This document shows positions 1-64,000 of a stretch of DNA of 64,000 nucleotides, piece by piece. The position numbers were made by a program, and so were the translations under genes. Below the pieces are notes generated by a model, which was not told the DNA's origin, ran no database searches, and was given only the letters and a program-made list of their open reading frames with translations. The stretch's first letter is position 1. Each line of letters starts with the position of its first letter. The DNA comes from Defluviicoccus sp. Lineage in GTDB: Bacteria > Pseudomonadota > Alphaproteobacteria > MPNO01. Location of the stretch: contig JAPPIT010000038.1 in the NCBI GenBank assembly GCA_028820505.1, positions 1 to 64,000 on the forward strand, written 5' to 3'.

Positions 1-28
1 GCCGGGAGCGGGCGAGGCGGCGGAGGGA

Positions 29-60
29 CGTGGATGCCCGGAACAAGTCCGGGCACGACG
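29..60 (+). repeat. Dispersed 32-bp palindromic repeat, copy 1
   Basis: This 32-base stretch (CGTGGATGCCCGG ... GACG) matches the copies at 50987-51018 and 47393-47424 with about one mismatch. The 28 bases before it (GGGCGAGGCGGCGGAGGGA) are shared too. Its core, TGCCCGGA-ACAA-GTCCGGGCA-like, folds on itself. It lies upstream of the first gene; nothing else is evident in positions 1-162. Confidence 0.75.
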
Positions 61-162
61 GACGAGGTGTCACGTCGCGGCCCTCCCGCCTCGTCGAGCA
101 ATCTATATGTGCCCCCATGTTAACGCTAGAATTGGGACGACGGCCACAAACCGGCTGCGGCG

Positions 163-1302
163 ATGGAGCCCTATCAGAAGCGGAACCGGCATTTCGAGGA
201 TCTCGTCGCTCGGCGCGGGCTGATCTGGATGGGCCAGAACACCAACCATTTGCCCACCCATCCGGACGTCAAGCGCGCGATGATCGCGGCGATCGAGGAC
301 GAGGACTATCACGCCTACGCGCCGCCGACGGGGCTTGAGGAGCTTCGCCGTCTGATCCTCGCCGATTTCGGCGTCGACGATGCCGACGTGCTGATCACCG
401 ACGGCGCGATCGAGGGGCTTTACCACGCCTGCCGTCATACGATCCGCCCGGGCGAGCGCATGATCGCCACCGATCCGGGCTGGCCGTGGCCCGAGGCGTT
501 CTCCCGCCTGTCCGGCGCCGAGGTCGAGGCGCTGCCCATCTACCGGGCGGAGCAGGATTACAAGCTCTCCCCCGGCCAGCTCGCGGCGGCGGTGGAGGAG
601 GGCGGGGCGGGGCTGATCTACCTGATCGATCCGCTCAACCCGCTCGGCGTCGGCTATTCGGCCGACGAGATCGCCGCGTTCGCGCGCATCGCGCGCGACG
701 CCGACGCTTGGCTGATCCACGACTGCACCTACCGGCACTTCGCGCACGATCACACGCTCGCCTACCGGCACTACCCGGAAAAGACGATCACCACCTACAG
801 CTTCTCCAAGTGGCTCGGTCTCGCCGGGCTCCGGGTCGGCGGGCTGATGGCGCGGCCGGGGCTGATCGAAATGCTGTCGGAAGGCCAGCCCAACAGCCTC
901 GGCTCCAACCTGGTCTCGCAGAAGGGCGCCATCGCGGGCCTGCGGACCAAGGCGGAATGGTTCCCCGGGGTGAACCGCATCCAGCGCGCCAACCAGGCGT
1001 CGATCCGCGACGCGGTCGCCCCGATCAACGGGCTCGACATGCCGGTCTATCCGTCGAACGGCAATTTCGTCGTCATCGACACCAGCGCGGCCGGCATCGC
1101 GCCCGAAACGCTGTGCGAGCTCTACCTCGAACGCGGCATCCTGATCCGCCAGGCGGCATACCAGTCGAAGCTGTTTGCCGACCGCTTCGTGAAGGTGTCG
1201 ACAACCGTGCCGACCGAAGATGCCGACCGCTTCTGCGCGCTGCTGCCGGAGGTCGTCGGGGCCGCGCTCGATGCCGGCGCCAGCGGCCGCGCGCTCTACT
1301 AG
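163..1302 (+). CDS. PLP-dependent aminotransferase class I/II
   Basis: The 379-residue product has the fold-type I aminotransferase layout. It carries a substrate-loop motif DPLNPLG near residue 156, a cofactor-contacting HDCTY around residue 187, and the PLP lysine (K216) in SFSKWLGLAGLRVG. The amino donor and acceptor cannot be read from sequence. Oddity: the C-terminal position that usually holds the substrate carboxylate-binding arginine (a V-R-x-S-like motif) reads FVKVST, so lysine replaces it. It is the first gene of an operon that continues with a 2OG oxygenase, a hydrolase, an amidohydrolase and an exporter, each within about 20 bases or overlapping. Cytoplasmic enzyme; family assignment is firm, reaction unknown. 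Confidence 0.9.
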   Translation: MEPYQKRNRHFEDLVARRGLIWMGQNTNHLPTHPDVKRAMIAAIEDEDYHAYAPPTGLEELRRLILADFGVDDADVLITDGAIEGLYHACRHTIRPGERMIATDPGWPWPEAFSRLSGAEVEALPIYRAEQDYKLSPGQLAAAVEEGGAGLIYLIDPLNPLGVGYSADEIAAFARIARDADAWLIHDCTYRHFAHDHTLAYRHYPEKTITTYSFSKWLGLAGLRVGGLMARPGLIEMLSEGQPNSLGSNLVSQKGAIAGLRTKAEWFPGVNRIQRANQASIRDAVAPINGLDMPVYPSNGNFVVIDTSAAGIAPETLCELYLERGILIRQAAYQSKLFADRFVKVSTTVPTEDADRFCALLPEVVGAALDAGASGRALY

Positions 1303-1312
1303 GGAGGGTGCC

Positions 1313-2302
1313 TTGAACGTCGGGGTGCCGTCGATCGACATTTCGGGCTTCGCCCGGGGCGATCCCGCCGAGCGCAGGCGGATCGCGAACCGGGTCGCCG
1401 ACGCGGTCGAGACCATCGGCTTCTTCGCGGTGTCCGGGCACGGCGTGCCCGATGCGCTGATGCGCGCGACCCGGGACCGGCTGGCCGCCTTCTTCGATCT
1501 GCCCGATGCCGTGAAGGCGAAATATGTCGGCACCGCCAACAGCAAGAACCGCGGCTACCTGCCTTTCGGAAGGGATTTCGTCGCGGCCTCGGCCGGCGGG
1601 ACGGCGCCGCCGGACTGGCGCGAGACGTTCGGCTTCGGACGGTTCGACGTGCCGGACGGCGATCCCTACTACGCCCATCCTTCGGCGGCCTATGCCTACG
1701 AGCCGAACATCCTGCCGACCGAGGTCGAGGGTCTGGCCGGGACGGCGCGGGCCTATTACGCGGCGCTCGAGCGGCTGAACGCGCTCCTGCTCGCGATTTT
1801 CGAATGCGCGCTCGACCTGGAGGACGGGTTCCTCCGGCGTCGCTTCGACCGCCACGCCTCCATCCTTCGCGCGATCAACTACCCGGAACAGGATTCCCCG
1901 CCGGCGGAGGGCCAGCTCCGCTGCGGCGCGCATACCGATTTCGGCTCGCACACGCTGCTGATGGTCGACGACGCGCCGGGCGGGCTCCAGGTCCGCGACC
2001 TTTCCGGGCGCTGGATCGACGTCTCGCCGCCGCCCGGCACCTACGTGGTCAATATCGGCGATCTGCTGATGACCTGGACCAACGACCGCTGGCTCTCGAA
2101 CTTCCACCGCGTGGTCAACCCGCCCCGGGACGCTTCGGGCCGCACGCGGCGCCAATCCGTCGCCTTCTTCGTGCAGCCCAACTACGACGCGGTCATCGAA
2201 TGCATCGAGAGCTGCCGCGTCTCCGGCGAGCCGCCCAAGCACCCGCCCGTCGTCGCCTGGCAGTATCGCCGCGCCAAGCTCACCCGGACCACCGCGGGTT
2301 AG
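1313..2302 (+). CDS. Isopenicillin N synthase-like Fe(II)/2-oxoglutarate oxygenase
   Basis: A 329-residue non-haem iron oxygenase of the IPNS/plant-2OGD family. The N-terminal DIOX_N region (VPSIDISGF) is followed by the double-stranded beta-helix core with the iron ligands H and D in AHTDFGSHT, the distal H in SNFHRVVNP, and the 2-oxoglutarate-binding R-x-S in RRQSVAFF. I place the start at TTG 1313 because a GGGAGG ribosome site lies 5 bases upstream and the IPNS homology begins there; an open frame reaching back to 1220 would overlap the aminotransferase. It probably hydroxylates or desaturates a small molecule handled by the same operon. Substrate unknown. Confidence 0.88.
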   Translation: MNVGVPSIDISGFARGDPAERRRIANRVADAVETIGFFAVSGHGVPDALMRATRDRLAAFFDLPDAVKAKYVGTANSKNRGYLPFGRDFVAASAGGTAPPDWRETFGFGRFDVPDGDPYYAHPSAAYAYEPNILPTEVEGLAGTARAYYAALERLNALLLAIFECALDLEDGFLRRRFDRHASILRAINYPEQDSPPAEGQLRCGAHTDFGSHTLLMVDDAPGGLQVRDLSGRWIDVSPPPGTYVVNIGDLLMTWTNDRWLSNFHRVVNPPRDASGRTRRQSVAFFVQPNYDAVIECIESCRVSGEPPKHPPVVAWQYRRAKLTRTTAG

Positions 2303-2319
2303 ATCGAAGGGGGACGCCG

Positions 2320-3219
2320 ATGCCATTCGCCGACGCCGACGGTGCGAGGCTCTACTACGAGGAGACCGGCACCGGCGATCCGATCGTGTTCGTGCACGAG
2401 TTCGCCGGCGACTGCCGAAGCTGGGAGACGCAGATCCGGCATTTCTCGCGGCGCTACCGCTGCATCGCCTTCAACGCGCGCGGCTACCCGCCGTCCGACG
2501 TGCCGGAGGACCCGGCATTTTATTCGCAGGACATCGCGGCAGACGACATTGCGGCCGTCATGCGCGGCGCGGGAGTCGACACGGCGCATGTCGTCGGCAT
2601 GTCGATGGGCGGGTTCGCGGCACTGCATTTCGGTTTGCGATATGCCGACATGGCGCGCTCCATCGTCATCGGCGCATGCGGCTACGGCGCCAAGCCGGAG
2701 GAAAGCGCGCAATACGCGCTCGACTCCGAAGCGATCGCGGTCGAGTACGAGAACCGCGGCGCGGCCGAGGTCGCGGAGATCTACGCCAACGGCGCCTACC
2801 GGCTGCAACTCAAGCAGAAGGACCCGCGCGGCTGGGCCGAGTTCCGCGACCAGCTTGCCGAGCACTCGACCGAGGGGTCGGCGCGGACCATGCGGGGCGT
2901 CCAGAAGCTGCGCCCTTCGCTGTGGCATCTGGAGGAGGGGCTCGCCGAAATGTCGATTCCGGCGCTGATCGTCGCAGGCGACGAGGACGATTGGTGCCTG
3001 GAGCCCGGCATTTACCTGAAGCGCACGATTCCCACCGCCGCCTTGCTGATCGTGCCCAAGACGGGCCACGCGGTGAACCTGGAGGAGCCGGCGCTGTTCA
3101 ACGGGGCGCTCGCCGATTTCTTCGCCACGGTCGAGGCCGGGCGGTGGACGGAGCGGCCGTTCGCGCAAGGCGCGTCCGCCCTCCTCTCGGGTTTCCACGA
3201 CGCGGAATCGGGCGGGTGA
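2320..3219 (+). CDS. Alpha/beta hydrolase
   Basis: A 299-residue alpha/beta-hydrolase fold protein. The oxyanion region is VFVHEFAGD, the nucleophile elbow GMSMGG places the catalytic serine at residue 95, an acid lies in AGDEDDW, and the histidine is in KTGHAVNLEEP. It has no signal peptide, so it acts in the cytoplasm. ATG 2320 follows an AAGGGGGA site. The next gene starts on a GTGA overlap, which argues for translational coupling. It likely hydrolyses an ester, lactone or C-C bond in the pathway begun by the two upstream enzymes; the substrate cannot be named. Confidence 0.88.
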   Translation: MPFADADGARLYYEETGTGDPIVFVHEFAGDCRSWETQIRHFSRRYRCIAFNARGYPPSDVPEDPAFYSQDIAADDIAAVMRGAGVDTAHVVGMSMGGFAALHFGLRYADMARSIVIGACGYGAKPEESAQYALDSEAIAVEYENRGAAEVAEIYANGAYRLQLKQKDPRGWAEFRDQLAEHSTEGSARTMRGVQKLRPSLWHLEEGLAEMSIPALIVAGDEDDWCLEPGIYLKRTIPTAALLIVPKTGHAVNLEEPALFNGALADFFATVEAGRWTERPFAQGASALLSGFHDAESGG

Positions 3220-4451
3220 GCGCCGCCGCCGCGGTCGACGAGGCGCGGCTCTGGCGGCGCCACATGACGCTCGCCGGGATCGGCGCGACCGCGAAGGGCG
3301 GCGTCGACCGGCAGGCCCTCAGCGAGGCGGAGGCGCGCGCCCGGACCCTGCTGGCCGGCTGGGCCGGCGAGCTCGGGTACCGGGTGCTGGTCGACGGCAT
3401 CTCCAACCTGTTCATCCGGCGCGAGGGCACGGATTCCGCGCTCGCGCCGGTGCTGACCGGATCGCATATCGACAGCCAGCCGACCGGCGGCAAGTTCGAC
3501 GGCGCCTTCGGCGTGCTCGCCGGGCTGGAGGCGCTGCAGGCGCTCGACGTGGCCGGGATCGAGACCGCGCGGCCGATCGAGGTCGTCGCCTGGCTCAACG
3601 AGGAGGGCTCGCGCTTCGCGCCCGGCATGATGGGATCGGAGGCCTTCGCCGGCCTCCGCCCCCTCGACGAGATCGTGGCGGTCACCGATCGCGGCGGCAC
3701 CAGCGTCGCCGACGAGTTGCCGCGGGCGCTTGCCGCCACGCCCGAGGCGGAACGCCGCGGGATCGGCTTTCCGGTCGCTGCCTTCGTCGAGGCGCATATC
3801 GAGCAGGGCCCGGCGCTCGAACGCGCGGGGCTTCCCATCGGCGTCGTGACCGGAATCCAGGGGGTGCGCCGGATGCGCGTCCGCGTGACCGGCGAGGAGT
3901 CCCACGCGGGGACCACGCCGAAATCGGCGCGGCGCGACGCGCTCTGGGAAGCCGCGCGGATGGTCGATGCGCTCCAGCGGAGGATCCATGTCGACGACGA
4001 GCACCGCTTTACCGTCGGCATGATGGAGATCCGCCCAAACGTGCCCTCGGTGGTCGCGGCGGAAGTGCTGTTCTCCGTCGACATCCGGCATCCCGACAGC
4101 GGCACGCTCGCCCGCCTCGAAGCGGAGGTCGACGGCATTTGCCGGAACGCTCTCGTCGCATGCGAGGTCGAGACTTGGACCATCGCGCAGGCGCCCTCGA
4201 TCCGGTTCGACGACAGGGTGATCGACATGATCGAGCGGGCCGCCGACGATCTGGGGCTCGGCAACATGCGCCTCTTCTCGGGCGCCGGCCACGATGCGCG
4301 CCAGCTCAGCCGCGTCTGCCCGACCGGCATGATCTTCGTTCCCTGCGAAAAGGGGATCAGCCACAACGAGGCGGAGAACGCGTCGCCCTCCGACCTCGCC
4401 GACGGCGCGCGGGTGCTGGCGGAGACGCTGGTCAGGCTGGCCAACGAATGA
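3216..4451 (+). CDS. M20 family amidohydrolase (N-carbamoyl-L-amino acid hydrolase / allantoate amidohydrolase type)
   Basis: This 411-residue protein belongs to the M20 dinuclear-metal hydrolases that cleave N-carbamoyl amino acids, allantoate or ureidoglycine. The metal set is complete: H and D in GSHIDSQPTGGKFDG, the glutamates of NEEGSRF, H in EAHIEQGP, and the terminal H in KGISHNEAEN. A dimerisation domain sits in the middle (GVRRMRVRVTGEESHAG). The GTG start overlaps the preceding stop codon by four bases (GTGA). In this operon it could release ammonia or CO2 from an N-carbamoyl or ureido intermediate. Family is certain, exact substrate inferred. Confidence 0.88.
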   Translation: MSAAAAVDEARLWRRHMTLAGIGATAKGGVDRQALSEAEARARTLLAGWAGELGYRVLVDGISNLFIRREGTDSALAPVLTGSHIDSQPTGGKFDGAFGVLAGLEALQALDVAGIETARPIEVVAWLNEEGSRFAPGMMGSEAFAGLRPLDEIVAVTDRGGTSVADELPRALAATPEAERRGIGFPVAAFVEAHIEQGPALERAGLPIGVVTGIQGVRRMRVRVTGEESHAGTTPKSARRDALWEAARMVDALQRRIHVDDEHRFTVGMMEIRPNVPSVVAAEVLFSVDIRHPDSGTLARLEAEVDGICRNALVACEVETWTIAQAPSIRFDDRVIDMIERAADDLGLGNMRLFSGAGHDARQLSRVCPTGMIFVPCEKGISHNEAENASPSDLADGARVLAETLVRLANE

Positions 4452-4470
4452 GGCGGCGCGCCGGCGGCTG

Positions 4471-5331
4471 ATGGGCTCGACCGCCCTCCGAGGCGCGGCG
4501 TGGATGACGCTGGCCGCGCTGATGTACACGCTCACCGGCGCGGTCGTCCGCCACCTCGCCGACAGCTATTCGGTGTTCGAGGTGGGCTTCTTCCGCAGCA
4601 TCGTCGCGGTCACCATCCTGTTGCCGGCTGTTTGCGGGTTCAGCGCCCGGCGCTTGCGGGACGCGTTCAGAACCGAACGTTTCCCGATGCACTTTCTGCG
4701 CACCGTGCTGAGCTATGTCGGGATCATGTTCTGGTTCTACGGCGTGAGCAGGATCCCGCTGTCCGACTACTACGCGCTCCAATTCCTGACCCCGCTGTTC
4801 ACCATGGCCGGCGCCGCGCTGCTGCTCGGCGAGGCGACACGGCTCAGGAACTGGCTCGCGGTCCTTGTCGGTTTCGCCGGCGCGATGGTGATCGTGCGGC
4901 CCGGCTTCGTCGAAGTAGGGCTCGGCACCATGGCCGCCCTCGGGGCGGCGCTCGTCTTCGCCTCGGTCAACAATGCGGCCCGGGTGCTGTCTCGCACGGA
5001 CTCCGCGACCACCATCGTCGCTTGGGGCAACCTGATCCTGATCCCGATGTCGCTGGTGCCCGCGCTTCCCGGCTGGGTCACGCCGACATGGGCCGACCTG
5101 CCCTGGCTCTGCTGCGTGGGCGTGACCGCGACGGTGGCGCAGTTCTCCATCACGCGGGCGGTCGCGACGGCGGAAGCGCGAATCATCCAGCCGCTCGATT
5201 TCGTCCGGCTGCCCTTCGCCGCCGCGCTCGGCTGGATCGTCTTCGGCGAAAGCTCCGATCTCTGGACCTGGGTCGGCGCGGCGATCATCTTTGCCGCCGC
5301 GTCCTACGTTCTCCGCAAGGAGAGAAGCTGA
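4471..5331 (+). CDS. EamA (DMT superfamily) transporter
   Basis: A 286-residue inner-membrane protein made of two EamA repeats of about five helices each (for example FEVGFFRSIVAVTILLP and ATVAQFSITRAVATAEA). DMT permeases of this type usually export amino acids, metabolites or drugs. It begins 19 bases after the amidohydrolase and closes the operon, so it may export or take up the substrate or product of the four upstream enzymes. Direction and cargo are not readable from the sequence. Confidence 0.88.
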   Translation: MGSTALRGAAWMTLAALMYTLTGAVVRHLADSYSVFEVGFFRSIVAVTILLPAVCGFSARRLRDAFRTERFPMHFLRTVLSYVGIMFWFYGVSRIPLSDYYALQFLTPLFTMAGAALLLGEATRLRNWLAVLVGFAGAMVIVRPGFVEVGLGTMAALGAALVFASVNNAARVLSRTDSATTIVAWGNLILIPMSLVPALPGWVTPTWADLPWLCCVGVTATVAQFSITRAVATAEARIIQPLDFVRLPFAAALGWIVFGESSDLWTWVGAAIIFAAASYVLRKERS

Positions 5332-5370
5332 CTGCCGGTCCGGGAAGCCAAGGGCACCGCCCCATGGCAA

Positions 5371-5419
5371 TTGAGCGACCCGGGCCCGGCGCTGTACATA
5401 CAGGAATATCGATTGTATG
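5371..5419 (+). promoter_or_regulatory. Probable vapBC promoter and autoregulatory operator
   Basis: A possible promoter TTGAGC (5371-5376), 18-base spacer, TACATA (5395-5400) runs into a perfect inverted repeat CATACA-N11-TGTATG (5397-5402 and 5414-5419). Antitoxins with ribbon-helix-helix folds usually repress their own operon through such palindromes. The right arm overlaps an upstream ATG at 5417, which supports the downstream ATG at 5429 as the real start. Confidence 0.55.
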
Positions 5420-5428
5420 GTTTCCCAT

Positions 5429-5668
5429 ATGAAGACCACGCTGAACATCGACGAGACCCTGATGAAACGGCTGCGCATCGAGGCGGCGCGGCGGGGAACC
5501 ACCATGACCGCCCTCGTGGAGGCCGGGCTGCGCCGCGTCCTTGCCACCCCGGACTCCGGCGACGGCTCGGCGGAAGACCTGCCGCCGCTTCCGGTCTGGA
5601 ACAGCGGGGGCGCCAGGGTCGACATCGCGAACCGGGACGAGCTCTACCGGCTCATGGACGGGTATTGA
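5429..5668 (+). CDS. VapB-like type II antitoxin (ribbon-helix-helix)
   Basis: A 79-residue protein starting MKTTLNIDETLMKRLRIEAA, the typical ribbon-helix-helix DNA-binding start of VapB-type antitoxins. The helix continues through GTTMTALVEAGLRRVL, and the acidic/aromatic tail (LPPLPVWNSGG ... ELYRLMDGY) is the part expected to wrap the toxin. An ATG 12 bases upstream is in frame but lies inside the operator palindrome. The toxin gene follows in the same frame after the stop codon. It should neutralise the toxin and repress the operon. Confidence 0.82.
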   Translation: MKTTLNIDETLMKRLRIEAARRGTTMTALVEAGLRRVLATPDSGDGSAEDLPPLPVWNSGGARVDIANRDELYRLMDGY

Positions 5669-5671
5669 TCC

Positions 5672-6103
5672 CTGGTCTTCGACACCAATGTCCTGATCTA
5701 CGCGATCGACGCGAACTCGGCATTCCATGACCGCTGCCGCGCGCGCGTGCTGGAGGCTCGCGAAGACCCCGCGCCCGCGTTCCTGACTTGGAGCATCTGC
5801 TATGAGTTTCTCAGGGTCGCCACCCACCCGGGAGTCTACCCGACTCCATGGTCGCCCGGCGATGCCTGGGATTTCCTCTCCTCGTTGCTGGCGTCGCCGG
5901 GCTTCGAGTTCCTGACCCCGACGCCCCGTCACGCATCCGTGCTGGCGCAGACCCTCGCGGAACTGCCCGACGTGCGCGGCAACCTGTTCCACGACCTGCA
6001 TACCGCGGTAGCGATGCGGGAGAACGGGGTCAGCCGGATCTGCACCCGCGACACCGACTTCCATCGCTTCCCGTTCCTGACCGTGATCGACCCGCTCCGT
6101 TAG
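5672..6103 (+). CDS. PIN-domain toxin, VapC family, apparent CTG start
   Basis: The reading frame encodes a full PIN nuclease. It opens LVFDTNVLIY and carries the acidic quartet at about D4, E45 (CYEF), D108 (HDLHTA) and D127 (RDTDF), so it should be an Mg-dependent RNase. The frame is the same as the antitoxin's and is separated only by TGA 5666 and one codon. The first codons are TCC-CTG-GTC; no ATG, GTG or TTG occurs in frame until GTG 5747, which would remove the catalytic DTN. I therefore propose initiation at CTG 5672 by coupling to the antitoxin stop; readthrough of TGA or a sequence error are alternatives. Confidence 0.75.
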   Translation: MVFDTNVLIYAIDANSAFHDRCRARVLEAREDPAPAFLTWSICYEFLRVATHPGVYPTPWSPGDAWDFLSSLLASPGFEFLTPTPRHASVLAQTLAELPDVRGNLFHDLHTAVAMRENGVSRICTRDTDFHRFPFLTVIDPLR

Positions 6104-6135
6104 GGCGGAAGGTCTCCCGGTTAGCGTGATGTCCC

Positions 6136-6639
6136 TCAGGCAGCCACGTAGCGGTCGCGCTTCATGCCTTCGAGGTTGACGCCCTCGATGCGGATCAGGC
6201 GCGTGGTGTCCTCGCGGCGCGGCGAATGGAGGTCGCCCTCGTTGTAGCAGGCGGCCATGCCGGGCTCGAGGTTGTAGACCCGGACGGCCTCGACCGTGCC
6301 GGGCTCGCCGCCCTCGGGCGCCTTCAGCTTGCGCCATTCGGTCATCTCGGTGACGCCTTCGGCCTGGCCGTAGATCGCCCAGGACGGGCCGTGGTCGTGC
6401 GGCGTGCTGCCCTTCGCGCCCTCGTAGACATGGGCGAGGATGCAGAACCCGTAATCGGGATCCTCGTACAAAACCTTGCGGGGCGTCGTGTTGTCGGGGC
6501 CGAAATGGGCGGCGACGAATTCCTTGTCCTTGAGCGCCGTCTCGACATGCCTGCGCACCGTCTCGCGGCCGCCGGGGCCGTTGTCGGCGTCGATCGCCGC
6601 GTGGCAGTCTGCGGCAAGCTGTTCGAGCGTGTAGGCCAT
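6136..6639 (-). CDS. Cupin-fold metal-dependent protein (cysteine dioxygenase-like)
   Basis: A 167-residue protein of the cysteine dioxygenase-like double-stranded beta-helix type. The metal motif STPHDHGPSWAIYGQAEG resembles the H-x-H of thiol dioxygenases and related cupins, and YNEGDLHSPRRE would supply the third histidine. The start at 6639 (MAYTLEQLAAD) begins the conserved helical N-terminus; the longer frame upstream is not conserved-looking. It is divergent from the next cupin gene, with 64 bases between them. It may oxidise a thiol or small acid; the substrate is unknown. Confidence 0.78.
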   Translation of the reverse strand: MAYTLEQLAADCHAAIDADNGPGGRETVRRHVETALKDKEFVAAHFGPDNTTPRKVLYEDPDYGFCILAHVYEGAKGSTPHDHGPSWAIYGQAEGVTEMTEWRKLKAPEGGEPGTVEAVRVYNLEPGMAACYNEGDLHSPRREDTTRLIRIEGVNLEGMKRDRYVAA

Positions 6640-6703
6640 GGTCCGGTCTCCGGGCGAATGGGATCGGCGCGCATTATAACCGGGGCCGCGGGGGAGGCGA
6701 GCG

Positions 6704-7141
6704 ATGCGGGTGAGGCGGGTGGTCACCGGCCACGACGGGACCGGGAAATCGGTGGCGATCATCGACGATATCGCCACCAACGCGACATCGCGGCGCCACG
6801 GCCACGATTCGCGGCTGATCTGGACCACCGACGGCGAAACCCCGCCCAACCGAGGGAACGAGGACGCCGGCGCGCGACAGGTCGGCCGCCCGCCGGCGGG
6901 CGGCGGAACCATCTTCCGCGTTCTCGAGCTCCAGCCCGATCAGGAGCTCGAGATGCACCGGACGGCGACCGTCGATTACGTGGTCATGATCGAAGGCGAG
7001 ATGAACCTCGTTCTCGACGACACCGAGATCCCGCTCCGCCCCGGCGATTGCCTCGTCCAGCGCGGCACCAACCACGCCTGGCGCAACACCGGCGACGGCC
7101 CCTGCCGCTTCGCCGCCGTGCTGGTCGATGCACCGGGGTAG
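6704..7141 (+). CDS. Cupin domain protein
   Basis: A 145-residue single-domain cupin. The first motif region is EMHRTATVDYVVMIEGEMNL and the second is PLRPGDCLVQRGTNHAW, so the usual metal histidines are present (H in MHR, H in NHAW). Proteins like this are metal-binding isomerases, dioxygenases or small-molecule sensors. It lies alone between divergent and palindromic sequence, so the context gives no clear role. Confidence 0.8.
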   Translation: MRVRRVVTGHDGTGKSVAIIDDIATNATSRRHGHDSRLIWTTDGETPPNRGNEDAGARQVGRPPAGGGTIFRVLELQPDQELEMHRTATVDYVVMIEGEMNLVLDDTEIPLRPGDCLVQRGTNHAWRNTGDGPCRFAAVLVDAPG

Positions 7142-7174
7142 TGCCTGTCTGTGTCGGATGGAACCGATGCGGCG

Positions 7175-7285
7175 TCCTTCGATACGCCCCCTTCGGGGGC
7201 TACTCAGGATGAGGGCGGAGTGGTACGGCGCAAGTTCCTCCCCACAACCCTCATCCTGAGTAGCGGCGAAGCCGCGTATCGAAGG
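7175..7285. repeat. Long nested inverted repeat (intergenic palindromic element)
   Basis: Outer arms TCCTTCGATACG (7175-7186) and CGTATCGAAGGA (7274-7285) pair perfectly. Inner arms GCTACTCAGGATGAGGG (7199-7215) and CCCTCATCCTGAGTAGC (7248-7264) also pair perfectly. Small hairpins lie between them. The whole can fold into one long hairpin between the cupin gene and the UbiD gene. It looks like a REP/MITE-class palindrome and could terminate or insulate transcription. Confidence 0.85.
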
Positions 7286-7367
7286 ATGGCCTCGGCATTG
7301 GCCCCCGGCGTGCGGGGTGGCATCATGCCGGCGCGGCGCGGTCCGCCGCAGTGAAGGAGAGGTGCGT

Positions 7368-9002
7368 ATGGCGGGCGCGAGCCGCGGCTATGCCGATTTG
7401 CAGGAACATCTGGAAGCGCTCGACGCGGCCGGGCTGCTGCTGACCGTCGACGAGCCGGTCAACAAGGACACCGAGATGGTGCCGCTCGTCCGCTGGCAGT
7501 TCCGCGGCGGGCTCGACGAGGAAGAGCGCCGCGCCTTCCTGTTCCGCAACGTCACCGACAGCCTCGACCGGCGCTACGACATTCCGGTGGTGATCGGCGC
7601 GCTCGCCGCCAACCGCGCGGTCTACAGCACCGGCATGAAGGCGGAGGTCGCGGAAATTCCGGGCAAGTGGGACCGGGCCATCGCCAACCCGATACCGCCG
7701 CGCCGGGTCAACACCGCGCCCTGTCAGGAGGTGGTGATCGAAGGCGACGCGCTGCTCGGCGAGGGGAACGGGCTCGATGCGCTGCCGATCCCGATCTCGA
7801 CGCCCGGCTTCGACAGCGCGCCGACGCTCGCCGCGACCAACGTGATCACGCGCGACCCGGAAACCGGCGTGCAGAACATGGGAACCTACCGCGCCGCGCT
7901 GAAGGCGCCGGACCGGCTGGTGGTCCGCATGGCGACCCGGGTGGGCGGCGCCGGCGGCTACGTCCACTGGAAGAAGCACAAGGCGAAGGGCGAGGCGCTG
8001 CCGTGCGCGATCGTCCTCGGCTGTCCGCCGTTGGTCGCCTTCATGGGGCCGCAGAAGCTGCAGATCGACATGGACGAGTTCGGCGTCGCCGGGGGGCTGG
8101 CGAACGAGCCCATCAACGTGGTGCGCGGCAAGACGGTGGATCTTCTGGTTCCGGCGGAGGCCGAGCTGGTGATCGAGGGGACGATCGACACCGACACGCT
8201 GGAGCCCGAGGGACCGTTCGGCGAGAGCCACGGCCATGTCGCGCTCGAGGAATTCAACATGCCGATGCGGGTCACCGCCATCACCCGCAAGGCGAGCCCC
8301 GTCATCCCCTCCTATATCAGCCAGGTCGCGCCGTCCGAATCGAGCGTGATGAAGCGGGTCTCCTACGAGCCGCTGTTCCTCGGCCATCTCCGCGACACGC
8401 TCGGCGTCAAGGCGGTCACCGCGGTCTCGCTGCACGAGAAGCTCACCGGGTTGCTGCGGGTGACGATCGTCACGCTGGAGCGCAGCGCGCCGCGCACCGA
8501 GGTGTGGCGCGCGCTCTACGGCGCGGCGAGCTTCAAGGGCGATTGCAGCAAGATATGCATCGCGGTCAACGACGACATCGACGGCGACAATGCCGATGCG
8601 GTCCTCTGGGCGATGGCCTATCGCCACAACCCCGTGGAGGACGTCGTTCTCCTGCCCCATCGCGGCCAGGGACACGGGCCCAAGCGGGAGCACAAGGGGG
8701 AGGAGGACTCGACCTTCCTGATCGACGCGACGATGAAGTCGCCGATGCCGCCTTTGGCGCTCCCGACCCGCGAATACATGGAGGGTGCGAAGGCGCTCTG
8801 GGAACGGCTGGGCCTTCCGAAACTCAAGCCGGAGTCGCCGTGGCACGGCTATTCGCTGGGCGACTGGTCGGACGATTGGGAACAGGCGGCAAAGCGCGCG
8901 GCGGACGGACATTACCTCGATAACGGAAGGCGCACCCTGCAACGCCAGCGTCCAGGACTGGTGCCCGAAACGTCGGTCCGCGACGTCGAAACGGATTGCT
9001 AA
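7368..9002 (+). CDS. UbiD family decarboxylase (prenylated-FMN dependent)
   Basis: A 544-residue UbiD-family protein. These enzymes use prenylated FMN and Mn/K to decarboxylate, or carboxylate, aromatic or conjugated acids. Typical motifs are present: the N-terminal DLQEHLEALDAAGLL, the middle domain, and EPEGPFGESHGH followed by a long C-terminal helix region. ATG 7368 is preceded by GAAGGAGAGG. The next two genes, a flavin monooxygenase and a binding protein, follow within 20 bases. Decarboxylation followed by ring hydroxylation is a common order in aromatic breakdown. No UbiX partner is seen here, so the cofactor must be made elsewhere. Confidence 0.92.
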   Translation: MAGASRGYADLQEHLEALDAAGLLLTVDEPVNKDTEMVPLVRWQFRGGLDEEERRAFLFRNVTDSLDRRYDIPVVIGALAANRAVYSTGMKAEVAEIPGKWDRAIANPIPPRRVNTAPCQEVVIEGDALLGEGNGLDALPIPISTPGFDSAPTLAATNVITRDPETGVQNMGTYRAALKAPDRLVVRMATRVGGAGGYVHWKKHKAKGEALPCAIVLGCPPLVAFMGPQKLQIDMDEFGVAGGLANEPINVVRGKTVDLLVPAEAELVIEGTIDTDTLEPEGPFGESHGHVALEEFNMPMRVTAITRKASPVIPSYISQVAPSESSVMKRVSYEPLFLGHLRDTLGVKAVTAVSLHEKLTGLLRVTIVTLERSAPRTEVWRALYGAASFKGDCSKICIAVNDDIDGDNADAVLWAMAYRHNPVEDVVLLPHRGQGHGPKREHKGEEDSTFLIDATMKSPMPPLALPTREYMEGAKALWERLGLPKLKPESPWHGYSLGDWSDDWEQAAKRAADGHYLDNGRRTLQRQRPGLVPETSVRDVETDC

Positions 9003-9018
9003 GGCCGAGGAGGATCGG

Positions 9019-10197
9019 ATGGCCGCGGATGTGAACTTGCGCGAGTCGCTGACCGAGAAGGCGGCGGCGATGGTGCCGGTGCTGCTGGAACGCCAGAAGG
9101 AGGCCGACGCTCTGCGCCGGATGCCCGATTCCACCCACCGCGACTTCGTGGACGCCGGCTTCTACCGGATCTTCCAGCCGAAGCGATATGGCGGATTCGA
9201 ATGCGAGAACCGGACGCTCATCGACATCGCGGTCCAGCTTGGCCGCGGCTGCGGGTCGAGCGCCTGGGTCTTCACCAACCTGGTGGCCCATAGCCTGGTG
9301 ATCTCGATGAACTGCGTCGAGGCGCAGGACGACGTCTGGGGCGACAACCCGGAAGCCTTGATCGCCTCGGGTCTCTCGGTCAGCGGCGCGACCACCACGC
9401 CGGTCGAGGACGGCGTCGTGCTCGACGGGCTGTGGAGCTTTTCGAGCGGGGTCGACTTCGCCGACTATCTCCATCTTCAGGTCTTCGTGCCGCAGGAGGA
9501 GGGGCCGCCCGAGCCCCGCTTTGCGCTGGTGCCCAAGGGCTCGTTCGAGATCGTCGACGACTGGAACGCAACCGGTCTGCTGGCGACCGGCAGCAAGTCG
9601 GTGCGGCTGAAAGAGGTGTTCGTGCCCAATTACCGGACCGTCGCCGCCGGCGTGCTCTCCGGCGGCAAGGGGCTCAGCCGGCACATCAACTCGGCGCCGC
9701 TCTACCAGATTTCCATCTGGTCGTCCGGCACCCAGATCTTCCCGGCCCCCGCGGTCGGTATCGCGCGTGGCGCGCTCGACTATGTCGAGCACGAGTTCCG
9801 GGACAGGGTGGGCGTGGTCGGGGTCAAGCTCGCCGAGCTGCCGACCGCGCAGGCCCGCGTCGCCGAGGCGAATGCCGAGATCGACGCGGCGCTCGCGCTG
9901 CTTCTCCAGGTCAGCCACGAGGCGAACGAGTTCGCCGAGCGCGACGAGCATCCGGAACTCGAACAACGCGCCCGCTGGCGGCTCAACAACGCCTATGCGA
10001 CGCAGCTTTCGATCCGCGCGGTGGAACGGCTCTACCCGCTCCTCGGCGCGCGCGGTCTCGATGCGGCGAACCCGTTCATGCGGGCATGGCGGGACGTGCA
10101 CGCGGTGGGCCAGCAGATCACCCAGGCCTGGGACATGCAGGCGACGAATGCCGGGCGGATCCGATTCGGCCTGCCGTCCGTCGATCCCCGTCTCTGA
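9019..10197 (+). CDS. Acyl-CoA dehydrogenase-fold flavin monooxygenase (HsaA/HpaB-like, class D)
   Basis: A 392-residue protein with the acyl-CoA dehydrogenase fold but the sequence style of two-component flavin monooxygenases: RRMPDSTHRDFVDAGFYRIFQPKRYGG, GRGCGSSAWV, a glycine-rich GLWSFSSGVDFADY, and DWNATGLLATGSKSV. Such enzymes hydroxylate aromatic or heterocyclic rings using FMNH2 or FADH2 supplied by a separate reductase. No reductase gene is visible nearby. It begins 16 bases after UbiD, so it probably acts on the UbiD product. An acyl-CoA dehydrogenase role is less likely given the similarity pattern. Confidence 0.85.
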   Translation: MAADVNLRESLTEKAAAMVPVLLERQKEADALRRMPDSTHRDFVDAGFYRIFQPKRYGGFECENRTLIDIAVQLGRGCGSSAWVFTNLVAHSLVISMNCVEAQDDVWGDNPEALIASGLSVSGATTTPVEDGVVLDGLWSFSSGVDFADYLHLQVFVPQEEGPPEPRFALVPKGSFEIVDDWNATGLLATGSKSVRLKEVFVPNYRTVAAGVLSGGKGLSRHINSAPLYQISIWSSGTQIFPAPAVGIARGALDYVEHEFRDRVGVVGVKLAELPTAQARVAEANAEIDAALALLLQVSHEANEFAERDEHPELEQRARWRLNNAYATQLSIRAVERLYPLLGARGLDAANPFMRAWRDVHAVGQQITQAWDMQATNAGRIRFGLPSVDPRL

Positions 10198-10205
10198 GTC
10201 CCCCC

Positions 10206-11192
10206 ATGAAACGAGCGATCGCGCTTGTCGCCGCCATCTTCGTCGCGCTTCCCGCTCAGGCGGCGGAAAAATTCGTCTTCGGCACCAACTGGAAGGCCCA
10301 GGCCGAGCACGGCGGCTTCTACCAGGCGCTGGCGGAGGGCCGTTACGCCAGGTACGGGCTCGACGTGACGATCCGCGAGGGCGGGCCGCAGGTGAACCAC
10401 AACCAGCTGCTCGCGGCGGGGGTGCTCGACGCGGCGATGATCAGCAACAACGCCGAGGGTCTCAACTTCCTCAAGAACGACATTCCGATGGTCACCGTCG
10501 CGGCGTTCTTCCAGAAGGACCCGCAGGTTCTCTTGACCCATCCCGGTTCCGCGATCCGCTCGATCCCGGGGATGAAGGGCCGTCCGATCATGATCTCGGC
10601 CGATGCCCGCGACACCTGGTGGCGCTTTTTCGAGCTCCGTTTCGGGTTCGACGAGAGCCAGATCCGGCGCTACACGTTCAATCTCGCGCCCTTCCTGGTA
10701 AACGAGGACGCGATCCAGCAGGGCTATGTCACCTCCGAGCCCTTCATGGCGCTGCGGGAAGGCGTGAAGGCCAGGGTGTTCCTGATCGCCGATACGGGCT
10801 GGCCCGCCTATTCCACCCTGGTGACCGTCTCCAGGGAGCTCGCGGCGCGCAAGCCCTCAGTCGTGCAACGTTTCCTGAACGCGTCGATCGAGGGCTGGTA
10901 CAGCTACCTCTACGGCGACCCCGGGCCCGGCAACCGCCTCATCGGGAAAACGAACCCGGAGATGCCCGACGCGCTGATCGCCCACGGGATCGCCAAGATG
11001 AAGGAATACGGCATCGTCGATTCGGGCGATGCGCTGACGCTCGGCATCGGCGCCATGACGGAGGAAAGGCTCACCGCGTTCTTCGACGCGATGGTGCGCG
11101 CCGGCGTCTACCCGGCCGACATGGACCACCTGTCGGCGTTCGATCTCCGATTCGTCAACAAGCGGCACGGGCTCGGCATGCGGCCGCGTTGA
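10206..11192 (+). CDS. NMT1/THI5-like ABC transporter substrate-binding protein
   Basis: A 328-residue periplasmic protein with a clear signal peptide (MKRAIALVAAIFVALPAQAA) and the SsuA/THI5 style core (FGTNWKAQAEHGGFYQALAEGRY, GGPQVNHNQLLAAGVLDAAMI). This family binds pyrimidine precursors, sulfonates, phthalates and other aromatic acids. It starts 8 bases after the monooxygenase, suggesting it delivers the substrate of the UbiD/monooxygenase pair. The permease and ATPase it needs are not in this window. Confidence 0.88.
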   Translation: MKRAIALVAAIFVALPAQAAEKFVFGTNWKAQAEHGGFYQALAEGRYARYGLDVTIREGGPQVNHNQLLAAGVLDAAMISNNAEGLNFLKNDIPMVTVAAFFQKDPQVLLTHPGSAIRSIPGMKGRPIMISADARDTWWRFFELRFGFDESQIRRYTFNLAPFLVNEDAIQQGYVTSEPFMALREGVKARVFLIADTGWPAYSTLVTVSRELAARKPSVVQRFLNASIEGWYSYLYGDPGPGNRLIGKTNPEMPDALIAHGIAKMKEYGIVDSGDALTLGIGAMTEERLTAFFDAMVRAGVYPADMDHLSAFDLRFVNKRHGLGMRPR

Positions 11193-11252
11193 CGCGGGGC
11201 CGGGGCGCCCTTAATTCTGCACGCTCCTGTCTGACCGGAGACGAATATCGCG

Positions 11253-11513
11253 ATGGCGTTGCACCGTGCGATCGTTGCTTCGATGGCGGCCGGGCTCGCG
11301 CTGTCGCTCGCGGCGTGCGGAGGCGGCGAGCGGCCCAGGGTCGAGCGGGTTCCCGACCTCGCGCTTGCCTGTCAGACGACGGCGTGCACCTGTTCGGCCG
11401 AGTCGGGCACGATCTTCGAGAAGACGAAGACGACCGAAATTCTCTGGCGCGCCAGCGGCGACGCCTACTGCCCGAAAGGGTTCGTCCTGGAAACCGTGAA
11501 GAAGAGTCCGTAG
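11253..11513 (+). CDS. Small putative lipoprotein
   Basis: An 86-residue protein with a lipoprotein signal (hydrophobic stretch then LSLAACGGG, lipidation at the cysteine). The mature part contains a CQTTACTC cluster and one later cysteine (YCPKG), which could form disulfides in the periplasm. A GGAG site precedes ATG 11253. I do not recognise the family. It is followed by a hairpin and then convergent genes. Confidence 0.6.
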   Translation: MALHRAIVASMAAGLALSLAACGGGERPRVERVPDLALACQTTACTCSAESGTIFEKTKTTEILWRASGDAYCPKGFVLETVKKSP

Positions 11514-11514
11514 C

Positions 11515-11532
11515 GGGGCCGCGCCCGGCCCC
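11515..11532. terminator. Possible bidirectional terminator hairpin
   Basis: GGGGCC-gcgccc-GGCCCC forms a 6-bp all-GC stem in the 33-base gap between the convergent lipoprotein and FAH genes. There is no strong T-run, so termination is plausible but unproven. Confidence 0.4.
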
Positions 11533-11546
11533 GCCCGGCCCGGTCT

Positions 11547-12413
11547 CTATTTCTCCGGCGCGATCGGATTCGACAGCACGCCGATCCCCTCGATCTCGAT
11601 CTCGCAGGTGTCTCCCGGCGTCATGAAGATGGGCGGCTTGCGCACGAAGCCGACGCCCGCCGGCGTGCCGGTGACGATGATGTCGCCGGTCTCCAGCGTG
11701 AAGATCTTGCTGCATTCGTTGACCAGCGTCGCCACGTCGAAAATCATCGACGAGGTGGTCGAGGATTGCAGTGTCTCGCCGTTCAGCCGCGCCTCGATCT
11801 TCAGCCCCTTCGCACCCTTGTTGGGGAGCTCGTCGGGGGTGACGATCTCCGGGCCGAACGAGCCGGAAGCGTCGAAGCTCTTGCCGATCATCCACTGCGA
11901 GGTCTTCAGCTGATAGTCGCGGATCGATCCCTCGTTGGCGATCGAATAGCCGGCGACGTGATCGAGCGCGCGCGCCTTGGCGATGCGGCGGCCCGGCTTG
12001 CCGATGACGGCGACGAGCTCGGCCTCGTAGTCGTGATGCTTCGACGCCTTCGGCCGCAGGATGGGCTGGCCGTGGCCGACCAGCGAAGCCGGGGTGCGCA
12101 GGAACAGCACCGGATAGTCCGGCGGCTTCATGCCGGCCTCGGCCGCGTGGTCGCTGTAGTTCAACCCGACGCAGATCACCTTGCCCGGGTTCGGCACCGG
12201 CGGCAGGTAGTTGACTCGCCGCTTGACCACCGAGCCCTCCGGCGCCCTGCGGGCCGCCCGCGCCGCCCTTGCGAGCGCCCGGTCGCCGCCGGCCAGCAGC
12301 CCGATCATGTCTTGCGGCAGGCTCTCGTCGGCAACCGAAAGATCCACGATGCCGTCGTCGGTACGGACGCCGATGGCGCTGCCGCGACCCTTCTTGAAAC
12401 TCACCAGACGCAT
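11547..12413 (-). CDS. Fumarylacetoacetate hydrolase (FAH) family protein
   Basis: A 288-residue FAH-fold protein. The core shows GLNYSDHAAE, the metal-binding YEAELVAVIG, NEGSIRDYQ, and the C-terminal TGTPAGVGFVRKPP. FAH proteins are Mg-dependent hydrolases, hydratases or decarboxylases acting on 2,4-diketo acids and ring-cleavage products. I place the start at 12413 (MRLVSFKKG), where homology begins. It is the last of seven same-strand genes. With an extradiol-type and a gentisate-type dioxygenase homologue in the same run, it fits the C-C cleaving step after ring opening. Confidence 0.9.
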   Translation of the reverse strand: MRLVSFKKGRGSAIGVRTDDGIVDLSVADESLPQDMIGLLAGGDRALARAARAARRAPEGSVVKRRVNYLPPVPNPGKVICVGLNYSDHAAEAGMKPPDYPVLFLRTPASLVGHGQPILRPKASKHHDYEAELVAVIGKPGRRIAKARALDHVAGYSIANEGSIRDYQLKTSQWMIGKSFDASGSFGPEIVTPDELPNKGAKGLKIEARLNGETLQSSTTSSMIFDVATLVNECSKIFTLETGDIIVTGTPAGVGFVRKPPIFMTPGDTCEIEIEGIGVLSNPIAPEK

Positions 12414-12454
12414 ATCCGTCTCCCCGGTGTTGCGCCGGACGCCATCGCGGCCGG

Positions 12455-13159
12455 CTAGTTTTCGGGATCCCCGTCGGTCAGGTAATCCCACATCCTCTCG
12501 AAAATCCGGCCCGTGCTGGTTGCCCGGGCCTTCGCCTCGTCGAGCGGTATCTCGACCGATTCGGCTTCGCCGCCCGCGGCCATTACCGCGAGTTCGGTAC
12601 GCGCGGCCTCCTCAAGATAGAAGGCCATCACGATGCTTTCCTCGACGGTCGCGCCGGTCAGGATAACGCCGTTGCCGCGCATGACCACCGCGCGCGATTC
12701 GCCCAGGCACTCGGCGAGCCGCGCCGCCGCCTCGTCCGAGCGCAGCAGCGCCGGATCGTCCCACAGCGCCGGTCCGGGCGCGAAGTAGGTCCCGAACCCG
12801 TGCCGCGCGCGCGGCACCCGCCGGAAGGTCGAGAGCGTCATGGTCTCGCGCAGGAAGGTCCGGCAGATGCCGTTGACGTCCGGCCGGCGGCGGTAGATCT
12901 GCTGGTGGCAGCGAACCTCGCCGAGGACGCCGTCCGGCAACGCGCCCTCGACGGGCACCACGGTCCCCGGCTCGCCGGGTCGGATCAGCCCCATTGGCCT
13001 CGGCGCGCAGACCAGGAATCGCTCGTCGTCGAGCCGCGCGCTGACATGGCCGTAGGCGTGGCCGAGATCGTTCCGCGCGAGCGCCCGCGCCGCCTTGCGG
13101 ACGCGAACCTCTGTCGCTTCGATCGGCTCCCCGACCGCGCCGAATTCGGTTTCAGCCAA
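12455..13159 (-). CDS. Class II aldolase/adducin-fold protein lacking the zinc histidines
   Basis: A 234-residue class II aldolase-fold protein. The recognisable block GEVRCHQQIYRRRPDVNGICRTF keeps the acidic residue and the YxxRPD motif. Where fuculose aldolase and relatives have the zinc pair in V-V-H-x-H, this protein has I-C-R-T-F. The third ligand, normally in N-H-G, is N in MRGNGVILTG. All three classical zinc histidines are therefore absent, so it is either a metal-free subfamily enzyme or a non-catalytic homologue. The start is TTG 13159. It sits between the FAH and extradiol-dioxygenase-like genes and may act on a pathway intermediate. Confidence 0.8.
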   Translation of the reverse strand: MAETEFGAVGEPIEATEVRVRKAARALARNDLGHAYGHVSARLDDERFLVCAPRPMGLIRPGEPGTVVPVEGALPDGVLGEVRCHQQIYRRRPDVNGICRTFLRETMTLSTFRRVPRARHGFGTYFAPGPALWDDPALLRSDEAAARLAECLGESRAVVMRGNGVILTGATVEESIVMAFYLEEAARTELAVMAAGGEAESVEIPLDEAKARATSTGRIFERMWDYLTDGDPEN

Positions 13160-13183
13160 GAAACGCCCCCGAGCCGCCCGCTA

Positions 13184-14038
13184 TCAGCTCTTGAACTCCA
13201 CGATGTCCGGCTTCGAGCCCCACATGCAGAGCGAAGAGTCGTCGAAGGGGAATTGCCGCGGCCGGTAATCCGGGTCGTCGATCAGCCGCACCCCGTGGGA
13301 ATATTCGTAGACCATCTCGTCCGGCCCCTCGAAATAGAGGAAGCGGGCGCCCGAGGTCGGGTGACGGCCGGGACCGAAGACGATCCGCACCTGCCGCTCG
13401 GTCAGGAAGTAATGCGAGCGCATGATGTCGTCGACGCTCTCGACCTGGAAGTTGATGTGCTGCACCCCGGGCTCGCTGGCCGGGAACAGGGCGAGGCGGT
13501 GATGCACCTTGTCGAAGGACATCAGCGCCGCGTCGCCGATCCAGTCGTTGGCGCGGATGTTGAAATGTGCCGTCCAGAACGCCTCGTCGCGCGGCGCGTC
13601 GGTGGTCTTGAGCCCGACATGGGAGAATTCCTGGATGCCCGCGTCGCGGCTCGGGAAATAGCGCTTGCCGCTGTGGTACGGCCGGAGCACGAGATCGATG
13701 CTGTTCCCGGTCGGATCGCTGAAATTGAGGAAGTCCGTCACCCGGCGGCGCGCCGCGTCTTCCGGCGTGCCCCGTTTCACTTCGACGCCCGCCGCCTCCA
13801 GCTCGGCGGCGGCGCGGGCGAGCATATCCCCGGTCTCGACCTCGAAGCCAAGCGTGTGGTCGTCCGGCGCGCCCTCGAAATAGCAGAGATTGTGATCCCG
13901 GTCGTCGCCCCGCACATAGGCCGATCCGTTCTCCCGCCGGACCAGCTCCAGGCCGAGGGTCTCGGTCGCGAACCTGACCGCGAAATCGACATCGCGCGTG
14001 CCGAGCCGGACATACCGGATGTCGACGAGCTTGATCAT
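13184..14038 (-). CDS. VOC-superfamily extradiol dioxygenase-like protein
   Basis: A 284-residue two-domain VOC protein resembling 2,3-dihydroxybiphenyl/catechol 2,3-dioxygenases. The C-terminal domain carries the expected 2-His-1-carboxylate iron set: H in FSHVGL, H in VQHINF and E in MVYEYSHG. It would cleave a catechol-type ring next to its hydroxyls. It lies in the minus-strand run between the gentisate-type dioxygenase and the aldolase-fold gene, which supports a role in ring opening. Substrate unknown. Confidence 0.88.
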   Translation of the reverse strand: MIKLVDIRYVRLGTRDVDFAVRFATETLGLELVRRENGSAYVRGDDRDHNLCYFEGAPDDHTLGFEVETGDMLARAAAELEAAGVEVKRGTPEDAARRRVTDFLNFSDPTGNSIDLVLRPYHSGKRYFPSRDAGIQEFSHVGLKTTDAPRDEAFWTAHFNIRANDWIGDAALMSFDKVHHRLALFPASEPGVQHINFQVESVDDIMRSHYFLTERQVRIVFGPGRHPTSGARFLYFEGPDEMVYEYSHGVRLIDDPDYRPRQFPFDDSSLCMWGSKPDIVEFKS

Positions 14039-14111
14039 GGGTCACCTCGTAGTGCGGCGTTTCCCGGGGGCGTCGCCATGATACCCGCGCCGGACCCGCT
14101 TTCAATCGAGT

Positions 14112-15245
14112 CTAGACGAGGCGCACGACCTCTCCGCTATCGGTCTTGCCGAAGCGGCGGAGGAAGCCGAGCGTCGACAGCGTCGGCTCGTCGCTGACCA
14201 CGAACAGGATCGCGTCCTCGCTGTCCGAGCCGTTGACGTGCTCGAACCATGAATTGCCGGGCACGGCGACGGCGTCGAACTGCCGCCAGTCGAGCCTTTC
14301 GCCGTCGACGATCGTGTGGCCGCTACCCTCGAAGGGGAAGCAGACGAGGCTCGCGTTCTGGCGCTGCGGGCGGGTGCGCTCGCCGGGCCGGAGCAGCTGG
14401 CCGAAGAAGGTCATGGTGGGGTAGGGCGCGCGGCCGGTCGTCGGATCGGTGTACTCCACCGCGATCGCGTCGTACGGGCTGCCCTCGTGGTCGCGGAAAT
14501 TCTCCAGGAGTTCCCGCGTCGCGTCCCAGCGATAGACATACATCGGCGACGAACGCCCGGCGCCGCGCCCGTGATCGACGAAGCGCGGCAACAGCCCGCC
14601 CTTGCCGTAGACCCGCGACGAGTGGTCGTCGGAGAAGCGGGCCGTCTGCTCGCTCCTGGCGATGCCGCCCTCCTTGTAGCGGTGCTCGAAGCTCGCCGCG
14701 TTCAGGACCTCGCTCAGCGGCAGGTCGAGCACGCTGACATTGACGGCGAAATCGTCGCCATGGTTGCCGTGGTTGTGCCACGCGTCCGCCGGGGTCAGGA
14801 CCAGGTCGCCCGGCCCGAAGACGATGTCCTCGCCCTCGACGCCGGTGAAGTTGCTGGCGCCGGTGAGCCCGATCCTGACCGCGTTGATCGAATGCCGGTG
14901 CGGCGGCATGATCTCGCGCGGGTCGTTGAGCCGGTAGGCGGTATAGAGCGTCGTCACCGTCGCGCGGACCGGGGCGAGGCCGGGATTGACCAGCACCACC
15001 GACCGGCGCTCCGAATCGTCCATCGTGACCAGCTCCGACGCTTCGTAAAGAATCGGCTCTATGTCCTTGTATTTCCAGACGTAAGCCCGCGCCTTCCCGG
15101 CCTTCAGGATCTGCGCGTCCTCGTCGTTCTCGGTATCGGTCCGGACCGCCCAGTAGGGCGCCATGTCGTGCGCGTCCAGCCTCTCGTAAAGCGCGTCGAG
15201 GCGCGCGTCCCGGTTGGAGCCGGTTGCCGGTTCGACGGTCGCCAT
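14112..15245 (-). CDS. Gentisate 1,2-dioxygenase-like bicupin
   Basis: A 377-residue bicupin. The first cupin holds MPPHRHSINAVRIGLTG and DAWHNHGN, the signature of gentisate/1-hydroxy-2-naphthoate/salicylate 1,2-dioxygenases, with three Fe(II) histidines. The second cupin (LRPGERTRPQRQNASLV) has lost the metal histidines, as is usual in the family. It would open a hydroxylated aromatic acid ring. It starts 31 bases after the isomerase gene on the same strand. Confidence 0.87.
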   Translation of the reverse strand: MATVEPATGSNRDARLDALYERLDAHDMAPYWAVRTDTENDEDAQILKAGKARAYVWKYKDIEPILYEASELVTMDDSERRSVVLVNPGLAPVRATVTTLYTAYRLNDPREIMPPHRHSINAVRIGLTGASNFTGVEGEDIVFGPGDLVLTPADAWHNHGNHGDDFAVNVSVLDLPLSEVLNAASFEHRYKEGGIARSEQTARFSDDHSSRVYGKGGLLPRFVDHGRGAGRSSPMYVYRWDATRELLENFRDHEGSPYDAIAVEYTDPTTGRAPYPTMTFFGQLLRPGERTRPQRQNASLVCFPFEGSGHTIVDGERLDWRQFDAVAVPGNSWFEHVNGSDSEDAILFVVSDEPTLSTLGFLRRFGKTDSGEVVRLV

Positions 15246-15275
15246 GTGTTCTCCTTCCCGTTGCGGCCTTGCGCG

Positions 15276-16097
15276 TCAGACCGCGGTTTCGTGGCGTTCG
15301 ATACAGACCGCGACGACCTCGTCGGGATCGCGCTTCCACCAGTTCCCGGCGGAGAATATCTCGACCTCGTTCATGCCGTCATAGCCCGCCCGCTCGACCA
15401 GCCCGCGGATTCGCGGGATGTCGACCACCCCGTCGCCCATCATGCCCCGGTCGAACACCAGGTCCCGGGTATCCGCCAGCCAGTCGTTGACGTGGAAGGC
15501 GAGGATGCGGTCGCCCGCCCGCGCGATCTCCTCGTCGAGCGCCGGGTCCCACCAGACATGGTAGACGTCCACCGCGACGCCGACGCCCTCGCCGAGCGAA
15601 TCGCAAAGATCGTTGGCCAGCCCGAGCGTGGTCACGCAGCCGCGCGAGGAACAGGTCATCGGGTGCAGCGGCTCGATGGCGAGCGGCACCCCGGCGGCGC
15701 GCGCGGCCGGCAGGATCCCGGCGATCCCCTCGGCGACCCGCGCGCGGGCGCCGGGGAGGTCCTTCGAGCCCTCGGGCAGGCCGCCCGCGAGCATTATCAG
15801 CGCGCGCGCCCCGATCGCCGCGGCCTCCTCTATGGCCCTGAGGTTGTCGTCGATCGTTGCCCGCCAGGTCGACGCGTCGGCGCCGCCGAACATGCCGCCG
15901 CGGCAGAGCCCGGTCACGGTCATGCCGTGGTCGCCGAGCAGCTTCGCGGCCTCGCCCACGCCGCATTCCGCGAGCTTGTCCCGCCAGACGCAAATGCCGC
16001 GCACGCCATGGCGCGCGTAGCCCTCGATCGCCTCGCGCAACGTCCATTGGTCGCGCGTGGTCGCCTGGTTGATTGCGAGCTTCTCGAGCGCCGGCAT
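15276..16097 (-). CDS. Sugar phosphate isomerase/epimerase family protein (AP endonuclease 2-like TIM barrel)
   Basis: A 273-residue TIM barrel of the xylose-isomerase-like family. Motifs include GICVWRDKLAE, IEPLHPM, VDVYHVWWD, AFHVNDW and the terminal NEVEIFS, which supply the divalent-metal E/D/H/E set. ATG 16097 overlaps the stop codon of the DUF993 gene (TGATG). Trios of this family with a DUF993 TIM barrel and a Gfo/Idh/MocA dehydrogenase are typical of inositol-like or sugar-derivative catabolism. Confidence 0.85.
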   Translation of the reverse strand: MPALEKLAINQATTRDQWTLREAIEGYARHGVRGICVWRDKLAECGVGEAAKLLGDHGMTVTGLCRGGMFGGADASTWRATIDDNLRAIEEAAAIGARALIMLAGGLPEGSKDLPGARARVAEGIAGILPAARAAGVPLAIEPLHPMTCSSRGCVTTLGLANDLCDSLGEGVGVAVDVYHVWWDPALDEEIARAGDRILAFHVNDWLADTRDLVFDRGMMGDGVVDIPRIRGLVERAGYDGMNEVEIFSAGNWWKRDPDEVVAVCIERHETAV

Positions 16098-17263
16098 CAG
16101 GCGGCGATCCCGTGCATCCGCATCGTATCCCGCATCCGGCCCGCCGCGAGCTCCGTATCGGGCAGGAGACCCGCCCGGTCCGCGAGGCGGAAGATCTCGG
16201 CGAGGTGGACGATGGACCGCGCGCTCTGCTGCCCGCCGACCATGACGAAATGGTCCTGCAGCCCGCCGAGATAGGCCATGAACACGACGCCTGTCTTGTA
16301 GAACCGCGTCGGCGCCCGGAAGATGTGCCGGGACAGTTGCACGGTCGGCGCGAGGATGGTGCGGAAATCCTCCGTCCTGTTGCCGGACAGCGCGCCGAGA
16401 GCCGCCGACGCCGCCGGCGCGATGGCGTCGAAAATGCCGAGCAGCGCGTCCGAGTAGCCCTCCTCGTCGCCCTCGATGAGCTCCGGATAGTTGAAGTCGT
16501 CGCCGGTATACATCCGCACGCCGTCCGGCAGGCGGCGTCGCAGCGCGATTTCCTTGTCCTTGTCGAGCAGCGAGATCTTGATCCCGTCGACCTTCACCGC
16601 GTTGGCCTCGATCGCCGAAAGGCAGACCTCCATCGCCTCCCAGTGGTCGTCGTGCCCCCAGTAGCCGGCAAGGGCGGGATCGAACATCTCGCCCAGCCAG
16701 TGGACGATCACCGGCTCCGCCACCTGGGACAGGATCCGCTCGTAGACCCTGGCATAGTCCTCCGGCCCCCGCGCCGCCGCGGCCAGGGCGCGCGAAGCCA
16801 TCAGGATTATCCGGCCGCCGGCATCCTCGACCGCAGCGCACTGCTCCTCGTAGGCGGCGATAACCTCCTCGATGGCGGTGTCGGGGTCCGGCGCGAGGTG
16901 ATCGGTCCCCGCGCCCGAGGCGAGCACCGCGCCCGGGGTCGCCCGCGCCTCCGCGACGCTGCGGCGGATGAGTTCGAGCGAAGTCTCCCAGTCGAGCCCC
17001 ATGCCGCGCTGGGCGGTGTCCATCGCCTCCGCGACGCCGAGGCCGAGCGCCCACAGGTGGCGCCTGAAGGCGAGCGTCGCCTCCCAGTCGATCGCGGAAT
17101 CGATCCACGGATCGTTGTCGGCGAGCGGGTCGGCGACGACATGGGCGGCGGCGAAGGCGATCCGGTTGAACGGGCGCTTCGGTCGTTCGGCCGCGGCGCG
17201 CGGCGCGCTCATCTCGAAGGGCACGATCTTGCCGTCGGCGGTCGGCAGGTCGACGCTCGTCAT
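16097..17263 (-). CDS. DUF993 dihydrodipicolinate synthase-like protein
   Basis: A 388-residue protein of the DUF993 group, a long variant of the DHDPS/N-acetylneuraminate lyase TIM barrel. A candidate Schiff-base lysine lies in VKVDGIKISLLD, followed by the family's YTGDDFNYPELI. It should be a cytoplasmic aldolase or lyase. The start at 17263 overlaps the stop of the oxidoreductase gene by four bases, so the three genes 18417-15276 are translationally coupled. Its exact reaction is unknown. Confidence 0.83.
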   Translation of the reverse strand: MTSVDLPTADGKIVPFEMSAPRAAAERPKRPFNRIAFAAAHVVADPLADNDPWIDSAIDWEATLAFRRHLWALGLGVAEAMDTAQRGMGLDWETSLELIRRSVAEARATPGAVLASGAGTDHLAPDPDTAIEEVIAAYEEQCAAVEDAGGRIILMASRALAAAARGPEDYARVYERILSQVAEPVIVHWLGEMFDPALAGYWGHDDHWEAMEVCLSAIEANAVKVDGIKISLLDKDKEIALRRRLPDGVRMYTGDDFNYPELIEGDEEGYSDALLGIFDAIAPAASAALGALSGNRTEDFRTILAPTVQLSRHIFRAPTRFYKTGVVFMAYLGGLQDHFVMVGGQQSARSIVHLAEIFRLADRAGLLPDTELAAGRMRDTMRMHGIAA

Positions 17264-18417
17264 CGGCCGGTCTCCAGGGGCTCGACGTCGATCCAGCGCC
17301 GCTCCTCCCAGCTCTGCATCGCGCGCTCGGCGAGCTGGACGCCCTTTGCGCCCTCCAGGAGGTTCCAGGTGAACGGCCCGTCGTCGTATAGCGAGCGGAT
17401 GAACATCTCCCATTCGGTCTTGAAGCCGTTGTCGAAGGAAAGGTCGGACCCGTATTCCTCCCAGGTGCCGAAAAAGTCGATGGTCTGCGGCTCGTCCGGG
17501 TTCCACACCGGGGAAGGGGTGGCCTCCCGGTCCTGCACGAAGCAGCGTGTGAGCCCCGACACCGCGGCCCCGAGGACGCCGTCGGCGTGGAAGGTCACGA
17601 GGTCGTCCTTGCGTACGCGCGTGCACCATGAGGCGAAGATCTGCGCGACGGCGCCGTTGTCGAGCTCGATCATCGCGCAGGACCCGTCGTCGGCATCGGC
17701 GTGATATGGCTCGTCGTTCTCGTCCCAGCGCCGGTCGAAGTTGATCGCGCCGCGGCAGACGACGCTCCGCACCTTGCCGAACACGTTGTCGAGCACGTAG
17801 CGCCAGTGCGGCATCATGTCGAGGATGATCCCGCCGGCATCGGCCTTGCGGTAGTTCCAGGACGGCCGCTGCGCCCGCCGCCAGTCGCCCTCGAACACCC
17901 AGTAGCCGAAATCGATCTTGACCGAGAGCAGCCGGCCGAGCACGCCGTCGTCGATCAGCCGCTTCATCTTGAGCAGGCCGGGGAGGAAGATCTTGTCCTG
18001 GACGACGCCGTGGCGGACGCCCGCCTTCTCGGCGCGGCGGTACAGGTCGAGCGCGTCCTCCAGCGTCGCGGCCGACGGCTTCTCGCAGTAGATATGCTTG
18101 CCCGCGTCGATGGCTTTGCGCAGGATCTCGGCGCGATGGACGGTGCTCGCGGTATCGAAGAACAGCGGATAATCGGGGTCCCGGATGGCCGCGTCGAGAT
18201 CGGTCGTCCACTTGTCGAAACCGTGGGCGGCGCCGAGCGCGGCGAGCTTGTCTTCGCTGCGTCCGACGAAAAGCGGGTCGGGGGCGACCCGCCGCCCGTC
18301 GCTCAGCGCGACGCCGCCTTCCTCGCAAATTTTCGCGATCGACCGGATGAGATGCTGGTTGGTGCCCATCCGGCCGCTGACGCCGTTCATCGCCACGCCG
18401 AGACGAATTTCGGCCAT
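17260..18417 (-). CDS. Gfo/Idh/MocA family oxidoreductase
   Basis: A 385-residue NAD(P)-dependent dehydrogenase. The Rossmann start [15 protein letters not shown], the catalytic-region motif YCEKPSA, and the C-terminal beta-sheet domain are all present. Enzymes of this family oxidise or reduce sugar and cyclitol derivatives. It is the first gene of the minus-strand run, and the 80-base gap to the divergent gene at 18498 should hold both promoters. Confidence 0.9.
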
Positions 18418-18497
18418 GCGCGCCTCCCCCTGTGCCGGGCGAAGGATCGCGCATCGGCGCGCGCAGATCAAACCTCGCGTCCGCAAGAGCCGCGGAC

Positions 18498-19292
18498 GTG
18501 AGCCTGCCCGAAATTCCCGAATCCGAGGCGACCGGCCGCATTGCGGAGATTTACCGCGCGATCCTCGATGCCACGGGGCTGCCCTCCACGAACCTCGTCT
18601 GGCGCCACATGGCGAGCCGGCCGGGCGTGCTCGAATGGGCCTACGACGCGTTGGAGGAATCCTTTTACGCCGGTGCCTTTCGCGTCCTCGGGGCGGAAAT
18701 CGTCTCTTCCCTGCCGCCGCCCGCTATGCCCCGCCTGGCCGAGGACGGAAGCCTCGACCGCGCGACGCTCGAGGCCGCGGCCTCCGTGATGGCGTTCTAC
18801 AACCGCGCCAACCCGATCAACCTCGTGGCGCTCTCCGCGTTGCGGCGCGTGCTGGCGGGCGAGACGACGGACGCCGCTTTCGACGAGGTTCCTCCGGCCC
18901 ACGATCCGTTGCCCGCACTGCCCCGTCTCGCCCGGGACATCGACGGGGAGACGGCGGCCCGCATGGCCGCGCTCGCCCGCACGATCAACGACGGCGACGG
19001 CGCGCTGATGCCGACCGCGCTCCGCCATCTGGCGAACTGGCCCGCAACGATCGCCGCACTCCACGAACGGGTCGACGGTCTGGCCGGGTCCGGTGCGCTG
19101 AAAATCGACGCGGACATGCTTCGCCGAAGGGCGGCCGACGGAGCCGCGCGGATCCCGCTCGCGATTCCCGCGTCGGGGCGTCCGTCGGAGGCAACGAGGC
19201 ATGCGCTCGACGTGACGATCGACCTGTTCCTCACGCCCATATCCCGCATGATCGTCATCGGGCGCGGCTTCGAGGCGGCGCTGCGGTCGTGA
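18498..19292 (+). CDS. DehI-like (halocarboxylic acid dehalogenase family) protein
   Basis: A 264-residue mostly helical protein with two related halves: [25 protein letters not shown] ... LEWAYDAL, and later [22 protein letters not shown]. This pseudo-repeat and the [18 protein letters not shown] pattern resemble DehI, the group I 2-haloacid dehalogenases. Whether it dehalogenates is unknown. The start is uncertain: GTG 18498 gives a product beginning at the homology; an ATG at 18432 is also in frame. Its end overlaps the next gene (GTGA), so the two are coupled. Confidence 0.6.
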
Positions 19293-20401
19293 TCGAACGC
19301 GTCGAGTGCATCGTGATCGGGGCGGGCGTCATCGGGCTTGCCGTCGCCCGCCGCCTCGCCCGCGCGGGTGTCGAGGTCGTTATTCTCGAACGCGCGGAGG
19401 CGATCGGAACCGAGACGAGCTCGCGAAACAGCGAGATCGTCCATGCGGGCATCTACTATCCGGCGGGCAGCCTGAAAGCGCGGACCTGCGTCGCCGGCAA
19501 GCATGCGCTCTACGACTACTGCCAGGCGCGCGGCATCGCGCACCGGCGCTGCGGCAAGATCATCGTCGCCACCGACGATTCGCAAGTCGACGAGCTGGCC
19601 GCGCTGAAGGAGCGGGCGGCGGCGAACGGCGTGGGCGATCTCTCCTGGCTGACGCCCGGCGAGGTCGCCGAAATGGAGCCGGAGGTCCATTGCGTCGCGG
19701 CGTTGCATTCCCCTTCGACCGGGATCGTCGACTCGCACGGCCTCATGCTGTCGTTCCAGGGCGAGGCCGAGGAGCACGGCGCGATGATCGCCTACCACGC
19801 GCCGGTCACGGGAGGCCGGGTGGAGGAGGACGGCATCGTGGTCGAGGTCGGCGGCGAGACCCCGATGGGGTTGAAAGCCCACCGTCTTGTCAACGCGGCC
19901 GGCATCTGGGCGCCGGCGGTCGCGCGGACCGTCGAAGGGCTCGATCCGAAGACCGTGCCCCGGGACTATCTCTGCAAGGGCAACTACTACACGCTTGTCG
20001 GCAAATCGCCGTTCGCCCGGCCGGTCTATCCGGTGCCCGAGAAGGCGGGGCTGGGCGTCCACGTCACCGTCGATCTGGCGGGACAGGTGCGCTTCGGACC
20101 CGACGTCGAATGGGTCGAGTCCATCGACTACGACGTCGACCCTTCCCGCGCGGACGCGTTCTACGAGGCGATCCGGCGTTACTGGCCGGGTTTGCCCGAC
20201 GGAGCGATCCAGGCCGGATATTCCGGCATTCGGCCCAAGCTGCAGGCGCCCGGCGAACCCGCCGCGGACTTCATGGTGCAAGGTCCGGCCACGCACGGCA
20301 TCGACGGGCTGGTCAATCTCTACGGCATCGAATCGCCCGGGCTGACCTCCTCGCTCGCGCTCGCCGATCTGGTTGCGGAGGCGCTTTCCATCGGGTCTTG
20401 A
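19289..20401 (+). CDS. L-2-hydroxyglutarate oxidase/dehydrogenase-like FAD oxidoreductase
   Basis: A 370-residue DAO-fold flavoprotein. The FAD-binding motif [17 protein letters not shown] lies at the N-terminus. [18 protein letters not shown] and the [12 protein letters not shown] and [11 protein letters not shown] motifs are typical of L2HGDH/LhgO. It probably oxidises L-2-hydroxyglutarate or a similar 2-hydroxy acid, passing electrons to oxygen or quinone. The GTG start overlaps the preceding stop. The -35 box of the heat-shock promoter for hsp20 overlaps its stop codon. Confidence 0.88.
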
Positions 20402-20425
20402 ACCCTGTTCCCCCGATCCCCACAT
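20397..20425 (+). promoter_or_regulatory. Sigma-32 (RpoH)-like heat-shock promoter
   Basis: CTTGAA (20397-20402), a 15-base spacer, and CCCCACAT (20418-20425) match the RpoH promoter pattern CTTGAA / CCCCATnT with one mismatch in the -10. It overlaps the stop codon of the upstream gene. Transcription would start near 20431-20433, leaving a leader of about 88 bases that folds as described for the next feature. Confidence 0.7.
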
Positions 20426-20431
20426 GGATGT

Positions 20432-20519
20432 TTGTCGAACGCCTGACGGGTTCGATGAAACCGGCCGACCCCATCGGGTGGCCACACACACGAATCGCTC
20501 AGCCAAGGAGGATTCCAAC
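20432..20519 (+). promoter_or_regulatory. ROSE-like RNA thermometer in the hsp20 leader
   Basis: Three stem-loops fill the leader. Hairpin 1 pairs TCGAAC (20435-20440) with GTTCGA (20450-20455). Hairpin 2 pairs GGCC/ACCC (20463-20466, 20468-20471) with GGGT/GGCC (20476-20483). Hairpin 3 pairs AATC-G-CTC (20493-20500) with GAG-GATT (20508-20514), with one bulged G at 20497, and traps the AAGGAGG Shine-Dalgarno (20505-20511). The 5' strand of hairpin 3 contains UCGCU, the U(U/C)GCU anti-SD core of known ROSE elements, including the bulged G. Heating would melt it and release hsp20 translation. Confidence 0.82.
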
Positions 20520-20978
20520 ATGCGCGAATTCGATTTCTCCCCTCTGTTCCGCTCCGCCATCGGTTTCGACCGGCTGCCGTCGTTGATCGACACGGCGCTG
20601 CGCAGCGACGTTTCGGTGGGCTCTTACCCGCCCTACAACATCGAGAAGGTCGCCGACGACGCCTACCGCGTCACGCTGGCCGTGGCCGGGTTCGGCCTCG
20701 ACGACCTCAGCGTCGAGATGCGCGACGGGCTGCTCATCGTGAAGGGCGCGAAGCCGGAAGGCGAACAGAAGGCCGGCTATCTCCATCGCGGGATCGCCGA
20801 GCGCGCCTTCGAGCGGCGGTTCCAGCTCGCCGAGCATGTCGAGGTGCGGGGCGCCGGGCTCGATAACGGTCTCTTGGCCATCGACCTCGTGCGCGAGGTG
20901 CCGGAGGCGCTCAAGCCGCGCCGGATCGAGGTCAAGGCCGGCGGGCCGACTGTGATCGAGGCTATGAAGGCCGCCTAG
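20520..20978 (+). CDS. Small heat-shock protein, Hsp20 family (IbpA-like)
   Basis: A 152-residue alpha-crystallin-domain chaperone. The N-terminus FDFSPLFRSAIGFDRLPSL and the motif YPPYNIEKVADDAYRVTLAVAG are typical of alphaproteobacterial IbpA/HspA. The alpha-crystallin core ends with LDNGLLAIDLVRE. It holds unfolded proteins in the cytoplasm. The start ATG follows a strong AAGGAGG site that is sequestered by the leader hairpin. Regulation is therefore likely both transcriptional (RpoH-like promoter) and translational (thermometer). Confidence 0.95.
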   Translation: MREFDFSPLFRSAIGFDRLPSLIDTALRSDVSVGSYPPYNIEKVADDAYRVTLAVAGFGLDDLSVEMRDGLLIVKGAKPEGEQKAGYLHRGIAERAFERRFQLAEHVEVRGAGLDNGLLAIDLVREVPEALKPRRIEVKAGGPTVIEAMKAA

Positions 20979-20993
20979 ACCGGCTTACCGGTC
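20978..20993 (+). terminator. Hairpin directly after hsp20
   Basis: GACCGG-CTTA-CCGGTC forms a perfect 6-bp stem starting on the last base of the stop codon. It has no T-run, so it may be a weak or factor-assisted terminator, or a 3' end stabiliser. Confidence 0.45.
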
Positions 20994-21161
20994 GACAGAG
21001 GGGTCGGGCGGCGATGCCGTCCGGCTCCCTTCTTGACAAAGCGGAGCCAACGCACAAGTTTCTCGCTGCTCCAGCCGAACCCAGCCAGGAAGGCCCAAGG
21101 TGAAGCCCCGCTCCGCCCCTGAATCGCGACGGCAACCGTACCGCGTCGAGGCGTTCGCACT

Positions 21162-22106
21162 ATGAGCGAAATGCTCCGGATCCGCGATCTCACAAAGCGC
21201 TTCGGCGCGCTGACCGCCGTGGACAATATCAGCCTCGCCGTCGACCGCGGCGAGGTCCTCGGCTTTCTCGGCCCCAACGGCGCCGGGAAATCGACCACGA
21301 TGAAGATGGTGACCGGCTTCCTGACGCCGACATCCGGGACGGCGGAGGTCTGCGGCTTCGACGTCACGCGCGATCCGATCGAGGTCAAGCGCCGCGTGGG
21401 CTACCTGCCCGAGGGCGCGCCGCTTTACGAGGACATGACGCCGCTCTCCTTCCTCAGCTTCGTCGGCGAGGTGCGCGGCATCGCCGGCGCCGACCGGGCG
21501 GGCGCGATCGAGCGCGCGGCGGGACTGATCAATATCGGCGAGGTCATGCACCAGCCGATCGGAACGCTGTCCAAGGGCTACAAGCGCCGCGTCGGCCTCG
21601 CCCAGGCGATCATCCACGATCCCGAGGTGCTGATCCTCGACGAGCCGACCGACGGGCTCGACCCCAACCAGAAGCACGAGGTGCGCGGGCTGATCTCGAA
21701 GATGGCCGAGGACAAGGCCATCGTCATCTCGACGCATCTCCTCGAGGAGGTCGAGGCGGTGTGCACGCGCGCGACCATCATTTCGCGCGGCAGGATCGTC
21801 ACCGACGGGACGCCCGAGGCGCTGCTCGCCCGGTCGCGCTATCGCAACGCGGTCAACGTGCGGACCGCCGTCGCGCAGATCGAGGCGGTCACCGCCGCGC
21901 TGGCGGGTATCGAGGCCGTCGACCGGGTCGAGACCGCCTCACGGGGAGAGGCCACCGCCCATCTCGTCGCGGTGCCCGCCAACGGCGCCGTGATACTGCC
22001 GATCGTCAGCGAAACGCTGCGCGCGGGCGGCCTCGGCGTCGAGGAAATATCGGCGGAACGCGGACGCCTCGACGAGGTGTTCCGCGCGCTCACCGTCGGC
22101 GAATAG
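21162..22106 (+). CDS. ABC transporter ATP-binding protein, GldA-like
   Basis: A 314-residue ABC ATPase of the ABC-2 exporter type. Walker A is GPNGAGKST, the signature is LSKGYKRRVGLAQA, Walker B is LILDEPTDGLDPNQ and the switch histidine is in STHLLEE. A C-terminal extension of about 90 residues follows. The next genes encode an ABC-2 permease, a GldG-like protein and a DUF4340 protein, all in the same direction. This is the Gld-like system found in many non-gliding bacteria with unknown cargo. No clear ribosome site precedes ATG 21162. Confidence 0.92.
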   Translation: MSEMLRIRDLTKRFGALTAVDNISLAVDRGEVLGFLGPNGAGKSTTMKMVTGFLTPTSGTAEVCGFDVTRDPIEVKRRVGYLPEGAPLYEDMTPLSFLSFVGEVRGIAGADRAGAIERAAGLINIGEVMHQPIGTLSKGYKRRVGLAQAIIHDPEVLILDEPTDGLDPNQKHEVRGLISKMAEDKAIVISTHLLEEVEAVCTRATIISRGRIVTDGTPEALLARSRYRNAVNVRTAVAQIEAVTAALAGIEAVDRVETASRGEATAHLVAVPANGAVILPIVSETLRAGGLGVEEISAERGRLDEVFRALTVGE

Positions 22107-22123
22107 GGCGCGGGGGAGGCGCT

Positions 22124-22858
22124 ATGCGGGCCACGGCTGCAATCTGCAAGCGCGAGTTGATCGCCTATTTCACGACGCCGCTGGCGTATGTGTTCATTGT
22201 CATCTTCCTCGCGCTGACCGGCGCGGTGACGTTCTATTTCGGCGCTTTCTTCGACCGCGGCCAGGCGGACCTCCAGGTCTTTTTCTCGTTCCATCCCTGG
22301 CTCTATCTGTTCCTCATTCCGGCGGTCGGGATGCGGCTCTGGGCCGAGGAGAGGAAGACCGGCACGATAGAGCTCCTTATGACGCTGCCGGTCTCCACCA
22401 CCCATGCGGTGCTGGGCAAGTTCCTGGCGTCCTGGATCTTCGCGGCTATCGCGCTGGCGCTCACCTTCCCGATCTGGATCACCGTGAATTATCTCGGCGG
22501 GCCCGACAACGGGGTGATCGTGGCGGGCTACATCGCGAGCTTCCTGATGGCCGGCGCGTTCCTCTCGATCGGATGCTTCGTCTCGGCGCTCACCCGCAAC
22601 CAGGTGATCGCCTTCGTGATCGCCGCGGCGGTCTGTTTCGTCTTCATGATGAGCGGGCTCGAGCTGGTGCTCGCCGCCTTCAAGGGATGGGCGCCCGAGT
22701 TCGCGGTCGACCTGATCGCCTCGCTCAGCTTCCTCACCCACTTCGAGGGCATCATCCGGGGCGTCGTCGACATTCGCGACGTCATCTATCTGGTATCCGC
22801 GATGGTGATCTTCCTGTTCGCGAACCGGCTCGTGATCGATCTCAAGAGGGGAGACTGA
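22124..22858 (+). CDS. ABC-2 type permease, GldF-like
   Basis: A 244-residue inner-membrane permease with about six helices (for example AYVFIVIFLALTGAVTFYFG and VIAFVIAAAVCFVFMMSG) and the ABC-2 signature RLWAEERKTGTIELLMTLPV. Start ATG 22124 follows GGGGGAGG. It lies 17 bases after the ATPase gene and 2 bases before the GldG-like gene. It should form the membrane channel of this ABC system. Confidence 0.92.
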   Translation: MRATAAICKRELIAYFTTPLAYVFIVIFLALTGAVTFYFGAFFDRGQADLQVFFSFHPWLYLFLIPAVGMRLWAEERKTGTIELLMTLPVSTTHAVLGKFLASWIFAAIALALTFPIWITVNYLGGPDNGVIVAGYIASFLMAGAFLSIGCFVSALTRNQVIAFVIAAAVCFVFMMSGLELVLAAFKGWAPEFAVDLIASLSFLTHFEGIIRGVVDIRDVIYLVSAMVIFLFANRLVIDLKRGD

Positions 22859-22860
22859 CC

Positions 22861-24780
22861 GTGGGCGCGTGGGATCCGCGCAAGCTCGGCGTCGCGGGGC
22901 TGGTCCTCGCAGTCGTCCTGTTTCTCGCCGTCAACATCTTCTCCAACGGCGCGTTCCGGAACCTCCAGGCCGACCTGACGCAGAACAGCCTCTATTCGGT
23001 CTCCGAAGGCACCGAGAAGGTCCTCGCCGACCTGAAGGAGCCGGTGACGCTGCGCTTCTTCGTGTCGCGAAGTCTGCTCGATCTGAGCCCCGGCCTCGGC
23101 ACCTATTCGCAGCGGGTGCTCGAATTGCTGCAAAGCTATGTCGATGCGGCCGGAGGCAAGATTCGTCTGGAAATCATCGACCCCAAGCCTTTCTCCAACG
23201 AGGAGGACCGCGCGGTCGGGTTCGGCCTCCAGGGCGTGCCGCTCAACGATGCGGGCGAGCTCGGCTATTTCGGGCTTGCCGGCACCAACACCACCGACGA
23301 CCAGGACGTGATCGGCTTCCTGCAGCCCCAGCGCGAGCCGTTCCTCGAATACGACCTCACCCGGCTGGTGCACAATTTGGCCAACCCGAAGAAGAAGGTC
23401 ATCGGGCTGGTCAGCGGCATTCCGATCGACGCCGACCCGGCGAACCAGTACAAGCCGTGGACGGTCGTCGAGCAGATCAAGCAGTTCTTCGAGGTCAAGA
23501 GCCTGGGGCTCGAACCCGAGATCACCGACGACATCGACGTGCTGATGATCGTCCACCCGTTCGGCCTGTCCGACAAGACGCTTTACGCCATCGACCAGTT
23601 CGTCATGGCGGGCGGCAAGACCATGGTGTTCGTCGATCCCTATGCGGAAGAGGGCTCGCGCTCCAACGCGGCGATGCGGTTGCCGCCGGATCACGGGTCG
23701 GACCTCGAAAAGCTGTTCAAGGCGTGGGGCGTCGAATACACGCGGGACAAGGTCCTGGCCGATCTCGGTCTCGCCCAGCGGGTACAGGCCGCGGTGGACG
23801 CGCAGGGCAAGCCGGTCATCACCAACTACGTGGCTTGGCTGTCCTTCCCGGCGGACCGGCTCAAATCCGATGACGTCATTACCGGCGAGCTCCGGGCGAT
23901 CAACATCGCCACGGCCGGGTTCGTCGCCAAGGCGAAAGACGCGGACATCGATTTCGATCCGCTGATCGTCTCGACCGAGGCGTCGGCGCCGATGGAGGCG
24001 CAGAAATTCCGCTTCCAGCCCAACCCCGCCGAAATCCTCAAGTCGTTCAAGGCCGAGGGCGGGCCCCTGACGCTGGCCGCGCGGGTGAGCGGCAAGCTCA
24101 AGAGCGCGTTCCCGGACGGCCCGCCGGAAGACAAGGACAAGAAGGACGAGGCGGCCGAAGAGAAAGAGAACGGGTCCGCCGGCAAGCCCCATCTCGAGGA
24201 ATCGAAGGAAATCGTCAACCTGATCGTCGTCGCCGACAGCGATATCCTCGCGGACTCCTTCTGGCTGCAGATCCAGGACTTCTTCGGCCAGCGCCTCGTG
24301 GTTCCGACCGCCAACAACGCCGATTTCGTGATCAACGCGCTCGACAATCTCTCCGGTTCGAGCGAGCTGATCGGACTTCGCAGCCGCGGCTTTTCCGACC
24401 GGCCGTTCGACCGCGTGATCGAGATCCAGAGGGCGGCGGAGCTGCAATTTCGCGACCGCGAGCGAGCGCTGCTCGAGGAACTCAAGGAGGTCGAGGGCAA
24501 GCTCAAGGACCTGACCACCAAGGAAGACGAGGGTGCGACGGTCATTCTGTCGGCCAAGCAGAAGCAGGCGGTCGAGGACTTCAGACGCCAGATCATCAAG
24601 GTCAGGGGCCAGCTTCGGGACGTGCGGCGCGCGCTGCGCGAGGACATCGACGCGCTCGATGGATGGGTGAAGATCGTCAATATCGCGGCCATGCCGGCGG
24701 CGGTCGCCCTGTTCGCGATCGGGCTCCTGATCGCCCGCAACCGAAGAACCCGCCGGCGCTACGCCGGTTCGGTCGGCTGA
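22861..24780 (+). CDS. GldG-like ABC transport auxiliary protein
   Basis: A 639-residue protein. A membrane helix near the N-terminus (GVAGLVLAVVLFLAVNIFSN) is followed by a large periplasmic GldG/intraflagellar-transport-like region (LTQNSLYSVSEGTEKVLADL, ANQYKPWTVVEQIKQFFEV), then a coiled coil (residues about 520-600, rich in E, K and L), and a final helix (AAMPAAVALFAIGLLIARN). A lysine/glutamate-rich insert lies near residue 420. The GTG start comes two bases after the permease stop. It probably couples the ABC motor to a periplasmic or envelope substrate; the role outside gliding bacteria is unknown. Confidence 0.88.
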   Translation: MGAWDPRKLGVAGLVLAVVLFLAVNIFSNGAFRNLQADLTQNSLYSVSEGTEKVLADLKEPVTLRFFVSRSLLDLSPGLGTYSQRVLELLQSYVDAAGGKIRLEIIDPKPFSNEEDRAVGFGLQGVPLNDAGELGYFGLAGTNTTDDQDVIGFLQPQREPFLEYDLTRLVHNLANPKKKVIGLVSGIPIDADPANQYKPWTVVEQIKQFFEVKSLGLEPEITDDIDVLMIVHPFGLSDKTLYAIDQFVMAGGKTMVFVDPYAEEGSRSNAAMRLPPDHGSDLEKLFKAWGVEYTRDKVLADLGLAQRVQAAVDAQGKPVITNYVAWLSFPADRLKSDDVITGELRAINIATAGFVAKAKDADIDFDPLIVSTEASAPMEAQKFRFQPNPAEILKSFKAEGGPLTLAARVSGKLKSAFPDGPPEDKDKKDEAAEEKENGSAGKPHLEESKEIVNLIVVADSDILADSFWLQIQDFFGQRLVVPTANNADFVINALDNLSGSSELIGLRSRGFSDRPFDRVIEIQRAAELQFRDRERALLEELKEVEGKLKDLTTKEDEGATVILSAKQKQAVEDFRRQIIKVRGQLRDVRRALREDIDALDGWVKIVNIAAMPAAVALFAIGLLIARNRRTRRRYAGSVG

Positions 24781-24808
24781 CGATGGTCCGCCGCGTGGAG
24801 ATCCCGAG

Positions 24809-25882
24809 ATGAAGCCTCGCTCATTCCTGGCTCTTGCCGGCCTGACCGTGCTGGCGGTCATCGCCGCGATTCTCGTCGTGGTAAACCAGCCTGCGCATAC
24901 CACCCTGACCAAGGGCGACGAGAGCGCGTTCGAGGTCCTGACCGAACGCGTCAACGATGCCGCCGAGCTGGTCATCCAGTCGAACGAAGCGACCTTTACC
25001 GTCGTCAGGACCGACACCGGCTGGGGCATGAAGGACAGGGCCAAGTACCCGGTCCACTTCGACAAGGTGAAGACCGCGCTGGTCGGCCTGTCCGAACTCA
25101 AGCTCCTGGAGGCGAAGACCAGCGATCCGTCGCGCTACAAGAGGCTCGAAGTCGAAGAGCCCGATATCGAGGAAGCCCAGTCGGTGCGCTTCGAGATCAA
25201 GGACGCCGACGGCAAGTCGATGGCCTCGGGCCTGGTCGGGCGGCTCAACCCCAACCTGTTCGGCGAAGGCGGCGGCGGCACCTATCTCCGGCGCGGCAAA
25301 GAGGAGCAGTCCTGGCTCGCCGCGGGCGAGGTCTCGCTCGGCAAGACGCGGAACGACTGGATGGTCCGCGACATCGTCGACATCGCGGCGGAGAAAGTCC
25401 GGCGCGCCGCCATCCGCCAGCCCGACGGGGCCGAGATCGTCGTCACCCAGGAAAAGCCCGACAGCGGCGAATACAAGCTGGACGGCGTTCCCGAGGGGCG
25501 CAAGCTCAAGGACTCCGCGGAAGCCAAGAACCTCGCCGGCGGGCTGTGGCGGCTGACCTTCGAGGACGTGAAGCCCGCGGCCGACGTGAAATTCCCGGAA
25601 GAGCCCAATGTCAGCGATTATGAGACCTTCGACGGGCTTAGGGTCCATATCGAAATGACGACGGTGGACGACGTCGTCTGGGGACGGTTCTCCGCCACCG
25701 CCGAGGGCGCGAAAGGCGAAAAGGCGGAAGAGATCCGCAAGAAGGCCGCGGAGATCACCGAGCGGGCGAAAGGCTGGGTCTACGAGCTTTCCGCGGGGGA
25801 AGGCGAGCGGCTGACGACGAAGATCGAGGACATCCTCGAAAAGCCCCAAGAGAAGAAGGAATCGAAAGCCAAGGCAGGCTGA
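24809..25882 (+). CDS. DUF4340 domain protein
   Basis: A 357-residue protein anchored by an N-terminal helix (LALAGLTVLAVIAAILVVV) with a periplasmic DUF4340 region built of repeated strands (VRTDTGWGMKDRAKYPVHFDK, WMVRDIVDIAAEKVRRAAI). The C-terminus is rich in K and E and probably coiled. DUF4340 proteins are habitual partners of GldG-like systems and this one closes the operon. The function is unknown; it may act as a periplasmic sensor or scaffold. Confidence 0.85.
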   Translation: MKPRSFLALAGLTVLAVIAAILVVVNQPAHTTLTKGDESAFEVLTERVNDAAELVIQSNEATFTVVRTDTGWGMKDRAKYPVHFDKVKTALVGLSELKLLEAKTSDPSRYKRLEVEEPDIEEAQSVRFEIKDADGKSMASGLVGRLNPNLFGEGGGGTYLRRGKEEQSWLAAGEVSLGKTRNDWMVRDIVDIAAEKVRRAAIRQPDGAEIVVTQEKPDSGEYKLDGVPEGRKLKDSAEAKNLAGGLWRLTFEDVKPAADVKFPEEPNVSDYETFDGLRVHIEMTTVDDVVWGRFSATAEGAKGEKAEEIRKKAAEITERAKGWVYELSAGEGERLTTKIEDILEKPQEKKESKAKAG

Positions 25883-26010
25883 CCGATTCCCTTTCCATCT
25901 TTCCCCGCAATGACTCCCCGGTTGTTCCAGGCCGGGCCGCCGATTGACTCCTGCCGGGCCGCTCCCGATCATTCCGCCGCGCCCGCGTACACCGCCGGAA
26001 GGCACCGGTC

Positions 26011-27084
26011 ATGAGCGTCCTGTTGCTGCGCCCGGCGGATCTCCAGGGCCTGGTTTCGATGGCCGACGCGATCGACGTCATCGAGCAGGGTTACCGGGAG
26101 GCGGCCGGGTTTCCCGTCATCAACGCGCCGAGGCGCCGGGTCCATTCCCCCGCCGGGGTTCGGGTGAGCAATTTTCCGGGCGGCGTTCACGGCCTCGGCG
26201 TGATCGGCGCGCAGACCCGGGCCGAGCTGGTCGCCCAGACCGAGACCAATCAGCGCTACAGTTTCCGCGGCCCGCCGGTGCACGTGCTGAGCGATTCGGA
26301 GACCGGAGAACTGCTCGCCATCCTGATCGGCGAGATCGACGAGAAGACGCTCGGACCGACCAGCCTGATGGCGTTCCGGACCGCGGCGGCGAGCGGTGTC
26401 GGTTTCCGCCACCTGGTGCGCGAGGACGCGCGCGTCGCGGGGCTGTTCGGGTCGGCCGGGCAGGCGGCGAATCAGCTTCTCGCGCTCCTGACGGTGCGCA
26501 ATATCGAGCGCGTCAGGCTCTACAGCCGCGATCCGGACAACCGGCGGCGCTTCGCCGAGACATACGGCGCCAGGTTCGGCGTCGAGATCGAGCCGGTTTC
26601 CTCGCCGCGGGAGGCGGTCGAGGGCGTCGATGCGGTCGTCGTCGCCACCAACACGAACGTCCCGGTCTTCGACGGCGACTGGCTGGAGCCGGGTCAACAC
26701 GTTACCGGCATCGTCGGCTCCAACATCCAGCTCGTCGAAGGCGGGTTCCTCAAGCGCCGGCGCCGCGAGATCGACGACCGTACGGCCGAACGCGCTGACG
26801 TCATCGTCGCCAATCTCCGGGAGTCCGTGCTGTCGGAACAGCAGGGCGACCTGTTCGAACCGATAGAGCGCGGCCTGATACGCGCGGACGACATCCTCGA
26901 CCTCGGCGATGTCGCTGCGGGCACGGCGCCGGGACGGGTAACGCCCGAACAGATCACATATCACAAGAACAACAACGGCACCGGCGCGTCCGAACTCGCA
27001 CTCGCGGGGCGGACATACGCGCTCGCCAGGGCGGCGGGGCGGGGGGTCGAGATCGACCTCGACCTCGAACCCGCCTTGACCTGA
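26011..27084 (+). CDS. Ornithine cyclodeaminase/mu-crystallin family protein
   Basis: A 357-residue NAD(P)-binding protein of the OCD/mu-crystallin family. The N-terminal dimerisation part (MADAIDVIEQGYREAAGF, APRRRVHSP) precedes a Rossmann fold (VAGLFGSAGQAANQLLALL) and VVVATNTNVPVFDGDWLEPG. Members act as ornithine or lysine cyclodeaminases, alanine dehydrogenases or imine reductases. It is 129 bases from the previous gene and 26 bases from a TSUP permease. Substrate unknown. Confidence 0.87.
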   Translation: MSVLLLRPADLQGLVSMADAIDVIEQGYREAAGFPVINAPRRRVHSPAGVRVSNFPGGVHGLGVIGAQTRAELVAQTETNQRYSFRGPPVHVLSDSETGELLAILIGEIDEKTLGPTSLMAFRTAAASGVGFRHLVREDARVAGLFGSAGQAANQLLALLTVRNIERVRLYSRDPDNRRRFAETYGARFGVEIEPVSSPREAVEGVDAVVVATNTNVPVFDGDWLEPGQHVTGIVGSNIQLVEGGFLKRRRREIDDRTAERADVIVANLRESVLSEQQGDLFEPIERGLIRADDILDLGDVAAGTAPGRVTPEQITYHKNNNGTGASELALAGRTYALARAAGRGVEIDLDLEPALT

Positions 27085-27109
27085 CACCCGGCACCCGAAT
27101 TCGACAGGG

Positions 27110-27847
27110 ATGCCGGGGCTCGATATCGACGCGGCGCAGGCTGCCGCGCTCCTGCTGGCGGCGACGGTCGCGGGCGTGTTGCGCGGCTTTTCGGGCTTCG
27201 GCGCGGCGCTGGTGCTGGCACCTGTCGTCAGCATCATCGTCGGCACCCATGTCGCGGTCCCGGCGATCCTGCTCGCGATCTTCGCCACCACGGTCCAGCT
27301 TTTCGCGCCCGCCTGGCCGCATGTCCGCTGGTCGGACCAGTTCGCGCTGTCGGTGCCGGGCTGCATCGGGGTGCCCGCGGGGGTGCTGCTGCTGCTCTAT
27401 CTCGATCCCGAGCTGATGCGCCGCGCCATTTCGGCGATCACCGCCCTGATCGCGCTGTTCCTGCTGAGCGGATGGCGCTCCAGCCGCCCGCCGACCCGCT
27501 TCGGCGCGGCGTCGATGGGGGCCCTCGGCGGGGTGCTGTCCGGCGCCGCGTCGATCGGCGGCCCGCCGGTGATCGCCTATCTGCTGGCCGGGCCGGGCAG
27601 CCACACCCAGACCCGGGCGACCCTGATCTACTATTTCGCCTTCACCCAGGCGGCCTCCCTGATCATGTTCTGGATCGGCGGGCTGATGAACTGGGAGGTC
27701 CTGGTGACCGCCGCATTGATCGCGCCCGCCCTCGTCGCGGGCACCTGGGCGGGCGCGAAGCTCTTCCATCTGGCGAGCGAACGGACATTCCGTCTCGCCG
27801 CGCTGACGATCCTGCTGCTCGTCGGCGTCTCCACCTTCTTCGCGTGA
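27110..27847 (+). CDS. TSUP (TauE/SafE) family permease, first of tandem pair
   Basis: A 245-residue membrane protein with the two TSUP repeats. The first conserved loop is LRGFSGFGAALVLAPVVS and the second is LSGAASIGGPPVIAYLL. TSUP permeases export or import sulfite, sulfoacetate or other small organosulfur or carboxylate anions. Its stop overlaps the ATG of the second permease (TGATG), so both are made together and may form a heteromer. Confidence 0.88.
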   Translation: MPGLDIDAAQAAALLLAATVAGVLRGFSGFGAALVLAPVVSIIVGTHVAVPAILLAIFATTVQLFAPAWPHVRWSDQFALSVPGCIGVPAGVLLLLYLDPELMRRAISAITALIALFLLSGWRSSRPPTRFGAASMGALGGVLSGAASIGGPPVIAYLLAGPGSHTQTRATLIYYFAFTQAASLIMFWIGGLMNWEVLVTAALIAPALVAGTWAGAKLFHLASERTFRLAALTILLLVGVSTFFA

Positions 27848-28587
27848 TGGCTCACTTCGGCCTCGATGTCTGGGAAATCGCGCTGGTGGCGGCGGCCTTC
27901 GCCGCGTCCGGCATCGTCCGGGGATTCGGCGGCGGGATCGGTGCGAATTTCCTCACCGCGCCGGTGCTCGCCTTGCTGATCGGACCGCGCGAGGCGGTGC
28001 CGATCGTCATGCTGCTCAACATGGTGGGCAATCTGCAGCTGATACCGCAGACGCTGCCCTCGGTGAACTGGCGCGAGGGCTGGCCGATCTTCCTGTTTCC
28101 AATCTTCACGGTACCGTTGGGCGGCTGGCTGCTGTTCACCATCGACGAGGATCTCATGCGCCGTGCGATCGCGGCGGCGGCGCTCGGGTTCTCGCTGCTG
28201 CTGCTCAGCGGCTGGCGCTATCGCGGAGGCCACCGGATCGGCCTCTCCATCGTCACCGGATCGGTGTCGGGCGTTCTGGTCGGCTCGGTCTCGCTCGGCG
28301 GTCCGCCGGCTTTCCTCTACTTGCTGGCCGGCTCCGGCGACGCCGCGACCAACCGGGCGCAGTTCGTGATGTTCGGAACCACCGCCGGAATCGCCGCGCT
28401 GGTCATGTTCACCGCGGCGGGTGCCTACCGGCTCGACACGGTCCTGTTCGCGGCCTTCCTGACGATCCCGGCCGCGGTCGGGATCTGGCTCGGCTCGATA
28501 TTGTTCCGCCGGGCGAGCGAAGACGTGTTCAGGCGGGTCTGCCTGTGGGGTCTGGTCGCGGTCTCGCTCTGCGTGCTGGTGCTGTAG
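27847..28587 (+). CDS. TSUP (TauE/SafE) family permease, second of tandem pair
   Basis: A 246-residue paralogue of the preceding permease with the motifs VRGFGGGIGANFLTAPVLA and LVGSVSLGGPPAFLYLLAG. ATG 27847 overlaps the previous stop codon. It ends 9 bases before the convergent isochorismatase gene. Substrate unknown; a small anion is expected. Confidence 0.87.
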   Translation: MAHFGLDVWEIALVAAAFAASGIVRGFGGGIGANFLTAPVLALLIGPREAVPIVMLLNMVGNLQLIPQTLPSVNWREGWPIFLFPIFTVPLGGWLLFTIDEDLMRRAIAAAALGFSLLLLSGWRYRGGHRIGLSIVTGSVSGVLVGSVSLGGPPAFLYLLAGSGDAATNRAQFVMFGTTAGIAALVMFTAAGAYRLDTVLFAAFLTIPAAVGIWLGSILFRRASEDVFRRVCLWGLVAVSLCVLVL

Positions 28588-28596
28588 CCCCCGCGC

Positions 28597-29355
28597 TCAC
28601 CCCTGTTCGGACATCGGAACGCCGGGCGGAAGGTCGAACAGCCCGTCCGGCAGCGCCTCGATGTACTCGACCGCCTCGTCCGTCGACACGATGTCGGCAT
28701 ATTTCGCGTTCATGTCGCACAGGTTGATCGCGTGGCTCGCCTGCGACCGGTCGAAGCAGCCCTCCTCGACGAGCGTGGTCCTGAAGTTCTCGCTGAACGC
28801 GTCCAGGACGGAGGCGCGGACGCAGCCGCTGGTGGTCGTCCCGACCATGAGGATCGAGTCCGCCTTGAAATTCGTCAGGAAAGAGGAGAGCGGCGTTCCG
28901 TGGAAAGCGCTCGGCTTGAGCTTCTCGATGACGATGTCCTGCGGCCCCGGCGCGATTTCGGGGTTGATCTGGTTGCCGTCGAGGTTGGAGCGCGGATCGT
29001 CGCCGGCACGCCATTCGCCGGTGCGGGTGTTCTTCCACGCCCAGGAGCCGCGGTCCCAGCCGTCGGTCCGCATCGAGGCAGTGGTGTAGATGATCGGGAT
29101 GCCCTTGTTGCGCCCGGCCTCGATCAGCCGCTTGATGTAGCGCATCGATTCCCAGGCGTCCTCGCCGCAGGAGTTCGGCCAGGTCTTGATCGAATCGAGG
29201 ATGGGTTCCGGCCTGTCGCCGGTGAAGTTGTAGTTGACGTCGATGACGACGATGACGGGACGTTCCCCGAACCCGGCGCGGTCGCCATAGCCCGCCGCGT
29301 CGAAGACCTGCTTGTCGCGTTCGGTAAGAAACTGGTTCCAGACGGGTTCCTTCAT
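28597..29355 (-). CDS. Isochorismatase-like (N-carbamoylsarcosine amidase type) hydrolase
   Basis: A 252-residue cysteine hydrolase. The catalytic triad is visible as D39 in VVIDVNYNF, K in IEKLKPSAF and C in GTTTSGCVRAS. The length and the TSGCVRAS motif match N-carbamoylsarcosine amidase and related ureido- or amide-cleaving enzymes better than true isochorismatases. It is cytoplasmic. It is divergent from a VOC protein gene with a 104-base shared promoter region. Confidence 0.88.
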   Translation of the reverse strand: MKEPVWNQFLTERDKQVFDAAGYGDRAGFGERPVIVVIDVNYNFTGDRPEPILDSIKTWPNSCGEDAWESMRYIKRLIEAGRNKGIPIIYTTASMRTDGWDRGSWAWKNTRTGEWRAGDDPRSNLDGNQINPEIAPGPQDIVIEKLKPSAFHGTPLSSFLTNFKADSILMVGTTTSGCVRASVLDAFSENFRTTLVEEGCFDRSQASHAINLCDMNAKYADIVSTDEAVEYIEALPDGLFDLPPGVPMSEQG

Positions 29356-29459
29356 CGTCTTGCCTCCCCGGGGCGGGTTGCGCCATCATGCGGCGAGCAG
29401 CGTAGGCGCGCGAATTTGCCTGCGCAAGAAGGCCGCGCGGACACGGACGGAGGACACCT

Positions 29460-29900
29460 ATGAAGGTCGCCCGCCTCAATCACATCAACATCCGCACCAT
29501 GAAGATGGAGGAGACCAAGGACTTCTATGTCGAGAAGCTCGGCCTCGAAGTCGGTTTTCGCCCGCCCTTCGACGAGCACGGTTACTGGCTCTATGCCGGC
29601 GACATCGCGATCGTGCATTTGTCCTACAGCCGGGAGGACGAGCCGCGTCGCACGCATGCCGAATCGATGGGCGACGGGCTGGATCACATCGGCCTCGACG
29701 CCGAGGGATTCGACGGCATGCTCGACCATCTCCGGCGCACCGGGACGAAATACAATAAGCGCCTCGTCGGCGGCGGCACGATCGCCCAGATCTTCTTCCA
29801 CGACCCGAACGGCGTGCTGGTGGAGCTCGCTTACGACGTCGCCGCGGAAGGCATCGATTCGGAGACCTTCGTGGAGGAGATGGAGGGGGTTCTCCAGTAG
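29460..29900 (+). CDS. VOC family protein (glyoxalase-like)
   Basis: A 146-residue single-chain VOC protein. Candidate metal ligands are H8 (LNHINI), H in LDHIGLD and E in VLVELAYD. It is similar in size to methylmalonyl-CoA epimerase and glyoxalase I, but the motifs do not fix a reaction. ATG 29460 follows GGAGGACACC, a strong ribosome site. Its right-hand neighbour is a gene remnant and then dnaE2 on the opposite strand. Confidence 0.83.
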   Translation: MKVARLNHINIRTMKMEETKDFYVEKLGLEVGFRPPFDEHGYWLYAGDIAIVHLSYSREDEPRRTHAESMGDGLDHIGLDAEGFDGMLDHLRRTGTKYNKRLVGGGTIAQIFFHDPNGVLVELAYDVAAEGIDSETFVEEMEGVLQ

Positions 29901-29910
29901 CGCCGAGCCG

Positions 29911-30084
29911 CTATTTCGGCGGCGGGGGCATCCGCTCGAATTTCTTCGTCGTTTCCGGGTACCGGGTGAACGGCAGCGCCCGGGAGACGAAGACCTCGAT
30001 CTGCGGCTCGACGAAGCCCGCATCGTCGATCGAGCCCGCCTCGATCGACCGGAGCCCCCTTCGCAATTCCGCCGGCAGGGCAGC
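29911..30084 (-). pseudogene. Remnant of a GFA-type (glutathione-dependent formaldehyde-activating) protein, C-terminus only
   Basis: The minus strand encodes about 57 residues with the look of a GFA-family C-terminus: SIEAGSIDDAGFVEPQIEVF, then FVSRALPFTRYPETTKKFER and MPP before a stop. Upstream the frame runs into the dnaE2 gene out of register and the zinc-cysteine N-terminal domain is absent. It appears to be the tail of a gene truncated when the SOS cassette and this neighbour came together. Similarity is judged by eye. Confidence 0.5.
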
Positions 30085-30116
30085 ATCTCGCCCTCGGCAC
30101 CGCGAACGCCGCCCGG

Positions 30117-33100
30117 TCAGTGGAAATCGCGCGACGGGTATTGCCGCCGGTCCTCGCCGGATGGCCGGGCAATCTCGTCGGCGCGGGCGAGCGGCGGCTT
30201 CAGCGGATCCTGGCCGGCGGCGAGCGCCCGAAGGCGGGGGGTGAGGTCTTCCATGCGCCGGGCGACGACGTGGATCACGATCCCCTCGCGCTGCAGCTCG
30301 CCGCTCACCCTGAGGAGGCGGGCCGCCATGACCTCGCGGCGATAGCGCTCGAAAATCTTCGGCCAGACCACGAGGTTGGCGATGCCGGTCTCGTCTTCCA
30401 GCGTGATGAAGATTACCCCCGAGGCGGTGCCCGGGCGCTGGCGGACCAGGGCGATGCCGGCGACCGTGACATTCGCGCCGTTGTCGAGCTCGACCAGGCG
30501 GCCCGCCGGAATGACGCGTTCCTCCGCCAGCCTGCCGCGCATCAGCGCCAGCGGGTGGTCCTTGAGCGACATCCTGATCGCGGCGTAGTCCTGCGAGACC
30601 TCCTCGCCCCGGCTCATCGCCGGAAGCGCGACCGCGGGCTCGGGACGGCGTTCGCCGACGCCGGCGAAAAGGGGGAGCGGCGCGGGGCCGAGCGCGCGGA
30701 CGGCCCAAAGCGCCTGGCGCCGCGTGCGGCCGGTCGAACCGAAGGCATCGGCCCCGGCGAGGGTTTCCAGCACCGGGACCGGGAGCCCGCTGCGGTCCCG
30801 CAGTTCGGCCGGATCGGCGAAAAGGCGGCGGACCGGCCGGTCGCGGGCACCGACGATCGCATCGGCGCTCGCCTTCGCCAGGCCCTTGATCTGGCGAAAA
30901 CCGAGGCGCAGCGCATGCGGCCGGGCGCCGCCTTCCGCCTCTTCGAGCGTGCAGTCCCAGTCCGAATGGTTGACGTCGACCGGGCGGACGGGAACCCCGT
31001 GCTCCCTGGCGTCGCGGACCAGCTGGGCGGGGGCGTAGAAGCCCATCGGCTGGCTGTTGAGGATGGCCGCGGCGAAGACCTCGGGGTAGCGGCATTTGAG
31101 CCAGGCCGAGACGTAGACCAGCAGGGCGAAGGACGCTGCGTGCGATTCCGGAAAGCCGTAATCGCCGAACCCTTCGATCTGGCGGTAGCAGCGCTCAGCG
31201 AAATCGCGCTCGTAGCCGTTCCGGACCATGCCCTCGATCAGCTTGGTCCGGAACTTGCCGATGGTGCCGACATGGCGGAAGGTCGCCATCGCACGGCGCA
31301 GTCGGTCGGCCTCGGACGGGGTGAACCCGGCGGCGACGATCGCGATCTTCATCGCCTGTTCCTGGAACAGCGGCACGCCGAGCGTCTTTTCGAGCACGCC
31401 GCGCAGCGCCTCGGAGGGGAATTCGACCGTCTCCTCGCCGTTCCGGCGGCGCAGATAGGGGTGGACCATGTCGCCCTGGATCGGACCCGGGCGGACGATC
31501 GCGACCTCGATCACCAGGTCGTAGAACGAGCGCGGGCGAAGCCTCGGAAGCATCGTCATCTGGGCCCGGCTCTCGACCTGGAAGACGCCGATCGAATCGG
31601 CCTCGCTCAGCATGTCGTAGACCGCCGGCTCCTCGGCCGGGATGTCGGCGAGTCCGTAATCGATCCCGTAACGGGCGCGCAGCAGGTCGAGCCCCTTGCG
31701 GATGCAGGTCAGCATGCCGAGCCCGAGCACGTCGATCTTGAGCATGCCGAGCGCGTCGAGGTCGTCCTTGTCCCACTCGATGACGGTGCGCTCCTCCATC
31801 GCCGCGTTGGTTATCGGGACGATCTCGGACAGCGGGCCGCGAGTGATGACAAACCCCCCGACATGCTGGGAGAGGTGGCGCGGGAAACCGGTGAGCTCGC
31901 CGGCGAGCTCGATGGTGAGCGCCAACCGCTCGTCGGCCGGGTCGAGACCGACTTCGCGGATGTGGTTCTCGTTGAGCGGGCCCGACCGCCAGCCCCAGAC
32001 CGTGCTGGAGAGTGCGGACAGGGTGTCGAGCGAAAGTCCGAGCGCCTTCCCCACCTCGCGCACCGCGCTCCGTGCGCGGTAGTGGATCACGGTCGCGGCG
32101 AGTCCCGCCCGCTCGCGGCCGTATTTCCGGTAGATGTACTGGACTACCTCCTCGCGGCGCTCGTGCTCGAAGTCGATGTCGATATCGGGCGGCTCGTTGC
32201 GCTCGGCGCTGACGAAGCGCTCGAACAGGAGATCCAGCCGGTTCGGATCGACCGCGGTGATGCCGAGGCAGTAGCAGACCGCCGAGTTGGCCGCCGACCC
32301 CCGGCCCTGGCAGAGGATCCCGCGGCTCCGGGCGAACCGGACGATGTCGTGGACGGTCAGGAAATAAGCCGCGTAGTCGAGCTCGGCGATCAGGTCGAGC
32401 TCGTAGGCGAGCTGGCGGGCGACCGCGTCGGGGACGCCGTCCGGATAGCGGGTTTCCGCGCCCTCCCAGGTCAGGCGCCGCAACGTGCCGTCCGGGGTGT
32501 CGCCGGGGGACCCCTCGTCGTCCGGGTATTCGTAGCGCAGCTCGTCGAGCGAGAAATCGCAGGCGTCCGCGATGGCGACGGTGCGGCGGACGGTGTCCGG
32601 ATGATCGCGAAAAAGCCGCATCATCTCGGAAGCGGGCTTCAGATGGCGCTCGGCGTTGGCGGCGAGGCGGTAACCGGCCTCGTCGATCGTGCAGCGCTCG
32701 CGGATGCAGGTCAGCACGTCGGCGAGGCGGCGCCGGCCGGGCGTGTGCGCATGGACGTCGTTGGTCGCGACCAGCGGCGTTCCGGCACGGGCGGCGATCC
32801 CGGCAAGCCGGTCGATCCGGGCCCGGTCGTCGCCGCGATAGAGGTGGCTCGCGGCGAGGTGGACCGAACTGCCGATGCGGCGGCGCAGCGAGGCCAGGCT
32901 CTCCTCGAAGCCCGGGTCGGGGGCGGCGCCGTCCCCGGGCGGCAGCACGATCAGGATCTGGCCCGTGGCGTGATCGAGCAGGTCGGCAAGCCCGATCTCG
33001 CACGCGCCTTTGGGAGCGCGGCGCCGTCCGATCGTCAGCAGCCGCGAGAGCCGTCCGTAGGCGGCGCGGTCGCGGGGCAGGCAGAGCATGCCGGGCGCAT

Positions 33101-33317
33101 CGGCGAGGTCGAGCCTCGCGCCGACGACGAGCTTCGTGCCGGTCTCCCGCGCGGCGGCATGGGCGCGGACGACACCGGCCAGCGTGTTGCGATCGGTCAC
33201 CGCGACCGCGTGCAGGCCGAGGGCGGACGCCGCCTGCACTAGCTCCCCGGGGTGCGAGGCGCCGCGCAGGAAGGTGAAGTTGGTGGTCGCCTGGAGCTCG
33301 GCATAGGCGACGGTCAT
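30117..33317 (-). CDS. dnaE2: Error-prone DNA polymerase DnaE2 (ImuC)
   Basis: A 1066-residue C-family polymerase of the usual DnaE2 length. The N-terminal PHP domain begins AYAELQATTNFTFLRGASHPGE. The polymerase core includes CQGRGSAANSAVCYCLGIT and the catalytic aspartates in PDIDIDFEHERREEV. The C-terminus has an OB domain (VTVAGIALVRQRPGTASG). The product performs lesion bypass with ImuA and ImuB after DNA damage. The start at 33317 overlaps the imuB stop (ATGA). SOS control is expected through the GTTC-type sites upstream of imuA. Confidence 0.95.
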   Translation of the reverse strand: MTVAYAELQATTNFTFLRGASHPGELVQAASALGLHAVAVTDRNTLAGVVRAHAAARETGTKLVVGARLDLADAPGMLCLPRDRAAYGRLSRLLTIGRRRAPKGACEIGLADLLDHATGQILIVLPPGDGAAPDPGFEESLASLRRRIGSSVHLAASHLYRGDDRARIDRLAGIAARAGTPLVATNDVHAHTPGRRRLADVLTCIRERCTIDEAGYRLAANAERHLKPASEMMRLFRDHPDTVRRTVAIADACDFSLDELRYEYPDDEGSPGDTPDGTLRRLTWEGAETRYPDGVPDAVARQLAYELDLIAELDYAAYFLTVHDIVRFARSRGILCQGRGSAANSAVCYCLGITAVDPNRLDLLFERFVSAERNEPPDIDIDFEHERREEVVQYIYRKYGRERAGLAATVIHYRARSAVREVGKALGLSLDTLSALSSTVWGWRSGPLNENHIREVGLDPADERLALTIELAGELTGFPRHLSQHVGGFVITRGPLSEIVPITNAAMEERTVIEWDKDDLDALGMLKIDVLGLGMLTCIRKGLDLLRARYGIDYGLADIPAEEPAVYDMLSEADSIGVFQVESRAQMTMLPRLRPRSFYDLVIEVAIVRPGPIQGDMVHPYLRRRNGEETVEFPSEALRGVLEKTLGVPLFQEQAMKIAIVAAGFTPSEADRLRRAMATFRHVGTIGKFRTKLIEGMVRNGYERDFAERCYRQIEGFGDYGFPESHAASFALLVYVSAWLKCRYPEVFAAAILNSQPMGFYAPAQLVRDAREHGVPVRPVDVNHSDWDCTLEEAEGGARPHALRLGFRQIKGLAKASADAIVGARDRPVRRLFADPAELRDRSGLPVPVLETLAGADAFGSTGRTRRQALWAVRALGPAPLPLFAGVGERRPEPAVALPAMSRGEEVSQDYAAIRMSLKDHPLALMRGRLAEERVIPAGRLVELDNGANVTVAGIALVRQRPGTASGVIFITLEDETGIANLVVWPKIFERYRREVMAARLLRVSGELQREGIVIHVVARRMEDLTPRLRALAAGQDPLKPPLARADEIARPSGEDRRQYPSRDFH

Positions 33318-34876
33318 GCGAACAGCCCGTGGAGGAACCACGCGGGCGGCACGTCGGGACGGTAGAGCCCCTCGCGGTAGAGCCAGTAACGACGCCCGTT
33401 CTCGTCCTCGACCCGGTAGTAGTCGCGCAGGCCGGACTCATCGTCGGCATCGGGCTTGTGCCACCATTCCGGCGCGATCCGCTCCGGACCTTCGGCGCGG
33501 ACGACCCGGCGGCGCACGCGGCGCCAGCGGAACATGACGGGCGGATCGTCGGGGACGGGCGCCACGACCTCGATCGGCTCGGGCGGGGCCAGAAGACGGA
33601 TCGGACGGGGAGGGGCGGGCCAGGCCGCCGTCGATTCGACGCGCCTGTCGAGCACCGGCGTCGCGATCGTCGCGCGCTCCGGGATGCGGCTCTCGCGCGG
33701 GGCGAAGCGGACGACGCGCCCGCCTCCCAGGCGGTTGGCCAGCCGGTCGATCAGCGCGTCGGTGTCGCCGCCCGTCTTCTCCTCGTGGAAGGCGGTCTGA
33801 CGGGGGTCGAGCGGTTCGGTTACGGGTGCCGTGAGCGTCATCGCCTCGATCCCGTACACGGTTTCGAACGATTCCATCGGCGCGGCGAAAAGCGCGGCGA
33901 GATGGCCGGCGTCGCGGGAGGGTTTGCCGGTGCCGACGGCGAAGCGATGAGGATCGCCGGCCGGTTCGAAAAGCGACAGCACGAGCCGACGGGCGCCGCG
34001 CCCGCCGAGGGCGAGGTCGCGGACGAGGTTGCCGAGCAGGCGGTCGAGCGCGGCCGCGATGTCCTCGGCCCGGCCGATCGGTTCGGCGAAGTCGATGCGG
34101 GCGAAACGGGGCGTAGCGGGCGCGGCCGGGGCGATCGGCTCGTTGACGAGCCCGAGCGCGGCGTCGAGCCGGGCTCCAACCTCGCTTCCGAAGCGGTCGG
34201 CGATCGCGCCGCGCGGCAGGTCGAGCAGGGAGGCGACGGTGCGAAGACCGAGGGAGTCGAGCGAAGCGGCGGTTTCGGATGCGAGCCTGAGCGCCGCCAC
34301 CGGCAAGGGCGCGAGCGCCCGGCGGGCGCCGCCCCGGGCGACGATCCTCGGCCGCGCGGCATCGTCGGTCGCGAACCGGCAGACCGCCCAGGCGGCGCCC
34401 GGCGTGTCGGCGATCGCGGCGCGGGCCTCGTAGCCCGTCGCCCCGAGACGCCCGATCAGGTCTCCGGCGAGCGCCGCCTCGCCGCCGCAAAGATGCGCGC
34501 AGCCGGTGATGTCGAGCCAGATCGCGCCGGTGCCGTCGGGCGTACCGCCGGCGGCCGGGGCGGGCACGGTCCAGGGGCTGTAGCGTCCGCACCGTCGGGC
34601 CAGGCGTTCGAGCTCGCGGATCTCGGCCGCCGGGTCCGCGGGCACGGAGCGGAGCGACGGCAGGATGGCGCGCGCGTCGCCGAGCGGCTGGCCGGAATAG
34701 AGCCCGGCGGAAGCGGCGCCGCGGTTGAGGCCGACCAGCAGCAGCCTTCCCTCGCGCGACTCGACGGTCGCGAGCGGGGGCTCCCGCCGGGAAACGGGAG
34801 CGTCAGCCCGCCCGGCGGACCGTTTCAGCCTGTCGGTCGCAAACCGCGGCAGCCAGAGCGAGACCACGCGTTTCAT
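33314..34876 (-). CDS. imuB: ImuB, Y-family polymerase-like mutagenesis protein
   Basis: A 520-residue ImuB protein starting VVSLWLPRFATDRLKRSAG. It has a Y-family polymerase fold that lacks the catalytic acidic residues, as is known for ImuB, which works as a hub linking DnaE2 and ImuA to the sliding clamp. A likely clamp-binding motif is the QTAF stretch in DPRQTAFHEE. The terminal region WRRVRRRVVRAEGPERIAPE is typical. It overlaps the end of imuA by 74 bases and the start of dnaE2 by four. Confidence 0.93.
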   Translation of the reverse strand: MKRVVSLWLPRFATDRLKRSAGRADAPVSRREPPLATVESREGRLLLVGLNRGAASAGLYSGQPLGDARAILPSLRSVPADPAAEIRELERLARRCGRYSPWTVPAPAAGGTPDGTGAIWLDITGCAHLCGGEAALAGDLIGRLGATGYEARAAIADTPGAAWAVCRFATDDAARPRIVARGGARRALAPLPVAALRLASETAASLDSLGLRTVASLLDLPRGAIADRFGSEVGARLDAALGLVNEPIAPAAPATPRFARIDFAEPIGRAEDIAAALDRLLGNLVRDLALGGRGARRLVLSLFEPAGDPHRFAVGTGKPSRDAGHLAALFAAPMESFETVYGIEAMTLTAPVTEPLDPRQTAFHEEKTGGDTDALIDRLANRLGGGRVVRFAPRESRIPERATIATPVLDRRVESTAAWPAPPRPIRLLAPPEPIEVVAPVPDDPPVMFRWRRVRRRVVRAEGPERIAPEWWHKPDADDESGLRDYYRVEDENGRRYWLYREGLYRPDVPPAWFLHGLFA

Positions 34877-35654
34877 CGCACCATTCCACATCCCAAGTGC
34901 CGGGCAGCCCGCCGCGGCAGCGGAACATCTCGATCCGCCAGACGGGCGGCAGAAAAGCGGCACCCTCGCCGCCGGATCGCGCCGCGCCGACCCGCCAGCG
35001 GGTCGTCGCGGCGTTGGGGGCGGTCCCGCCGCCGGAGGAGCGCAGCATCAACGCGGTTACCCCGCTTTCCCCGGCAGCGCGCAGGAGCCTCCGGCTTTCG
35101 GTCAGGGAGACCGCGGCGAGCGTGCCGACCACCGCGGCGAGCGTGCCGCAGCGGAGCCCGTCTTCCATCGCCCACAGCGTCTCGGCATCGTTTCCGGTCC
35201 GGGCGAAGACCAGCCGCTCGGGCTCGAGACCGAAACGCCTCAACCCCGGCGGATGCAACGCGCCGGCATCGAGGATGCGCGCGCCTTCGCACCACAGCAC
35301 CGGGCCGTTGCCGGAAAGCGACGCGAGATGGGCCGAGAACGCGCTCGCGGTTCCGGCCATGCCGGCGTCGGTAGCGGCGATCTCGTGCAGCGTGCCCGCG
35401 GGCAGCCCGCCGCCGGGAAGATGGGCGTCGATCTCGCCGATGCCGAGCGGCAGGACGGCCGTGCCCTCGCCGGACCAGACCGGCCCGGTTCCTTCGATCC
35501 GGCGAATGGCGGCACGCAGGCGGTCCAGCACTTCGGGATCCCGCGGTTCGTTCTTGCGCGAAGGGAGGCGCCAATCGCCGCCGGTCGGGCGTGCCGCAGG
35601 CCGGAACGGCGTCGGCGGCGGGGCTGTGTCGACGAGACGAAATATAGGTTGCAT
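34803..35654 (-). CDS. imuA: ImuA, RecA-like mutagenesis protein
   Basis: A 283-residue ImuA/SulA-like protein: LRAAIRRIEGTG, LPLGIGEIDAHLPGGGLPAGTLHEI and WCEGARILDAGALHPPGLRRFGL. The RecA-like core is shortened, as in other ImuA proteins, which regulate the mutasome. ATG 35654 lies 17 bases from the SOS-type half-sites. The last 74 bases are shared with imuB in another frame. It heads the imuA-imuB-dnaE2 operon. Confidence 0.92.
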   Translation of the reverse strand: MQPIFRLVDTAPPPTPFRPAARPTGGDWRLPSRKNEPRDPEVLDRLRAAIRRIEGTGPVWSGEGTAVLPLGIGEIDAHLPGGGLPAGTLHEIAATDAGMAGTASAFSAHLASLSGNGPVLWCEGARILDAGALHPPGLRRFGLEPERLVFARTGNDAETLWAMEDGLRCGTLAAVVGTLAAVSLTESRRLLRAAGESGVTALMLRSSGGGTAPNAATTRWRVGAARSGGEGAAFLPPVWRIEMFRCRGGLPGTWDVEWCDETRGLALAAAVCDRQAETVRRAG

Positions 35655-35670
35655 GGCATATTTTTCTTTT

Positions 35671-35696
35671 GTTCGCTTTATATTCTATTTTTGTTC
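35671..35696. promoter_or_regulatory. LexA (SOS) operator upstream of imuA
   Basis: Reading the plus strand, GTTC (35671-35674), ATTC (35682-35685) and GTTC (35693-35696) are each separated by exactly seven bases. This gives two overlapping boxes of the alphaproteobacterial type GTTC-N7-GTTC (GAAC-N7-GAAC on the imuA strand), each with one mismatch in the middle half-site. A weaker GTTC-N7-GTTG lies at 35713-35727. The position, 17-42 bases from the imuA start, fits repression of the cassette. Confidence 0.72.
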
Positions 35697-35828
35697 TCAT
35701 CGAAGGTCAAGCGTTCGAGGCGCGTTGTTCTGCATCGTTGGGTTGTGCTGGAATCGTTCCGGAAGGAGCGAATATGCTATAGGAGTGACCTTCGGTCTGG
35801 CGGAACGCGACGAGGAGTCGACTGCCGC

Positions 35829-36950
35829 GTGTCCAAATTCCAGCTTTATATGCTCAGACAGATCGTGGTCGTCCTGGCGGTCGTTGCGGCCGGCATGTTC
35901 GCGGTCATCTGGCTCACCAAGTCGCTGAGTCTGATCGACCTGGTGATGAACCGCGGTCTTTCCGTGTCGATGTTCGCCTGGATCACGACCCTGTTGCTGC
36001 CGGCGTCCTTCGCCATCGTCGGACCGATCTCGCTCTTCGTCGCCGTGGCCTACGTCTACCACCGCCTGACGATGGACAGCGAGCTGGTCATCATGCAGGC
36101 CGCCGGGATCAGCCGCCTCCAGCTCGCCCGCCCGGCACTGCTGACCTCGGCGGCGATGATCGCCCTCGGCTATCTGGTTTCCCTCTACCTCATGCCGCTC
36201 GCCTATCGCGAATATCGCGATCTGAAATTCCAGATCAGCCACAACTATTCCTCGGTGCTGATCCAGGAAGGCGTTTTCTCCCAGGTCGTTCCCGGCGTTA
36301 CCGTCTATGTCCGCAAGCGCGGACCCGACGGCACGCTGATGGGCATACTGGTGCATGACCGACGCCAGCCCGACCGCCCGGTCACCGCGCTGGCGGAGCG
36401 CGGCACGCTGCTGCCGGGCGAGAACGGCCCCAAGATGGTGATGATCCAGGGTAATCGGCAGGAGCGGCGCGGCGACCAGGGCACGTCGCGCCTTCAGTTC
36501 GACCGCTACGAGCTGCAGTTCACCACGGAAACCAAGTCGGGCTACGGCAGATGGCAGAGCCCGCACGAGCAGTTCCTGCCCGATCTGTTCGATCCGCCGG
36601 AAGAGGTCGGCGGCCTTTCCCGTTATCACCAGTTCCGGATGGAGGGCCACGACCGCCTTACCGCGCCTCTCATGAACCTCGCCCTGCCGCTGGTCGCCCT
36701 GGCGCTGCTGCTCGGTGCCGAGTTCAACCGGCGCGGCCATGCGGTCCGCATCCTGATCGCGGTCGCGATCGTCGTCGGGCTCGAGGCATCCATGATCGGG
36801 ACCAAGAACCTCGGCCGGCGCATTCCGGAGTTCACGCCCCTGATATACTTCCTGCCGGCGGTGACGGTCGCGGTCTGTCTCATGTCCTTGTGGCGCGGTC
36901 CGTTCAACCTGCGGCGGCGGCTGGTCCCCGGCGCCGCCACGGCTTCCTGA
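35829..36950 (+). CDS. lptF: LPS export permease LptF
   Basis: A 373-residue LptF/YjgP family permease. The N-terminal helix pair (YMLRQIVVVLAVVAAGMFAVIW) and LLPASFAIVGPISLFVAVAYVY lead to a periplasmic beta-jellyroll, then three C-terminal helices (LTAPLMNLALPLVALALLLG). With LptG and LptB it extracts LPS from the inner membrane. I choose GTG 35829 (SKFQLYMLRQ); the frame upstream overlaps imuA and is not real. It starts a lptF-lptG-lptD operon. A GAGGAG site lies 11 bases before the start. Confidence 0.95.
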   Translation: MSKFQLYMLRQIVVVLAVVAAGMFAVIWLTKSLSLIDLVMNRGLSVSMFAWITTLLLPASFAIVGPISLFVAVAYVYHRLTMDSELVIMQAAGISRLQLARPALLTSAAMIALGYLVSLYLMPLAYREYRDLKFQISHNYSSVLIQEGVFSQVVPGVTVYVRKRGPDGTLMGILVHDRRQPDRPVTALAERGTLLPGENGPKMVMIQGNRQERRGDQGTSRLQFDRYELQFTTETKSGYGRWQSPHEQFLPDLFDPPEEVGGLSRYHQFRMEGHDRLTAPLMNLALPLVALALLLGAEFNRRGHAVRILIAVAIVVGLEASMIGTKNLGRRIPEFTPLIYFLPAVTVAVCLMSLWRGPFNLRRRLVPGAATAS

Positions 36951-36968
36951 CCGCGGTCGCAAAGCGAG

Positions 36969-38063
36969 ATGCGCGTCTCGATTCGCCTGTCGCTCTACAT
37001 CCTGCGACTGTTCCTGTTCTGGCTGTTCAGCGTTCTGATCGCCTCGGGGGCGGTGATCTTCCTGTTCGACTCCGTCGAGCTGTTCCGCCGCGTGGCGCAG
37101 AACGAGGCGGCGACTTTCTGGGTCGTCGTCTCCATGAGCCTGATGAAGCTGCCGCATCTCCTGGAGCGCGCATTGCCCGTCGCGACCCTGCTGGCGGCGA
37201 TGCTGACGCTCTGGCGCCTCAACCGTTATCACGAGCTGATCGTCGTGCGTTCGTTCGGCGTCTCGGTCTGGCAGACGCTGCTGCCTCTCGCGGTCGGCGC
37301 CGCCACGGTAGGCGTGCTGGAACTCGTTGCGTTCAACCCCGTCTCGGCGGCGCTATACGCGCAGTACCAGTCGATGGAAGCGAGTGTGCTCAACCGTCGG
37401 TCCGCGTCGGCGGCAATCAGCGGCGGCAGCGTCTGGTTCCGCCAGCCGACCGGAAACGGCCATTACTTCATGCACGCCGAGAAGATAGAGCCCGCCACCG
37501 GGCGGCTGTCGTCGGTGATGGTGCTGACGATGGCGGAAGGGGACGGATTCGTCGGCCGGATAGATGCGGACCGGGCTCGGCTCGGCTGGGGTTACTGGGC
37601 ACTGTACGACGTCACTATCGAAGTCCCGCCCTCCCCCCCGCGCAGCGCGCCCGCATACCGTCTGGAAACGGATCTCACGCTGGACAAGATCCAGGACAGT
37701 TTCGCCGATCCGGCGACGATTTCCTTTTTCGAGCTTCCGGTCTTCGTTCGCGTGCTCGAAGCGGCCGGAGTCTCGGCGATCAGCCACCGTCTTCACTGGC
37801 AGACCCAACTGGCTCAACCGTTCCTGTTGATTTCGATCGTGCTCGTGGCCGCGACGTTTTCTCTTCGCCCGATACGCCGCGGCGGCACGCGCCTCCTGTT
37901 CGTGACGGGCCTGATCTGCGGTTTCCTCCTGTTTATCGCGATGGACGTAATTACCGCTCTGGGCGCCTCGGCGCGGATCCCGGTCTGGCTGGCGGCCTGG
38001 AGTCCGATGATAATCGCGACGATGTTGGGGTCCGCCATGTTGTTTCACCTCGAAGACGGTTGA
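36969..38063 (+). CDS. lptG: LPS export permease LptG
   Basis: A 364-residue LptG/YjgQ permease: LSLYILRLFLFWLFSVLIASG, LERALPVATLLAAMLTLWRLN, then the periplasmic beta domain and the conserved C-terminal helices FSLRPIRRGGTRLLFVTG. It pairs with LptF. It lies 18 bases after lptF and 6 bases before lptD, so co-transcription is clear. Confidence 0.95.
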   Translation: MRVSIRLSLYILRLFLFWLFSVLIASGAVIFLFDSVELFRRVAQNEAATFWVVVSMSLMKLPHLLERALPVATLLAAMLTLWRLNRYHELIVVRSFGVSVWQTLLPLAVGAATVGVLELVAFNPVSAALYAQYQSMEASVLNRRSASAAISGGSVWFRQPTGNGHYFMHAEKIEPATGRLSSVMVLTMAEGDGFVGRIDADRARLGWGYWALYDVTIEVPPSPPRSAPAYRLETDLTLDKIQDSFADPATISFFELPVFVRVLEAAGVSAISHRLHWQTQLAQPFLLISIVLVAATFSLRPIRRGGTRLLFVTGLICGFLLFIAMDVITALGASARIPVWLAAWSPMIIATMLGSAMLFHLEDG

Positions 38064-38069
38064 ACGGCC

Positions 38070-40214
38070 GTGCGTCGTCGGTTGAGAGCCGCGGCTCTGG
38101 CGTTCGCGCTCGTTTGTCTTGGCGCGATCGCGCCGACGCAGGATGGAAATTCGGCTGTGCAATCCGCGAACAGGCCGGTTTCCATTCGGGCGGACGAGGT
38201 AACGCACAGTCGGTCCGGCGAGGTGGTGACCGCGACAGGCAATGTCGAGATCGCCCGGGACGGGCTCGTTCTTCGCGCCCAAAGGGTGCTCTACGACAAG
38301 ACCGCGGACCGCATGAGCGCCGCCGGCAATGTCGTCCTCGTCAATCCCTCCGGCGACGCGTTCTACGCCGATACCGTTGAGATCTCCGGCGACCTCAAGG
38401 ACGCCGTTGCGAACGGGATCCGCGTCCGGCTTCGCGACAAGTCGCGCTTCGCGAGCGAGGCGGGACGGCTGATCGGCGGCACGAGGACCGAATTCGACAC
38501 GGCGGTCTACACGACCTGTCCGGTTTGCAAGGACGACCCTGCCGGCGCTCCCCCCTGGCGGATCAGGGCCCAGGAGGTGGTCCGGGACACCGACAAGGAG
38601 ACCATCGCCTACCGCAACGCCGTTCTGGAAGTCTGGGGCGTGCCCGTCCTCTATACGCCCTATTTCGAGCAACCCGATGTCGGGGTAAAGCGCAAGACGG
38701 GGATGCTCGTACCGACCTTCGGCTCCCACGGCGATCTCGGCATGATCGCACGGGTGCCGGTGTTTCTCGAAATTGCGCCCGACAAGGATGCGACGTTCAC
38801 GCCGATCCTTACCGAAAACGAGGGCGGCGTAGGGTTGGTCGAATACCGGCAGCGATTTCACGGCGGTTCGTTGCGGGCCGAAGGCAGCGTAACGAGCGGC
38901 AGCACCGAGACGGAATATCGCACCCTGCGCGGCCATTTCGATGTCGGCATAAACTACGACATCGACAGCAATTGGCGGTCCGGCGCCACGGTCAGCGTCG
39001 CTTCCGACGATACCTATCTCGGCCGGTACGAGTTTTCGGACGACCGGACGCTCACCAGCAACGTCTTCCTGGAAGGTTTCTTCGGCCGCAACTACGCCGC
39101 CGGCAATCTGTACCGTTTCCAGGGTCTGCGGCCGACCGACGATTCGAACACCATCCCGCTGGTCATGCCGGAGTTGGACTTCAGCATGTTGAGCGCGCGC
39201 GACCGGCTCGGCGGGCGTTTCGGGATCGACGGAAATGTGCGCAGCCTGGTTCGCTCGGTCGGCCCCGACAGCGTGAGGATGTCTTTGGACACCGGTTGGC
39301 AGCTTCCCTATACGAGCCCCCGCGGCCAGCGCCTGAACCTCTTTGCACGGCTGCAGACGGACGGCTACTGGATCGACGACCTGGACGACGGCGACAAGCC
39401 GGGCGAACGGACCGCCGATGTAACCGGCAGGGCCTTTCCGCAGGCGGGGCTCGACTGGCGCTATCCGCTGGTCCGGCACAGCGGCGGGTTCTCGCAGATC
39501 GTGGAGCCGATCATGGGCTTCGTCGTCGCGCCGCGAGGCGGCAATTCCGATCGCATTCCCAACGAGGACAGCCTCGATCTCGAGCTGGACGACACCAATG
39601 TCTTCGACCGGTCGCGCGCCACGGGACTGGATCTGGTGGAGAACGGCAAGCGGATGTATTACGGCCTTCAGGGCAGGCTGCTCGGTCATCGCCGCGTGGA
39701 GGCGAACGCGTTCCTGGGGCAGAGCTACCGTTTCGGCGGCAGCGAGCTGTTTCCGGCCGGCGCCGGGCTGGACGAGGACTTTTCGGACGTCGTCGGCCGC
39801 GTCGAGTTGGGATACCGCGAATATCTGCGGTTTCTTTACCGGTTCCGCTACGACTACGAGAGGCTGCGGTCGAGACGGGACGAGGTCGGTGCCTCTTTCG
39901 GCCCCGACGCCTTCCGGGTCTCGGCCGATTACCTCTTTATCGACCGTCAGCCGGCGCCGTCCGGTATCGAGGACCGCAGGGAAATAAACCTCGGCTTCGA
40001 CGCGAAGGTTACCGACTCCGTTACGCTACGCGGCGAGACCCAGCGCGATCTCCAGGCGGGTCGCTATTTGTGGCATCGCGGCGAAATCGGTTATCGGGCG
40101 GACTGCTACGATATTTCCTTCAATTTCGAGCGATCCATGACCCGGGACCGGGACATCCGGCCCGCGAACACCTTCCTCTTGCGGGTCGGTCTGACGGCGC
40201 CGCGCGCAAACTAG
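38070..40214 (+). CDS. lptD: LPS assembly outer-membrane protein LptD
   Basis: A 714-residue LptD. A signal-like N-terminus (RRLRAAALAFALVCLGAIAP) precedes the OstA/LptA-like periplasmic domain (IRADEVTHSRSGEVVTATGN ... LVLRAQRVLYD). The conserved VPVLYTPYF and KRKTGMLVPTFG mark entry to the 26-strand barrel. The paired cysteines in CPVCKD are the usual N-terminal disulfide region. It inserts LPS into the outer leaflet with LptE. Oddly, surA and pdxA do not follow as they often do in alphaproteobacteria; the next gene is convergent and shares the stop CTAG. Confidence 0.95.
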   Translation: MRRRLRAAALAFALVCLGAIAPTQDGNSAVQSANRPVSIRADEVTHSRSGEVVTATGNVEIARDGLVLRAQRVLYDKTADRMSAAGNVVLVNPSGDAFYADTVEISGDLKDAVANGIRVRLRDKSRFASEAGRLIGGTRTEFDTAVYTTCPVCKDDPAGAPPWRIRAQEVVRDTDKETIAYRNAVLEVWGVPVLYTPYFEQPDVGVKRKTGMLVPTFGSHGDLGMIARVPVFLEIAPDKDATFTPILTENEGGVGLVEYRQRFHGGSLRAEGSVTSGSTETEYRTLRGHFDVGINYDIDSNWRSGATVSVASDDTYLGRYEFSDDRTLTSNVFLEGFFGRNYAAGNLYRFQGLRPTDDSNTIPLVMPELDFSMLSARDRLGGRFGIDGNVRSLVRSVGPDSVRMSLDTGWQLPYTSPRGQRLNLFARLQTDGYWIDDLDDGDKPGERTADVTGRAFPQAGLDWRYPLVRHSGGFSQIVEPIMGFVVAPRGGNSDRIPNEDSLDLELDDTNVFDRSRATGLDLVENGKRMYYGLQGRLLGHRRVEANAFLGQSYRFGGSELFPAGAGLDEDFSDVVGRVELGYREYLRFLYRFRYDYERLRSRRDEVGASFGPDAFRVSADYLFIDRQPAPSGIEDRREINLGFDAKVTDSVTLRGETQRDLQAGRYLWHRGEIGYRADCYDISFNFERSMTRDRDIRPANTFLLRVGLTAPRAN

Positions 40215-40936
40215 CCCGGCAGGTAGGCCGCCATTTCCTTTTCGACCGCTTTGGCGTCCCGAGCGAGGCCCTCGCTGAGCCCCTGCGCCATGGCATCCGG
40301 GTAGAGATCCTCGACGACGTTTGCGATCGCCTCGACGATGGCGGCAGCGACATCTTCGGGCCGGGCATCGCCGCCCGGCGTCATGTCGGTATCGACCGCG
40401 CCCGGCAGGACTCCCATGACATGCGTCCCCTGCGCCGCGAGTTCGGCGCGGACGCCCTGCGTCATGGAGTATTCCGCGGCCTTCGATGCGCAATAGCTGC
40501 CGAGCGCCGGGAGGCTCACCCGTCCGATCGCCGAGAGTATGTTGACGATCATGCCGCCGCCGTTCGCCTTCAGCACCGGAGCGAAAGCGCGGCACATCGA
40601 AAGCGTGCCCAGATAGTTCACCTCGATCTCGGCGCGCGCGTTGGCCAGCGCTTCGGGCTCGGCGATCAGCGGACGGTTCCGGTTGACGCCCGCATTGTTG
40701 ATCAGCAGCGTCACATCGGCGCAATGTTCGGCCGCCGCGGCGACCTGGGCGAGGTCCGTTACATCGAGCGCGACCGGAACGATCCGTTCGTTTTCGGCGA
40801 GCGCGCCCAGCTTCGCAGGATCGCGCGCGCCGGCGTAAATTCTCGGTGCCCCCGCCGCCAGCAGGCAGTCGACGATGCGGCGGCCGATTCCCCGGTTCGC
40901 GCCGGTAACGAGGATCGCAGCGTTCGAAATATCCAT
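40211..40936 (-). CDS. Short-chain dehydrogenase/reductase
   Basis: A 241-residue classical SDR. The cofactor motif is TGANRGIG, the NNAG motif is present, and the catalytic Ser-Tyr-Lys group is visible with YCASK. An acidic residue after the second strand is replaced by AR, so NADP preference is possible. It is cytoplasmic. Its stop codon overlaps that of lptD on the other strand (CTAG), and it is probably co-transcribed with the dienelactone hydrolase gene 9 bases upstream. Confidence 0.9.
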   Translation of the reverse strand: MDISNAAILVTGANRGIGRRIVDCLLAAGAPRIYAGARDPAKLGALAENERIVPVALDVTDLAQVAAAAEHCADVTLLINNAGVNRNRPLIAEPEALANARAEIEVNYLGTLSMCRAFAPVLKANGGGMIVNILSAIGRVSLPALGSYCASKAAEYSMTQGVRAELAAQGTHVMGVLPGAVDTDMTPGGDARPEDVAAAIVEAIANVVEDLYPDAMAQGLSEGLARDAKAVEKEMAAYLPG

Positions 40937-40945
40937 CGCCGGCCC

Positions 40946-42184
40946 CTATTCCGCGGGTTCGCTTTCGGCCCAGCGGGACATCAGCCGGTTGGAATCCTCC
41001 TTCGTGGCATCCAGCATCTTCCGGGCCACGTCGTGTCCGCCGACCGGCAGGCCGGTCGGGTCGAGCAGTCCGATCTGGACCAGAACCGAGGCCTGATCCC
41101 AGTAGATATGCTCGTGATAAAGCTTGTCGCCGCGGAAATTGATGATCGCGACGACCGGCATCTCGACGTATTTCCCGGTCGGGGCCACGCCCGGCAGGAG
41201 CCAGTCGATCTCCGTCGTGTGGGTGAAGCAGAACAGCATCTCGTCGACCACGCGGTCGGCGCCGATGGTGCGAGAAACCGGGATAAGCCTGGTGTCCTCG
41301 GGATTGGCGTGGACGAAATGGTTGAGATAGAAGCGATGGAGGTTCTTGTAGCCCACACCGCCCGTCATCGTCGGGATGTGGTTGACGTAGGGTTCCGGCA
41401 CCATCGTCGCCATGGTGGCGTCCACGTCGCGGGTGATGAACTCGTATTCGCAGTGCATGTCCCACAGATGGCTGAGATCGTAGCTGGGGCCCATGGTCCG
41501 CCGGAGCGCGGCGATCGTCCGGCTGTGCGCCATCGATGAGGACGGCTTGTCGAAGACATCGCGGTCGCCGTTGTAGAAGCCGTGGTCGGCGCCCGGATAG
41601 CTGTAGATCTCGATGTCGGTCCGGTCCTTGAAGGCTTCGCGCAGTGCGGCGACGCCTTCCGGCGGCATCCATTGGTCGAGCTCCGGGCAATGGAACACCA
41701 TCGGACATTCGATGTTCCCGGCCTCGCCCAGAAGGTCGGGCAGACCGACGCCGTAGAACGAGATCGAGACGGTGGGGTCGAGCCGGGCGGCGGTCAGATA
41801 GGCAAGCTTGCCGCCGAGGCAGAAACCCATGAAGCCGACCTGGCCGGTGCATTCGGGCAGCGCGCGGAGCGCATCCATGGCCGCGCCGATATCCTCGATC
41901 GACCGGTCGATGTCGAATCGCTCGAAGTGGCCGAACGCCGTGGCGAATTCCTCCTCCGAGTAACCGAGCTCGATCCCGGGCTCGATGCGCCAGAAGAGGT
42001 CGGGCGCGAGCACGACATAGCCTTCCTCGGCAAAATAATCGGCGGTCGCGCGCATCGTCGCGTTGATTCCGAATATTTCCTGGCCCAGAACCAGGCCCGG
42101 CCCGGACCCCGCATCCGGTACGGCGAGGTATCCGTTGAACCTGCCGCCGTCGCGCGCGTCGATCTCGATCGTGCGTCCTGCCAT
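40946..42184 (-). CDS. Dienelactone hydrolase fused to a SnoaL-like (NTF2-fold) domain
   Basis: A 412-residue two-domain protein. Residues 1-240 are a dienelactone hydrolase: oxyanion GQEIFGIN, nucleophile cysteine in GFCLGGKL, and acid/histidine in GADHGFYNGD. Residues 250-400 form a SnoaL/NTF2-like domain (CEYEFITRDVDATMATMVPE, then VNHIPTMTGGVG). Dienelactone hydrolases cleave the lactone formed in chlorocatechol and similar pathways. The second domain is often a separate gene; here it is fused, so the product may pass directly. Cytoplasmic; substrate unknown. Confidence 0.87.
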   Translation of the reverse strand: MAGRTIEIDARDGGRFNGYLAVPDAGSGPGLVLGQEIFGINATMRATADYFAEEGYVVLAPDLFWRIEPGIELGYSEEEFATAFGHFERFDIDRSIEDIGAAMDALRALPECTGQVGFMGFCLGGKLAYLTAARLDPTVSISFYGVGLPDLLGEAGNIECPMVFHCPELDQWMPPEGVAALREAFKDRTDIEIYSYPGADHGFYNGDRDVFDKPSSSMAHSRTIAALRRTMGPSYDLSHLWDMHCEYEFITRDVDATMATMVPEPYVNHIPTMTGGVGYKNLHRFYLNHFVHANPEDTRLIPVSRTIGADRVVDEMLFCFTHTTEIDWLLPGVAPTGKYVEMPVVAIINFRGDKLYHEHIYWDQASVLVQIGLLDPTGLPVGGHDVARKMLDATKEDSNRLMSRWAESEPAE

Positions 42185-42244
42185 GTCTGCCTCCTCGCCC
42201 GCATGTCAAGATTTTCAGGCACTATAGATGAATACCGCCGCTTT

Positions 42245-42745
42245 TCAGTCGTCGTCGAGATAGAGTCCGTGCGCGCGGTGCCAGTCCTCGATTCCCCGGT
42301 CGGGGTAGACCTCGAAACGCGAAATGTCCGGGCCTTCCGGAATGTCGACCCAGCCCGGGGCATAGCGCGTCATAAGAACCGTCTTTTCGGGCGGCCGGGG
42401 AAGCGGCGTGTCGATCGCCGAGGCGAACGGGTGGACGAGCTCCGGCCAGCTCGGGTCCCACACCCAGAGCGCGGAGCCGCATTTGTTGCAGAAGCTGCGC
42501 CGCGCCGTGCTTAGCCCGTCCGCCTCCAGGTGGCTTCGCTCGTTGTCCGCCGCCCGGTAGATCGTGATGTTGTCTTCGCCCTCGATTTCCAGCGTGTCGG
42601 CTGCGCCCATGATGTTGATGGCGTAGCCGCCCCCGCCCGCCGTCTTGCGGCATATCGAGCAGTAGCAGAAATTGTAGGGGTGGGGCGTGCGCGAAACGAA
42701 GCCGAATCTCACCGCGCCGCAATGGCAGGACCCTTCGAGTTTCAC
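42245..42745 (-). CDS. GFA family protein (zinc-binding, glutathione-dependent formaldehyde-activating type)
   Basis: A 166-residue protein of the GFA family. Zinc-binding cysteines appear as CHCGAV near the N-terminus, CYCSICRKTAGG, and CNKCGSAL. The fold carries a zinc sulfide-type site that binds a thiol adduct. I place the start at GTG 42745, eight bases after a GGGAG site; the longer frame upstream reaches into non-homologous residues. Aldehyde detoxification or a general thiol-adduct role is possible. It is divergent from a TSUP permease. Confidence 0.82.
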   Translation of the reverse strand: MKLEGSCHCGAVRFGFVSRTPHPYNFCYCSICRKTAGGGGYAINIMGAADTLEIEGEDNITIYRAADNERSHLEADGLSTARRSFCNKCGSALWVWDPSWPELVHPFASAIDTPLPRPPEKTVLMTRYAPGWVDIPEGPDISRFEVYPDRGIEDWHRAHGLYLDDD

Positions 42746-42831
42746 CTTCCGATCTCCCTCTCGCGTCACCGGACAATAGCGCACGCCCGGCCTGTTGCGG
42801 CAAGCCGTCGCCGCAATCATCATCCTCGTCG

Positions 42832-43581
42832 ATGTCCATAGAATCGCTTGCCGTCGTCATCGCCGCGCTGCTCGTCGGGACCCTCGGCAAGGCGATCACC
42901 GGGTTCGGGCTGCCGCTGTTTGCCGTGCCCGCGATGGCGGCATTCATCGACGTCCAGACGGCCGTGGTGGTGATGGTGCTGCCGTCGACGCTGTCCAATG
43001 TGTGGCTGATGTGGACCTTCCGGCGCAGCGCGGCGGCGATCCCCGGGATTTGGGCGGGGCTCGGCTGCGGCGTGCTGGGTATCGGGATCGGCGCCTGGCT
43101 GCTGAGCGCGCTCGATCCCGCGATCATGGCGCTCGTGCTCTCCGGCTGGATCGCCGTCTACCTGCTGACCGAGCTCGCGCGCTACGAGATTTCGCCGCGG
43201 CTGACCGAGAATCGGGGCGTGTTCGCCACGGCGGTCGGCCTTGCCGGCGTCTGCCAGGGCGCGACCGGGATCGCCGGGCCGATCCTGGTCACTTTCATGT
43301 ACGCGATGCGGCGGTCCCGCGAAGTCGTGGTGTTCGCGCTCTCCGCGGTGTTCCTGTCCTATGGCGTCGTCCAGGCGGGGTTCTATTTGTCGCTCGGGCT
43401 GGTGAGCGAGGAGCGGCTCTGGCAGAGCGCGGCGGCGACGATCCCGGTGATCCTCGGCATGCCGCTGGGTCTCTGGATCGGACGCCGGATCCAGGCGCGC
43501 GCGTTCCGTCATCTCGTCCGGGCGCTGCTGCTTGCCGCCGGGGTCAAGCTGTTCGTCGACGGCCTCGGCGCGCTCGGCTGA
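42832..43581 (+). CDS. TSUP (TauE/SafE) family permease
   Basis: A 249-residue TSUP permease with the two family loops GKAITGFGLPLFAVPAM and CQGATGIAGPILVTFM. It is not adjacent to the tandem pair at 27.1-28.6 kb and differs in loop sequence, so it likely carries a different anion. It ends 3 bases before the convergent MFS gene. Confidence 0.87.
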   Translation: MSIESLAVVIAALLVGTLGKAITGFGLPLFAVPAMAAFIDVQTAVVVMVLPSTLSNVWLMWTFRRSAAAIPGIWAGLGCGVLGIGIGAWLLSALDPAIMALVLSGWIAVYLLTELARYEISPRLTENRGVFATAVGLAGVCQGATGIAGPILVTFMYAMRRSREVVVFALSAVFLSYGVVQAGFYLSLGLVSEERLWQSAAATIPVILGMPLGLWIGRRIQARAFRHLVRALLLAAGVKLFVDGLGALG

Positions 43582-43584
43582 GGT

Positions 43585-44814
43585 TCAGGCGGCGTCGAGC
43601 GAAGGCTCGCGGGCGCGGCCGAACAGCGTGAACCAGATCATGATCGCCACCGCGATCCCGAGCGCCGGCAGCGCGGTAATGTTGACCCAGCTCCACCCGA
43701 AGAAATGGAACAGCGCGCCCGAGGAAAGCGAGCCCATGGCGATGAAGGTGTAGGCGATGAAATTGGACGCGCCCTGCGCCTTGTTGCGCTCGGCCGGCGT
43801 ATAGGCGCCCGCGAGCAGGGTCGTCCCCGCGGTGAATGCGAAGTTCCAGCCGACGCCCAGCAGCAGCATCGCCAGCCAGTAGTCGAACACGGCCTCGCCG
43901 CTCAGGGCCACCGCGACGCAGACGAACTGGAGCGCGAACCCGGTGAAGATGATCGCGATCTCGCCCACCTTCTTGATGAACCAGCCGGTCACGAAGGACG
44001 GCCCGAACATCCCGAGGCTGTGCCACATGATCACCCAGGCGGTCGATTCGAACGCGTGGTGCGAATGCGACATCGCCAGCGGCGCGGCGGTCATCAACAT
44101 TGCCATCACGCTGTGCGCGATCAACACCGACGCCGTGGCCGCGACGAAACTGGGCTGGACGACAATGGTACCGAGCGGGCGCTGTTTCTGTGCCGCCTGG
44201 GCGGCGGTGAGCGGCGGGATGTTGAGGAACATCAGCACCAGCGCGCTCAGCAGGGTCGAGATGAGGAGGAAGAGGTAGGAACCGAGGAACCTCGCATCTG
44301 CGAACATGTGCTCGCCGATCTTGGAAAATTCGGCGCCGACGACAGAGGCGACGACGCCGCCCGCGAGGACCAGCGAGATCGCCGTGCCGCGAAACTCCCG
44401 CGATGCGGTGTCGGCCGCGGCGAAACGGTAGAGCTGCGCGAAGCCGGAGAAGAACCCGAAGATCAGGTTGCCGATCGTGAAGGTCCAGAAATCGGCCTCG
44501 ACGATGCCGATCATGCAGACCGCGCCGCCCGCGGCGCCGATCAGCGAGCCAATGACGAAACCGGCCCGGCGCCCCACCCGGCGCATCAGCATCGAGGCGG
44601 GGTAGGAGGCCGCGGCGGTGCCGACCACCACCAGCGCCGCCGGCAGCGTCGCCAGCCCCTTGTGCTCGGCGAAGCTCAGGGCGACCAGCGCGGCCGTCGC
44701 GACCAGCAGCGTGCGGCCGGCGCCGAACAAGGTCTGGCAAATCGCGAGCACCAGCACGTTGCGCCGTTCCTGGACGGTGAACACCGACCAGATTGCCGAC
44801 AGGACCCTGTTCAT
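43585..44814 (-). CDS. MFS transporter
   Basis: A 409-residue major facilitator protein with 12 predicted helices and a cytoplasmic hinge near the middle (PPLTAAQAAQKQRPLG). The N-terminal half holds LMRRVGRRAGFVIGS, the family's loop 2-3 motif. It is convergent with the TSUP gene and divergent from the amidohydrolase, with a 107-base promoter gap. Drug or metabolite transport is possible; cargo unknown. Confidence 0.87.
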   Translation of the reverse strand: MNRVLSAIWSVFTVQERRNVLVLAICQTLFGAGRTLLVATAALVALSFAEHKGLATLPAALVVVGTAAASYPASMLMRRVGRRAGFVIGSLIGAAGGAVCMIGIVEADFWTFTIGNLIFGFFSGFAQLYRFAAADTASREFRGTAISLVLAGGVVASVVGAEFSKIGEHMFADARFLGSYLFLLISTLLSALVLMFLNIPPLTAAQAAQKQRPLGTIVVQPSFVAATASVLIAHSVMAMLMTAAPLAMSHSHHAFESTAWVIMWHSLGMFGPSFVTGWFIKKVGEIAIIFTGFALQFVCVAVALSGEAVFDYWLAMLLLGVGWNFAFTAGTTLLAGAYTPAERNKAQGASNFIAYTFIAMGSLSSGALFHFFGWSWVNITALPALGIAVAIMIWFTLFGRAREPSLDAA

Positions 44815-44921
44815 GCGGATCGGTTGCTCCCGCGCGGACGCATCGTGCCCGGGTTGATAAGATCACGTCCCATCTTAGCCGCCCGCGCGCGGCCGAATCC
44901 AACCGGAGACCGAATCCCCAA

Positions 44922-46322
44922 ATGCCCAGCACCGCCGACAGGCTGATTACGAATATCGACTGGCTGATCACAGTCGACGAGCGCCGCCGAATCGTCCGCG
45001 ACGCCGCGGTGGCGGTTGCGGACGGGAAGATCGCGGCGGTCGGCAAGACGGCGGCGCTCGAGGCCGAATGGCAGGCCGGAGAAGTGACCGACGCCAGCGG
45101 CATGGTGGGAACGCCGGGCTTCGTCGACAACCACCTCCATTCCTCGTTCCAGATGGCGCGCGGGCTCGCCGACGAGGCCAACGCGCAGTCCTTCCTGTTC
45201 GACCACATGTATCCCTACGAAGGGGCGATGGAGCGGGACGACGTGCTGGTCAGCGCGTCGCTGACCGCGATGGAGATGCTGCGCCACGGGGTGACCTGTT
45301 TCGTCGATCCGGGAAACTATCACCCCGACGCGACCGTCGAGGCGGTCGGCGGTGCGGGGATGCGAATGGTGATCGCGCGGTCCTCCTTCGACCGCACCAA
45401 ATCGGTGATGGGGATCCTGCCCGAGGCGATGATCGAGACCGCCGACGACTGCATCGCGCGGACGGCGGAATTGATGGAACGCTTCGACGGCGCGCATGAC
45501 GGGCGGATCTCGGTCAGCGCCTCGTTCCGCGGGCTCAACAACGCCTCCGACGCGCTGATCTTGGGCCTGAAGACTCTCGCCGACGAGCACGGTTGCCTGC
45601 TCCAGACCCATGCGTGCTTCTCCTACTCGACCCATGACGGTTGCCTCGCGGCGTTCGGGGCGCCGGAGATCGAGCGGCTCGAGACGCTCGGCGTGCTCGA
45701 CGAGCGCATGCTGCTGGTCCATTCCGGCTGGCTGGAGCCGCACGAGGTGGAGATCGTCGCCCGGCGCCGTCCCACCCTGGTCGCCGCGCCGTCGTCGAGC
45801 ATGCACAACGGCTACGGCAATTTCGTCATGGGGAAGCTGCCCGAGCTCGCCGCGCTCGGCGTCAACGTCGCCATCGGATCGGACCATGCGTGTTCCGGCA
45901 TCACCGACATGGCGCAGGAGATGCTGCTGCTTGCCGGCGGCTACAAGGAGGCGCGGATCAACCCGCGCGTCCTGCCGCCGGAGCAGGTGATCGAAATGGC
46001 GACGATCAACGGCGCTCGCGGCGCCGGGCTCGCCGACCGGATCGGCTCCATCGAGGTCGGGAAGGAGGCCGATATCGTCCTGTTCGACACCCGCTACCCG
46101 GAATGGCAGCCGCTCTACAACCCGGTCTCCAACCTGGTCTACGCCGCGACCGGCAATTCGGTGAGCGAGGTGTTCGTCGGCGGCGCCCACCTCGTCTCCG
46201 GAGGCCGCTGCACGACGATCGACGAAGACGCCGTGCTGCGCGAGGTCGCGGCGACCGCCGAGCGCATCGCCGGGCGCCTCGACATGGACCGCATCGTCAA
46301 ACTGACCTGGCCGGTGGAGTAG
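44922..46322 (+). CDS. Amidohydrolase superfamily protein (TrzN/SsnA/AtzB-like deaminase type)
   Basis: A 466-residue metal-dependent amidohydrolase. The metal set is present: HLH in FVDNHLHSSF, H in LLQTHACFSY, H in LLVHSGWLE and D in IGSDHACSG. The general shape resembles chlorohydrolases and deaminases acting on guanine-like, triazine or pterin substrates. ATG 44922 is where homology begins. It is followed 59 bases later by a CmcJ-like oxygenase, and the two are probably an operon. Confidence 0.88.
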   Translation: MPSTADRLITNIDWLITVDERRRIVRDAAVAVADGKIAAVGKTAALEAEWQAGEVTDASGMVGTPGFVDNHLHSSFQMARGLADEANAQSFLFDHMYPYEGAMERDDVLVSASLTAMEMLRHGVTCFVDPGNYHPDATVEAVGGAGMRMVIARSSFDRTKSVMGILPEAMIETADDCIARTAELMERFDGAHDGRISVSASFRGLNNASDALILGLKTLADEHGCLLQTHACFSYSTHDGCLAAFGAPEIERLETLGVLDERMLLVHSGWLEPHEVEIVARRRPTLVAAPSSSMHNGYGNFVMGKLPELAALGVNVAIGSDHACSGITDMAQEMLLLAGGYKEARINPRVLPPEQVIEMATINGARGAGLADRIGSIEVGKEADIVLFDTRYPEWQPLYNPVSNLVYAATGNSVSEVFVGGAHLVSGGRCTTIDEDAVLREVAATAERIAGRLDMDRIVKLTWPVE

Positions 46323-46381
46323 CGTCCGCTGCGGCTTGCTCCTATGCTCGCGCCAACGTCGATACAGCCGGACGGGCCTCC

Positions 46382-47230
46382 ATGAGCACCATTCTGGAAG
46401 ACACCATCGATCCCGCCGCCGCGCCCGATTTCGTCGAGGCGGAGGTCAGATACGTCCTCGACGACGGCACCCCGCCATACCGTTACATCGACTGGCCCGA
46501 GATGCGGGACAAGGACCGTCCCCCGACCTACGAGCCCCGGCGGGTCAGGATCGGGAACGGCCGCAGGTCCGGCGAGACGTTCGCGCTTGCGACCCATGGC
46601 TTCGCGCTGGTGGAGCGCCCCACGAAGGTGAAGGACTTTTACGACGAGGACGAGGTCCTTCGCGTCTACTACCCGGAAACCGAGGCGCTGATTAAGGCCG
46701 AATCGGGCGCGAAGCGGGTCATCGTCTTCGATCACACGGTGCGCACCGCGGACAAGTCGAGGCTCGCCGAGCGCTGGGTGCGCGAGACCGTGCATGCGGT
46801 CCACAACGACTATACCGAACGGTCCGCACCGCAGCGGGTGCGCGACTTCCTGCCGCCGGGCGAGGCCGAAGAGGCGCTGAAAGGCCGCTACGGGATCGTC
46901 CAGACCTGGCGGTCGGTCGCGCCCCGGGTGGAGTCCGAGCCGCTCGCCATGTGCGACGGGAAGTCGATCCCCGAAGTCGGCTTCATCCCCTATGAGCGGC
47001 GCTACAGGGACCGCACCGCCGAGACCTATCACCTCTCCTACAGCCCACGGCACCGTTTCTTCTACTTCCCGCAGATGACGCGGGACGAGGCGATGGTCTT
47101 CAAGGTGTTCGACACCGACGCTTCCGCCGGGGTCCGCTTCACCGCCCATACCGCGTTCCACGACCCGACCACCCCGCCCGACGCGAAGGGCCGTGAGAGC
47201 ATCGAAATGCGGGCGCTCGCCTTCTACTAG
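46382..47230 (+). CDS. CmcJ/NvfI family Fe(II)/2-oxoglutarate-type oxygenase
   Basis: A 282-residue protein of the CmcJ/NvfI family. The motif VHNDYTERSAPQRVRDFLP carries the H-x-D iron pair, and PHHRFF-like text appears as SPRHRFFYFPQM. CmcJ belongs to cephamycin methoxylation and NvfI to fungal endoperoxide synthesis. Bacterial members outside those clusters are widespread and have no assigned substrate. It follows the amidohydrolase and is followed by a repeat region. Confidence 0.82.
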   Translation: MSTILEDTIDPAAAPDFVEAEVRYVLDDGTPPYRYIDWPEMRDKDRPPTYEPRRVRIGNGRRSGETFALATHGFALVERPTKVKDFYDEDEVLRVYYPETEALIKAESGAKRVIVFDHTVRTADKSRLAERWVRETVHAVHNDYTERSAPQRVRDFLPPGEAEEALKGRYGIVQTWRSVAPRVESEPLAMCDGKSIPEVGFIPYERRYRDRTAETYHLSYSPRHRFFYFPQMTRDEAMVFKVFDTDASAGVRFTAHTAFHDPTTPPDAKGRESIEMRALAFY

Positions 47231-47233
47231 AGC

Positions 47234-47424
47234 CTGTCCGTTTCGGATAGAAGCGCCTTTACGCCAGCCCGCCCCGTCATGGTCGGCGAGGCCGACCATG
47301 ACGGTAAAAAACGGACGAAGCGGTTCCAACTGACAGACCCGTTCTCGCCTGCACCGCGATGCGGGACGGGCACGGGCGAGGCGGCGGAGGGGCGTGGATG
47401 CCCGGAACAAGTCCGAGCATGACG
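47234..47424. repeat. Composite palindromic repeat, left of the zinc locus
   Basis: The 391-base gap 47231-47621 holds this element and the Zur-like operator. It starts CTGTCCGTTTCGGATAGAAGCG (47234), contains a self-complementary GTCATGGTCGGC / GCCGACCATGAC hairpin (47276-47302), then a block GGGCGAGGCGGCGGAGG and the 32-base repeat copy (47393-47424, one mismatch from 50987-51018). The same modules occur in the same order at 50867-51018. Remaining bases 47425-47555 show nothing recognisable. Confidence 0.78.
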
Positions 47425-47555
47425 TGATTCGGGCGCCCGGGCTCTCGGCCGTCGCCGAATCCGGCACTGCGAGGTTTGCCGGCGGAGGTCCCGACGGTCC
47501 GCCCCGGCTGACGTGAAGTTTCGTTCCGCATCGGGCGGGCGGGGGATTGACGCCA

Positions 47556-47578
47556 AAGATGCAATATTATAACATTTC
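47556..47578. promoter_or_regulatory. Probable Zur (zinc uptake regulator) operator
   Basis: Within an AT-rich island, this 23-base site reads AAGATGCAATA-T-TATAACATTTC. The right half TATAACATTTC matches the enterobacterial and alphaproteobacterial Zur half-site exactly, and the left half matches 7 of 11 of its mirror GAAATGTTATA. It lies 44 bases before the start of the outer-membrane protein gene of the zinc locus. Zinc-bound Zur would repress the operon. Confidence 0.68.
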
Positions 47579-47621
47579 AAACTAATCCTTACGATACGCG
47601 GCTTTTACGGAAAGATTCAAA

Positions 47622-49154
47622 ATGTCGATAATCGCCAGATTCCTCCCGCTCGTCGTCCTTCCGATGATCGCCCTGCTCGCGGCGGCTCCCGCGGATGCGC
47701 AGTCGGCGGGACAGCCGACGGCGGCGGAGCTCGCCCGGCAGATCCAGGAAATAAAGCGCGACTACGAGTCGCGCATCCGGGCGCTCGAAGGCCAGCTCTC
47801 GAACCTGGAGAAGAAAAGTCAGGCCGAAGAGAAGAAGACCCCGGCTGCAACGCCGGCGAAAAAAGCGACGGCGGACAACGCGTTCAATCCGGCGATCGGC
47901 ATCGTCTTCGACGGCAGGTACGCCAGCTTCTCGGCCGATGAGTGGTCGAGAATTCCGGGCTTCGCGGTCGGTCACGAGGCGGAGCGCGCGCCGGAGGGGC
48001 TCTCCCTCGGGCACAGCGAGGTGACGGCTTCGGGCAATATCGACGACAAGTTTCGCGGCGCCCTCACCCTCGGTCTCCACGCGCATCCGGGCGAGGCGAC
48101 GGAGGTCGAGCTCGAGGAAGCCTATGTCCAGACCCTGCCCGGCGCCGGGCTGCTGGAAGGGATGCGGGTGAAGGCGGGCCGGGCGCTCTGGACCTTCGGC
48201 TATCTCAACGAGCAGCACGCGCACGGTGACGATTTCGCGGACCGGCCGCTGCCCTACCGGGCATTTCTCAACAACGCGTTCAACGACGACGGGGTGGAGG
48301 TATCCGTGGTGTTGCCGACCGAGGTCTACGCCGAACTCGGCGGCGGGTTGTTCCGCGGCGACGACACGCCGTTGTTCGGCGGTTCGGACAACGGGCTGCG
48401 GGCGCGCTCCCTCTATGCGCGGGTCGGCTGGGATATGGGCCGCGACGCCGCGGTGCGGGTCGGCGGGTATCTGCTGGACGGGAAGTCGCGCAACCGCGGC
48501 GGCGGCGGTCACGCCCACGCTAACGGTCACGGTCATGAGGACGAGCATGCCGACGAGCACGCCCATGAAGATGAGCACGATCACGAAGACGACCATGCCA
48601 ATGGGGAAGAGGAGCACGAGCACGAAGACGACCATGCCAATGGAGAGGAGCACGAGGACGAGCACGGGGAGGATTTTGCCAGTTTCTTCTCGGAGGGCAT
48701 GTTCACCGGCAACACGCGGCTCTACGGAATCGACGTCCGCTTCACCGTGGCGCCGACCGGCAACGCGCGTGAGAGCGAGCTGATCCTCCAGGGCGAGTAT
48801 TTCTGGCGCAAGGAAGACGGCACCTACACGCTGATGGAAGAAGAGGACGGAGAAGAGCATACCGAGAATTTGAAGACCGACTCCATCGCGCATGGCTGGT
48901 ACATCCAGGGAGTCTACAAGCCGGCGCCGAGATGGCGGATCGGCGCGCGCTACGCCCGGCTCTCCCCGCCGGACGACGCCGAGATCGGGCACAACCCCTA
49001 TGCCTTCGCGGCGATGGTCGACTGGTCCAATAGCGAGTTCGGGCGCGTCCGGCTGCAATACAACCACGAAGCGCTCGACGGCGACGAGGAGGACAACCAG
49101 ATCATGCTGCAGTACGTGATGAGCCTCGGCGCCCACGCCGCGCACAGCTTCTAG
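47622..49154 (+). CDS. Outer-membrane protein with histidine-rich loop, probable zinc-acquisition porin
   Basis: A 510-residue protein with a signal peptide (MSIIARFLPLVVLPMIALLA, then AAPADAQ), a coiled-coil segment (ELARQIQEIKRDYESRIRAL ... LEKKSQ), and a beta-rich barrel region ending in F. Residues about 295-350 form a loop with about 15 histidines among D and E (DNA carries a 39-base tandem duplication, 48582-48604 and 48621-48643). Neighbouring ZnuA and ZnuB genes and the Zur-like operator show it belongs to zinc uptake. The fold resembles ZrgA-like or zinc-regulated porins; the loop would capture zinc at the surface. It has no TonB box that I can see. Confidence 0.78.
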   Translation: MSIIARFLPLVVLPMIALLAAAPADAQSAGQPTAAELARQIQEIKRDYESRIRALEGQLSNLEKKSQAEEKKTPAATPAKKATADNAFNPAIGIVFDGRYASFSADEWSRIPGFAVGHEAERAPEGLSLGHSEVTASGNIDDKFRGALTLGLHAHPGEATEVELEEAYVQTLPGAGLLEGMRVKAGRALWTFGYLNEQHAHGDDFADRPLPYRAFLNNAFNDDGVEVSVVLPTEVYAELGGGLFRGDDTPLFGGSDNGLRARSLYARVGWDMGRDAAVRVGGYLLDGKSRNRGGGGHAHANGHGHEDEHADEHAHEDEHDHEDDHANGEEEHEHEDDHANGEEHEDEHGEDFASFFSEGMFTGNTRLYGIDVRFTVAPTGNARESELILQGEYFWRKEDGTYTLMEEEDGEEHTENLKTDSIAHGWYIQGVYKPAPRWRIGARYARLSPPDDAEIGHNPYAFAAMVDWSNSEFGRVRLQYNHEALDGDEEDNQIMLQYVMSLGAHAAHSF

Positions 49155-50081
49155 ATGGTGGCGGCGATGTCGAGACATCTGGCGCCGGCGCTGCTTGCCG
49201 CCTTCGCGGTCGTTGCGCCGGCCAGCGCGGCGGCCGATGCCAGGGTGTTCGCCTGCGAGCCGGAATGGGCGGCGCTGGCCAGCGAAATCGGCGGCGACAA
49301 CGTGACGGTCTACTCGGCAACCCACGGTCGCCAGGATGCCCATTATATCCGCGCACGGCCCAGCCTGATCGCGCAGGTGCGCCGCGCCGACATCGTGTTC
49401 TGCTCCGGCGCGGAGTTGGAGGTCGGTTGGCTTCCGGTGCTGATGGAGCGCGGCGCCCGGCCCGGCGTGCAACCCGGCCAGCCCGGACATCTCATGGCGG
49501 CCGACCACGTCGAAGTCATGGAGCGGCCCGAACGGATCGACCGCAGCCTCGGCGACATCCATCCCACCGGCAACCCGCACGTCCACCTCGACCCGGGCAA
49601 CATCGCGCGCCTCGCGGTCGAGCTGGCGGGACGGCTGGCGCGGGTCGATCCGGCCAACGAGGAAGCGTATCGGTCCCGGCTCGCGGATTTCGAGGCGCGA
49701 TGGGGCGCGGCGACGAAGCGCTGGCGCGCACGCGCCGAAGGGCTTCGCGGCACGAAGGTCGTCGTCCACCACGCCGCGTGGGTCTATCTGCTCGGCTGGA
49801 CCGATCTGGATCTGGTCGCCAGGCTGGAGCGGATCTCCGGGGTTCCGCCGACGGCATCCCACCTGCGGGATGTCGTCGAAAGGGTGCGGACGACTGGCGC
49901 CGCCGCCATTCTGCTCGCGCCGCACGATCCGGTCGACGCCGCGGACTGGCTGGCGGAACGGACCGGCGTTCCCGTCGTCGAGCTTCCCTTCACGGTCGGC
50001 GGGCAGGACGAGGCGGGCGATCTTTTCGCCCTGTTCGACGTCACGCTCGCGCTGCTGGAGAAAGCCCGCGATCGATCCTGA
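49155..50081 (+). CDS. znuA: ZnuA-like zinc ABC transporter binding protein
   Basis: A 308-residue periplasmic protein with a signal peptide (LAPALLAAFAVVAPASAA). Metal ligands of the cluster A-I family are visible: H in ATHGRQDAHYI, H in GNPHVHLDP, H in VVVHHAAW, and a final acid (GGQDEAGDLF). It lacks the long histidine-rich loop of E. coli ZnuA; that feature is in the upstream outer-membrane protein. Its start immediately follows the stop of that gene. Zinc is the likely ligand; manganese is less likely given the His-rich context. Confidence 0.85.
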   Translation: MVAAMSRHLAPALLAAFAVVAPASAAADARVFACEPEWAALASEIGGDNVTVYSATHGRQDAHYIRARPSLIAQVRRADIVFCSGAELEVGWLPVLMERGARPGVQPGQPGHLMAADHVEVMERPERIDRSLGDIHPTGNPHVHLDPGNIARLAVELAGRLARVDPANEEAYRSRLADFEARWGAATKRWRARAEGLRGTKVVVHHAAWVYLLGWTDLDLVARLERISGVPPTASHLRDVVERVRTTGAAAILLAPHDPVDAADWLAERTGVPVVELPFTVGGQDEAGDLFALFDVTLALLEKARDRS

Positions 50082-50862
50082 ACTGATCCTCATCGTCGGC
50101 CCGGCCTTCGCGGTCGGGCTGATCGTGTCGGCGATCCACGCGCCGCTCGGGATCGAGGTTCTGAAGCGGGGCATCGTGTTCATCGATCTCGCGACGGCGC
50201 AGATTATCGGCCTGGCGCTGGTGCTGCTCGTTCTCGTCTTCGACGAACCGTCGTGGCCGGTGCGCCAGATCGCGTCGTTCGGCGCGGGCATCGGCGTCGC
50301 GCTGTTCTTCCGGTGGATCGAGCGCGTGATGCCGGAGGAGCAGGAAGCGGTGATCGGCAGCTCGTTCATACTCGCCGCTTCGCTGGCGCTGCTGGCGCTA
50401 GCCAACGACCCGCATGGCGGCGAGGCGTTGCGCCACCTGCTGTCGGGCCAGATCCTGTTCGTCTCATGGGGCGACATCGCCGCGTTCCTGCCGGTGTACG
50501 GACTCGTCGCGCTGATCTGGATCGCGGTTCCGCGCGCGCGAAGCGGTGTCGGTTTCTTCGTGCTATTCGCACTGGCGATCACCGCGTCGGTTCAACTCGT
50601 GGGCGTCTACATGGTGTTCGCAAGCCTCATCTTGCCCGCGCTCGCGGCGCGTGCCGGCAGCGGATACGCCCTCCGCCGGGCGTTCGCGAGCGCGGCCGTC
50701 GCGGTGGTGGCGGGGGTCTCCATCTCGACCGTCGCCGACCTGCCGGCGGGTCCGTTTCTCGTGGTTTGCTTCGGCGTCTCGGCCGTGGCGACACGGTTGC
50801 TGTGTCGTCGCAAGGAACCGTCGGGCGGCGAGGACGACCCGCATCCGACCGCTCTCGCTTAG
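50071..50862 (+). CDS. znuB: ZnuB-like metal ABC permease, start codon uncertain
   Basis: A 263-residue permease with about seven helices, including the family signature APLGIEVLKRGIVFIDLATA and the later LLSGQILFVSWGDI. It overlaps the znuA end by about 11 bases. In frame there is no ATG, GTG or TTG between znuA's tail and GTG at VSAIHAPLG, which would delete the first helix. The likely start is ATC 50071 (after GGAGA) or CTG 50083. The matching ATPase gene (znuC) is not in the window, so it must lie elsewhere or be borrowed. Confidence 0.78.
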   Translation: MDPELILIVGPAFAVGLIVSAIHAPLGIEVLKRGIVFIDLATAQIIGLALVLLVLVFDEPSWPVRQIASFGAGIGVALFFRWIERVMPEEQEAVIGSSFILAASLALLALANDPHGGEALRHLLSGQILFVSWGDIAAFLPVYGLVALIWIAVPRARSGVGFFVLFALAITASVQLVGVYMVFASLILPALAARAGSGYALRRAFASAAVAVVAGVSISTVADLPAGPFLVVCFGVSAVATRLLCRRKEPSGGEDDPHPTALA

Positions 50863-50866
50863 CAGG

Positions 50867-51018
50867 CTGTCCGTTTCGGATAGAAGCGCCTTTACCTCTG
50901 CCTCCCGTCATGCCCGGACTTGTTCCGGGCATCCACGTCTTGCGGCATCGCGGTGCGGGCCGGGAGAGGGCGAGGCGGCGGAGGGACGTGGATGCCCGGA
51001 ACAAGTCCGGGCATGACG
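50867..51018. repeat. Composite palindromic repeat, right of the zinc locus
   Basis: It starts CTGTCCGTTTCGGATAGAAGCGCC like the copy at 47234. A perfect 32-base inverted repeat follows: CGTCATGCCCGG...CCACG (50906-50937) and its exact reverse complement (50987-51018), with 49 bases between them. Each arm is itself a TGCCCGGA/TCCGGGCA palindrome. The remaining 120 bases to the next gene hold no recognisable feature. The element could fold into a long hairpin and terminate zinc-locus transcription. Confidence 0.85.
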
Positions 51019-51140
51019 CGGTGGGGGCACCGTCCAGATGGATAGAAGCTTCTGAACCAGCAGGACAGGGGAAGCTTGCCGACGGAAGGCAATCGGCCTA
51101 GCTTCCCCGATACGATCCGCCCAACAGGAGAGGCACGCCG

Positions 51141-52097
51141 ATGCCGCGCTTCAGGGACTTCGAGCCGACCGGGGTGATTCCGGCGACGCTGCTCGCGTTC
51201 AACGAGGATTTCAGCATCGACGAAGAGGCGACGCGGCGGCATCTGCGCGACGTGTGCTCGGTGGACGGGATCAGCGCGGTCGCGGTCAACGCGCACGCGT
51301 CCGAGGTCCACGCCTGCACCTTCGAGGAGCAGGTCCGCATCCTCGACCTCACGATGGAGGAGGTAGGCGACCGCCTGCCGGTGATCAACGGGGTCTATGC
51401 CGACGGCAGCCTCGAGGCGGCGAAGATCGCCCGCATGGCCGAGGCCGGCGGCGCGTCGGCGCTGCTGGTCCTGCCGCCCCATTCGATCGGGCTGTTCGGC
51501 GGACAGAAGCGGCCGGAGAGCGCGGTCACCCATTTCAAGACCATCGCCGACGCGACCGACCTCCCCATCGTCGTGTTCCAGTACCCGGGGGCCTATGCCT
51601 ATCCGCTGGATACGCTGCTCCGCATGGCCGACGAGGTGCCGACGATCCGCGCGATCAAGGACTGGTCGCCGCCGATGGAGCATGAGCGCCACATCCGCGT
51701 CCTCCAGTCGCTGCCGCGCCCGGTGCATGTGCTGAGCACCAACAGCGCCTGGCTGATGTCGTCCCTGACAATGGGCTGCCACGGGCTCCTGTCCGGCGCG
51801 GGGAGCGTGATCGCCGACCTCCAGGTCGCCCTGTTCCGGGCGGTCAGAACGGGCGACCTCGCGCGCGCCCAGGAGATCAACGACCGCATCTACCCGACCG
51901 CCGCCTGCTTCTACGCCGAGCCCTTCGGCGACATGCACAACCGCATGAAGGAGGCGCTGGTGATCCTCGGTCGGCTGCCCCGCGCCGTGGTACGCCCGCC
52001 GCTGGTCAAGCCCGAGCCGGACGAGATCGAGCGAATCGCCCGGGCGATGGCCGATGCCCGCATCGAACGCGCGGGCGCGGTGCTCGAAGCCGCCTGA
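51141..52097 (+). CDS. Dihydrodipicolinate synthase family protein
   Basis: A 318-residue TIM-barrel lyase of the DHDPS/NAL family. The Schiff-base lysine is in TIRAIKDWSPP, the tyrosine in FQYPGAYAYP, and NAHASEVHAC replaces the usual N-G-T-T-G-E. It uses pyruvate or a similar keto acid in an aldol cleavage or condensation. Since the GTTGE motif has changed, it is not the lysine-pathway enzyme; the substrate is unknown. AGGAGAGG precedes ATG 51141. Confidence 0.86.
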   Translation: MPRFRDFEPTGVIPATLLAFNEDFSIDEEATRRHLRDVCSVDGISAVAVNAHASEVHACTFEEQVRILDLTMEEVGDRLPVINGVYADGSLEAAKIARMAEAGGASALLVLPPHSIGLFGGQKRPESAVTHFKTIADATDLPIVVFQYPGAYAYPLDTLLRMADEVPTIRAIKDWSPPMEHERHIRVLQSLPRPVHVLSTNSAWLMSSLTMGCHGLLSGAGSVIADLQVALFRAVRTGDLARAQEINDRIYPTAACFYAEPFGDMHNRMKEALVILGRLPRAVVRPPLVKPEPDEIERIARAMADARIERAGAVLEAA

Positions 52098-52108
52098 ACC
52101 GCCCGGCC

Positions 52109-52972
52109 ATGATCGTCATCGTCGGCGCGTCCGGCGCCGTTGGTACGCCCACGATCCGTCATCTCGCCCGGATGGGCGCGAGCGTCCGTGCCCTGACCTC
52201 GAACCCGCGCTCGGCCGAGCGGCTTACCGGTCTGGGCGTTTCCGAGACCGTCATCGGCGACTTCCGTTCCGGTGCCGATGTCGCGCGCGCCCTCTCCGGG
52301 GCGGAGTCGGTGTTGCTTGTCTCGCCGCGCTTCACCGAGGACGAGGCCGAGATCGGCATCCGCGCGGTCGAGGCGGCGAAGGCGGAGGGGGTCGGGCATT
52401 TCGTCTACTCGTCCGCCTTCCACCCGCAGATGTCCCGGATGGATCACCACGCGACCAAGCTGCGGATCGAGGAGGCGGTAATCGAGTCCGGCCTCGCCTT
52501 CACCATCGTCCAGCCGTCGATGTTCATGCAGAACGTCCGCGTCGAGTGGCGCGAGGTCGTCGAAAACGGCGTCTATCCGCGCCCCTATTCGCCCCACCGG
52601 AAGATGAGCGTCATCGATACCGAAGATCTCGGAGAGGCGATCGCCCGGGTGCTGACCGATCCGGCGCTGCGCGGCGGCACCTACGAGCTGTGCAGCGGCG
52701 ACTCGCCGACGCATGCGGAGATGGCGGCGATCTTCTCCGAGGTCCTGGGACGGGAGGTGACGGCGCAAAAGCGTTCGCTCGAGGATTGGAGATCCTGGGC
52801 CGCCGAACGCGGTTGGGCGAACTGGTCGATCGACGCCTACGCCAGAATGTGCGGCCACTACGACGCGCACGGCTATCCCGGCGACAACGCACTCGCGCTC
52901 CGTGCCGTTCTCGGCCGCGAGCCCACCGGTTACCGCGCCTTCGCCGCACGCTTCGCCGCCGAGATGGGATAG
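52109..52972 (+). CDS. NmrA-like NAD(P)-binding protein (atypical SDR)
   Basis: A 287-residue protein with the glycine motif VIVGASGAVGTPTIRHL and the HFVYSSAFHPQ and FTIVQPSMFMQN motifs of NmrA/HSCARG or quinone-oxidoreductase type atypical SDRs. The usual YxxxK is absent, so it may be a redox sensor or reductase of quinones. It starts 11 bases after the DHDPS-family gene and is probably co-transcribed. Confidence 0.85.
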   Translation: MIVIVGASGAVGTPTIRHLARMGASVRALTSNPRSAERLTGLGVSETVIGDFRSGADVARALSGAESVLLVSPRFTEDEAEIGIRAVEAAKAEGVGHFVYSSAFHPQMSRMDHHATKLRIEEAVIESGLAFTIVQPSMFMQNVRVEWREVVENGVYPRPYSPHRKMSVIDTEDLGEAIARVLTDPALRGGTYELCSGDSPTHAEMAAIFSEVLGREVTAQKRSLEDWRSWAAERGWANWSIDAYARMCGHYDAHGYPGDNALALRAVLGREPTGYRAFAARFAAEMG

Positions 52973-52990
52973 AACGAAACGCCTTCCCGC

Positions 52991-53033
52991 AACCCCTCTC
53001 CTGCCCTGCTTGCAGGGGAGGCCGGGTGGGGGC
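52991..53033. repeat. Palindromic intergenic repeat
   Basis: Bases CCCCTCTCCTGC...GCAGGGGAGG then GCCGGGTGGGGG form a GC-rich hairpin just after the NmrA-like gene. It resembles widespread REP-type elements and may act as a terminator. The rest of the 296-base gap to the histidine kinase gene is unannotated apart from the parS site. Confidence 0.55.
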
Positions 53034-53236
53034 TGTCACGCTATTCGTCGCAAACCGTACGGCAAATAGCAAACCCATTTCCGTGCCCGTCTCGCCGCGC
53101 GCGCCCGAATTCGGCGATTCCCGTCCCCCGGGGACGCGGAACGCGCCGCGCCGCGAAACATCGTTGCGCGGGGGCATGTATTTTGTCACTTACCGCGCAT
53201 TGTTGAGAGATTGGATAAGTCAGCAAGGTTGACCTT

Positions 53237-53252
53237 TGTTTCACGTGAAACA
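53237..53252. other. parS chromosome-partitioning site
   Basis: TGTTTCACGTGAAACA matches the canonical ParB-binding parS 16-mer at every base. It is a perfect palindrome in an otherwise gene-free stretch between convergent-side genes. ParB would load here and spread. parS sites usually lie near the replication origin, but no parA, parB, gidA or dnaA is in the window. Confidence 0.92.
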
Positions 53253-53268
53253 TTAGCCCTGCGTCGCG

Positions 53269-54672
53269 TCAACGCGCCGCCGCGGGCTTCGGCAGGGTCA
53301 CCGCGGCCTCCAGCCCGCCCCCTTCCCGGTCGCCGAGGGCTATGTCGCCGCCGCAGCGCCTGACCGCCGACCGGGCGATGGAGAGGCCGAGCCCGGTGCC
53401 GCCGGTCTCCCGGCTGCGCGAGGTTTCCAGGCGGCGGAACGGCTCGAATACCGCCTCGCGCCGGTCCTCCGGGATGCCCGGGCCGCGGTCCGCGACGACG
53501 ATCCGGACGGTTTCGCCGTCCTCCCGCAGTCCGACGTCGGCTTCGCCGCCATACGCGACGGCGTTGTCGATCAGGTTGGCGAGCGCGCGCCGGATCGCCG
53601 CCGGCGGGCAGCTGAGAACCAGCCGGTCGGGGCCCTCGTAGCGCGCGGTTCCGCCGGCGTCGGACGCGTTGTCGCAGAGCGCCTGCGCCATCGACGCGAG
53701 GTCGACCGGTTCGGGCGCCTCTTCCGCGGACTGGTCGCGCGCGAAAGCGAGCGTGGATTCCAGCATCGCCTGCATCTCCGCCACATCGCTCTCGGCGCGG
53801 GCGCGCTGCGCATCGTCGCCGATGAACTCGATCCGGAGCCTGAGCCGGGTGAGCGCCGTCCTCAGATCGTGCGAGATCGCGGCGAGCATCTGCGTGCGGT
53901 CCTCGACCTGGCGCCGCAGCCTTTCCTGCATGCGGTTGAAAGTTTGCGCGGCCCGGCGCAGATCGGGAGACCCGGTCTCCGGCATTGGAGGGGCGGTGAA
54001 GACGTCCCGCCCGATGCGGTCCGCGGCGTCGGAAAAACGGCGGACCGGCCGGGTCACCCGGCGGGAAACCCAGGCCGCGAACAGGACGACGAAGAGCCCG
54101 CCGATCACGATCCAGGCTGCCATGCGCGTCGCCCAACGGAGCGACGTCGTCTCGGTCGCCGCCGTGAAGACCGCCCAGGAGCCGTCCCGGAGGCCCACGG
54201 CGATGACCGCCTTGCGCCGGCTCGGCAGCAGATCGGGCTCGCTCTCCCGGCGCCGGTTTCGCTCCTCCGACCATTGCCAGAGCGGGCTGTCCGGGATCGA
54301 CACGACGAGTTCGCGTCCGCCGAGCAGCGGGGTGAGGTGCTGCCGAACGAAGCTGTCCGCCATCGGTTTCGAGGCCGGCAACGGGGGTGCGCGCGCGGAC
54401 AGGGAAACGCGAAGCGTCGGGCTGTCGATCGAGGCGAGGAGAGGCGCGCGCCCGGCCGGCGGAGTCCGGTCCATCAGACGAACGGTCGCCGCGATCCGGT
54501 CCGCGACCGAATGGGAGAACAAATGGAGCGTCGCGTCGGCGCGGTCGCGGACATAGGCCAGCATGCTGATCGCGAGAACCGCGAACAGCGCCAGCATGAG
54601 AATCACCGCGACGCGCGAAGCGACGGTGTCCGGCCACAGCCGGCGCAGCCCCCGCAAGAGGGACGCCGTCAT
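53269..54672 (-). CDS. Sensor histidine kinase (EnvZ-like)
   Basis: A 467-residue inner-membrane kinase. TM1 is near residues 18-40 (VAVILMLALFAVLAISMLAY), followed by a periplasmic domain of about 130 residues, TM2 (AAWIVIGGLFVVLFAAWV) and HAMP. The phosphoacceptor histidine is in AISHDLRTALTRL at about residue 266; the N box is NLIDNAVAYGG and the G boxes are DRGPGIPED and GTGLGLSIA. Its start overlaps the response-regulator stop (ATGA). The pair is probably stimulated by an envelope signal. Confidence 0.92.
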   Translation of the reverse strand: MTASLLRGLRRLWPDTVASRVAVILMLALFAVLAISMLAYVRDRADATLHLFSHSVADRIAATVRLMDRTPPAGRAPLLASIDSPTLRVSLSARAPPLPASKPMADSFVRQHLTPLLGGRELVVSIPDSPLWQWSEERNRRRESEPDLLPSRRKAVIAVGLRDGSWAVFTAATETTSLRWATRMAAWIVIGGLFVVLFAAWVSRRVTRPVRRFSDAADRIGRDVFTAPPMPETGSPDLRRAAQTFNRMQERLRRQVEDRTQMLAAISHDLRTALTRLRLRIEFIGDDAQRARAESDVAEMQAMLESTLAFARDQSAEEAPEPVDLASMAQALCDNASDAGGTARYEGPDRLVLSCPPAAIRRALANLIDNAVAYGGEADVGLREDGETVRIVVADRGPGIPEDRREAVFEPFRRLETSRSRETGGTGLGLSIARSAVRRCGGDIALGDREGGGLEAAVTLPKPAAAR

Positions 54673-55385
54673 TGCCGTTCGACCGGGGCGGTGAAGATGT
54701 AGCCCCCCGACCGCACCGTCTTGACGAATTCCGGGTTCTTCGGATCGGCCTCGATCTTCCTGCGCAGCCGGCTGACCTGCACGTCGACGCTGCGGTCGAA
54801 CGGCTGGGCGTCGCGACCCTTCGTGAGGTCCAGCAACTGATCGCGCGACAGCACGCGCCTCGGGTGCTCGACAAGGGCGGCGAGGAGATCGAATTCGCCC
54901 GCGGTCAGTTCCACCAGGACGCCGTCCGGATTGCGAAGCTCGCGCCGTGCGGGATCGAGGCGCCAGCCGGCGAACAGGAGGGCGCTCTCCGCGGGATCGG
55001 ACGGGGATCCAGGCCGTTCCGCCCGGCGCAGCACCGCACGGATCCGCGCCAGCAGCTCGCGCGGGTTGAACGGCTTGGTGAGGTAATCGTCGGCGCCGAT
55101 CTCGAGGCCGATGATCCGGTCGGTATCTTCCGCCACCGCGGTCAGCATGAGGATGGGAATCCGCGTGGCGGCCCGCAGCCGGCGGCAGATCGACAACCCG
55201 TCCTCTCCCGGCAGCATCAGGTCGAGCACGATCAGGTCGAACTTTCCGTCCCGCAGCAGCCGGTCCATCGCCTTCGCGTCGCCCGCGCTGTCGACGCGGT
55301 AACCGTGCTTCCTGAGGTAACGCCCGGTGAGGTCGCGGATCTCGCGGTCGTCGTCGACGATCAGGATGTGGGGCGAGGCGGCCAT
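54669..55385 (-). CDS. OmpR family response regulator
   Basis: A 238-residue regulator. The receiver has the phosphoacceptor D55 in LIVLDLMLPG, acidic pocket DDD near residue 11 and K104 in DYLTKPF. The winged-helix effector domain includes LTAGEFDLLAALVEHP and VDVQVSRLRRKIE. I start at 55385 (MAASPHILIVDDD); the upstream frame extension is non-homologous. It probably regulates the divergent Spy-like gene through sites in the intergenic region. Confidence 0.92.
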   Translation of the reverse strand: MAASPHILIVDDDREIRDLTGRYLRKHGYRVDSAGDAKAMDRLLRDGKFDLIVLDLMLPGEDGLSICRRLRAATRIPILMLTAVAEDTDRIIGLEIGADDYLTKPFNPRELLARIRAVLRRAERPGSPSDPAESALLFAGWRLDPARRELRNPDGVLVELTAGEFDLLAALVEHPRRVLSRDQLLDLTKGRDAQPFDRSVDVQVSRLRRKIEADPKNPEFVKTVRSGGYIFTAPVERQ

Positions 55386-55426
55386 GCGCCGACTATAGGC
55401 GGGCGGCCGGCGGCGGAGACGGAAAT

Positions 55427-55471
55427 TTGTTACCGCCGATTGCCGCGCGCCGTGCCGTAACGCGTTGTTAC
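55427..55471. promoter_or_regulatory. Candidate response-regulator binding repeats
   Basis: TTGTTAC occurs at 55427-55433 and again at 55465-55471 in direct orientation, and GTAAC (55457-55461) faces GTTAC (55467-55471) across five bases. These lie in the 170-base gap between the divergent response regulator and the Spy-like gene. OmpR-family proteins bind such repeats. They could co-regulate both genes. Confidence 0.45.
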
Positions 55472-55555
55472 AAATCCCGTCCTTCGGCGAAACGCGCGGG
55501 CAAAGGAACGCCTCCATATAAGGCGCGTCGATACAACCGATGGAGGCTGAATGCC

Positions 55556-56050
55556 ATGAAACGCCGAACCGTGATCCTCTCGGTATCCTCGCTGGGCGCT
55601 GTCGCCCTCGTCGCCGTCACGCTCTTCGCCGCCGGGCCGGGCGGCGCCTTTGCCCACGGCCGCTGGGCGTCCGGCGGCGGCTGGGGCGGGCATGGCGCGG
55701 CGCGACTCTGCAGCGACAGCCGCGACGCGCACATCGACGACGCGATCCGCTTCGTCGAGGCGTTCGCCAATTTCACGCCCGAACAGACGGGATCGTGGAA
55801 TGCGCTGACGACGGCGGTCAGGAACGGCAGCGCGAAGGTCGGACAGGCCTGCGAGACCGCCGAAGCGGCGGGCAGGCCGTCCCAGGCGCCCCAGCATCTC
55901 GCCCGCGCCGAGCTCGCCCTGACCACCGCGCTCGGCGTGCTGCAGGAGGTGAAGCCCGCTTTCGTCGACCTTTACGGCAAGCTCAACGACGAGCAGCGGG
56001 AGCGGATCGACGATCTGCTCGACCGCAAGGGCCGCTACCACAGGCGCTGA
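55556..56050 (+). CDS. Spy/CpxP-like (LTXXQ motif) periplasmic protein
   Basis: A 164-residue secreted protein with a signal peptide (VILSVSSLGAVALVAVTLFA). The mature part is helical and carries two variants of the LTXXQ signature, NFTPEQTGSW and KLNDEQRERI. This is the Spy/CpxP type of periplasmic chaperone that monitors or buffers misfolded proteins and metals. It is divergent from the OmpR/EnvZ-like pair, the same arrangement as cpxP with cpxRA. ATG 55556 is chosen over ATG 55551, which is out of frame. Confidence 0.75.
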   Translation: MKRRTVILSVSSLGAVALVAVTLFAAGPGGAFAHGRWASGGGWGGHGAARLCSDSRDAHIDDAIRFVEAFANFTPEQTGSWNALTTAVRNGSAKVGQACETAEAAGRPSQAPQHLARAELALTTALGVLQEVKPAFVDLYGKLNDEQRERIDDLLDRKGRYHRR

Positions 56051-56072
56051 AGCAAACCTGATCGAGCGCAAG

Positions 56073-56098
56073 GCCGGGGCCGCTCCGGCGGCCCCGGC
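56073..56098 (+). terminator. GC-rich hairpin terminator after the Spy-like gene
   Basis: GCCGGGGCCGC-TCCG-GCGGCCCCGGC forms a perfect 11-bp stem with a TCCG tetraloop, beginning 23 bases after the stop codon. It lacks a T-run, as is common in very GC-rich genomes. Confidence 0.65.
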
Positions 56099-56166
56099 AA
56101 CAAAGGCAGGCAAGTTTCCCCGGATGCATGCAAGAATGTGCGGCGGCAAGGGATACGGAGCCGTCG

Positions 56167-57558
56167 ATGACCCGCGAGGCCGCGATCGCCCGGGCGGAGG
56201 CCTATTTCGACGGCGGCGGGTTCGAGGCCGATCTCGCGCGCCGCGTGGCGGTCGCCTCGACCAGCCAGGAGGAAGCGGCGCGGCCCGAACTCCGCCGCTA
56301 TCTGGCGGACGAGGTCGCTCCGGTTCTGGCGGGGCTCGGCTTCGTGTGCGAGGTCGTCGAGAACCCGGAAGAGGACGGACCGCCGTTCCTCTGCGCCGAA
56401 CGCATCGAGCCGGGAGCGCCGCTCACCCTCCTGTCCTACGCCCACGGCGACGTTGTGCGCGGCCTCGACGGGGGCTGGCGGGGCGGGCTCTCGCCGTGGT
56501 CGCTCGAACGCAGGGGCGAGCGGTTCTACGGCCGCGGAACCGCCGACAACAAGGGCCAGCACAGCGTCAATCTCGGCGCGCTCGCCGCGGTCATCACGGA
56601 GCGCGGGGGGCTCGGCTTCTCGATGAAGATCCTGTTCGAGACAGGCGAGGAGGTGGGTTCCCCCGGCCTGAGGGCGCTCTGTGCGGGCGAGCTGCGCGAC
56701 CGTCTCAAGGCCGACCTGTTCGTCGCCTCCGACGGACCCCGGCTCGCCCCCGACCGCCCGACGATTTTCCTCGGCTCGCGGGGCGCCGAACCCGTCGAGC
56801 TCGTCGTCGACCTGCGCGAGGGGGCGCACCACTCGGGAAACTGGGGCGGCGCGCTCGCCAACCCGGCGACGATCCTGAGCGCCGCGATCGCGGCGATCGT
56901 GGACCGGCGTGGAGCCATCCTGGTACCCGAGTTGCGTCCGGCGCTGCCGGATTCGGTGCGCCGCGCGCTTACCGGCCTCGAGGTCTCCGCCGGCGAGGAC
57001 GGCCCGGAGGTCGACGTGGACTGGGGCGAGCCCGGCCTGACCCCGGCCGAACGGGTCTACGGGTGGAACAGCTTCGAGGTCCTGGCCCTGCATGCCGGGA
57101 CGCCGGAGAACCCGGTCAACGCGATCCCCGGCAGCGCCCGCGCCCATTGCCAGCTCCGCTTCGTGGCCGGCACCGACGCGGACGGCATCGTCCCCGCCAT
57201 CCGGTGCCATCTCGAGCACGCGGGGTTCCCCGAGGTCGAGGTCCGCGCCCGGCGCGGAGGCAGGTTCGCGGCAACACGGCTCGATCCCGACCATCCGTGG
57301 GTGGGCTGGGCGAGCGGGTCGATTGCGAAGACGACCGGAACGCCGCCCGTCGTTCTTCCCAATCTGGGCGGCTCGCTTCCCAACGACGTGTTCGCCGACA
57401 TTCTCGGACTACCGACGATCTGGGTGCCCCATTCCTATCCCGGCTGTTCGCAGCACGCCGCGAACGAGCACCTGCTTGCACCGGTCGCCCGGGAAGGGCT
57501 GGCGATCATGGCGGGCCTGTTCTGGGACCTCGGCGAGCCCGGCGCGGGCGGGGGATAG
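56167..57558 (+). CDS. M20 family metallopeptidase
   Basis: A 463-residue di-zinc peptidase/deacylase. The metal and catalytic residues are H and D in YAHGDVVRG, D in GRGTADNKGQ, EE in FETGEEVGSPG, D in ASDGPRL and H in PHSYPGCSQHAANE. The insert for dimerisation spans the middle. I choose ATG 56167, ten bases after GGAG, since homology begins at TREAAIARAEAYF. It resembles carboxypeptidase/ArgE-DapE relatives; the substrate is unknown. It is convergent with the TauD gene (12-base gap). Confidence 0.88.
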   Translation: MTREAAIARAEAYFDGGGFEADLARRVAVASTSQEEAARPELRRYLADEVAPVLAGLGFVCEVVENPEEDGPPFLCAERIEPGAPLTLLSYAHGDVVRGLDGGWRGGLSPWSLERRGERFYGRGTADNKGQHSVNLGALAAVITERGGLGFSMKILFETGEEVGSPGLRALCAGELRDRLKADLFVASDGPRLAPDRPTIFLGSRGAEPVELVVDLREGAHHSGNWGGALANPATILSAAIAAIVDRRGAILVPELRPALPDSVRRALTGLEVSAGEDGPEVDVDWGEPGLTPAERVYGWNSFEVLALHAGTPENPVNAIPGSARAHCQLRFVAGTDADGIVPAIRCHLEHAGFPEVEVRARRGGRFAATRLDPDHPWVGWASGSIAKTTGTPPVVLPNLGGSLPNDVFADILGLPTIWVPHSYPGCSQHAANEHLLAPVAREGLAIMAGLFWDLGEPGAGGG

Positions 57559-57570
57559 GCTTTTCCCTCG

Positions 57571-58446
57571 TCACACGGCTTGCGCGTATTCCTCGATCGT
57601 CTCGAAGGGGCGGGTGCCCTCCGTGGTGGTCCGGCGCAGGAGGCGGCGCTCGGTCTCCGGGAAGTCGGTGCGCGCGTGGGTGACGCAGCGGTTGTCCCAC
57701 ATCACCAGGTCGCCGACCTGCCAGACATGCTCGTAAACGATGGAAGGGTCCTCGCTCGCCCCCAGCAGCTCGTCGACGAGCGCGTCGCTCTCTTCCTCCC
57801 CCATCCCGTCAATCCGCGCCGTCATCAGGCGGTTGACGTAGAGCGCCTTGCGCCCGGTCTCCGAATGGGCGATGGCGACCGGGTGCGAAAAATGGCGCAC
57901 GTCCGACATGTCGTCGCGCATCCGCGGCCGGTCGGTCCGGTAGTATTCATGCATCTGGAGCGCGGTGCGTCCCCGGATCCGCTCCTTCGTCGCCTCGGGG
58001 AGCCGGTCGTAGGCGGCGTACATGTTAGCGAACAGCGTGTTGCCGCCCACGGGCGGGATCTCGATGGCGTAGAGCATGGTCGCCTGGTGCGGGTTCTCGT
58101 CGTAGCACATGTCCGAGTGGAACCACATCTCGCCGTCGTGGGCGAGGCCGAGCGGCTTTCCGTCGCGTCGGATGTTGGAGACCATCATGATGCCGGGCTC
58201 GAGCGGCTCGCCGTCGAGGCCGCGCTGCGGGCGCGGTGAGAACACCCCGCCCGGCTGGCCGAACAGCCGGGTGAAGGCGAGCTGCCCGTGCTGGTCGATG
58301 TCCTGGCCGCGGAACACCAGCACCAGGTAGTCGAGCCATGCGCGCCGGAGCAGCGCCGCCACGTCGCCGTCGATCGGCCCGCTCAGATCGACGCCCGTGA
58401 CCTCGGCCCCGAGTGCGTCGGACGCGGGCAGAATCTCGATGCTCAT
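57571..58446 (-). CDS. TauD/TfdA family alpha-ketoglutarate dioxygenase
   Basis: A 291-residue Fe(II)/2OG dioxygenase. The HxD motif is WFHSDMCYDE, the distal histidine is in WDNRCVTHARTDF, and the 2OG-binding arginine lies in RRLLRRTTTEG. The N-terminus LGAEVTGVDLSGPI is typical. Family members hydroxylate taurine, 2,4-D, or other organic acids. It is divergent from the TRAP transporter, sharing a 196-base gap, which suggests its substrate may be imported by it. Confidence 0.9.
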   Translation of the reverse strand: MSIEILPASDALGAEVTGVDLSGPIDGDVAALLRRAWLDYLVLVFRGQDIDQHGQLAFTRLFGQPGGVFSPRPQRGLDGEPLEPGIMMVSNIRRDGKPLGLAHDGEMWFHSDMCYDENPHQATMLYAIEIPPVGGNTLFANMYAAYDRLPEATKERIRGRTALQMHEYYRTDRPRMRDDMSDVRHFSHPVAIAHSETGRKALYVNRLMTARIDGMGEEESDALVDELLGASEDPSIVYEHVWQVGDLVMWDNRCVTHARTDFPETERRLLRRTTTEGTRPFETIEEYAQAV

Positions 58447-58593
58447 CGGCTGGTTTCCCTGTCCAATCGGGCGCCGGAGATTATGGCGGGGCGGCGAATC
58501 GGGTGCAATGGAGCGCAGCTTGGGTGTTGACGAAATCGGGCCGCGCGGCCAGCATGGCGCCGAAAAAAAGACCGGCATCCAAGGGAGTCTCAC

Positions 58594-58625
58594 GCGGGTA
58601 TGCGGGATGCCATCCCGCGGCCCGC
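58594..58625 (+). promoter_or_regulatory. Nested hairpin in the leader of the first TRAP binding-protein gene
   Basis: An inner stem GCGGGAT-GCC-ATCCCGC (58602-58618) is enclosed by a possible outer GCGGG (58594-58598) with CCCGC (58621-58625). It ends just before the GGAAGGGAG ribosome site (58628-58636). It could be a dyad operator or an mRNA structure stabilising or attenuating expression. Confidence 0.45.
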
Positions 58626-58642
58626 AGGAAGGGAGCAACACA

Positions 58643-59677
58643 ATGAAGCCTCTCAAGATTTTCGCCGCGATCGGCGCCGCATCCTTGGCGCTGGCGGCGG
58701 CAATGTCGACGGCATCGGCGAAGGAAGAGCTCGGCGCCGTGACCGCGCTACAGCGCACCAACACCATCGCGCAGGCCTTCATCGAGACCTATCTGAAGGC
58801 GATCAACGCGGCAAACGGCCCGGTCAAGATCAAGTATGTCGGCGGCCAGGAAGTGGTGCCGCCGCGCAAGGCCGTCAACGCGCTCAAGCGCGGCCAGTTC
58901 GACATGCTGAGCTGTCCGACGGCCTATTACATCGGGACCGTGCCCGAGGGCTATGCGCTGCTCGCCGCCAACCAGGGACCGCGCGCGCTGCGCGCCAACG
59001 GTGCCTGGGAGATCCTTGAGGAGGTCTACATGAAGAAGGCCGGCGCGCACCTGCTGGCCTGGGGCGAGAACATGACCTCCTACAACACCTACATGATGGT
59101 CATGCCCAAGTTCCGCGCCGATGGCGTGCCGGACCTGACGGGCCTCAAGATGCGCGCGACCGGCACCTACCGGCCGCTGTTCCGTGCGCTCGGCGCCTCC
59201 ACCATCAACATCAAGTCCTCGGAAATCTTCACCGCGCTGCAGCGGGGAACCGTGGTCGGCTTCGGCTGGCCGGACGTCGCGGTGGTCGCTCTCGGGCTGC
59301 ACAAGATCGTCAAGTACCGGATTACTCCCAACTACTACCAGACCAACCAGGTGCTGACGGTCAACCCCAAGGCCTGGAAATCCCTGACCAAAGAGCAGCA
59401 GACGTTCCTGGAGAAGCAGGCGCTGGTCTACGAGACCGAGTCGGTCAAGTGGCTGGAAGTCCGACGCGCCAAGGAGGAAAAAGAGATGCTGGCCGCCGGG
59501 GTCAAGGACATCGCTCTCGAGGGAGACGCGGCGGCTCGCTATCTTGACATCGCCCATCAAGTGATCTGGAAGGAATTGAAGGAGCGCTCGGAGTATCACG
59601 ACAAGCTGAAGCCGCTGATGTACGTCCCCGGCAAGCCCAACCGCCAGGTCGAGATCGGCCGCGCGCTCCGGCAATAG
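58643..59677 (+). CDS. TRAP transporter binding protein (DctP family), first copy
   Basis: A 344-residue periplasmic protein with a signal peptide (IFAAIGAASLALAAAMSTASA). Conserved parts include YVGGQEVVPPRKAVNALK, MRATGTYRPLFRALGA and NYYQTNQVLTVN. TRAP binding proteins bring organic acids to the DctQM channel. A paralogue follows at 60057; the two share long near-identical blocks (for example PPRKAVNALKR and TVPEGYALLAANQGPRALRA). It lies divergent from tauD. Confidence 0.93.
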   Translation: MKPLKIFAAIGAASLALAAAMSTASAKEELGAVTALQRTNTIAQAFIETYLKAINAANGPVKIKYVGGQEVVPPRKAVNALKRGQFDMLSCPTAYYIGTVPEGYALLAANQGPRALRANGAWEILEEVYMKKAGAHLLAWGENMTSYNTYMMVMPKFRADGVPDLTGLKMRATGTYRPLFRALGASTINIKSSEIFTALQRGTVVGFGWPDVAVVALGLHKIVKYRITPNYYQTNQVLTVNPKAWKSLTKEQQTFLEKQALVYETESVKWLEVRRAKEEKEMLAAGVKDIALEGDAAARYLDIAHQVIWKELKERSEYHDKLKPLMYVPGKPNRQVEIGRALRQ

Positions 59678-60056
59678 GGCGTTTCGAGACTGCCGCGGCG
59701 CCTCCGGTGGCTGTCCTCCTTCCGCCACAGGCGGGACAGGCGCCGGCATCGTGAGGGGTTCGGACTTCGCGGCCGTCCCTTGAGATGGCGCTCCGGCGCA
59801 CGTTCGGGATGACGATCTCGATTCGTGCCCTTTCGCCCCGAGAAACGGCGGAAGCGCGCAATCGACGGGCCGAGCCGACCGCGAAGAAACGCTGAAACCG
59901 GGGTTCGGAGACAGACCGGAGTCGAGCCCGGCATTGCGCGAGCCGGCCTCAAGCGGTATCGACTTGCGAGACGAAGGGGTTTCCGATCCGGTATTCCGTC
60001 GGCTCCGGAAATCCGGACGACACGCGTCGTGTGAACCAGAACCAGGAATGAGGAAC
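59678..60056. other. Gene-free gap between the two TRAP binding-protein genes
   Basis: These 379 bases contain no convincing coding region. Only small dyads are seen, for example ACGAC-ACGC-GTCGT (60017-60030) near the second gene's ribosome site. The gap may hold a terminator and a separate promoter for the second copy, but no recognisable promoter stands out. Confidence 0.6.
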
Positions 60057-61094
60057 ATGAAGACACGTTACGCACTGACCGCCCTTGCCGCGGCGGCCGC
60101 CATGACGGCGGGGGCCGGAACGGCATCGGCGATGGCTGACAAGCTCACCGCGGTCGGCTCGCTCACCCAGAGCAACCTGCTGCTGATCAGCTTCAAGACC
60201 AATTTTATGAAGCCGATCAACGAGAAGCTGAAGGGCATGGTCGAGATCAAGTTTCTCGGCGGCCAGGAGATCGTTCCGCCGCGCAAGGCGGTGAACGCGC
60301 TCAAGCGCAACCAGTTCAACATGCTGCACAGCCCGACCGCCTACTACATTGGGACCGTGCCCGAGGGCTATGCCCTGCTCGCCGCCAACCAGGGCCCGAG
60401 AGCGCTGCGCGCGAACGGCGCCTGGGAGATCCTGCAGGAGGCCTATCTCAAGAAGGCCGGCGCGCACTTGCTGGCCTGGGGCGACAGCATGACCTCCTAC
60501 AACACCTATCTCGTCAAGATGCCCAAATTCGACAAGGACGGCGTGCCTGACCTGACGGGTCTTAAGATGCGCGCGACGGGCACTTACAGGCCGTTGTTCC
60601 GGGCGCTCGGGGCGACGACCATCAACATCAAGTCCTCGGAGATCATGACCGCCGTTCAGCGCGGCACCGTCGTGGGCTTCGGCTGGCCCGATATCTCCAT
60701 CGTGCCGCTGGGACTGCACAAGGTGGCCAAGTACCGGATCCAGCCCAACTACTACCAGACCAATACGGTGGTGACGGTTCACGCCGGCACTTGGAACAAG
60801 CTGGCCAAGGACAGGAAAGACGCGCTCGTCGCCGCGGCCAAGGAATACGAGGACGTCTCCGTCCACTGGATGGAAAAAGAGCGTGTGAAGGAGGACAAGG
60901 TCGTCAAGGCGGCGGGGGTCAAGGATATCGTGCTGGAGGGCAAGGCCGCGGCGCGCTATCTCGACATCGCGCATGGCGAGGTCTGGAAGCAGCTCAAGGA
61001 GCGGTCCGAGTACCACGACAAGCTGCGGCCGCTGATGTACATCCCGGGCAAGCCCAACCGCCAGGCCGATCTCGGCCGCGCGCTCAGGCAATAG
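60057..61094 (+). CDS. TRAP transporter binding protein (DctP family), second copy
   Basis: A 345-residue paralogue of the preceding binding protein, with a signal peptide (YALTALAAAAAMTAGAGTASA). Conserved blocks FLGGQEIVPPRKAVNALKRN, MRATGTYRPLFRALGA and NYYQTNTVVTVH align one to one with the first copy. Differences concentrate at the N-terminus and between positions 240 and 300. ATG 60057 is preceded by CCAGGA and a nearby ATG 60048 also in frame; I favour 60057 because it gives the better signal peptide and spacing. It probably serves the same DctQM pair. Confidence 0.93.
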   Translation: MKTRYALTALAAAAAMTAGAGTASAMADKLTAVGSLTQSNLLLISFKTNFMKPINEKLKGMVEIKFLGGQEIVPPRKAVNALKRNQFNMLHSPTAYYIGTVPEGYALLAANQGPRALRANGAWEILQEAYLKKAGAHLLAWGDSMTSYNTYLVKMPKFDKDGVPDLTGLKMRATGTYRPLFRALGATTINIKSSEIMTAVQRGTVVGFGWPDISIVPLGLHKVAKYRIQPNYYQTNTVVTVHAGTWNKLAKDRKDALVAAAKEYEDVSVHWMEKERVKEDKVVKAAGVKDIVLEGKAAARYLDIAHGEVWKQLKERSEYHDKLRPLMYIPGKPNRQADLGRALRQ

Positions 61095-61136
61095 CTTCGG
61101 GCCGGCGATCGCGGCTCCCGGCTGCGGGAGGGGGAC

Positions 61137-61658
61137 GTGTCGCTTGAAGCGTTCGACAGGGGGCTCGGACGGGCCGTCGGCGCGCTGGTGTGGATTGCCT
61201 GCGCGCTGATCCCCTGCATCTTCACGATGATCGTGATCGATGTGTCGATCAGGACCGTCGGGTTGAGGCCCCCGCTCTTCACCTCCACGGTGGTGGAGTA
61301 CGCGCTGCTCTATGTGGCGATGTTCTCCGCCCCGTGGCTGGTGCGCGAGAAGGGGCATGTGGCGATCGAGGCGGTGGTCTCGCATCTGCCGCCCTCGATT
61401 CGCGAGCCGCTGGCCAAGGTGGTGTATCTCGTCTGCGCCGTGCTCGGGTTCTATTTCGCCTATCTTTCGGTCGAACTGTTCATCGAGGCCGTGCAGACCG
61501 GCAATCTCGACGTGCGCGGCATCGACATGCCGTACTGGCTGCAGTTCCTGCCGATGCCCTTCGGCTACGGCCTCGTGGCGCTCGAGTTCCTGATGTATCT
61601 CGCCGGGCTCCGGCACTACTACACGTACGACCTCGGCGAAGTGAAGGACAGCGTCTGA
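61137..61658 (+). CDS. TRAP transporter small permease (DctQ)
   Basis: A 173-residue membrane protein with four predicted helices (LVWIACALIPCIFTMIVIDV, TVVEYALLYVAMFSAPWLV, VYLVCAVLGFYFAYLSVELF, then FLPMPFGYGLVALEFLMYLA). It has the DctQ motif SAPWLVREKGHVAIEAVV. GTG 61137 follows a GGGAGGGGG site. Four bases later the large permease starts, so the two are co-translated. Confidence 0.92.
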   Translation: MSLEAFDRGLGRAVGALVWIACALIPCIFTMIVIDVSIRTVGLRPPLFTSTVVEYALLYVAMFSAPWLVREKGHVAIEAVVSHLPPSIREPLAKVVYLVCAVLGFYFAYLSVELFIEAVQTGNLDVRGIDMPYWLQFLPMPFGYGLVALEFLMYLAGLRHYYTYDLGEVKDSV

Positions 61659-61661
61659 ATC

Positions 61662-62969
61662 ATGGAATGGTATGAGGCCGGAGCGATCCTGATCGGCTGC
61701 GTCGTCGCGGGGATGGCGCTCGGCTTCCCGGTCGCCTTCACCTTCCTGATCGCCAACGTGCTCGGTATGTTCGTGTTCGCCAACGGCTGGTCGAACCTGA
61801 TCCAGATCGCCGACAACGCGCCGCAGCTGATCACCACCTTCACGCTTTCGCCCATCCCGATGTTCATCCTGATGGGCGCCCTGTTCTTCCATACCGGGCT
61901 CGCCATCCGGGTGTTCGACGCGCTCGACAAACTGCTTGGAAAGGTTCCGGGGCGGCTCTGCTTCCTGACGGTGATCGGCGGCTCGCTGTTCTCGACGCTG
62001 ACCGGCTCGACCATGGCGAACACCGCCATGCTGGGCTCGCTGCTGGTCCCCGAGATGACGCGGCGCGGCTACAACAAGCGCATGTCGATGGGGCCGATCC
62101 TGGGGACCGGCGGTCTCGCGATGATCATCCCGCCGTCTTCGCTCGGCGTGCTGCTCGCCTCGATCGCCGGGGTCGACGTGGGTGCGCTGCTGGTCGCGGG
62201 TCTCCTGCCGGGGTTCCTGCTCGCCGGACTGTACGCGGCGATGATCCTGCTGCAACTCAAGATCAACCCGGACGCAGCACCAAGCTACGAGATCGAGCCC
62301 ACCACCTGGACGGAGAAGCTCTACCAGGTCGTGGTCAACATCCTGCCGATGGGTCTGGTCGTCTTCATGGTGATCGGCTTCATCGTGCTCGGCTGGGCGA
62401 CGCCGTCGGAATCGGCATCCTTCGGCGTCGTCGGGGTGTGCATCCTCGCCATCGCCTTCCGCGCTTTCACCTGGCAGGCCTTCAAGACCTCGCTGGTCGG
62501 CGCCATCCGGGTAGTCGGCATGGTGTTCTTCATCCTGATGAACTCGACCGTGTTCAGCCAGCTGCTCTCGTTGTCCGGTGCCGGGGCCGGGCTCACCGCA
62601 TGGGCCACCGGGTTCGAGGTGGCGCCACTGGTGATCCTGTCGGCGATGTTCCTGGTCCTGATCCTGCTCGGCATGTTCATGGATCAGGTCTCGATGATGC
62701 TGATCACGGTGCCGATCTTCTATCCGATCGCGCAGACGCTCGGCTACGACCTGATCTGGTTCTCGCTGATCGTGCTGATGTCGCTGGAGATGGCCGCCAC
62801 CACCCCGCCCTTCGGGCTGTTGCTCTACATCATGATGGGGATGGTGCGCGGGACCACGCTGTTCGAGGTCGCGTCGTACGCGATTCCGTTCCTGTTCTGC
62901 GACCTCATCCTGATCATCATCCTTGTCATGGCGCCGGGGATCGCCCTCTACTTGCCCAGCCTGATGTGA
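61662..62969 (+). CDS. TRAP transporter large permease (DctM)
   Basis: A 435-residue membrane protein with the DctM pattern of about 12 helices: VAGMALGFPVAFTFLIAN, SPIPMFILMGALFFHTG, GSTMANTAMLGSLLVPEM and IIPPSSLGVLLASIAG. It forms the sodium-driven channel with DctQ. It lies 3 bases after dctQ and 49 bases before the deacetylase-fold gene. The substrate is unknown; an organic acid is expected. Confidence 0.95.
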   Translation: MEWYEAGAILIGCVVAGMALGFPVAFTFLIANVLGMFVFANGWSNLIQIADNAPQLITTFTLSPIPMFILMGALFFHTGLAIRVFDALDKLLGKVPGRLCFLTVIGGSLFSTLTGSTMANTAMLGSLLVPEMTRRGYNKRMSMGPILGTGGLAMIIPPSSLGVLLASIAGVDVGALLVAGLLPGFLLAGLYAAMILLQLKINPDAAPSYEIEPTTWTEKLYQVVVNILPMGLVVFMVIGFIVLGWATPSESASFGVVGVCILAIAFRAFTWQAFKTSLVGAIRVVGMVFFILMNSTVFSQLLSLSGAGAGLTAWATGFEVAPLVILSAMFLVLILLGMFMDQVSMMLITVPIFYPIAQTLGYDLIWFSLIVLMSLEMAATTPPFGLLLYIMMGMVRGTTLFEVASYAIPFLFCDLILIIILVMAPGIALYLPSLM

Positions 62970-63018
62970 GACGAACGACCGCGGGCGAAGTGCGCCCGGA
63001 TTCAGGGGAGGGGGGAAC

Positions 63019-63888
63019 GTGGACCCACGCGACCGCATCGAATACAGCGCCATCGTCGACCGGCCGCCGCTGAAACTGCCCGACGGGGTGCGAATCGTCG
63101 TCTGGCCGGTCTTCAACATCGAAAACTGGGACACCGCCAAGCCGATGCCGCGCGCGGTGCTGACGCCGCCCGGCGAGACCCTGTTCGTGCCCGACATCCC
63201 CAACTGGAGCTGGCAGGAATACGGCATGCGGATCGGGTTCTGGCGGATTAAGGACGCCTTCGACCGGCTCGGCATCAAGCCGACATTTTCGCTCAACGCG
63301 TCCGTCTGCGATGTCTACCCGAGGGTCGCCCAGGCCGCGCTCGACGCCGGCTGGGAGTTCCTACCGCACACCTATCATCAAGGCCCCATGCACCTACTGG
63401 AAGACGAGCGCCAGACCATTCAGGACACCGTCGAGCGGATCGAGTCCTTTACCGGAACGCGGCCGCGCGGCTGGATCGGACCCGGCCTCACCCAGACCTA
63501 CGAGACCTCCGACCTGCTCAGGGAAGCCGGGCTCGACTATGTCGCCGACTTCGTGTGGGACGACGAGCCGACGCTGGTAAAGACCCGCGCGGGCGATCTG
63601 GTCAACGTGCCCTACTCGGTCGAGCTCAACGACATCGCGATGATGATCCTGCAGCATCACGAGAGCGCCGAGCTCTACCGGCGCACCATGGACCAGTTCG
63701 ACCGGCTCTACGAAGAGAGCGCCGAGAGGGCCAAGTTCATGGGCTTCGGCATCCACCCCTATATCAGCGGCGTGCCGCACCGGATCGGGCATCTCGAGGC
63801 CATGCTGGCGCAGATGGCGTCGCGGCCCGGCGTCGTCTTCTGGTCCGGCGCCGAAATTACCGACTGGTACAGGTCGACGTTAGCCTAG
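63019..63888 (+). CDS. Polysaccharide deacetylase-fold amidohydrolase (PuuE-like)
   Basis: A 289-residue NodB/CE4-type TIM barrel similar to PuuE allantoinase and other amide-cleaving members. The metal-site motifs are altered from the classical TFDD (here VFNIENWD) but keep LPHTYHQGPMH and the GPGLTQT and HPYISGVPHRIGH region. The GTG start follows AGGGGAGGGGGG. Following the TRAP genes by 49 bases, it probably processes the imported compound. Substrate unknown. Confidence 0.87.
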   Translation: MDPRDRIEYSAIVDRPPLKLPDGVRIVVWPVFNIENWDTAKPMPRAVLTPPGETLFVPDIPNWSWQEYGMRIGFWRIKDAFDRLGIKPTFSLNASVCDVYPRVAQAALDAGWEFLPHTYHQGPMHLLEDERQTIQDTVERIESFTGTRPRGWIGPGLTQTYETSDLLREAGLDYVADFVWDDEPTLVKTRAGDLVNVPYSVELNDIAMMILQHHESAELYRRTMDQFDRLYEESAERAKFMGFGIHPYISGVPHRIGHLEAMLAQMASRPGVVFWSGAEITDWYRSTLA

Positions 63889-63893
63889 AGCGG

Positions 63894-63961
63894 GTCCGTT
63901 TTGGTTGGAACCGCTTCATCGGTTCTCTCCCGTCATGGTCGGCGAAGGCCGACCATCCACG
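63894..63961. repeat. Palindromic repeat at the window end
   Basis: GGGTCCGTTTTGGTTGGAACCG is followed by CGTCATGGTCGGCG-AAGGCCGACCATCCACG (63931-63961), a variant of the hairpin at 47276-47302. It belongs to the same repeat family that brackets the zinc locus, in its B-type form. It directly follows the last gene and may terminate it. The rest to base 64000 is T-rich and continues outside the window. Confidence 0.7.
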
Positions 63962-64000
63962 TTTTGTTTTTTGTTTCCAATGCCTTAAAAACTCGTGGAT

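Follow-up and report, generated by a model that had tools for sequence, protein, structure and literature searches.

Several described catabolic systems resemble parts of the locus analysed here. Gentisate dioxygenase and an FAH-family fumarylpyruvate hydrolase form the standard pairing of the gentisate pathway, and the inositol (iol) and levoglucosan (lgd) modules join a Gfo/Idh/MocA dehydrogenase to an AP_endonuc_2 TIM-barrel enzyme. A third system is the meta-cleavage of 2,3-dihydroxybenzoate in Pseudomonas reinekei MT1 by DhbA (AFN52421) and DhbB, of which DhbB is reported to be a class II aldolase acting as decarboxylase on the intermediate that the OpaC-OpaD variant also processes (PMC6362003). 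CmtC and CmtD are given comparable extradiol and decarboxylase roles in a further paper (PMC5224996).

Here we compare with these systems a locus in a 64,000-nucleotide stretch of DNA from Defluviicoccus sp. (contig JAPPIT010000038.1), which we call the window. We think it fairly probable that the locus is a meeting point of three catabolic modules: a plus-strand block, a ring-cleavage block, and a trio comprising a MocA-type oxidoreductase, a DUF993 protein and an isomerase.

Results

All ten genes described in an earlier note on this DNA were found where it had placed them, with coding-type codon bias in their open frames, and profile matches confirmed the enzyme classes it had named in two opposed runs. 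These runs are tight and convergent (plus strand, 7368-11513; minus strand, 11547-18417), with 33 bp between the stop at 11513 of a small lipoprotein-like ORF (11253-11513, plus strand), the last gene of the plus block, and the stop of the FAH gene. No intergenic gap in the minus run exceeds 73 bp, and gene ends overlap at MocA/DUF993 and DUF993/isomerase. Promoter-like and terminator-like sites were not commoner than in shuffled sequence (3 found against 1.1 expected, and 6 against 5.4, respectively), and the transcription units are therefore drawn from spacing only.

The plus block opens with a UbiD-family (prFMN-type) decarboxylase gene (7368-9002, plus strand; PF01977, 1.5e-46, with PF20696 also over its cut-off). 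R175 and E281, which we take to be the catalytic Arg and Glu, are invariant across 10 aligned proteins (the window protein and nine other UbiD proteins). The genome contains two matches to the UbiX-type flavoprotein family PF02441, and the window protein is a putative prFMN-dependent decarboxylase. Downstream on the same strand lie an HsaA/HpaB-like flavin monooxygenase of the acyl-CoA-dehydrogenase fold (9019-10197; PF08028, 1e-27), whose best NCBIfam model, HsaA (NF045629), gives 263.6 bits and does not reach the equivalog cut-off of 450, and an NMT1/THI5-type periplasmic binding protein (10206-11192; PF09084, 2.1e-23). The order to which this genome belongs stands out by its exceptional number of UbiD decarboxylases: 25 of 27 genomes carry 22-37 homologues each, and elsewhere in the class the count is at most 11 (142 genomes), the two figures coming from separate searches.

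Within the minus run, the gene at 14112-15245 encodes a bicupin dioxygenase of gentisate/aminosalicylate type. HxH and H157/H159 are kept, and H116, H118 and H157, the first-cupin HxH...H metal site, are invariant in 8/8 sequences and were also aligned with 3bu7 and 2d40. Its score of 207.5 bits against the gentisate equivalog TIGR02272 is far under the cut-off of 442.1, and because this curated threshold is not reached we set aside the label gentisate 1,2-dioxygenase; another gene in the same genome does pass it. The FAH-family hydrolase encoded at the convergent end (11547-12413, minus strand; 5.6e-71) is probably the partner of this dioxygenase, and the two would make up a second ring-cleavage step.

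Between them lie a type I extradiol dioxygenase of the VOC fold (13184-14038, minus strand; 7.7e-22), a candidate 3,4-dioxygenase of DhbA/OpaC type, and a class II aldolase-fold protein (12455-13159, minus strand; 6.9e-18), which may act on the ring-cleavage product as a DhbB-type decarboxylase. In the former, which was aligned with BphC-type structures, H140, H194 and E245, presumably the metal-binding His-His-Glu triad, are invariant in 8/8. In the latter, Arg, Phe and Asn replace the three metal-binding His seen in 8iqa, and these residues (R100, F102 and N163) are themselves invariant in 7/7. A literal aldolase role was set aside because the class II metal-binding His are absent. The profile for the 3,4-dihydroxyphthalate decarboxylase PhtC (NF053537) was not reached either (57.5 bits, cut-off 200).

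Of 27 genomes of the order that were searched, 23 carry the extradiol and aldolase-fold genes, in every case side by side (no more than 50 bp apart); 13 of these 23 have no DUF993. In Caballeronia, a pair with 57% and 54% identity to that of the window has an alpha/beta hydrolase on one side and, on the other, an FAH-family protein, acetaldehyde dehydrogenase, hydroxyoxovalerate aldolase, a Rieske dioxygenase and a PdxA-like protein. The Tistrella pair precedes a gene for 2-hydroxymuconic semialdehyde dehydrogenase, and a cupin and an FAH gene lie about 8 kb further on; Pseudosulfitobacter has two extradiol genes followed by an amidohydrolase, which fits the published OpaC-OpaD variant. A profile search of 11547-18417 found no lower meta-cleavage genes, yet such genes lie beside the pair in named relatives. 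Since these relatives sit in meta-cleavage operons, the most likely action of the pair is that of DhbA/DhbB, with a 2,3-dihydroxybenzoate-type ring being cleaved and the product decarboxylated.

The trio is encoded in the same run and consists of an AP_endonuc_2 (xylose-isomerase-like) TIM-barrel isomerase (15276-16097; 3.2e-36), a DUF993 protein (16097-17263; 6.8e-186) and a Gfo/Idh/MocA oxidoreductase (17260-18417), all on the minus strand. Conservation was assessed from 95 loci, of which 95, 86 and 86 were kept, plus the window, only stop-free matches spanning 90% of the query being aligned. E142, D177, H202 and E244 of the isomerase are invariant, as are K113, D200 and H204 of the oxidoreductase, whose nearest curated models are levoglucosan dehydrogenase (67.5 bits, cut-off 650) and inositol dehydrogenase (66 bits, cut-off 355).

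The DUF993 protein is a relative of PDB 4dnh (SMc04132), and its model, compared by Foldseek and VIA-align, has the fold of the DHDPS/N-acetylneuraminate lyase (NAL) superfamily (Z 53.1, rmsd 1.7 and 382 aligned residues against 4dnh; Z 28.8, rmsd 2.4, 291 aligned and about 12-14% identity against DHDPS). In a search of its own genome, PF00701 matched six places and left the DUF993 gene unmatched. K228 (numbered without the start Met) is invariant in 96/96 and is paired with the DHDPS lysine by two alignments, namely a weak profile comparison (probability 2%) and one pairwise alignment, which makes it a candidate Schiff-base lysine.

MocA-DUF993-isomerase is a widespread module. By tblastn or genome-collection searches of 80 named loci, 72 have MocA, and 60 the isomerase, no more than 200 bp from DUF993; relatives of the bicupin, extradiol, aldolase-fold, FAH, UbiD, monooxygenase and binding-protein genes were found in none of these 80, 23 of which are shorter than 19 kb. 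Elsewhere in bacteria the trio often accompanies NMT1-type or TctC/TctA transporters, and in S. meliloti it adjoins sugar ABC transporter genes. The S. meliloti genes (SMc04130, SMc04132 and SMc04133) led to a regulon table that gives no substrate (PMC12542648). Our literature search returned no paper naming DUF993, none for 7VPF and none joining the four trio terms. This widely distributed module is built around an unstudied family, and all three of its members have relatives with solved structures.

The trio and the ring-cleavage genes share a neighbourhood in 8 of 10 genomes carrying both, so within this lineage they may form a joint pathway. In the genus they are packed tightly into a single operon, and family f3 has them in an operon-like run; f1 and f3 have the order MocA-DUF993-isomerase-bicupin-extradiol-aldolase-fold in common, with identities of about 64-74%. 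The modules also occur alone and rearranged between families; in one genome (G018) the trio, the gentisate-like gene and the extradiol/aldolase-fold pair are each on a different contig.

Discussion

The earlier note had put the two opposed runs forward as a candidate island whose enzymes could act together, and had suggested comparing gene neighbourhoods. That comparison separates the plus block from the minus operon. The two meet in only two of five same-genus genomes, the window and G004, and on that account we reject the single-pathway island as the main reading. In G001, G002 and G003 the UbiD-monooxygenase-binding protein block is on another contig, which continues for about 8 kb beyond it and has no FAH gene there, and in G002 and G003 the minus operon runs past FAH into other genes. 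The congener genomes are fragmented drafts, in which a location on another contig is strong evidence only because about 5 to 8 kb of flanking sequence could be read. A linear route in which UbiD, the monooxygenase and the dioxygenases act in turn and the aldolase, FAH and trio finish would have every needed enzyme class to hand, and both runs do lie together in two genomes. Against it stand the three congeners, the fact that one ring needs no two different ring-cleavage dioxygenases, and an aldolase-fold protein without the class II metal site; we consider such a route decidedly unlikely.

The link between trio and ring cleavage is open to other interpretations. If the substrate were an aryl glycoside or C-glycoside, the trio could free or convert its sugar-like part and the ring-cleavage genes could degrade the aglycone, which would suit their common operon, the S. 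meliloti transporter genes and a MocA protein nearest to (and far below the cut-offs of) levoglucosan and inositol dehydrogenases. This seems unlikely given that the window operon has no glycosidase, 3-keto-glycoside lyase family or sugar transporter, and that elsewhere the trio often accompanies other transporter types. Alternatively, catabolic genes with no relation to one another might have gathered in the operon under shared control, with no common substrate. This would account for modules found alone or rearranged, but the gene order kept between f1 and f3 suggests selection for the combination, and we judge simple accretion quite improbable. Very doubtful is a single unrecognised route in this order in which the trio oxidises and dehydrates a hydroaromatic or cyclitol acid towards a dihydroxybenzoate-type ring, which the extradiol or the gentisate-like enzyme then opens, DUF993 representing a new class of Schiff-base lyase.

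We return to the reading of three modules. Gene content, spacing, modularity, conserved residues and relatives' neighbourhoods are the observations from which we infer every substrate and reaction that follows. UbiD would take a carboxyl group off an aromatic or heteroaromatic acid, the monooxygenase would hydroxylate the product, and the NMT1-type protein may bind a substrate for uptake. The extradiol enzyme would open a 2,3-dihydroxybenzoate-type ring, whose carboxylated cleavage product would be decarboxylated by the metal-free aldolase-fold protein; the gentisate-like cupin may open a 2,5-dihydroxybenzoate- or aminosalicylate-type ring, with FAH hydrolysing what it releases. In the trio, MocA might oxidise a hydroxyl on a substrate resembling a sugar, cyclitol or sugar acid; the metal TIM barrel might isomerise or dehydrate that substrate, and DUF993, as a DHDPS-fold Schiff-base lyase, might cleave or dehydrate the product. 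Ring-cleavage block and trio share an operon here, beside which local rearrangement would have placed the plus block.

A role in aromatic-acid breakdown, as the earlier note had supposed, is supported for the dioxygenase part. Its remark that no known pathway has exactly this set holds for the trio and for UbiD with the monooxygenase, which fit no assigned substrate; it does not hold for the extradiol/aldolase-fold pair, which appears to follow DhbA/DhbB logic, or for a gentisate dioxygenase with FAH. What had been a vague island thus becomes a set of separate modules, including a candidate decarboxylase whose class II aldolase fold has lost its metal site.

Compared with the gentisate pathway, the window bicupin has the histidine motif of the gentisate dioxygenases in the PDB and an FAH gene in the same operon, but lies well below the equivalog threshold. 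The trio, like the iol and lgd modules, joins a Gfo/Idh/MocA dehydrogenase and an AP_endonuc_2 TIM barrel; it differs in reaching no curated cut-off and in having DUF993 in place of the known later steps. DUF993 in turn shares the DHDPS/NAL fold, and its invariant K228 may correspond to the DHDPS lysine, but it is larger, with extra N- and C-terminal parts. The likeness to DhbA/DhbB, OpaC/OpaD and CmtC/CmtD is that a type I extradiol gene adjoins a candidate decarboxylase of the cleavage product, the comparison with DhbA/DhbB being one of fold, gene order and neighbourhoods. Unlike the DhbA/DhbB systems, the window operon adds to this pair a gentisate-like cupin and the MocA-DUF993-isomerase trio.

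Genomic context of the two gene runs

The gene content of this stretch is real and catabolic, and all ten genes named in the earlier note are present at the positions it gave. On the plus strand, genes for a UbiD decarboxylase (7368-9002), a flavin monooxygenase (9019-10197) and an NMT1-type binding protein (10206-11192) are accompanied by a small lipoprotein-like ORF (11253-11513). Encoded on the minus strand are MocA (17260-18417), DUF993 (16097-17263), an isomerase (15276-16097), a gentisate-like bicupin dioxygenase (14112-15245), an extradiol enzyme (13184-14038), an aldolase-fold protein (12455-13159) and FAH (11547-12413). Gene spacing suggests a single operon per strand, the two converging near 11.5 kb; scans for promoter and terminator consensus sequences returned matches no better than chance. 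Two small cupin-type genes lie back to back immediately upstream of UbiD (6136-7141) and are retained with it in G001, G002 and G004, three other genomes of the genus; only the plus-strand gene reaches a Pfam cupin model. Elsewhere in the window, the gene at 51165-52046 is a genuine, divergent member of PF00701, the DHDPS family (112 bits).

The earlier note had read 7368-18417 as one candidate island in which both runs could serve a joint pathway for degrading an aromatic or heterocyclic ring. This is unsupported by comparison of the window's genome (a draft of 228 contigs, 5.49 Mb) with four others of the genus. Both runs converge in G004 as they do here, but the plus block and the minus operon are on different contigs in G001, G002 and G003, where the neighbours of the plus block move with it as far as the stretches extend. 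No FAH gene occurs in the ~8 kb past the plus block in any of these three (L166, L167, L168), and no plus-block gene in at least 5 kb past FAH in G002 and G003 (L034, L035); the minus-operon contig of G001 stops within the aldolase-fold gene. Contig placement and flanking stretches thus show the juxtaposition in two of the five genomes and contradict it in three. The stretch joins known kinds of module in a variant combination, together with one widespread module, the MocA-DUF993-isomerase trio, that lacks an assigned substrate.

The monooxygenase is closest to those of G002 and G003 (95-96%) and UbiD and the aminotransferase to those of G001 (95%), a mixture of nearest relatives that may reflect recombination inside the plus block. 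In G002 the match to UbiD is split in two (L167, 10778-12525), for which a frameshift, damage or an assembly error would account.

The UbiD block and UbiD expansion in the order

The window UbiD retains R175 and E281, and its nearest plasmid relatives (58%) are rhizobial. The Neorhizobium relative sits beside xanthine-dehydrogenase-family (molybdenum hydroxylase) genes, UbiX and tripartite tricarboxylate transporter genes, a neighbourhood that fits, without proving, a heteroaromatic acid. The monooxygenase is HsaA/HpaB-like, with a score under the cut-off. UbiD would form a phenol, which the monooxygenase would then ortho-hydroxylate.

Matches to the UbiD domain (PF01977, E 0.001 or better) number 22-37 per genome in 25 of the 27 genomes of the order, with 37 in the window's genome and 28 in one of 2.5 Mb; the two exceptions, with 9 and 1, are 71% and 67% complete. 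At the same threshold, the 142 class genomes sampled outside the order have 0-11 (none in 76). Judged by these domain matches, the expansion of predicted prFMN-type decarboxylases is lineage-wide in the order.

The MocA-DUF993-isomerase trio

DUF993 is a common, unstudied DHDPS-fold family with at least 590 loci, and no paper in the literature collection searched carries its name. Among the best 80 of these loci in a scan of named genomes (L048-L127), 200 bp or less separates DUF993 from MocA in 72 and from the isomerase in 60. Also present in the same best 80 are a TetR relative (59 loci), a mandelate-racemase-like protein (45), NMT1-type binding proteins (22 and 4, from two queries), TctC (21) and TctA (18); at the thresholds used, none has a relative of the window bicupin, extradiol enzyme, aldolase-fold protein, FAH, UbiD, monooxygenase or binding protein. 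The S. meliloti trio is accompanied by a gene annotated as mandelate racemase and by sugar ABC transporter genes.

Solved structures exist for relatives of all three members: 4dnh (SMc04132), 3ju2 (SMc04130) and 3oqb. The predicted DUF993 model (mean pLDDT 86) matches 4dnh with Z 53.1, as against 28.8 or less for DHDPS enzymes. Its K228 is invariant (96/96) and aligns opposite the DHDPS lysine both in hhalign (weakly, probability 2%) and in a MAFFT pair. K113, D200 and H204 of MocA and E142, D177, H202 and E244 of the isomerase are each kept in 87/87; residues of this kind have catalytic and metal roles in these families. From the structural relatives and conserved residues of the three proteins, the trio is likely to oxidise, then isomerise or dehydrate, and then cleave its substrate.

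The predicted ring-cleavage pair

Across the order's 27 genomes, the extradiol and aldolase-fold genes occur in an identical set of 23, adjacent every time. DUF993 is found in 11 of the 27, so 13 of the 23 pair-bearing genomes lack it; of the ten genomes that have both the pair and DUF993, eight carry them in one contig neighbourhood, and G005 and G018 carry them on separate contigs. Full-length bicupin relatives (at least 570 bits) are found in 13 of the 27. In G008, the one genome of family f4, FAH, aldolase-fold, extradiol and bicupin genes share a neighbourhood, and DUF993 was not found. In family f3 (L039, 6669-14986; also L038 and L040) a sulfatase gene adjoins the pair and an LVIVD-repeat protein sits between isomerase and bicupin. 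The gentisate 1,2-dioxygenase model has 15 matches in the window's genome (contigs C174, C109, C110, C208, C85, C173, C130 and others), with only one exceeding the curated cut-off; monooxygenase paralogues lie near some (C208, C110).

In the window aldolase-fold protein, Arg, Phe and Asn replace the three His that bind metal in class II aldolases. The Arg and Asn are conserved in 7/7 order members and in four plasmid relatives, which have another non-His residue at the middle position. This subfamily without metal-binding His (window; L179, L180, L183, L184) travels with ring-cleavage dioxygenases.

Among annotated plasmids, the pair's nearest annotated relatives are located in meta-cleavage operons. 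That of Caballeronia encodes an alpha/beta hydrolase, extradiol (57%) and aldolase-fold (54%) proteins, an FAH-family protein, acetaldehyde dehydrogenase, hydroxyoxovalerate aldolase and a Rieske dioxygenase. The Tistrella set comprises two extradiol genes, the aldolase-fold gene and genes for hydroxymuconic semialdehyde dehydrogenase and FAH, with a cupin (35%) and a second FAH (39%), the one resembling the window FAH, ~8 kb further on. Sphingopyxis and Streptomyces plasmids carry comparable gene sets, the Streptomyces ring-cleavage enzyme giving no match to the window extradiol query. On a Pseudosulfitobacter plasmid (L182, 8114-13758), two extradiol genes are followed by an amidohydrolase gene and lower meta-cleavage genes, which looks like an OpaC-OpaD type arrangement on a conjugative plasmid.

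According to PMC6362003, DhbA or OpaC cleaves 2,3-dihydroxybenzoate, and the product is then decarboxylated either by the class II aldolase DhbB or by OpaD, a member of the metallo-dependent hydrolase superfamily; PMC5224996 describes like action of CmtC and CmtD on 2,3-dihydroxy-p-cumate. Since aldolase-fold or amidohydrolase genes stand beside extradiol genes, the plasmid neighbourhoods mirror both solutions in those accounts: the plasmid relatives of the pair resemble DhbA/DhbB in joining an extradiol to an aldolase-fold gene, and the Pseudosulfitobacter extradiol genes with their amidohydrolase resemble OpaC/OpaD.

Follow-up and report, generated by a model that had tools for sequence, protein, structure and literature searches.

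A predicted outer-membrane porin with a histidine-rich surface loop heads a putative zinc-uptake locus in a bacterium labelled Defluviicoccus

Results

The outer-membrane protein gene and its predicted fold

We analysed a 64,000-nt stretch of DNA (hereafter, the window), in which a gene for an outer-membrane porin-like protein (OMP) of 510 aa, P0001, is followed by genes for a substrate-binding protein (SBP) and a permease; all coordinates are those of the window and refer to the + strand unless otherwise indicated. The OMP gene (47622..49154) was recognised from its open reading frame, an AlphaFold2 model, Foldseek matches and the conservation of its family. Its product is laid out as a signal peptide (residues 1-26, 47622..47699; ADA|QS by inspection, helix 4-21 in the model), a predicted N-terminal periplasmic coiled coil (residues 34-71, 47721..47834; helix with pLDDT about 77-90 and weak matches to coiled-coil models) and a barrel.

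The barrel has no family match in Pfam, NCBIfam or PDB sequences. Precisely, P0001 gave no porin-family Pfam match at E<=1, no plug domain and no TonB-receptor Pfam match; Pfam scans of single family members and a profile search returned weak coiled-coil and generic-barrel matches alone, and the family profile retrieved from the PDB sequences, at E<=1, no porin and only a FapF coiled-coil fragment. The AlphaFold2 model (86 relatives in the alignment; pLDDT 83.9, pTM 0.77) has 16 strands if 126-129/132-139 is treated as one strand, and its confidence drops mainly in the signal region and the linker, over residues about 297-350 and at the six C-terminal residues. Foldseek matched this model to OprP with E=5.8e-12 (TM 0.51/0.62). 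The top matches were 2o4v, 4rjx and 4rjw, with 6eus also listed; the best solved structures were OprP, OprO, OmpT and chitoporin, and DcaP was listed too. The predicted model has the fold of the OprP/OprO/DcaP-like 16-stranded porins, but OprP, OprO and DcaP, its best fold matches, share only about 9-14% identity with it over the fold alignment, and P0001 differs from them in its conserved L3 His/Asp residues, its His-rich L5, its zinc operon and the absence of a Pfam porin match. We rejected its membership of the OprP/OprO phosphate-selective porin sequence family, because neither Pfam nor the PDB profile search gave a porin match, and also a TonB-dependent receptor of the ZnuD type, because P0001 has 16 strands and not 22, a coiled coil and not a plug, and no Pfam match.

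The periplasmic turns of the model (2-3, 4-5, 6-7, 8-9, 10-11, 12-13 and 14-15) are all short, with both termini placed on the periplasmic side; by strand parity of the predicted monomer, loop L5 is therefore expected on the extracellular face. L5 spans residues 294-359 (48501..48698), between strands 9 and 10, with pLDDT mostly below 55; in the model it is disordered and outward-facing. The original prediction, that a histidine-rich loop lies between barrel strands of an outer-membrane protein and that structure prediction would tell which side it faces, is borne out at this level. A smaller acidic insert, MEEEDGEEHTEN, was found by alignment in loop L6 (48834..48869; hairpin 386-408/411-435 in the model), and it is enlarged in the same relatives as L5.

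Conserved histidines

Two other parts of the protein are conserved across the family. The L3 motif NEQHAHGDDFADRPLPYR (48207..48260) sits in the loop of 30 residues that joins strands 5 and 6. Its H199 and H201 (NExHxHxDDFxDRP) show no variation in the 87-row alignment, D204 reaches at least 90% conservation there, and all relatives keep HxHxDDFxDRP. The C-terminal GAHAAHSF (49128..49151), which ends in the terminal Phe, follows the last strand and hence lies on the periplasmic side; for H505 and H508 the same alignment gives at least 90% conservation, and nearly all relatives keep GAHxAHxF. The conserved residues of L3 and of the C-terminus, and not the L5 tail, are the candidate metal sites of the family as a whole. 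In classical porins L3 folds into the pore and is usually the constriction loop; it would presumably do the same in P0001.

The operon partners

The OMP gene is followed by a gene for a ZnuA-like (cluster A-I) SBP without a His-rich loop (49155..50081; Pfam ZnuA, E=1.2e-38) and by one for an ABC-3 family permease (50071..50862; Pfam ABC-3, E=3.6e-15), which overlaps the SBP stop. The order OMP-SBP-permease, usually with overlapping or abutting genes, recurs in nearly all relatives, from Alphaproteobacteria to Dadabacteria and Vibrio. In the SBP, H63, H142 and H206 occupy the positions expected for the metal site of cluster A-I proteins; its best matches are zinc proteins, with a weak resemblance to manganese SBPs too. 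Between its first and second metal histidines the spacing (79) equals that of VPA1307 from V. parahaemolyticus, a protein tested as a zinc SBP (PMC3794297); the spacing to the third differs.

No ATPase gene adjoins the three genes. Outside the window, on contig 13 of the same genome (G000:C13:5-1241), a Fur-family gene, probably zur, is followed by an AztA-like ATPase gene at the contig end, and this ATPase is likely to be the missing importer subunit. AztB and AztC are the nearest NCBIfam models for the permease and the SBP, with AztC far under its cut-off, and AztA matches the ATPase well. We nevertheless rejected an AztABC importer by the curated cut-offs, since all three proteins score below them (AztC 70.5 vs 350, AztB 37.6 vs 280 and, for the contig-end ATPase fragment, AztA 208.9 vs 220); the window locus also differs from AztABC in opening with an OMP gene and in having no adjoining ATPase.

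The loop of the window SBP ahead of the second metal histidine has 45 residues with 3 His, and in all 95 partners examined it has 44-46 residues with 1-5 His, next to long and short OMP L5 alike. A trade-off between a ZnuA loop and an OMP loop was therefore rejected: this SBP subfamily lacks a buffering loop regardless of L5 length, so the loop did not move from ZnuA to the OMP. The contrast drawn earlier, of a ZnuA without a buffering loop beside an OMP with a His-rich one, holds for this locus, but the transfer that it implied does not. Direct handover of zinc from the loop to ZnuA, also suggested, is unlikely, as L5 lies outside, the SBP is periplasmic and the barrel stands between them.

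No ATG, GTG or TTG occurs near the expected permease start (50071-50110). Several long-loop relatives have an ATC codon in common there, which suggests that translation begins at a non-standard codon and is coupled to the stop of the SBP gene. Within 5 kb downstream of four sponge-type alphaproteobacterial loci (L069, L071, L105 and L112) BLAST found another SBP together with an OMP-like fragment, which suggests partial tandem copies of the operon. Direct copies of the 22-mer CTGTCCGTTTCGGATAGAAGCG lie on either side of the three genes (47234-47255 and 50867-50888); since the genome has 32 copies at up to 1 mismatch, we regard it as a dispersed repeat family.

Zur-box-like sites

Upstream of the OMP gene, on the - strand, lies a Zur-box-like operator, GAAATGTTATAATATTGCATCTT (47556..47578), matching 18/22 defined positions of GAAATGTTATANTATAACATTTC, which we take to be the Zur-box consensus and against which we scored all such sites. 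No other place in the 64 kb matches at 15 or more positions, and its score was never reached when the upstream region was shuffled 2000 times. Among 50 family loci, the window included, 27 have upstream sites at 15-19/22, against 1/50 shuffled controls; Vibrio campbellii has two just upstream of its OMP gene.

Genome-wide (5.5 Mb), the core motif occurs in 3 places. At the OMP locus it has no mismatch. With 1 mismatch it lies upstream of a paralogue of HisI (phosphoribosyl-AMP cyclohydrolase; G000:C14:3747), and hisI2 is listed as a zinc-limitation target in P. protegens (PMC6103462). The third place, between the GTP cyclohydrolase I gene (folE) and the divergent Fur-family gene with the AztA-like ATPase, has 2 mismatches, a level that nears the control count, and it leans on gene context. 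In three congeners, the OMP gene lies on a contig with a divergent Fur-family gene that resembles the one of contig 13. The operator-like site would place OMP-SBP-permease in the Zur regulon, and together with the ZnuA-like SBP and the ABC-3 permease it agrees with the earlier assignment to a zinc locus.

Composition and DNA repeat of loop L5

The His/Asp/Glu-rich segment of L5 (His 297-348) was the feature first noticed in this DNA. It lies in a real open reading frame and its composition was confirmed: residues 297-352 (56 aa) include 15 His together with 16 Glu and 10 Asp, whereas the remaining 450 aa of P0001 have 12 His. At the background of the rest of the protein, the binomial probability of at least 15 His in 57 residues is about 2e-11, and a six-frame scan of the window found no second stretch combining as much His and acid.

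The DNA of L5 contains an exact 23-bp direct repeat at lag 39 (48582..48604 and 48621..48643), which is the longest in the 64 kb among direct repeats with lags below 300. Identity over the best 39 bases is 36/39, so that the near-exact 39-base duplication originally described is exact for 23 bp and slightly generous in its wording for the rest. Tandem Repeats Finder reports a degenerate array at 48537-48661 (period 36/39, about 3.4 copies). When the segment was recoded synonymously, keeping the protein repeat and the local codon bias, a 23-bp run was reached in 118/3000 trials, and the DNA repeat is therefore modest evidence for one recent duplication in the window. The wider claim, that the loop grows by tandem duplication, draws independent backing from the growth and turnover seen in relatives.

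Comparison of loop length, proposed as a check, revealed strong variation among close relatives. The barrels of L035 and L069 are 98.5% identical and their loop edges are identical, with unrelated loop cores of DDDHDAH-type and EDEHAHEDEHGH-type repeats, both His- and acid-rich; other close pairs differ in L5 length by 1 to 26 residues. Single-base codon differences among L5 repeat units are synonymous in 167/417 cases vs 19-26% expected without constraint, an excess biased upward by the choice of the best-matching lag and hence supporting, not decisive. We infer that selection holds the composition of L5 rather than its sequence or length.

Distribution of the family and of long L5

The OMP family is present in 20/27 genomes of the order and 32/385 of the class sample, and in metagenome-assembled genomes (MAGs) labelled as several other groups; public plasmid records contain two distant relatives only. 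L5 length is bimodal: mostly, the loop either has 17-23 residues and 0-1 His or runs to 28-121 residues and contains up to 27 His. Most relatives have the short form, about 20 residues long and lacking His. In a barrel tree built without the loop columns, all L5 of 36 residues or more fall in one clade (support 88/89), made of MAGs of Alphaproteobacteria (including 'Defluviicoccus' bins), Gammaproteobacteria and Dadabacteria. In the partner SBP tree such a clade is rejected (AU p=0.002) and the Dadabacteria SBPs are placed elsewhere. Given these opposed trees, we rejected a single loop origin shared by the entire operon; it may be that the OMP gene travelled between phyla without its partners, or that the loop has two origins.

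Sources were traced among the long-loop records. The jk18x records come from Ircinia (PMC9531527) and the 277c record from Petrosia ficiformis (PMC8941161). From their names, we infer that the RHO, CAR, COS and APA records fit the sponge species of PMC8163846, and that bin95 and bin129 fit the Aplysina study PMC5649159. No source other than a sponge turned up for any record traced in the long-loop clade, a set that does not include SB0662, p16x, PNGco, Plut, OX638332 and CATOTB. The short-loop record OX638326 belongs to the same series as a Dadabacteria record, and the hosts of the two may be alike. The bacterium of the window is related to marine-sponge symbionts.

Two groups depart from this pattern. 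Three Dadabacteria loci (L129, L131 and L134) have a long, acidic L5 (41-43 aa, 15-17 Asp/Glu) with a single His. Vibrio campbellii LJC015 has the same three-gene operon, whose OMP, at about 35% identity and lacking the coiled coil, carries its own His-rich L5, HDHGHADEHGHDHSHG. This OMP falls outside the sponge clade in the tree, so His enrichment of L5 most likely occurred at least twice.

Discussion

We propose that P0001 is a Zur-controlled, zinc-dedicated porin feeding the adjacent ABC importer, and that in sponge-type lineages L5 serves as a surface zinc-concentrating tail; we assign this reading a probability of roughly 0.6. Low zinc would lift Zur repression of OMP-SBP-permease through the sites found. 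Zn2+, the presumed substrate, would pass the 16-strand barrel via a selective eyelet lined by HxHxDD of L3, and the gradient would be kept inward by GAHxAHxF at the periplasmic exit and by the high-affinity SBP. In sponge-type lineages L5 would have grown into a disordered His/Asp/Glu tail that raises local zinc at the pore mouth, and this tail probably collects zinc at the cell surface. The loop changes fast by repeat duplication and loss, presumably under selection.

This proposal best explains the conserved operon, the Zur-like sites and the zinc-regulon neighbours (zur/AztA-like ATPase/folE and the hisI paralogue), together with the AlphaFold2/Foldseek topology, the invariant H199/H201 and the near-invariant H505/H508. 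It also accounts for His enrichment arising at least twice in the same loop, for the composition kept between L035 and L069 and for the synonymous excess; we counted against it the His-poor acidic L5 of the three Dadabacteria loci and the short-loop relatives without a tail. Polyhistidine-acid loops usually have micromolar affinity for zinc, far above free zinc in seawater. An antenna of this kind may therefore hold little zinc, and with such weak affinity it would be most plausible as a concentrator where zinc is higher in the sponge interior, or where the loop strips zinc from weak ligands.

Some of the same observations could be read in other ways. The rapid swap of loop cores between almost identical barrels resembles surface arms races, long loops come mostly from sponge-associated MAGs, and some acidic loops in Dadabacteria are almost without His: the long L5 might be a variable polyanionic disordered shield or decoy against phages, sponge phagocytes or other contacts, on a barrel that imports zinc and with incidental metal binding. 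We consider this unlikely, because the composition stays narrowly His/Asp/Glu across phyla instead of diversifying, because a second His-rich L5 occurs in a seawater Vibrio, and because the loop sits in a zinc-locus protein. Somewhat less probable still is a barrel for chelator-bound zinc or another divalent metal (Cu, Ni, Co, Mn), with L5 binding that metal or docking a metal-carrying ligand. His/Asp/Glu loops do bind several metals, OprP-like barrels are often ligand-specific and the SBP weakly resembles manganese SBPs, but the Zur-type operators, the zinc-regulon neighbours and the zinc proteins among the best SBP matches all point to zinc.

The tandem arrays, the large length gaps between near-identical barrels and the existence of short-loop relatives could also reflect neutral low-complexity growth, in which L5 accepts insertions and the slippage of GAY/GAR/CAY codons, and functionless Asp/Glu/His runs build up. 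We find this improbable, and the least credible of the readings, given the synonymous excess among repeat units and a His-rich composition that is kept in most of the clade and recurs in the same loop in Vibrio.

As a zinc-dedicated porin, P0001 would share with known proteins the outer-membrane step of Zur-controlled zinc uptake, which in P. aeruginosa ZnuD (PMC10393844) and Caulobacter ZnuK/ZnuL (PMC4176598) occurs via TonB receptors. ZnuD-type receptors have 22 strands and a plug, whereas P0001 has 16 strands and an N-terminal coiled coil. A porin tied to zinc is known in MspD, which is induced by zinc starvation and ZUR deletion and acts in zinc homeostasis in mycobacteria (PMC13098993); for P0001 the link is suggested by the locus and the Zur-like sites. 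The His-rich loop of ZnuA and L5 of P0001 are both flexible His/acid-rich stretches in zinc importer systems, the former periplasmic on the SBP and the latter, by prediction, extracellular on the barrel. MspD is a mycobacterial MspA-type porin, with a fold unrelated to that of P0001. In the open-access literature searched, no porin of the P0001 kind is described.

Little is known of how zinc gets through the outer membrane when no TonB receptor is involved, and the P0001 family is a concrete candidate: a conserved, putative porin family that accompanies a zinc ABC importer and Zur sites, is covered by neither Pfam nor NCBIfam models and occurs in culturable hosts, e.g. Vibrio campbellii. More tentatively, and with the balance of our judgement somewhat against it, these proteins could form a new class of outer-membrane channels that are dedicated to zinc and independent of TonB, with an L3 HxHxDD eyelet and an ABC importer in the same operon, and whose surface metal-collecting tail was spread or selected among unrelated sponge-symbiont phyla and invented separately in Vibrio. 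A fast-changing His/Asp/Glu loop whose carriers are mostly sponge-associated bacteria from several phyla would link metal acquisition to life in an animal host. The L5 variants also form a natural series of disordered loops predicted to bind metal, in which the acidic L5 of L129, L131 and L134 offers a natural contrast to the His-rich versions.
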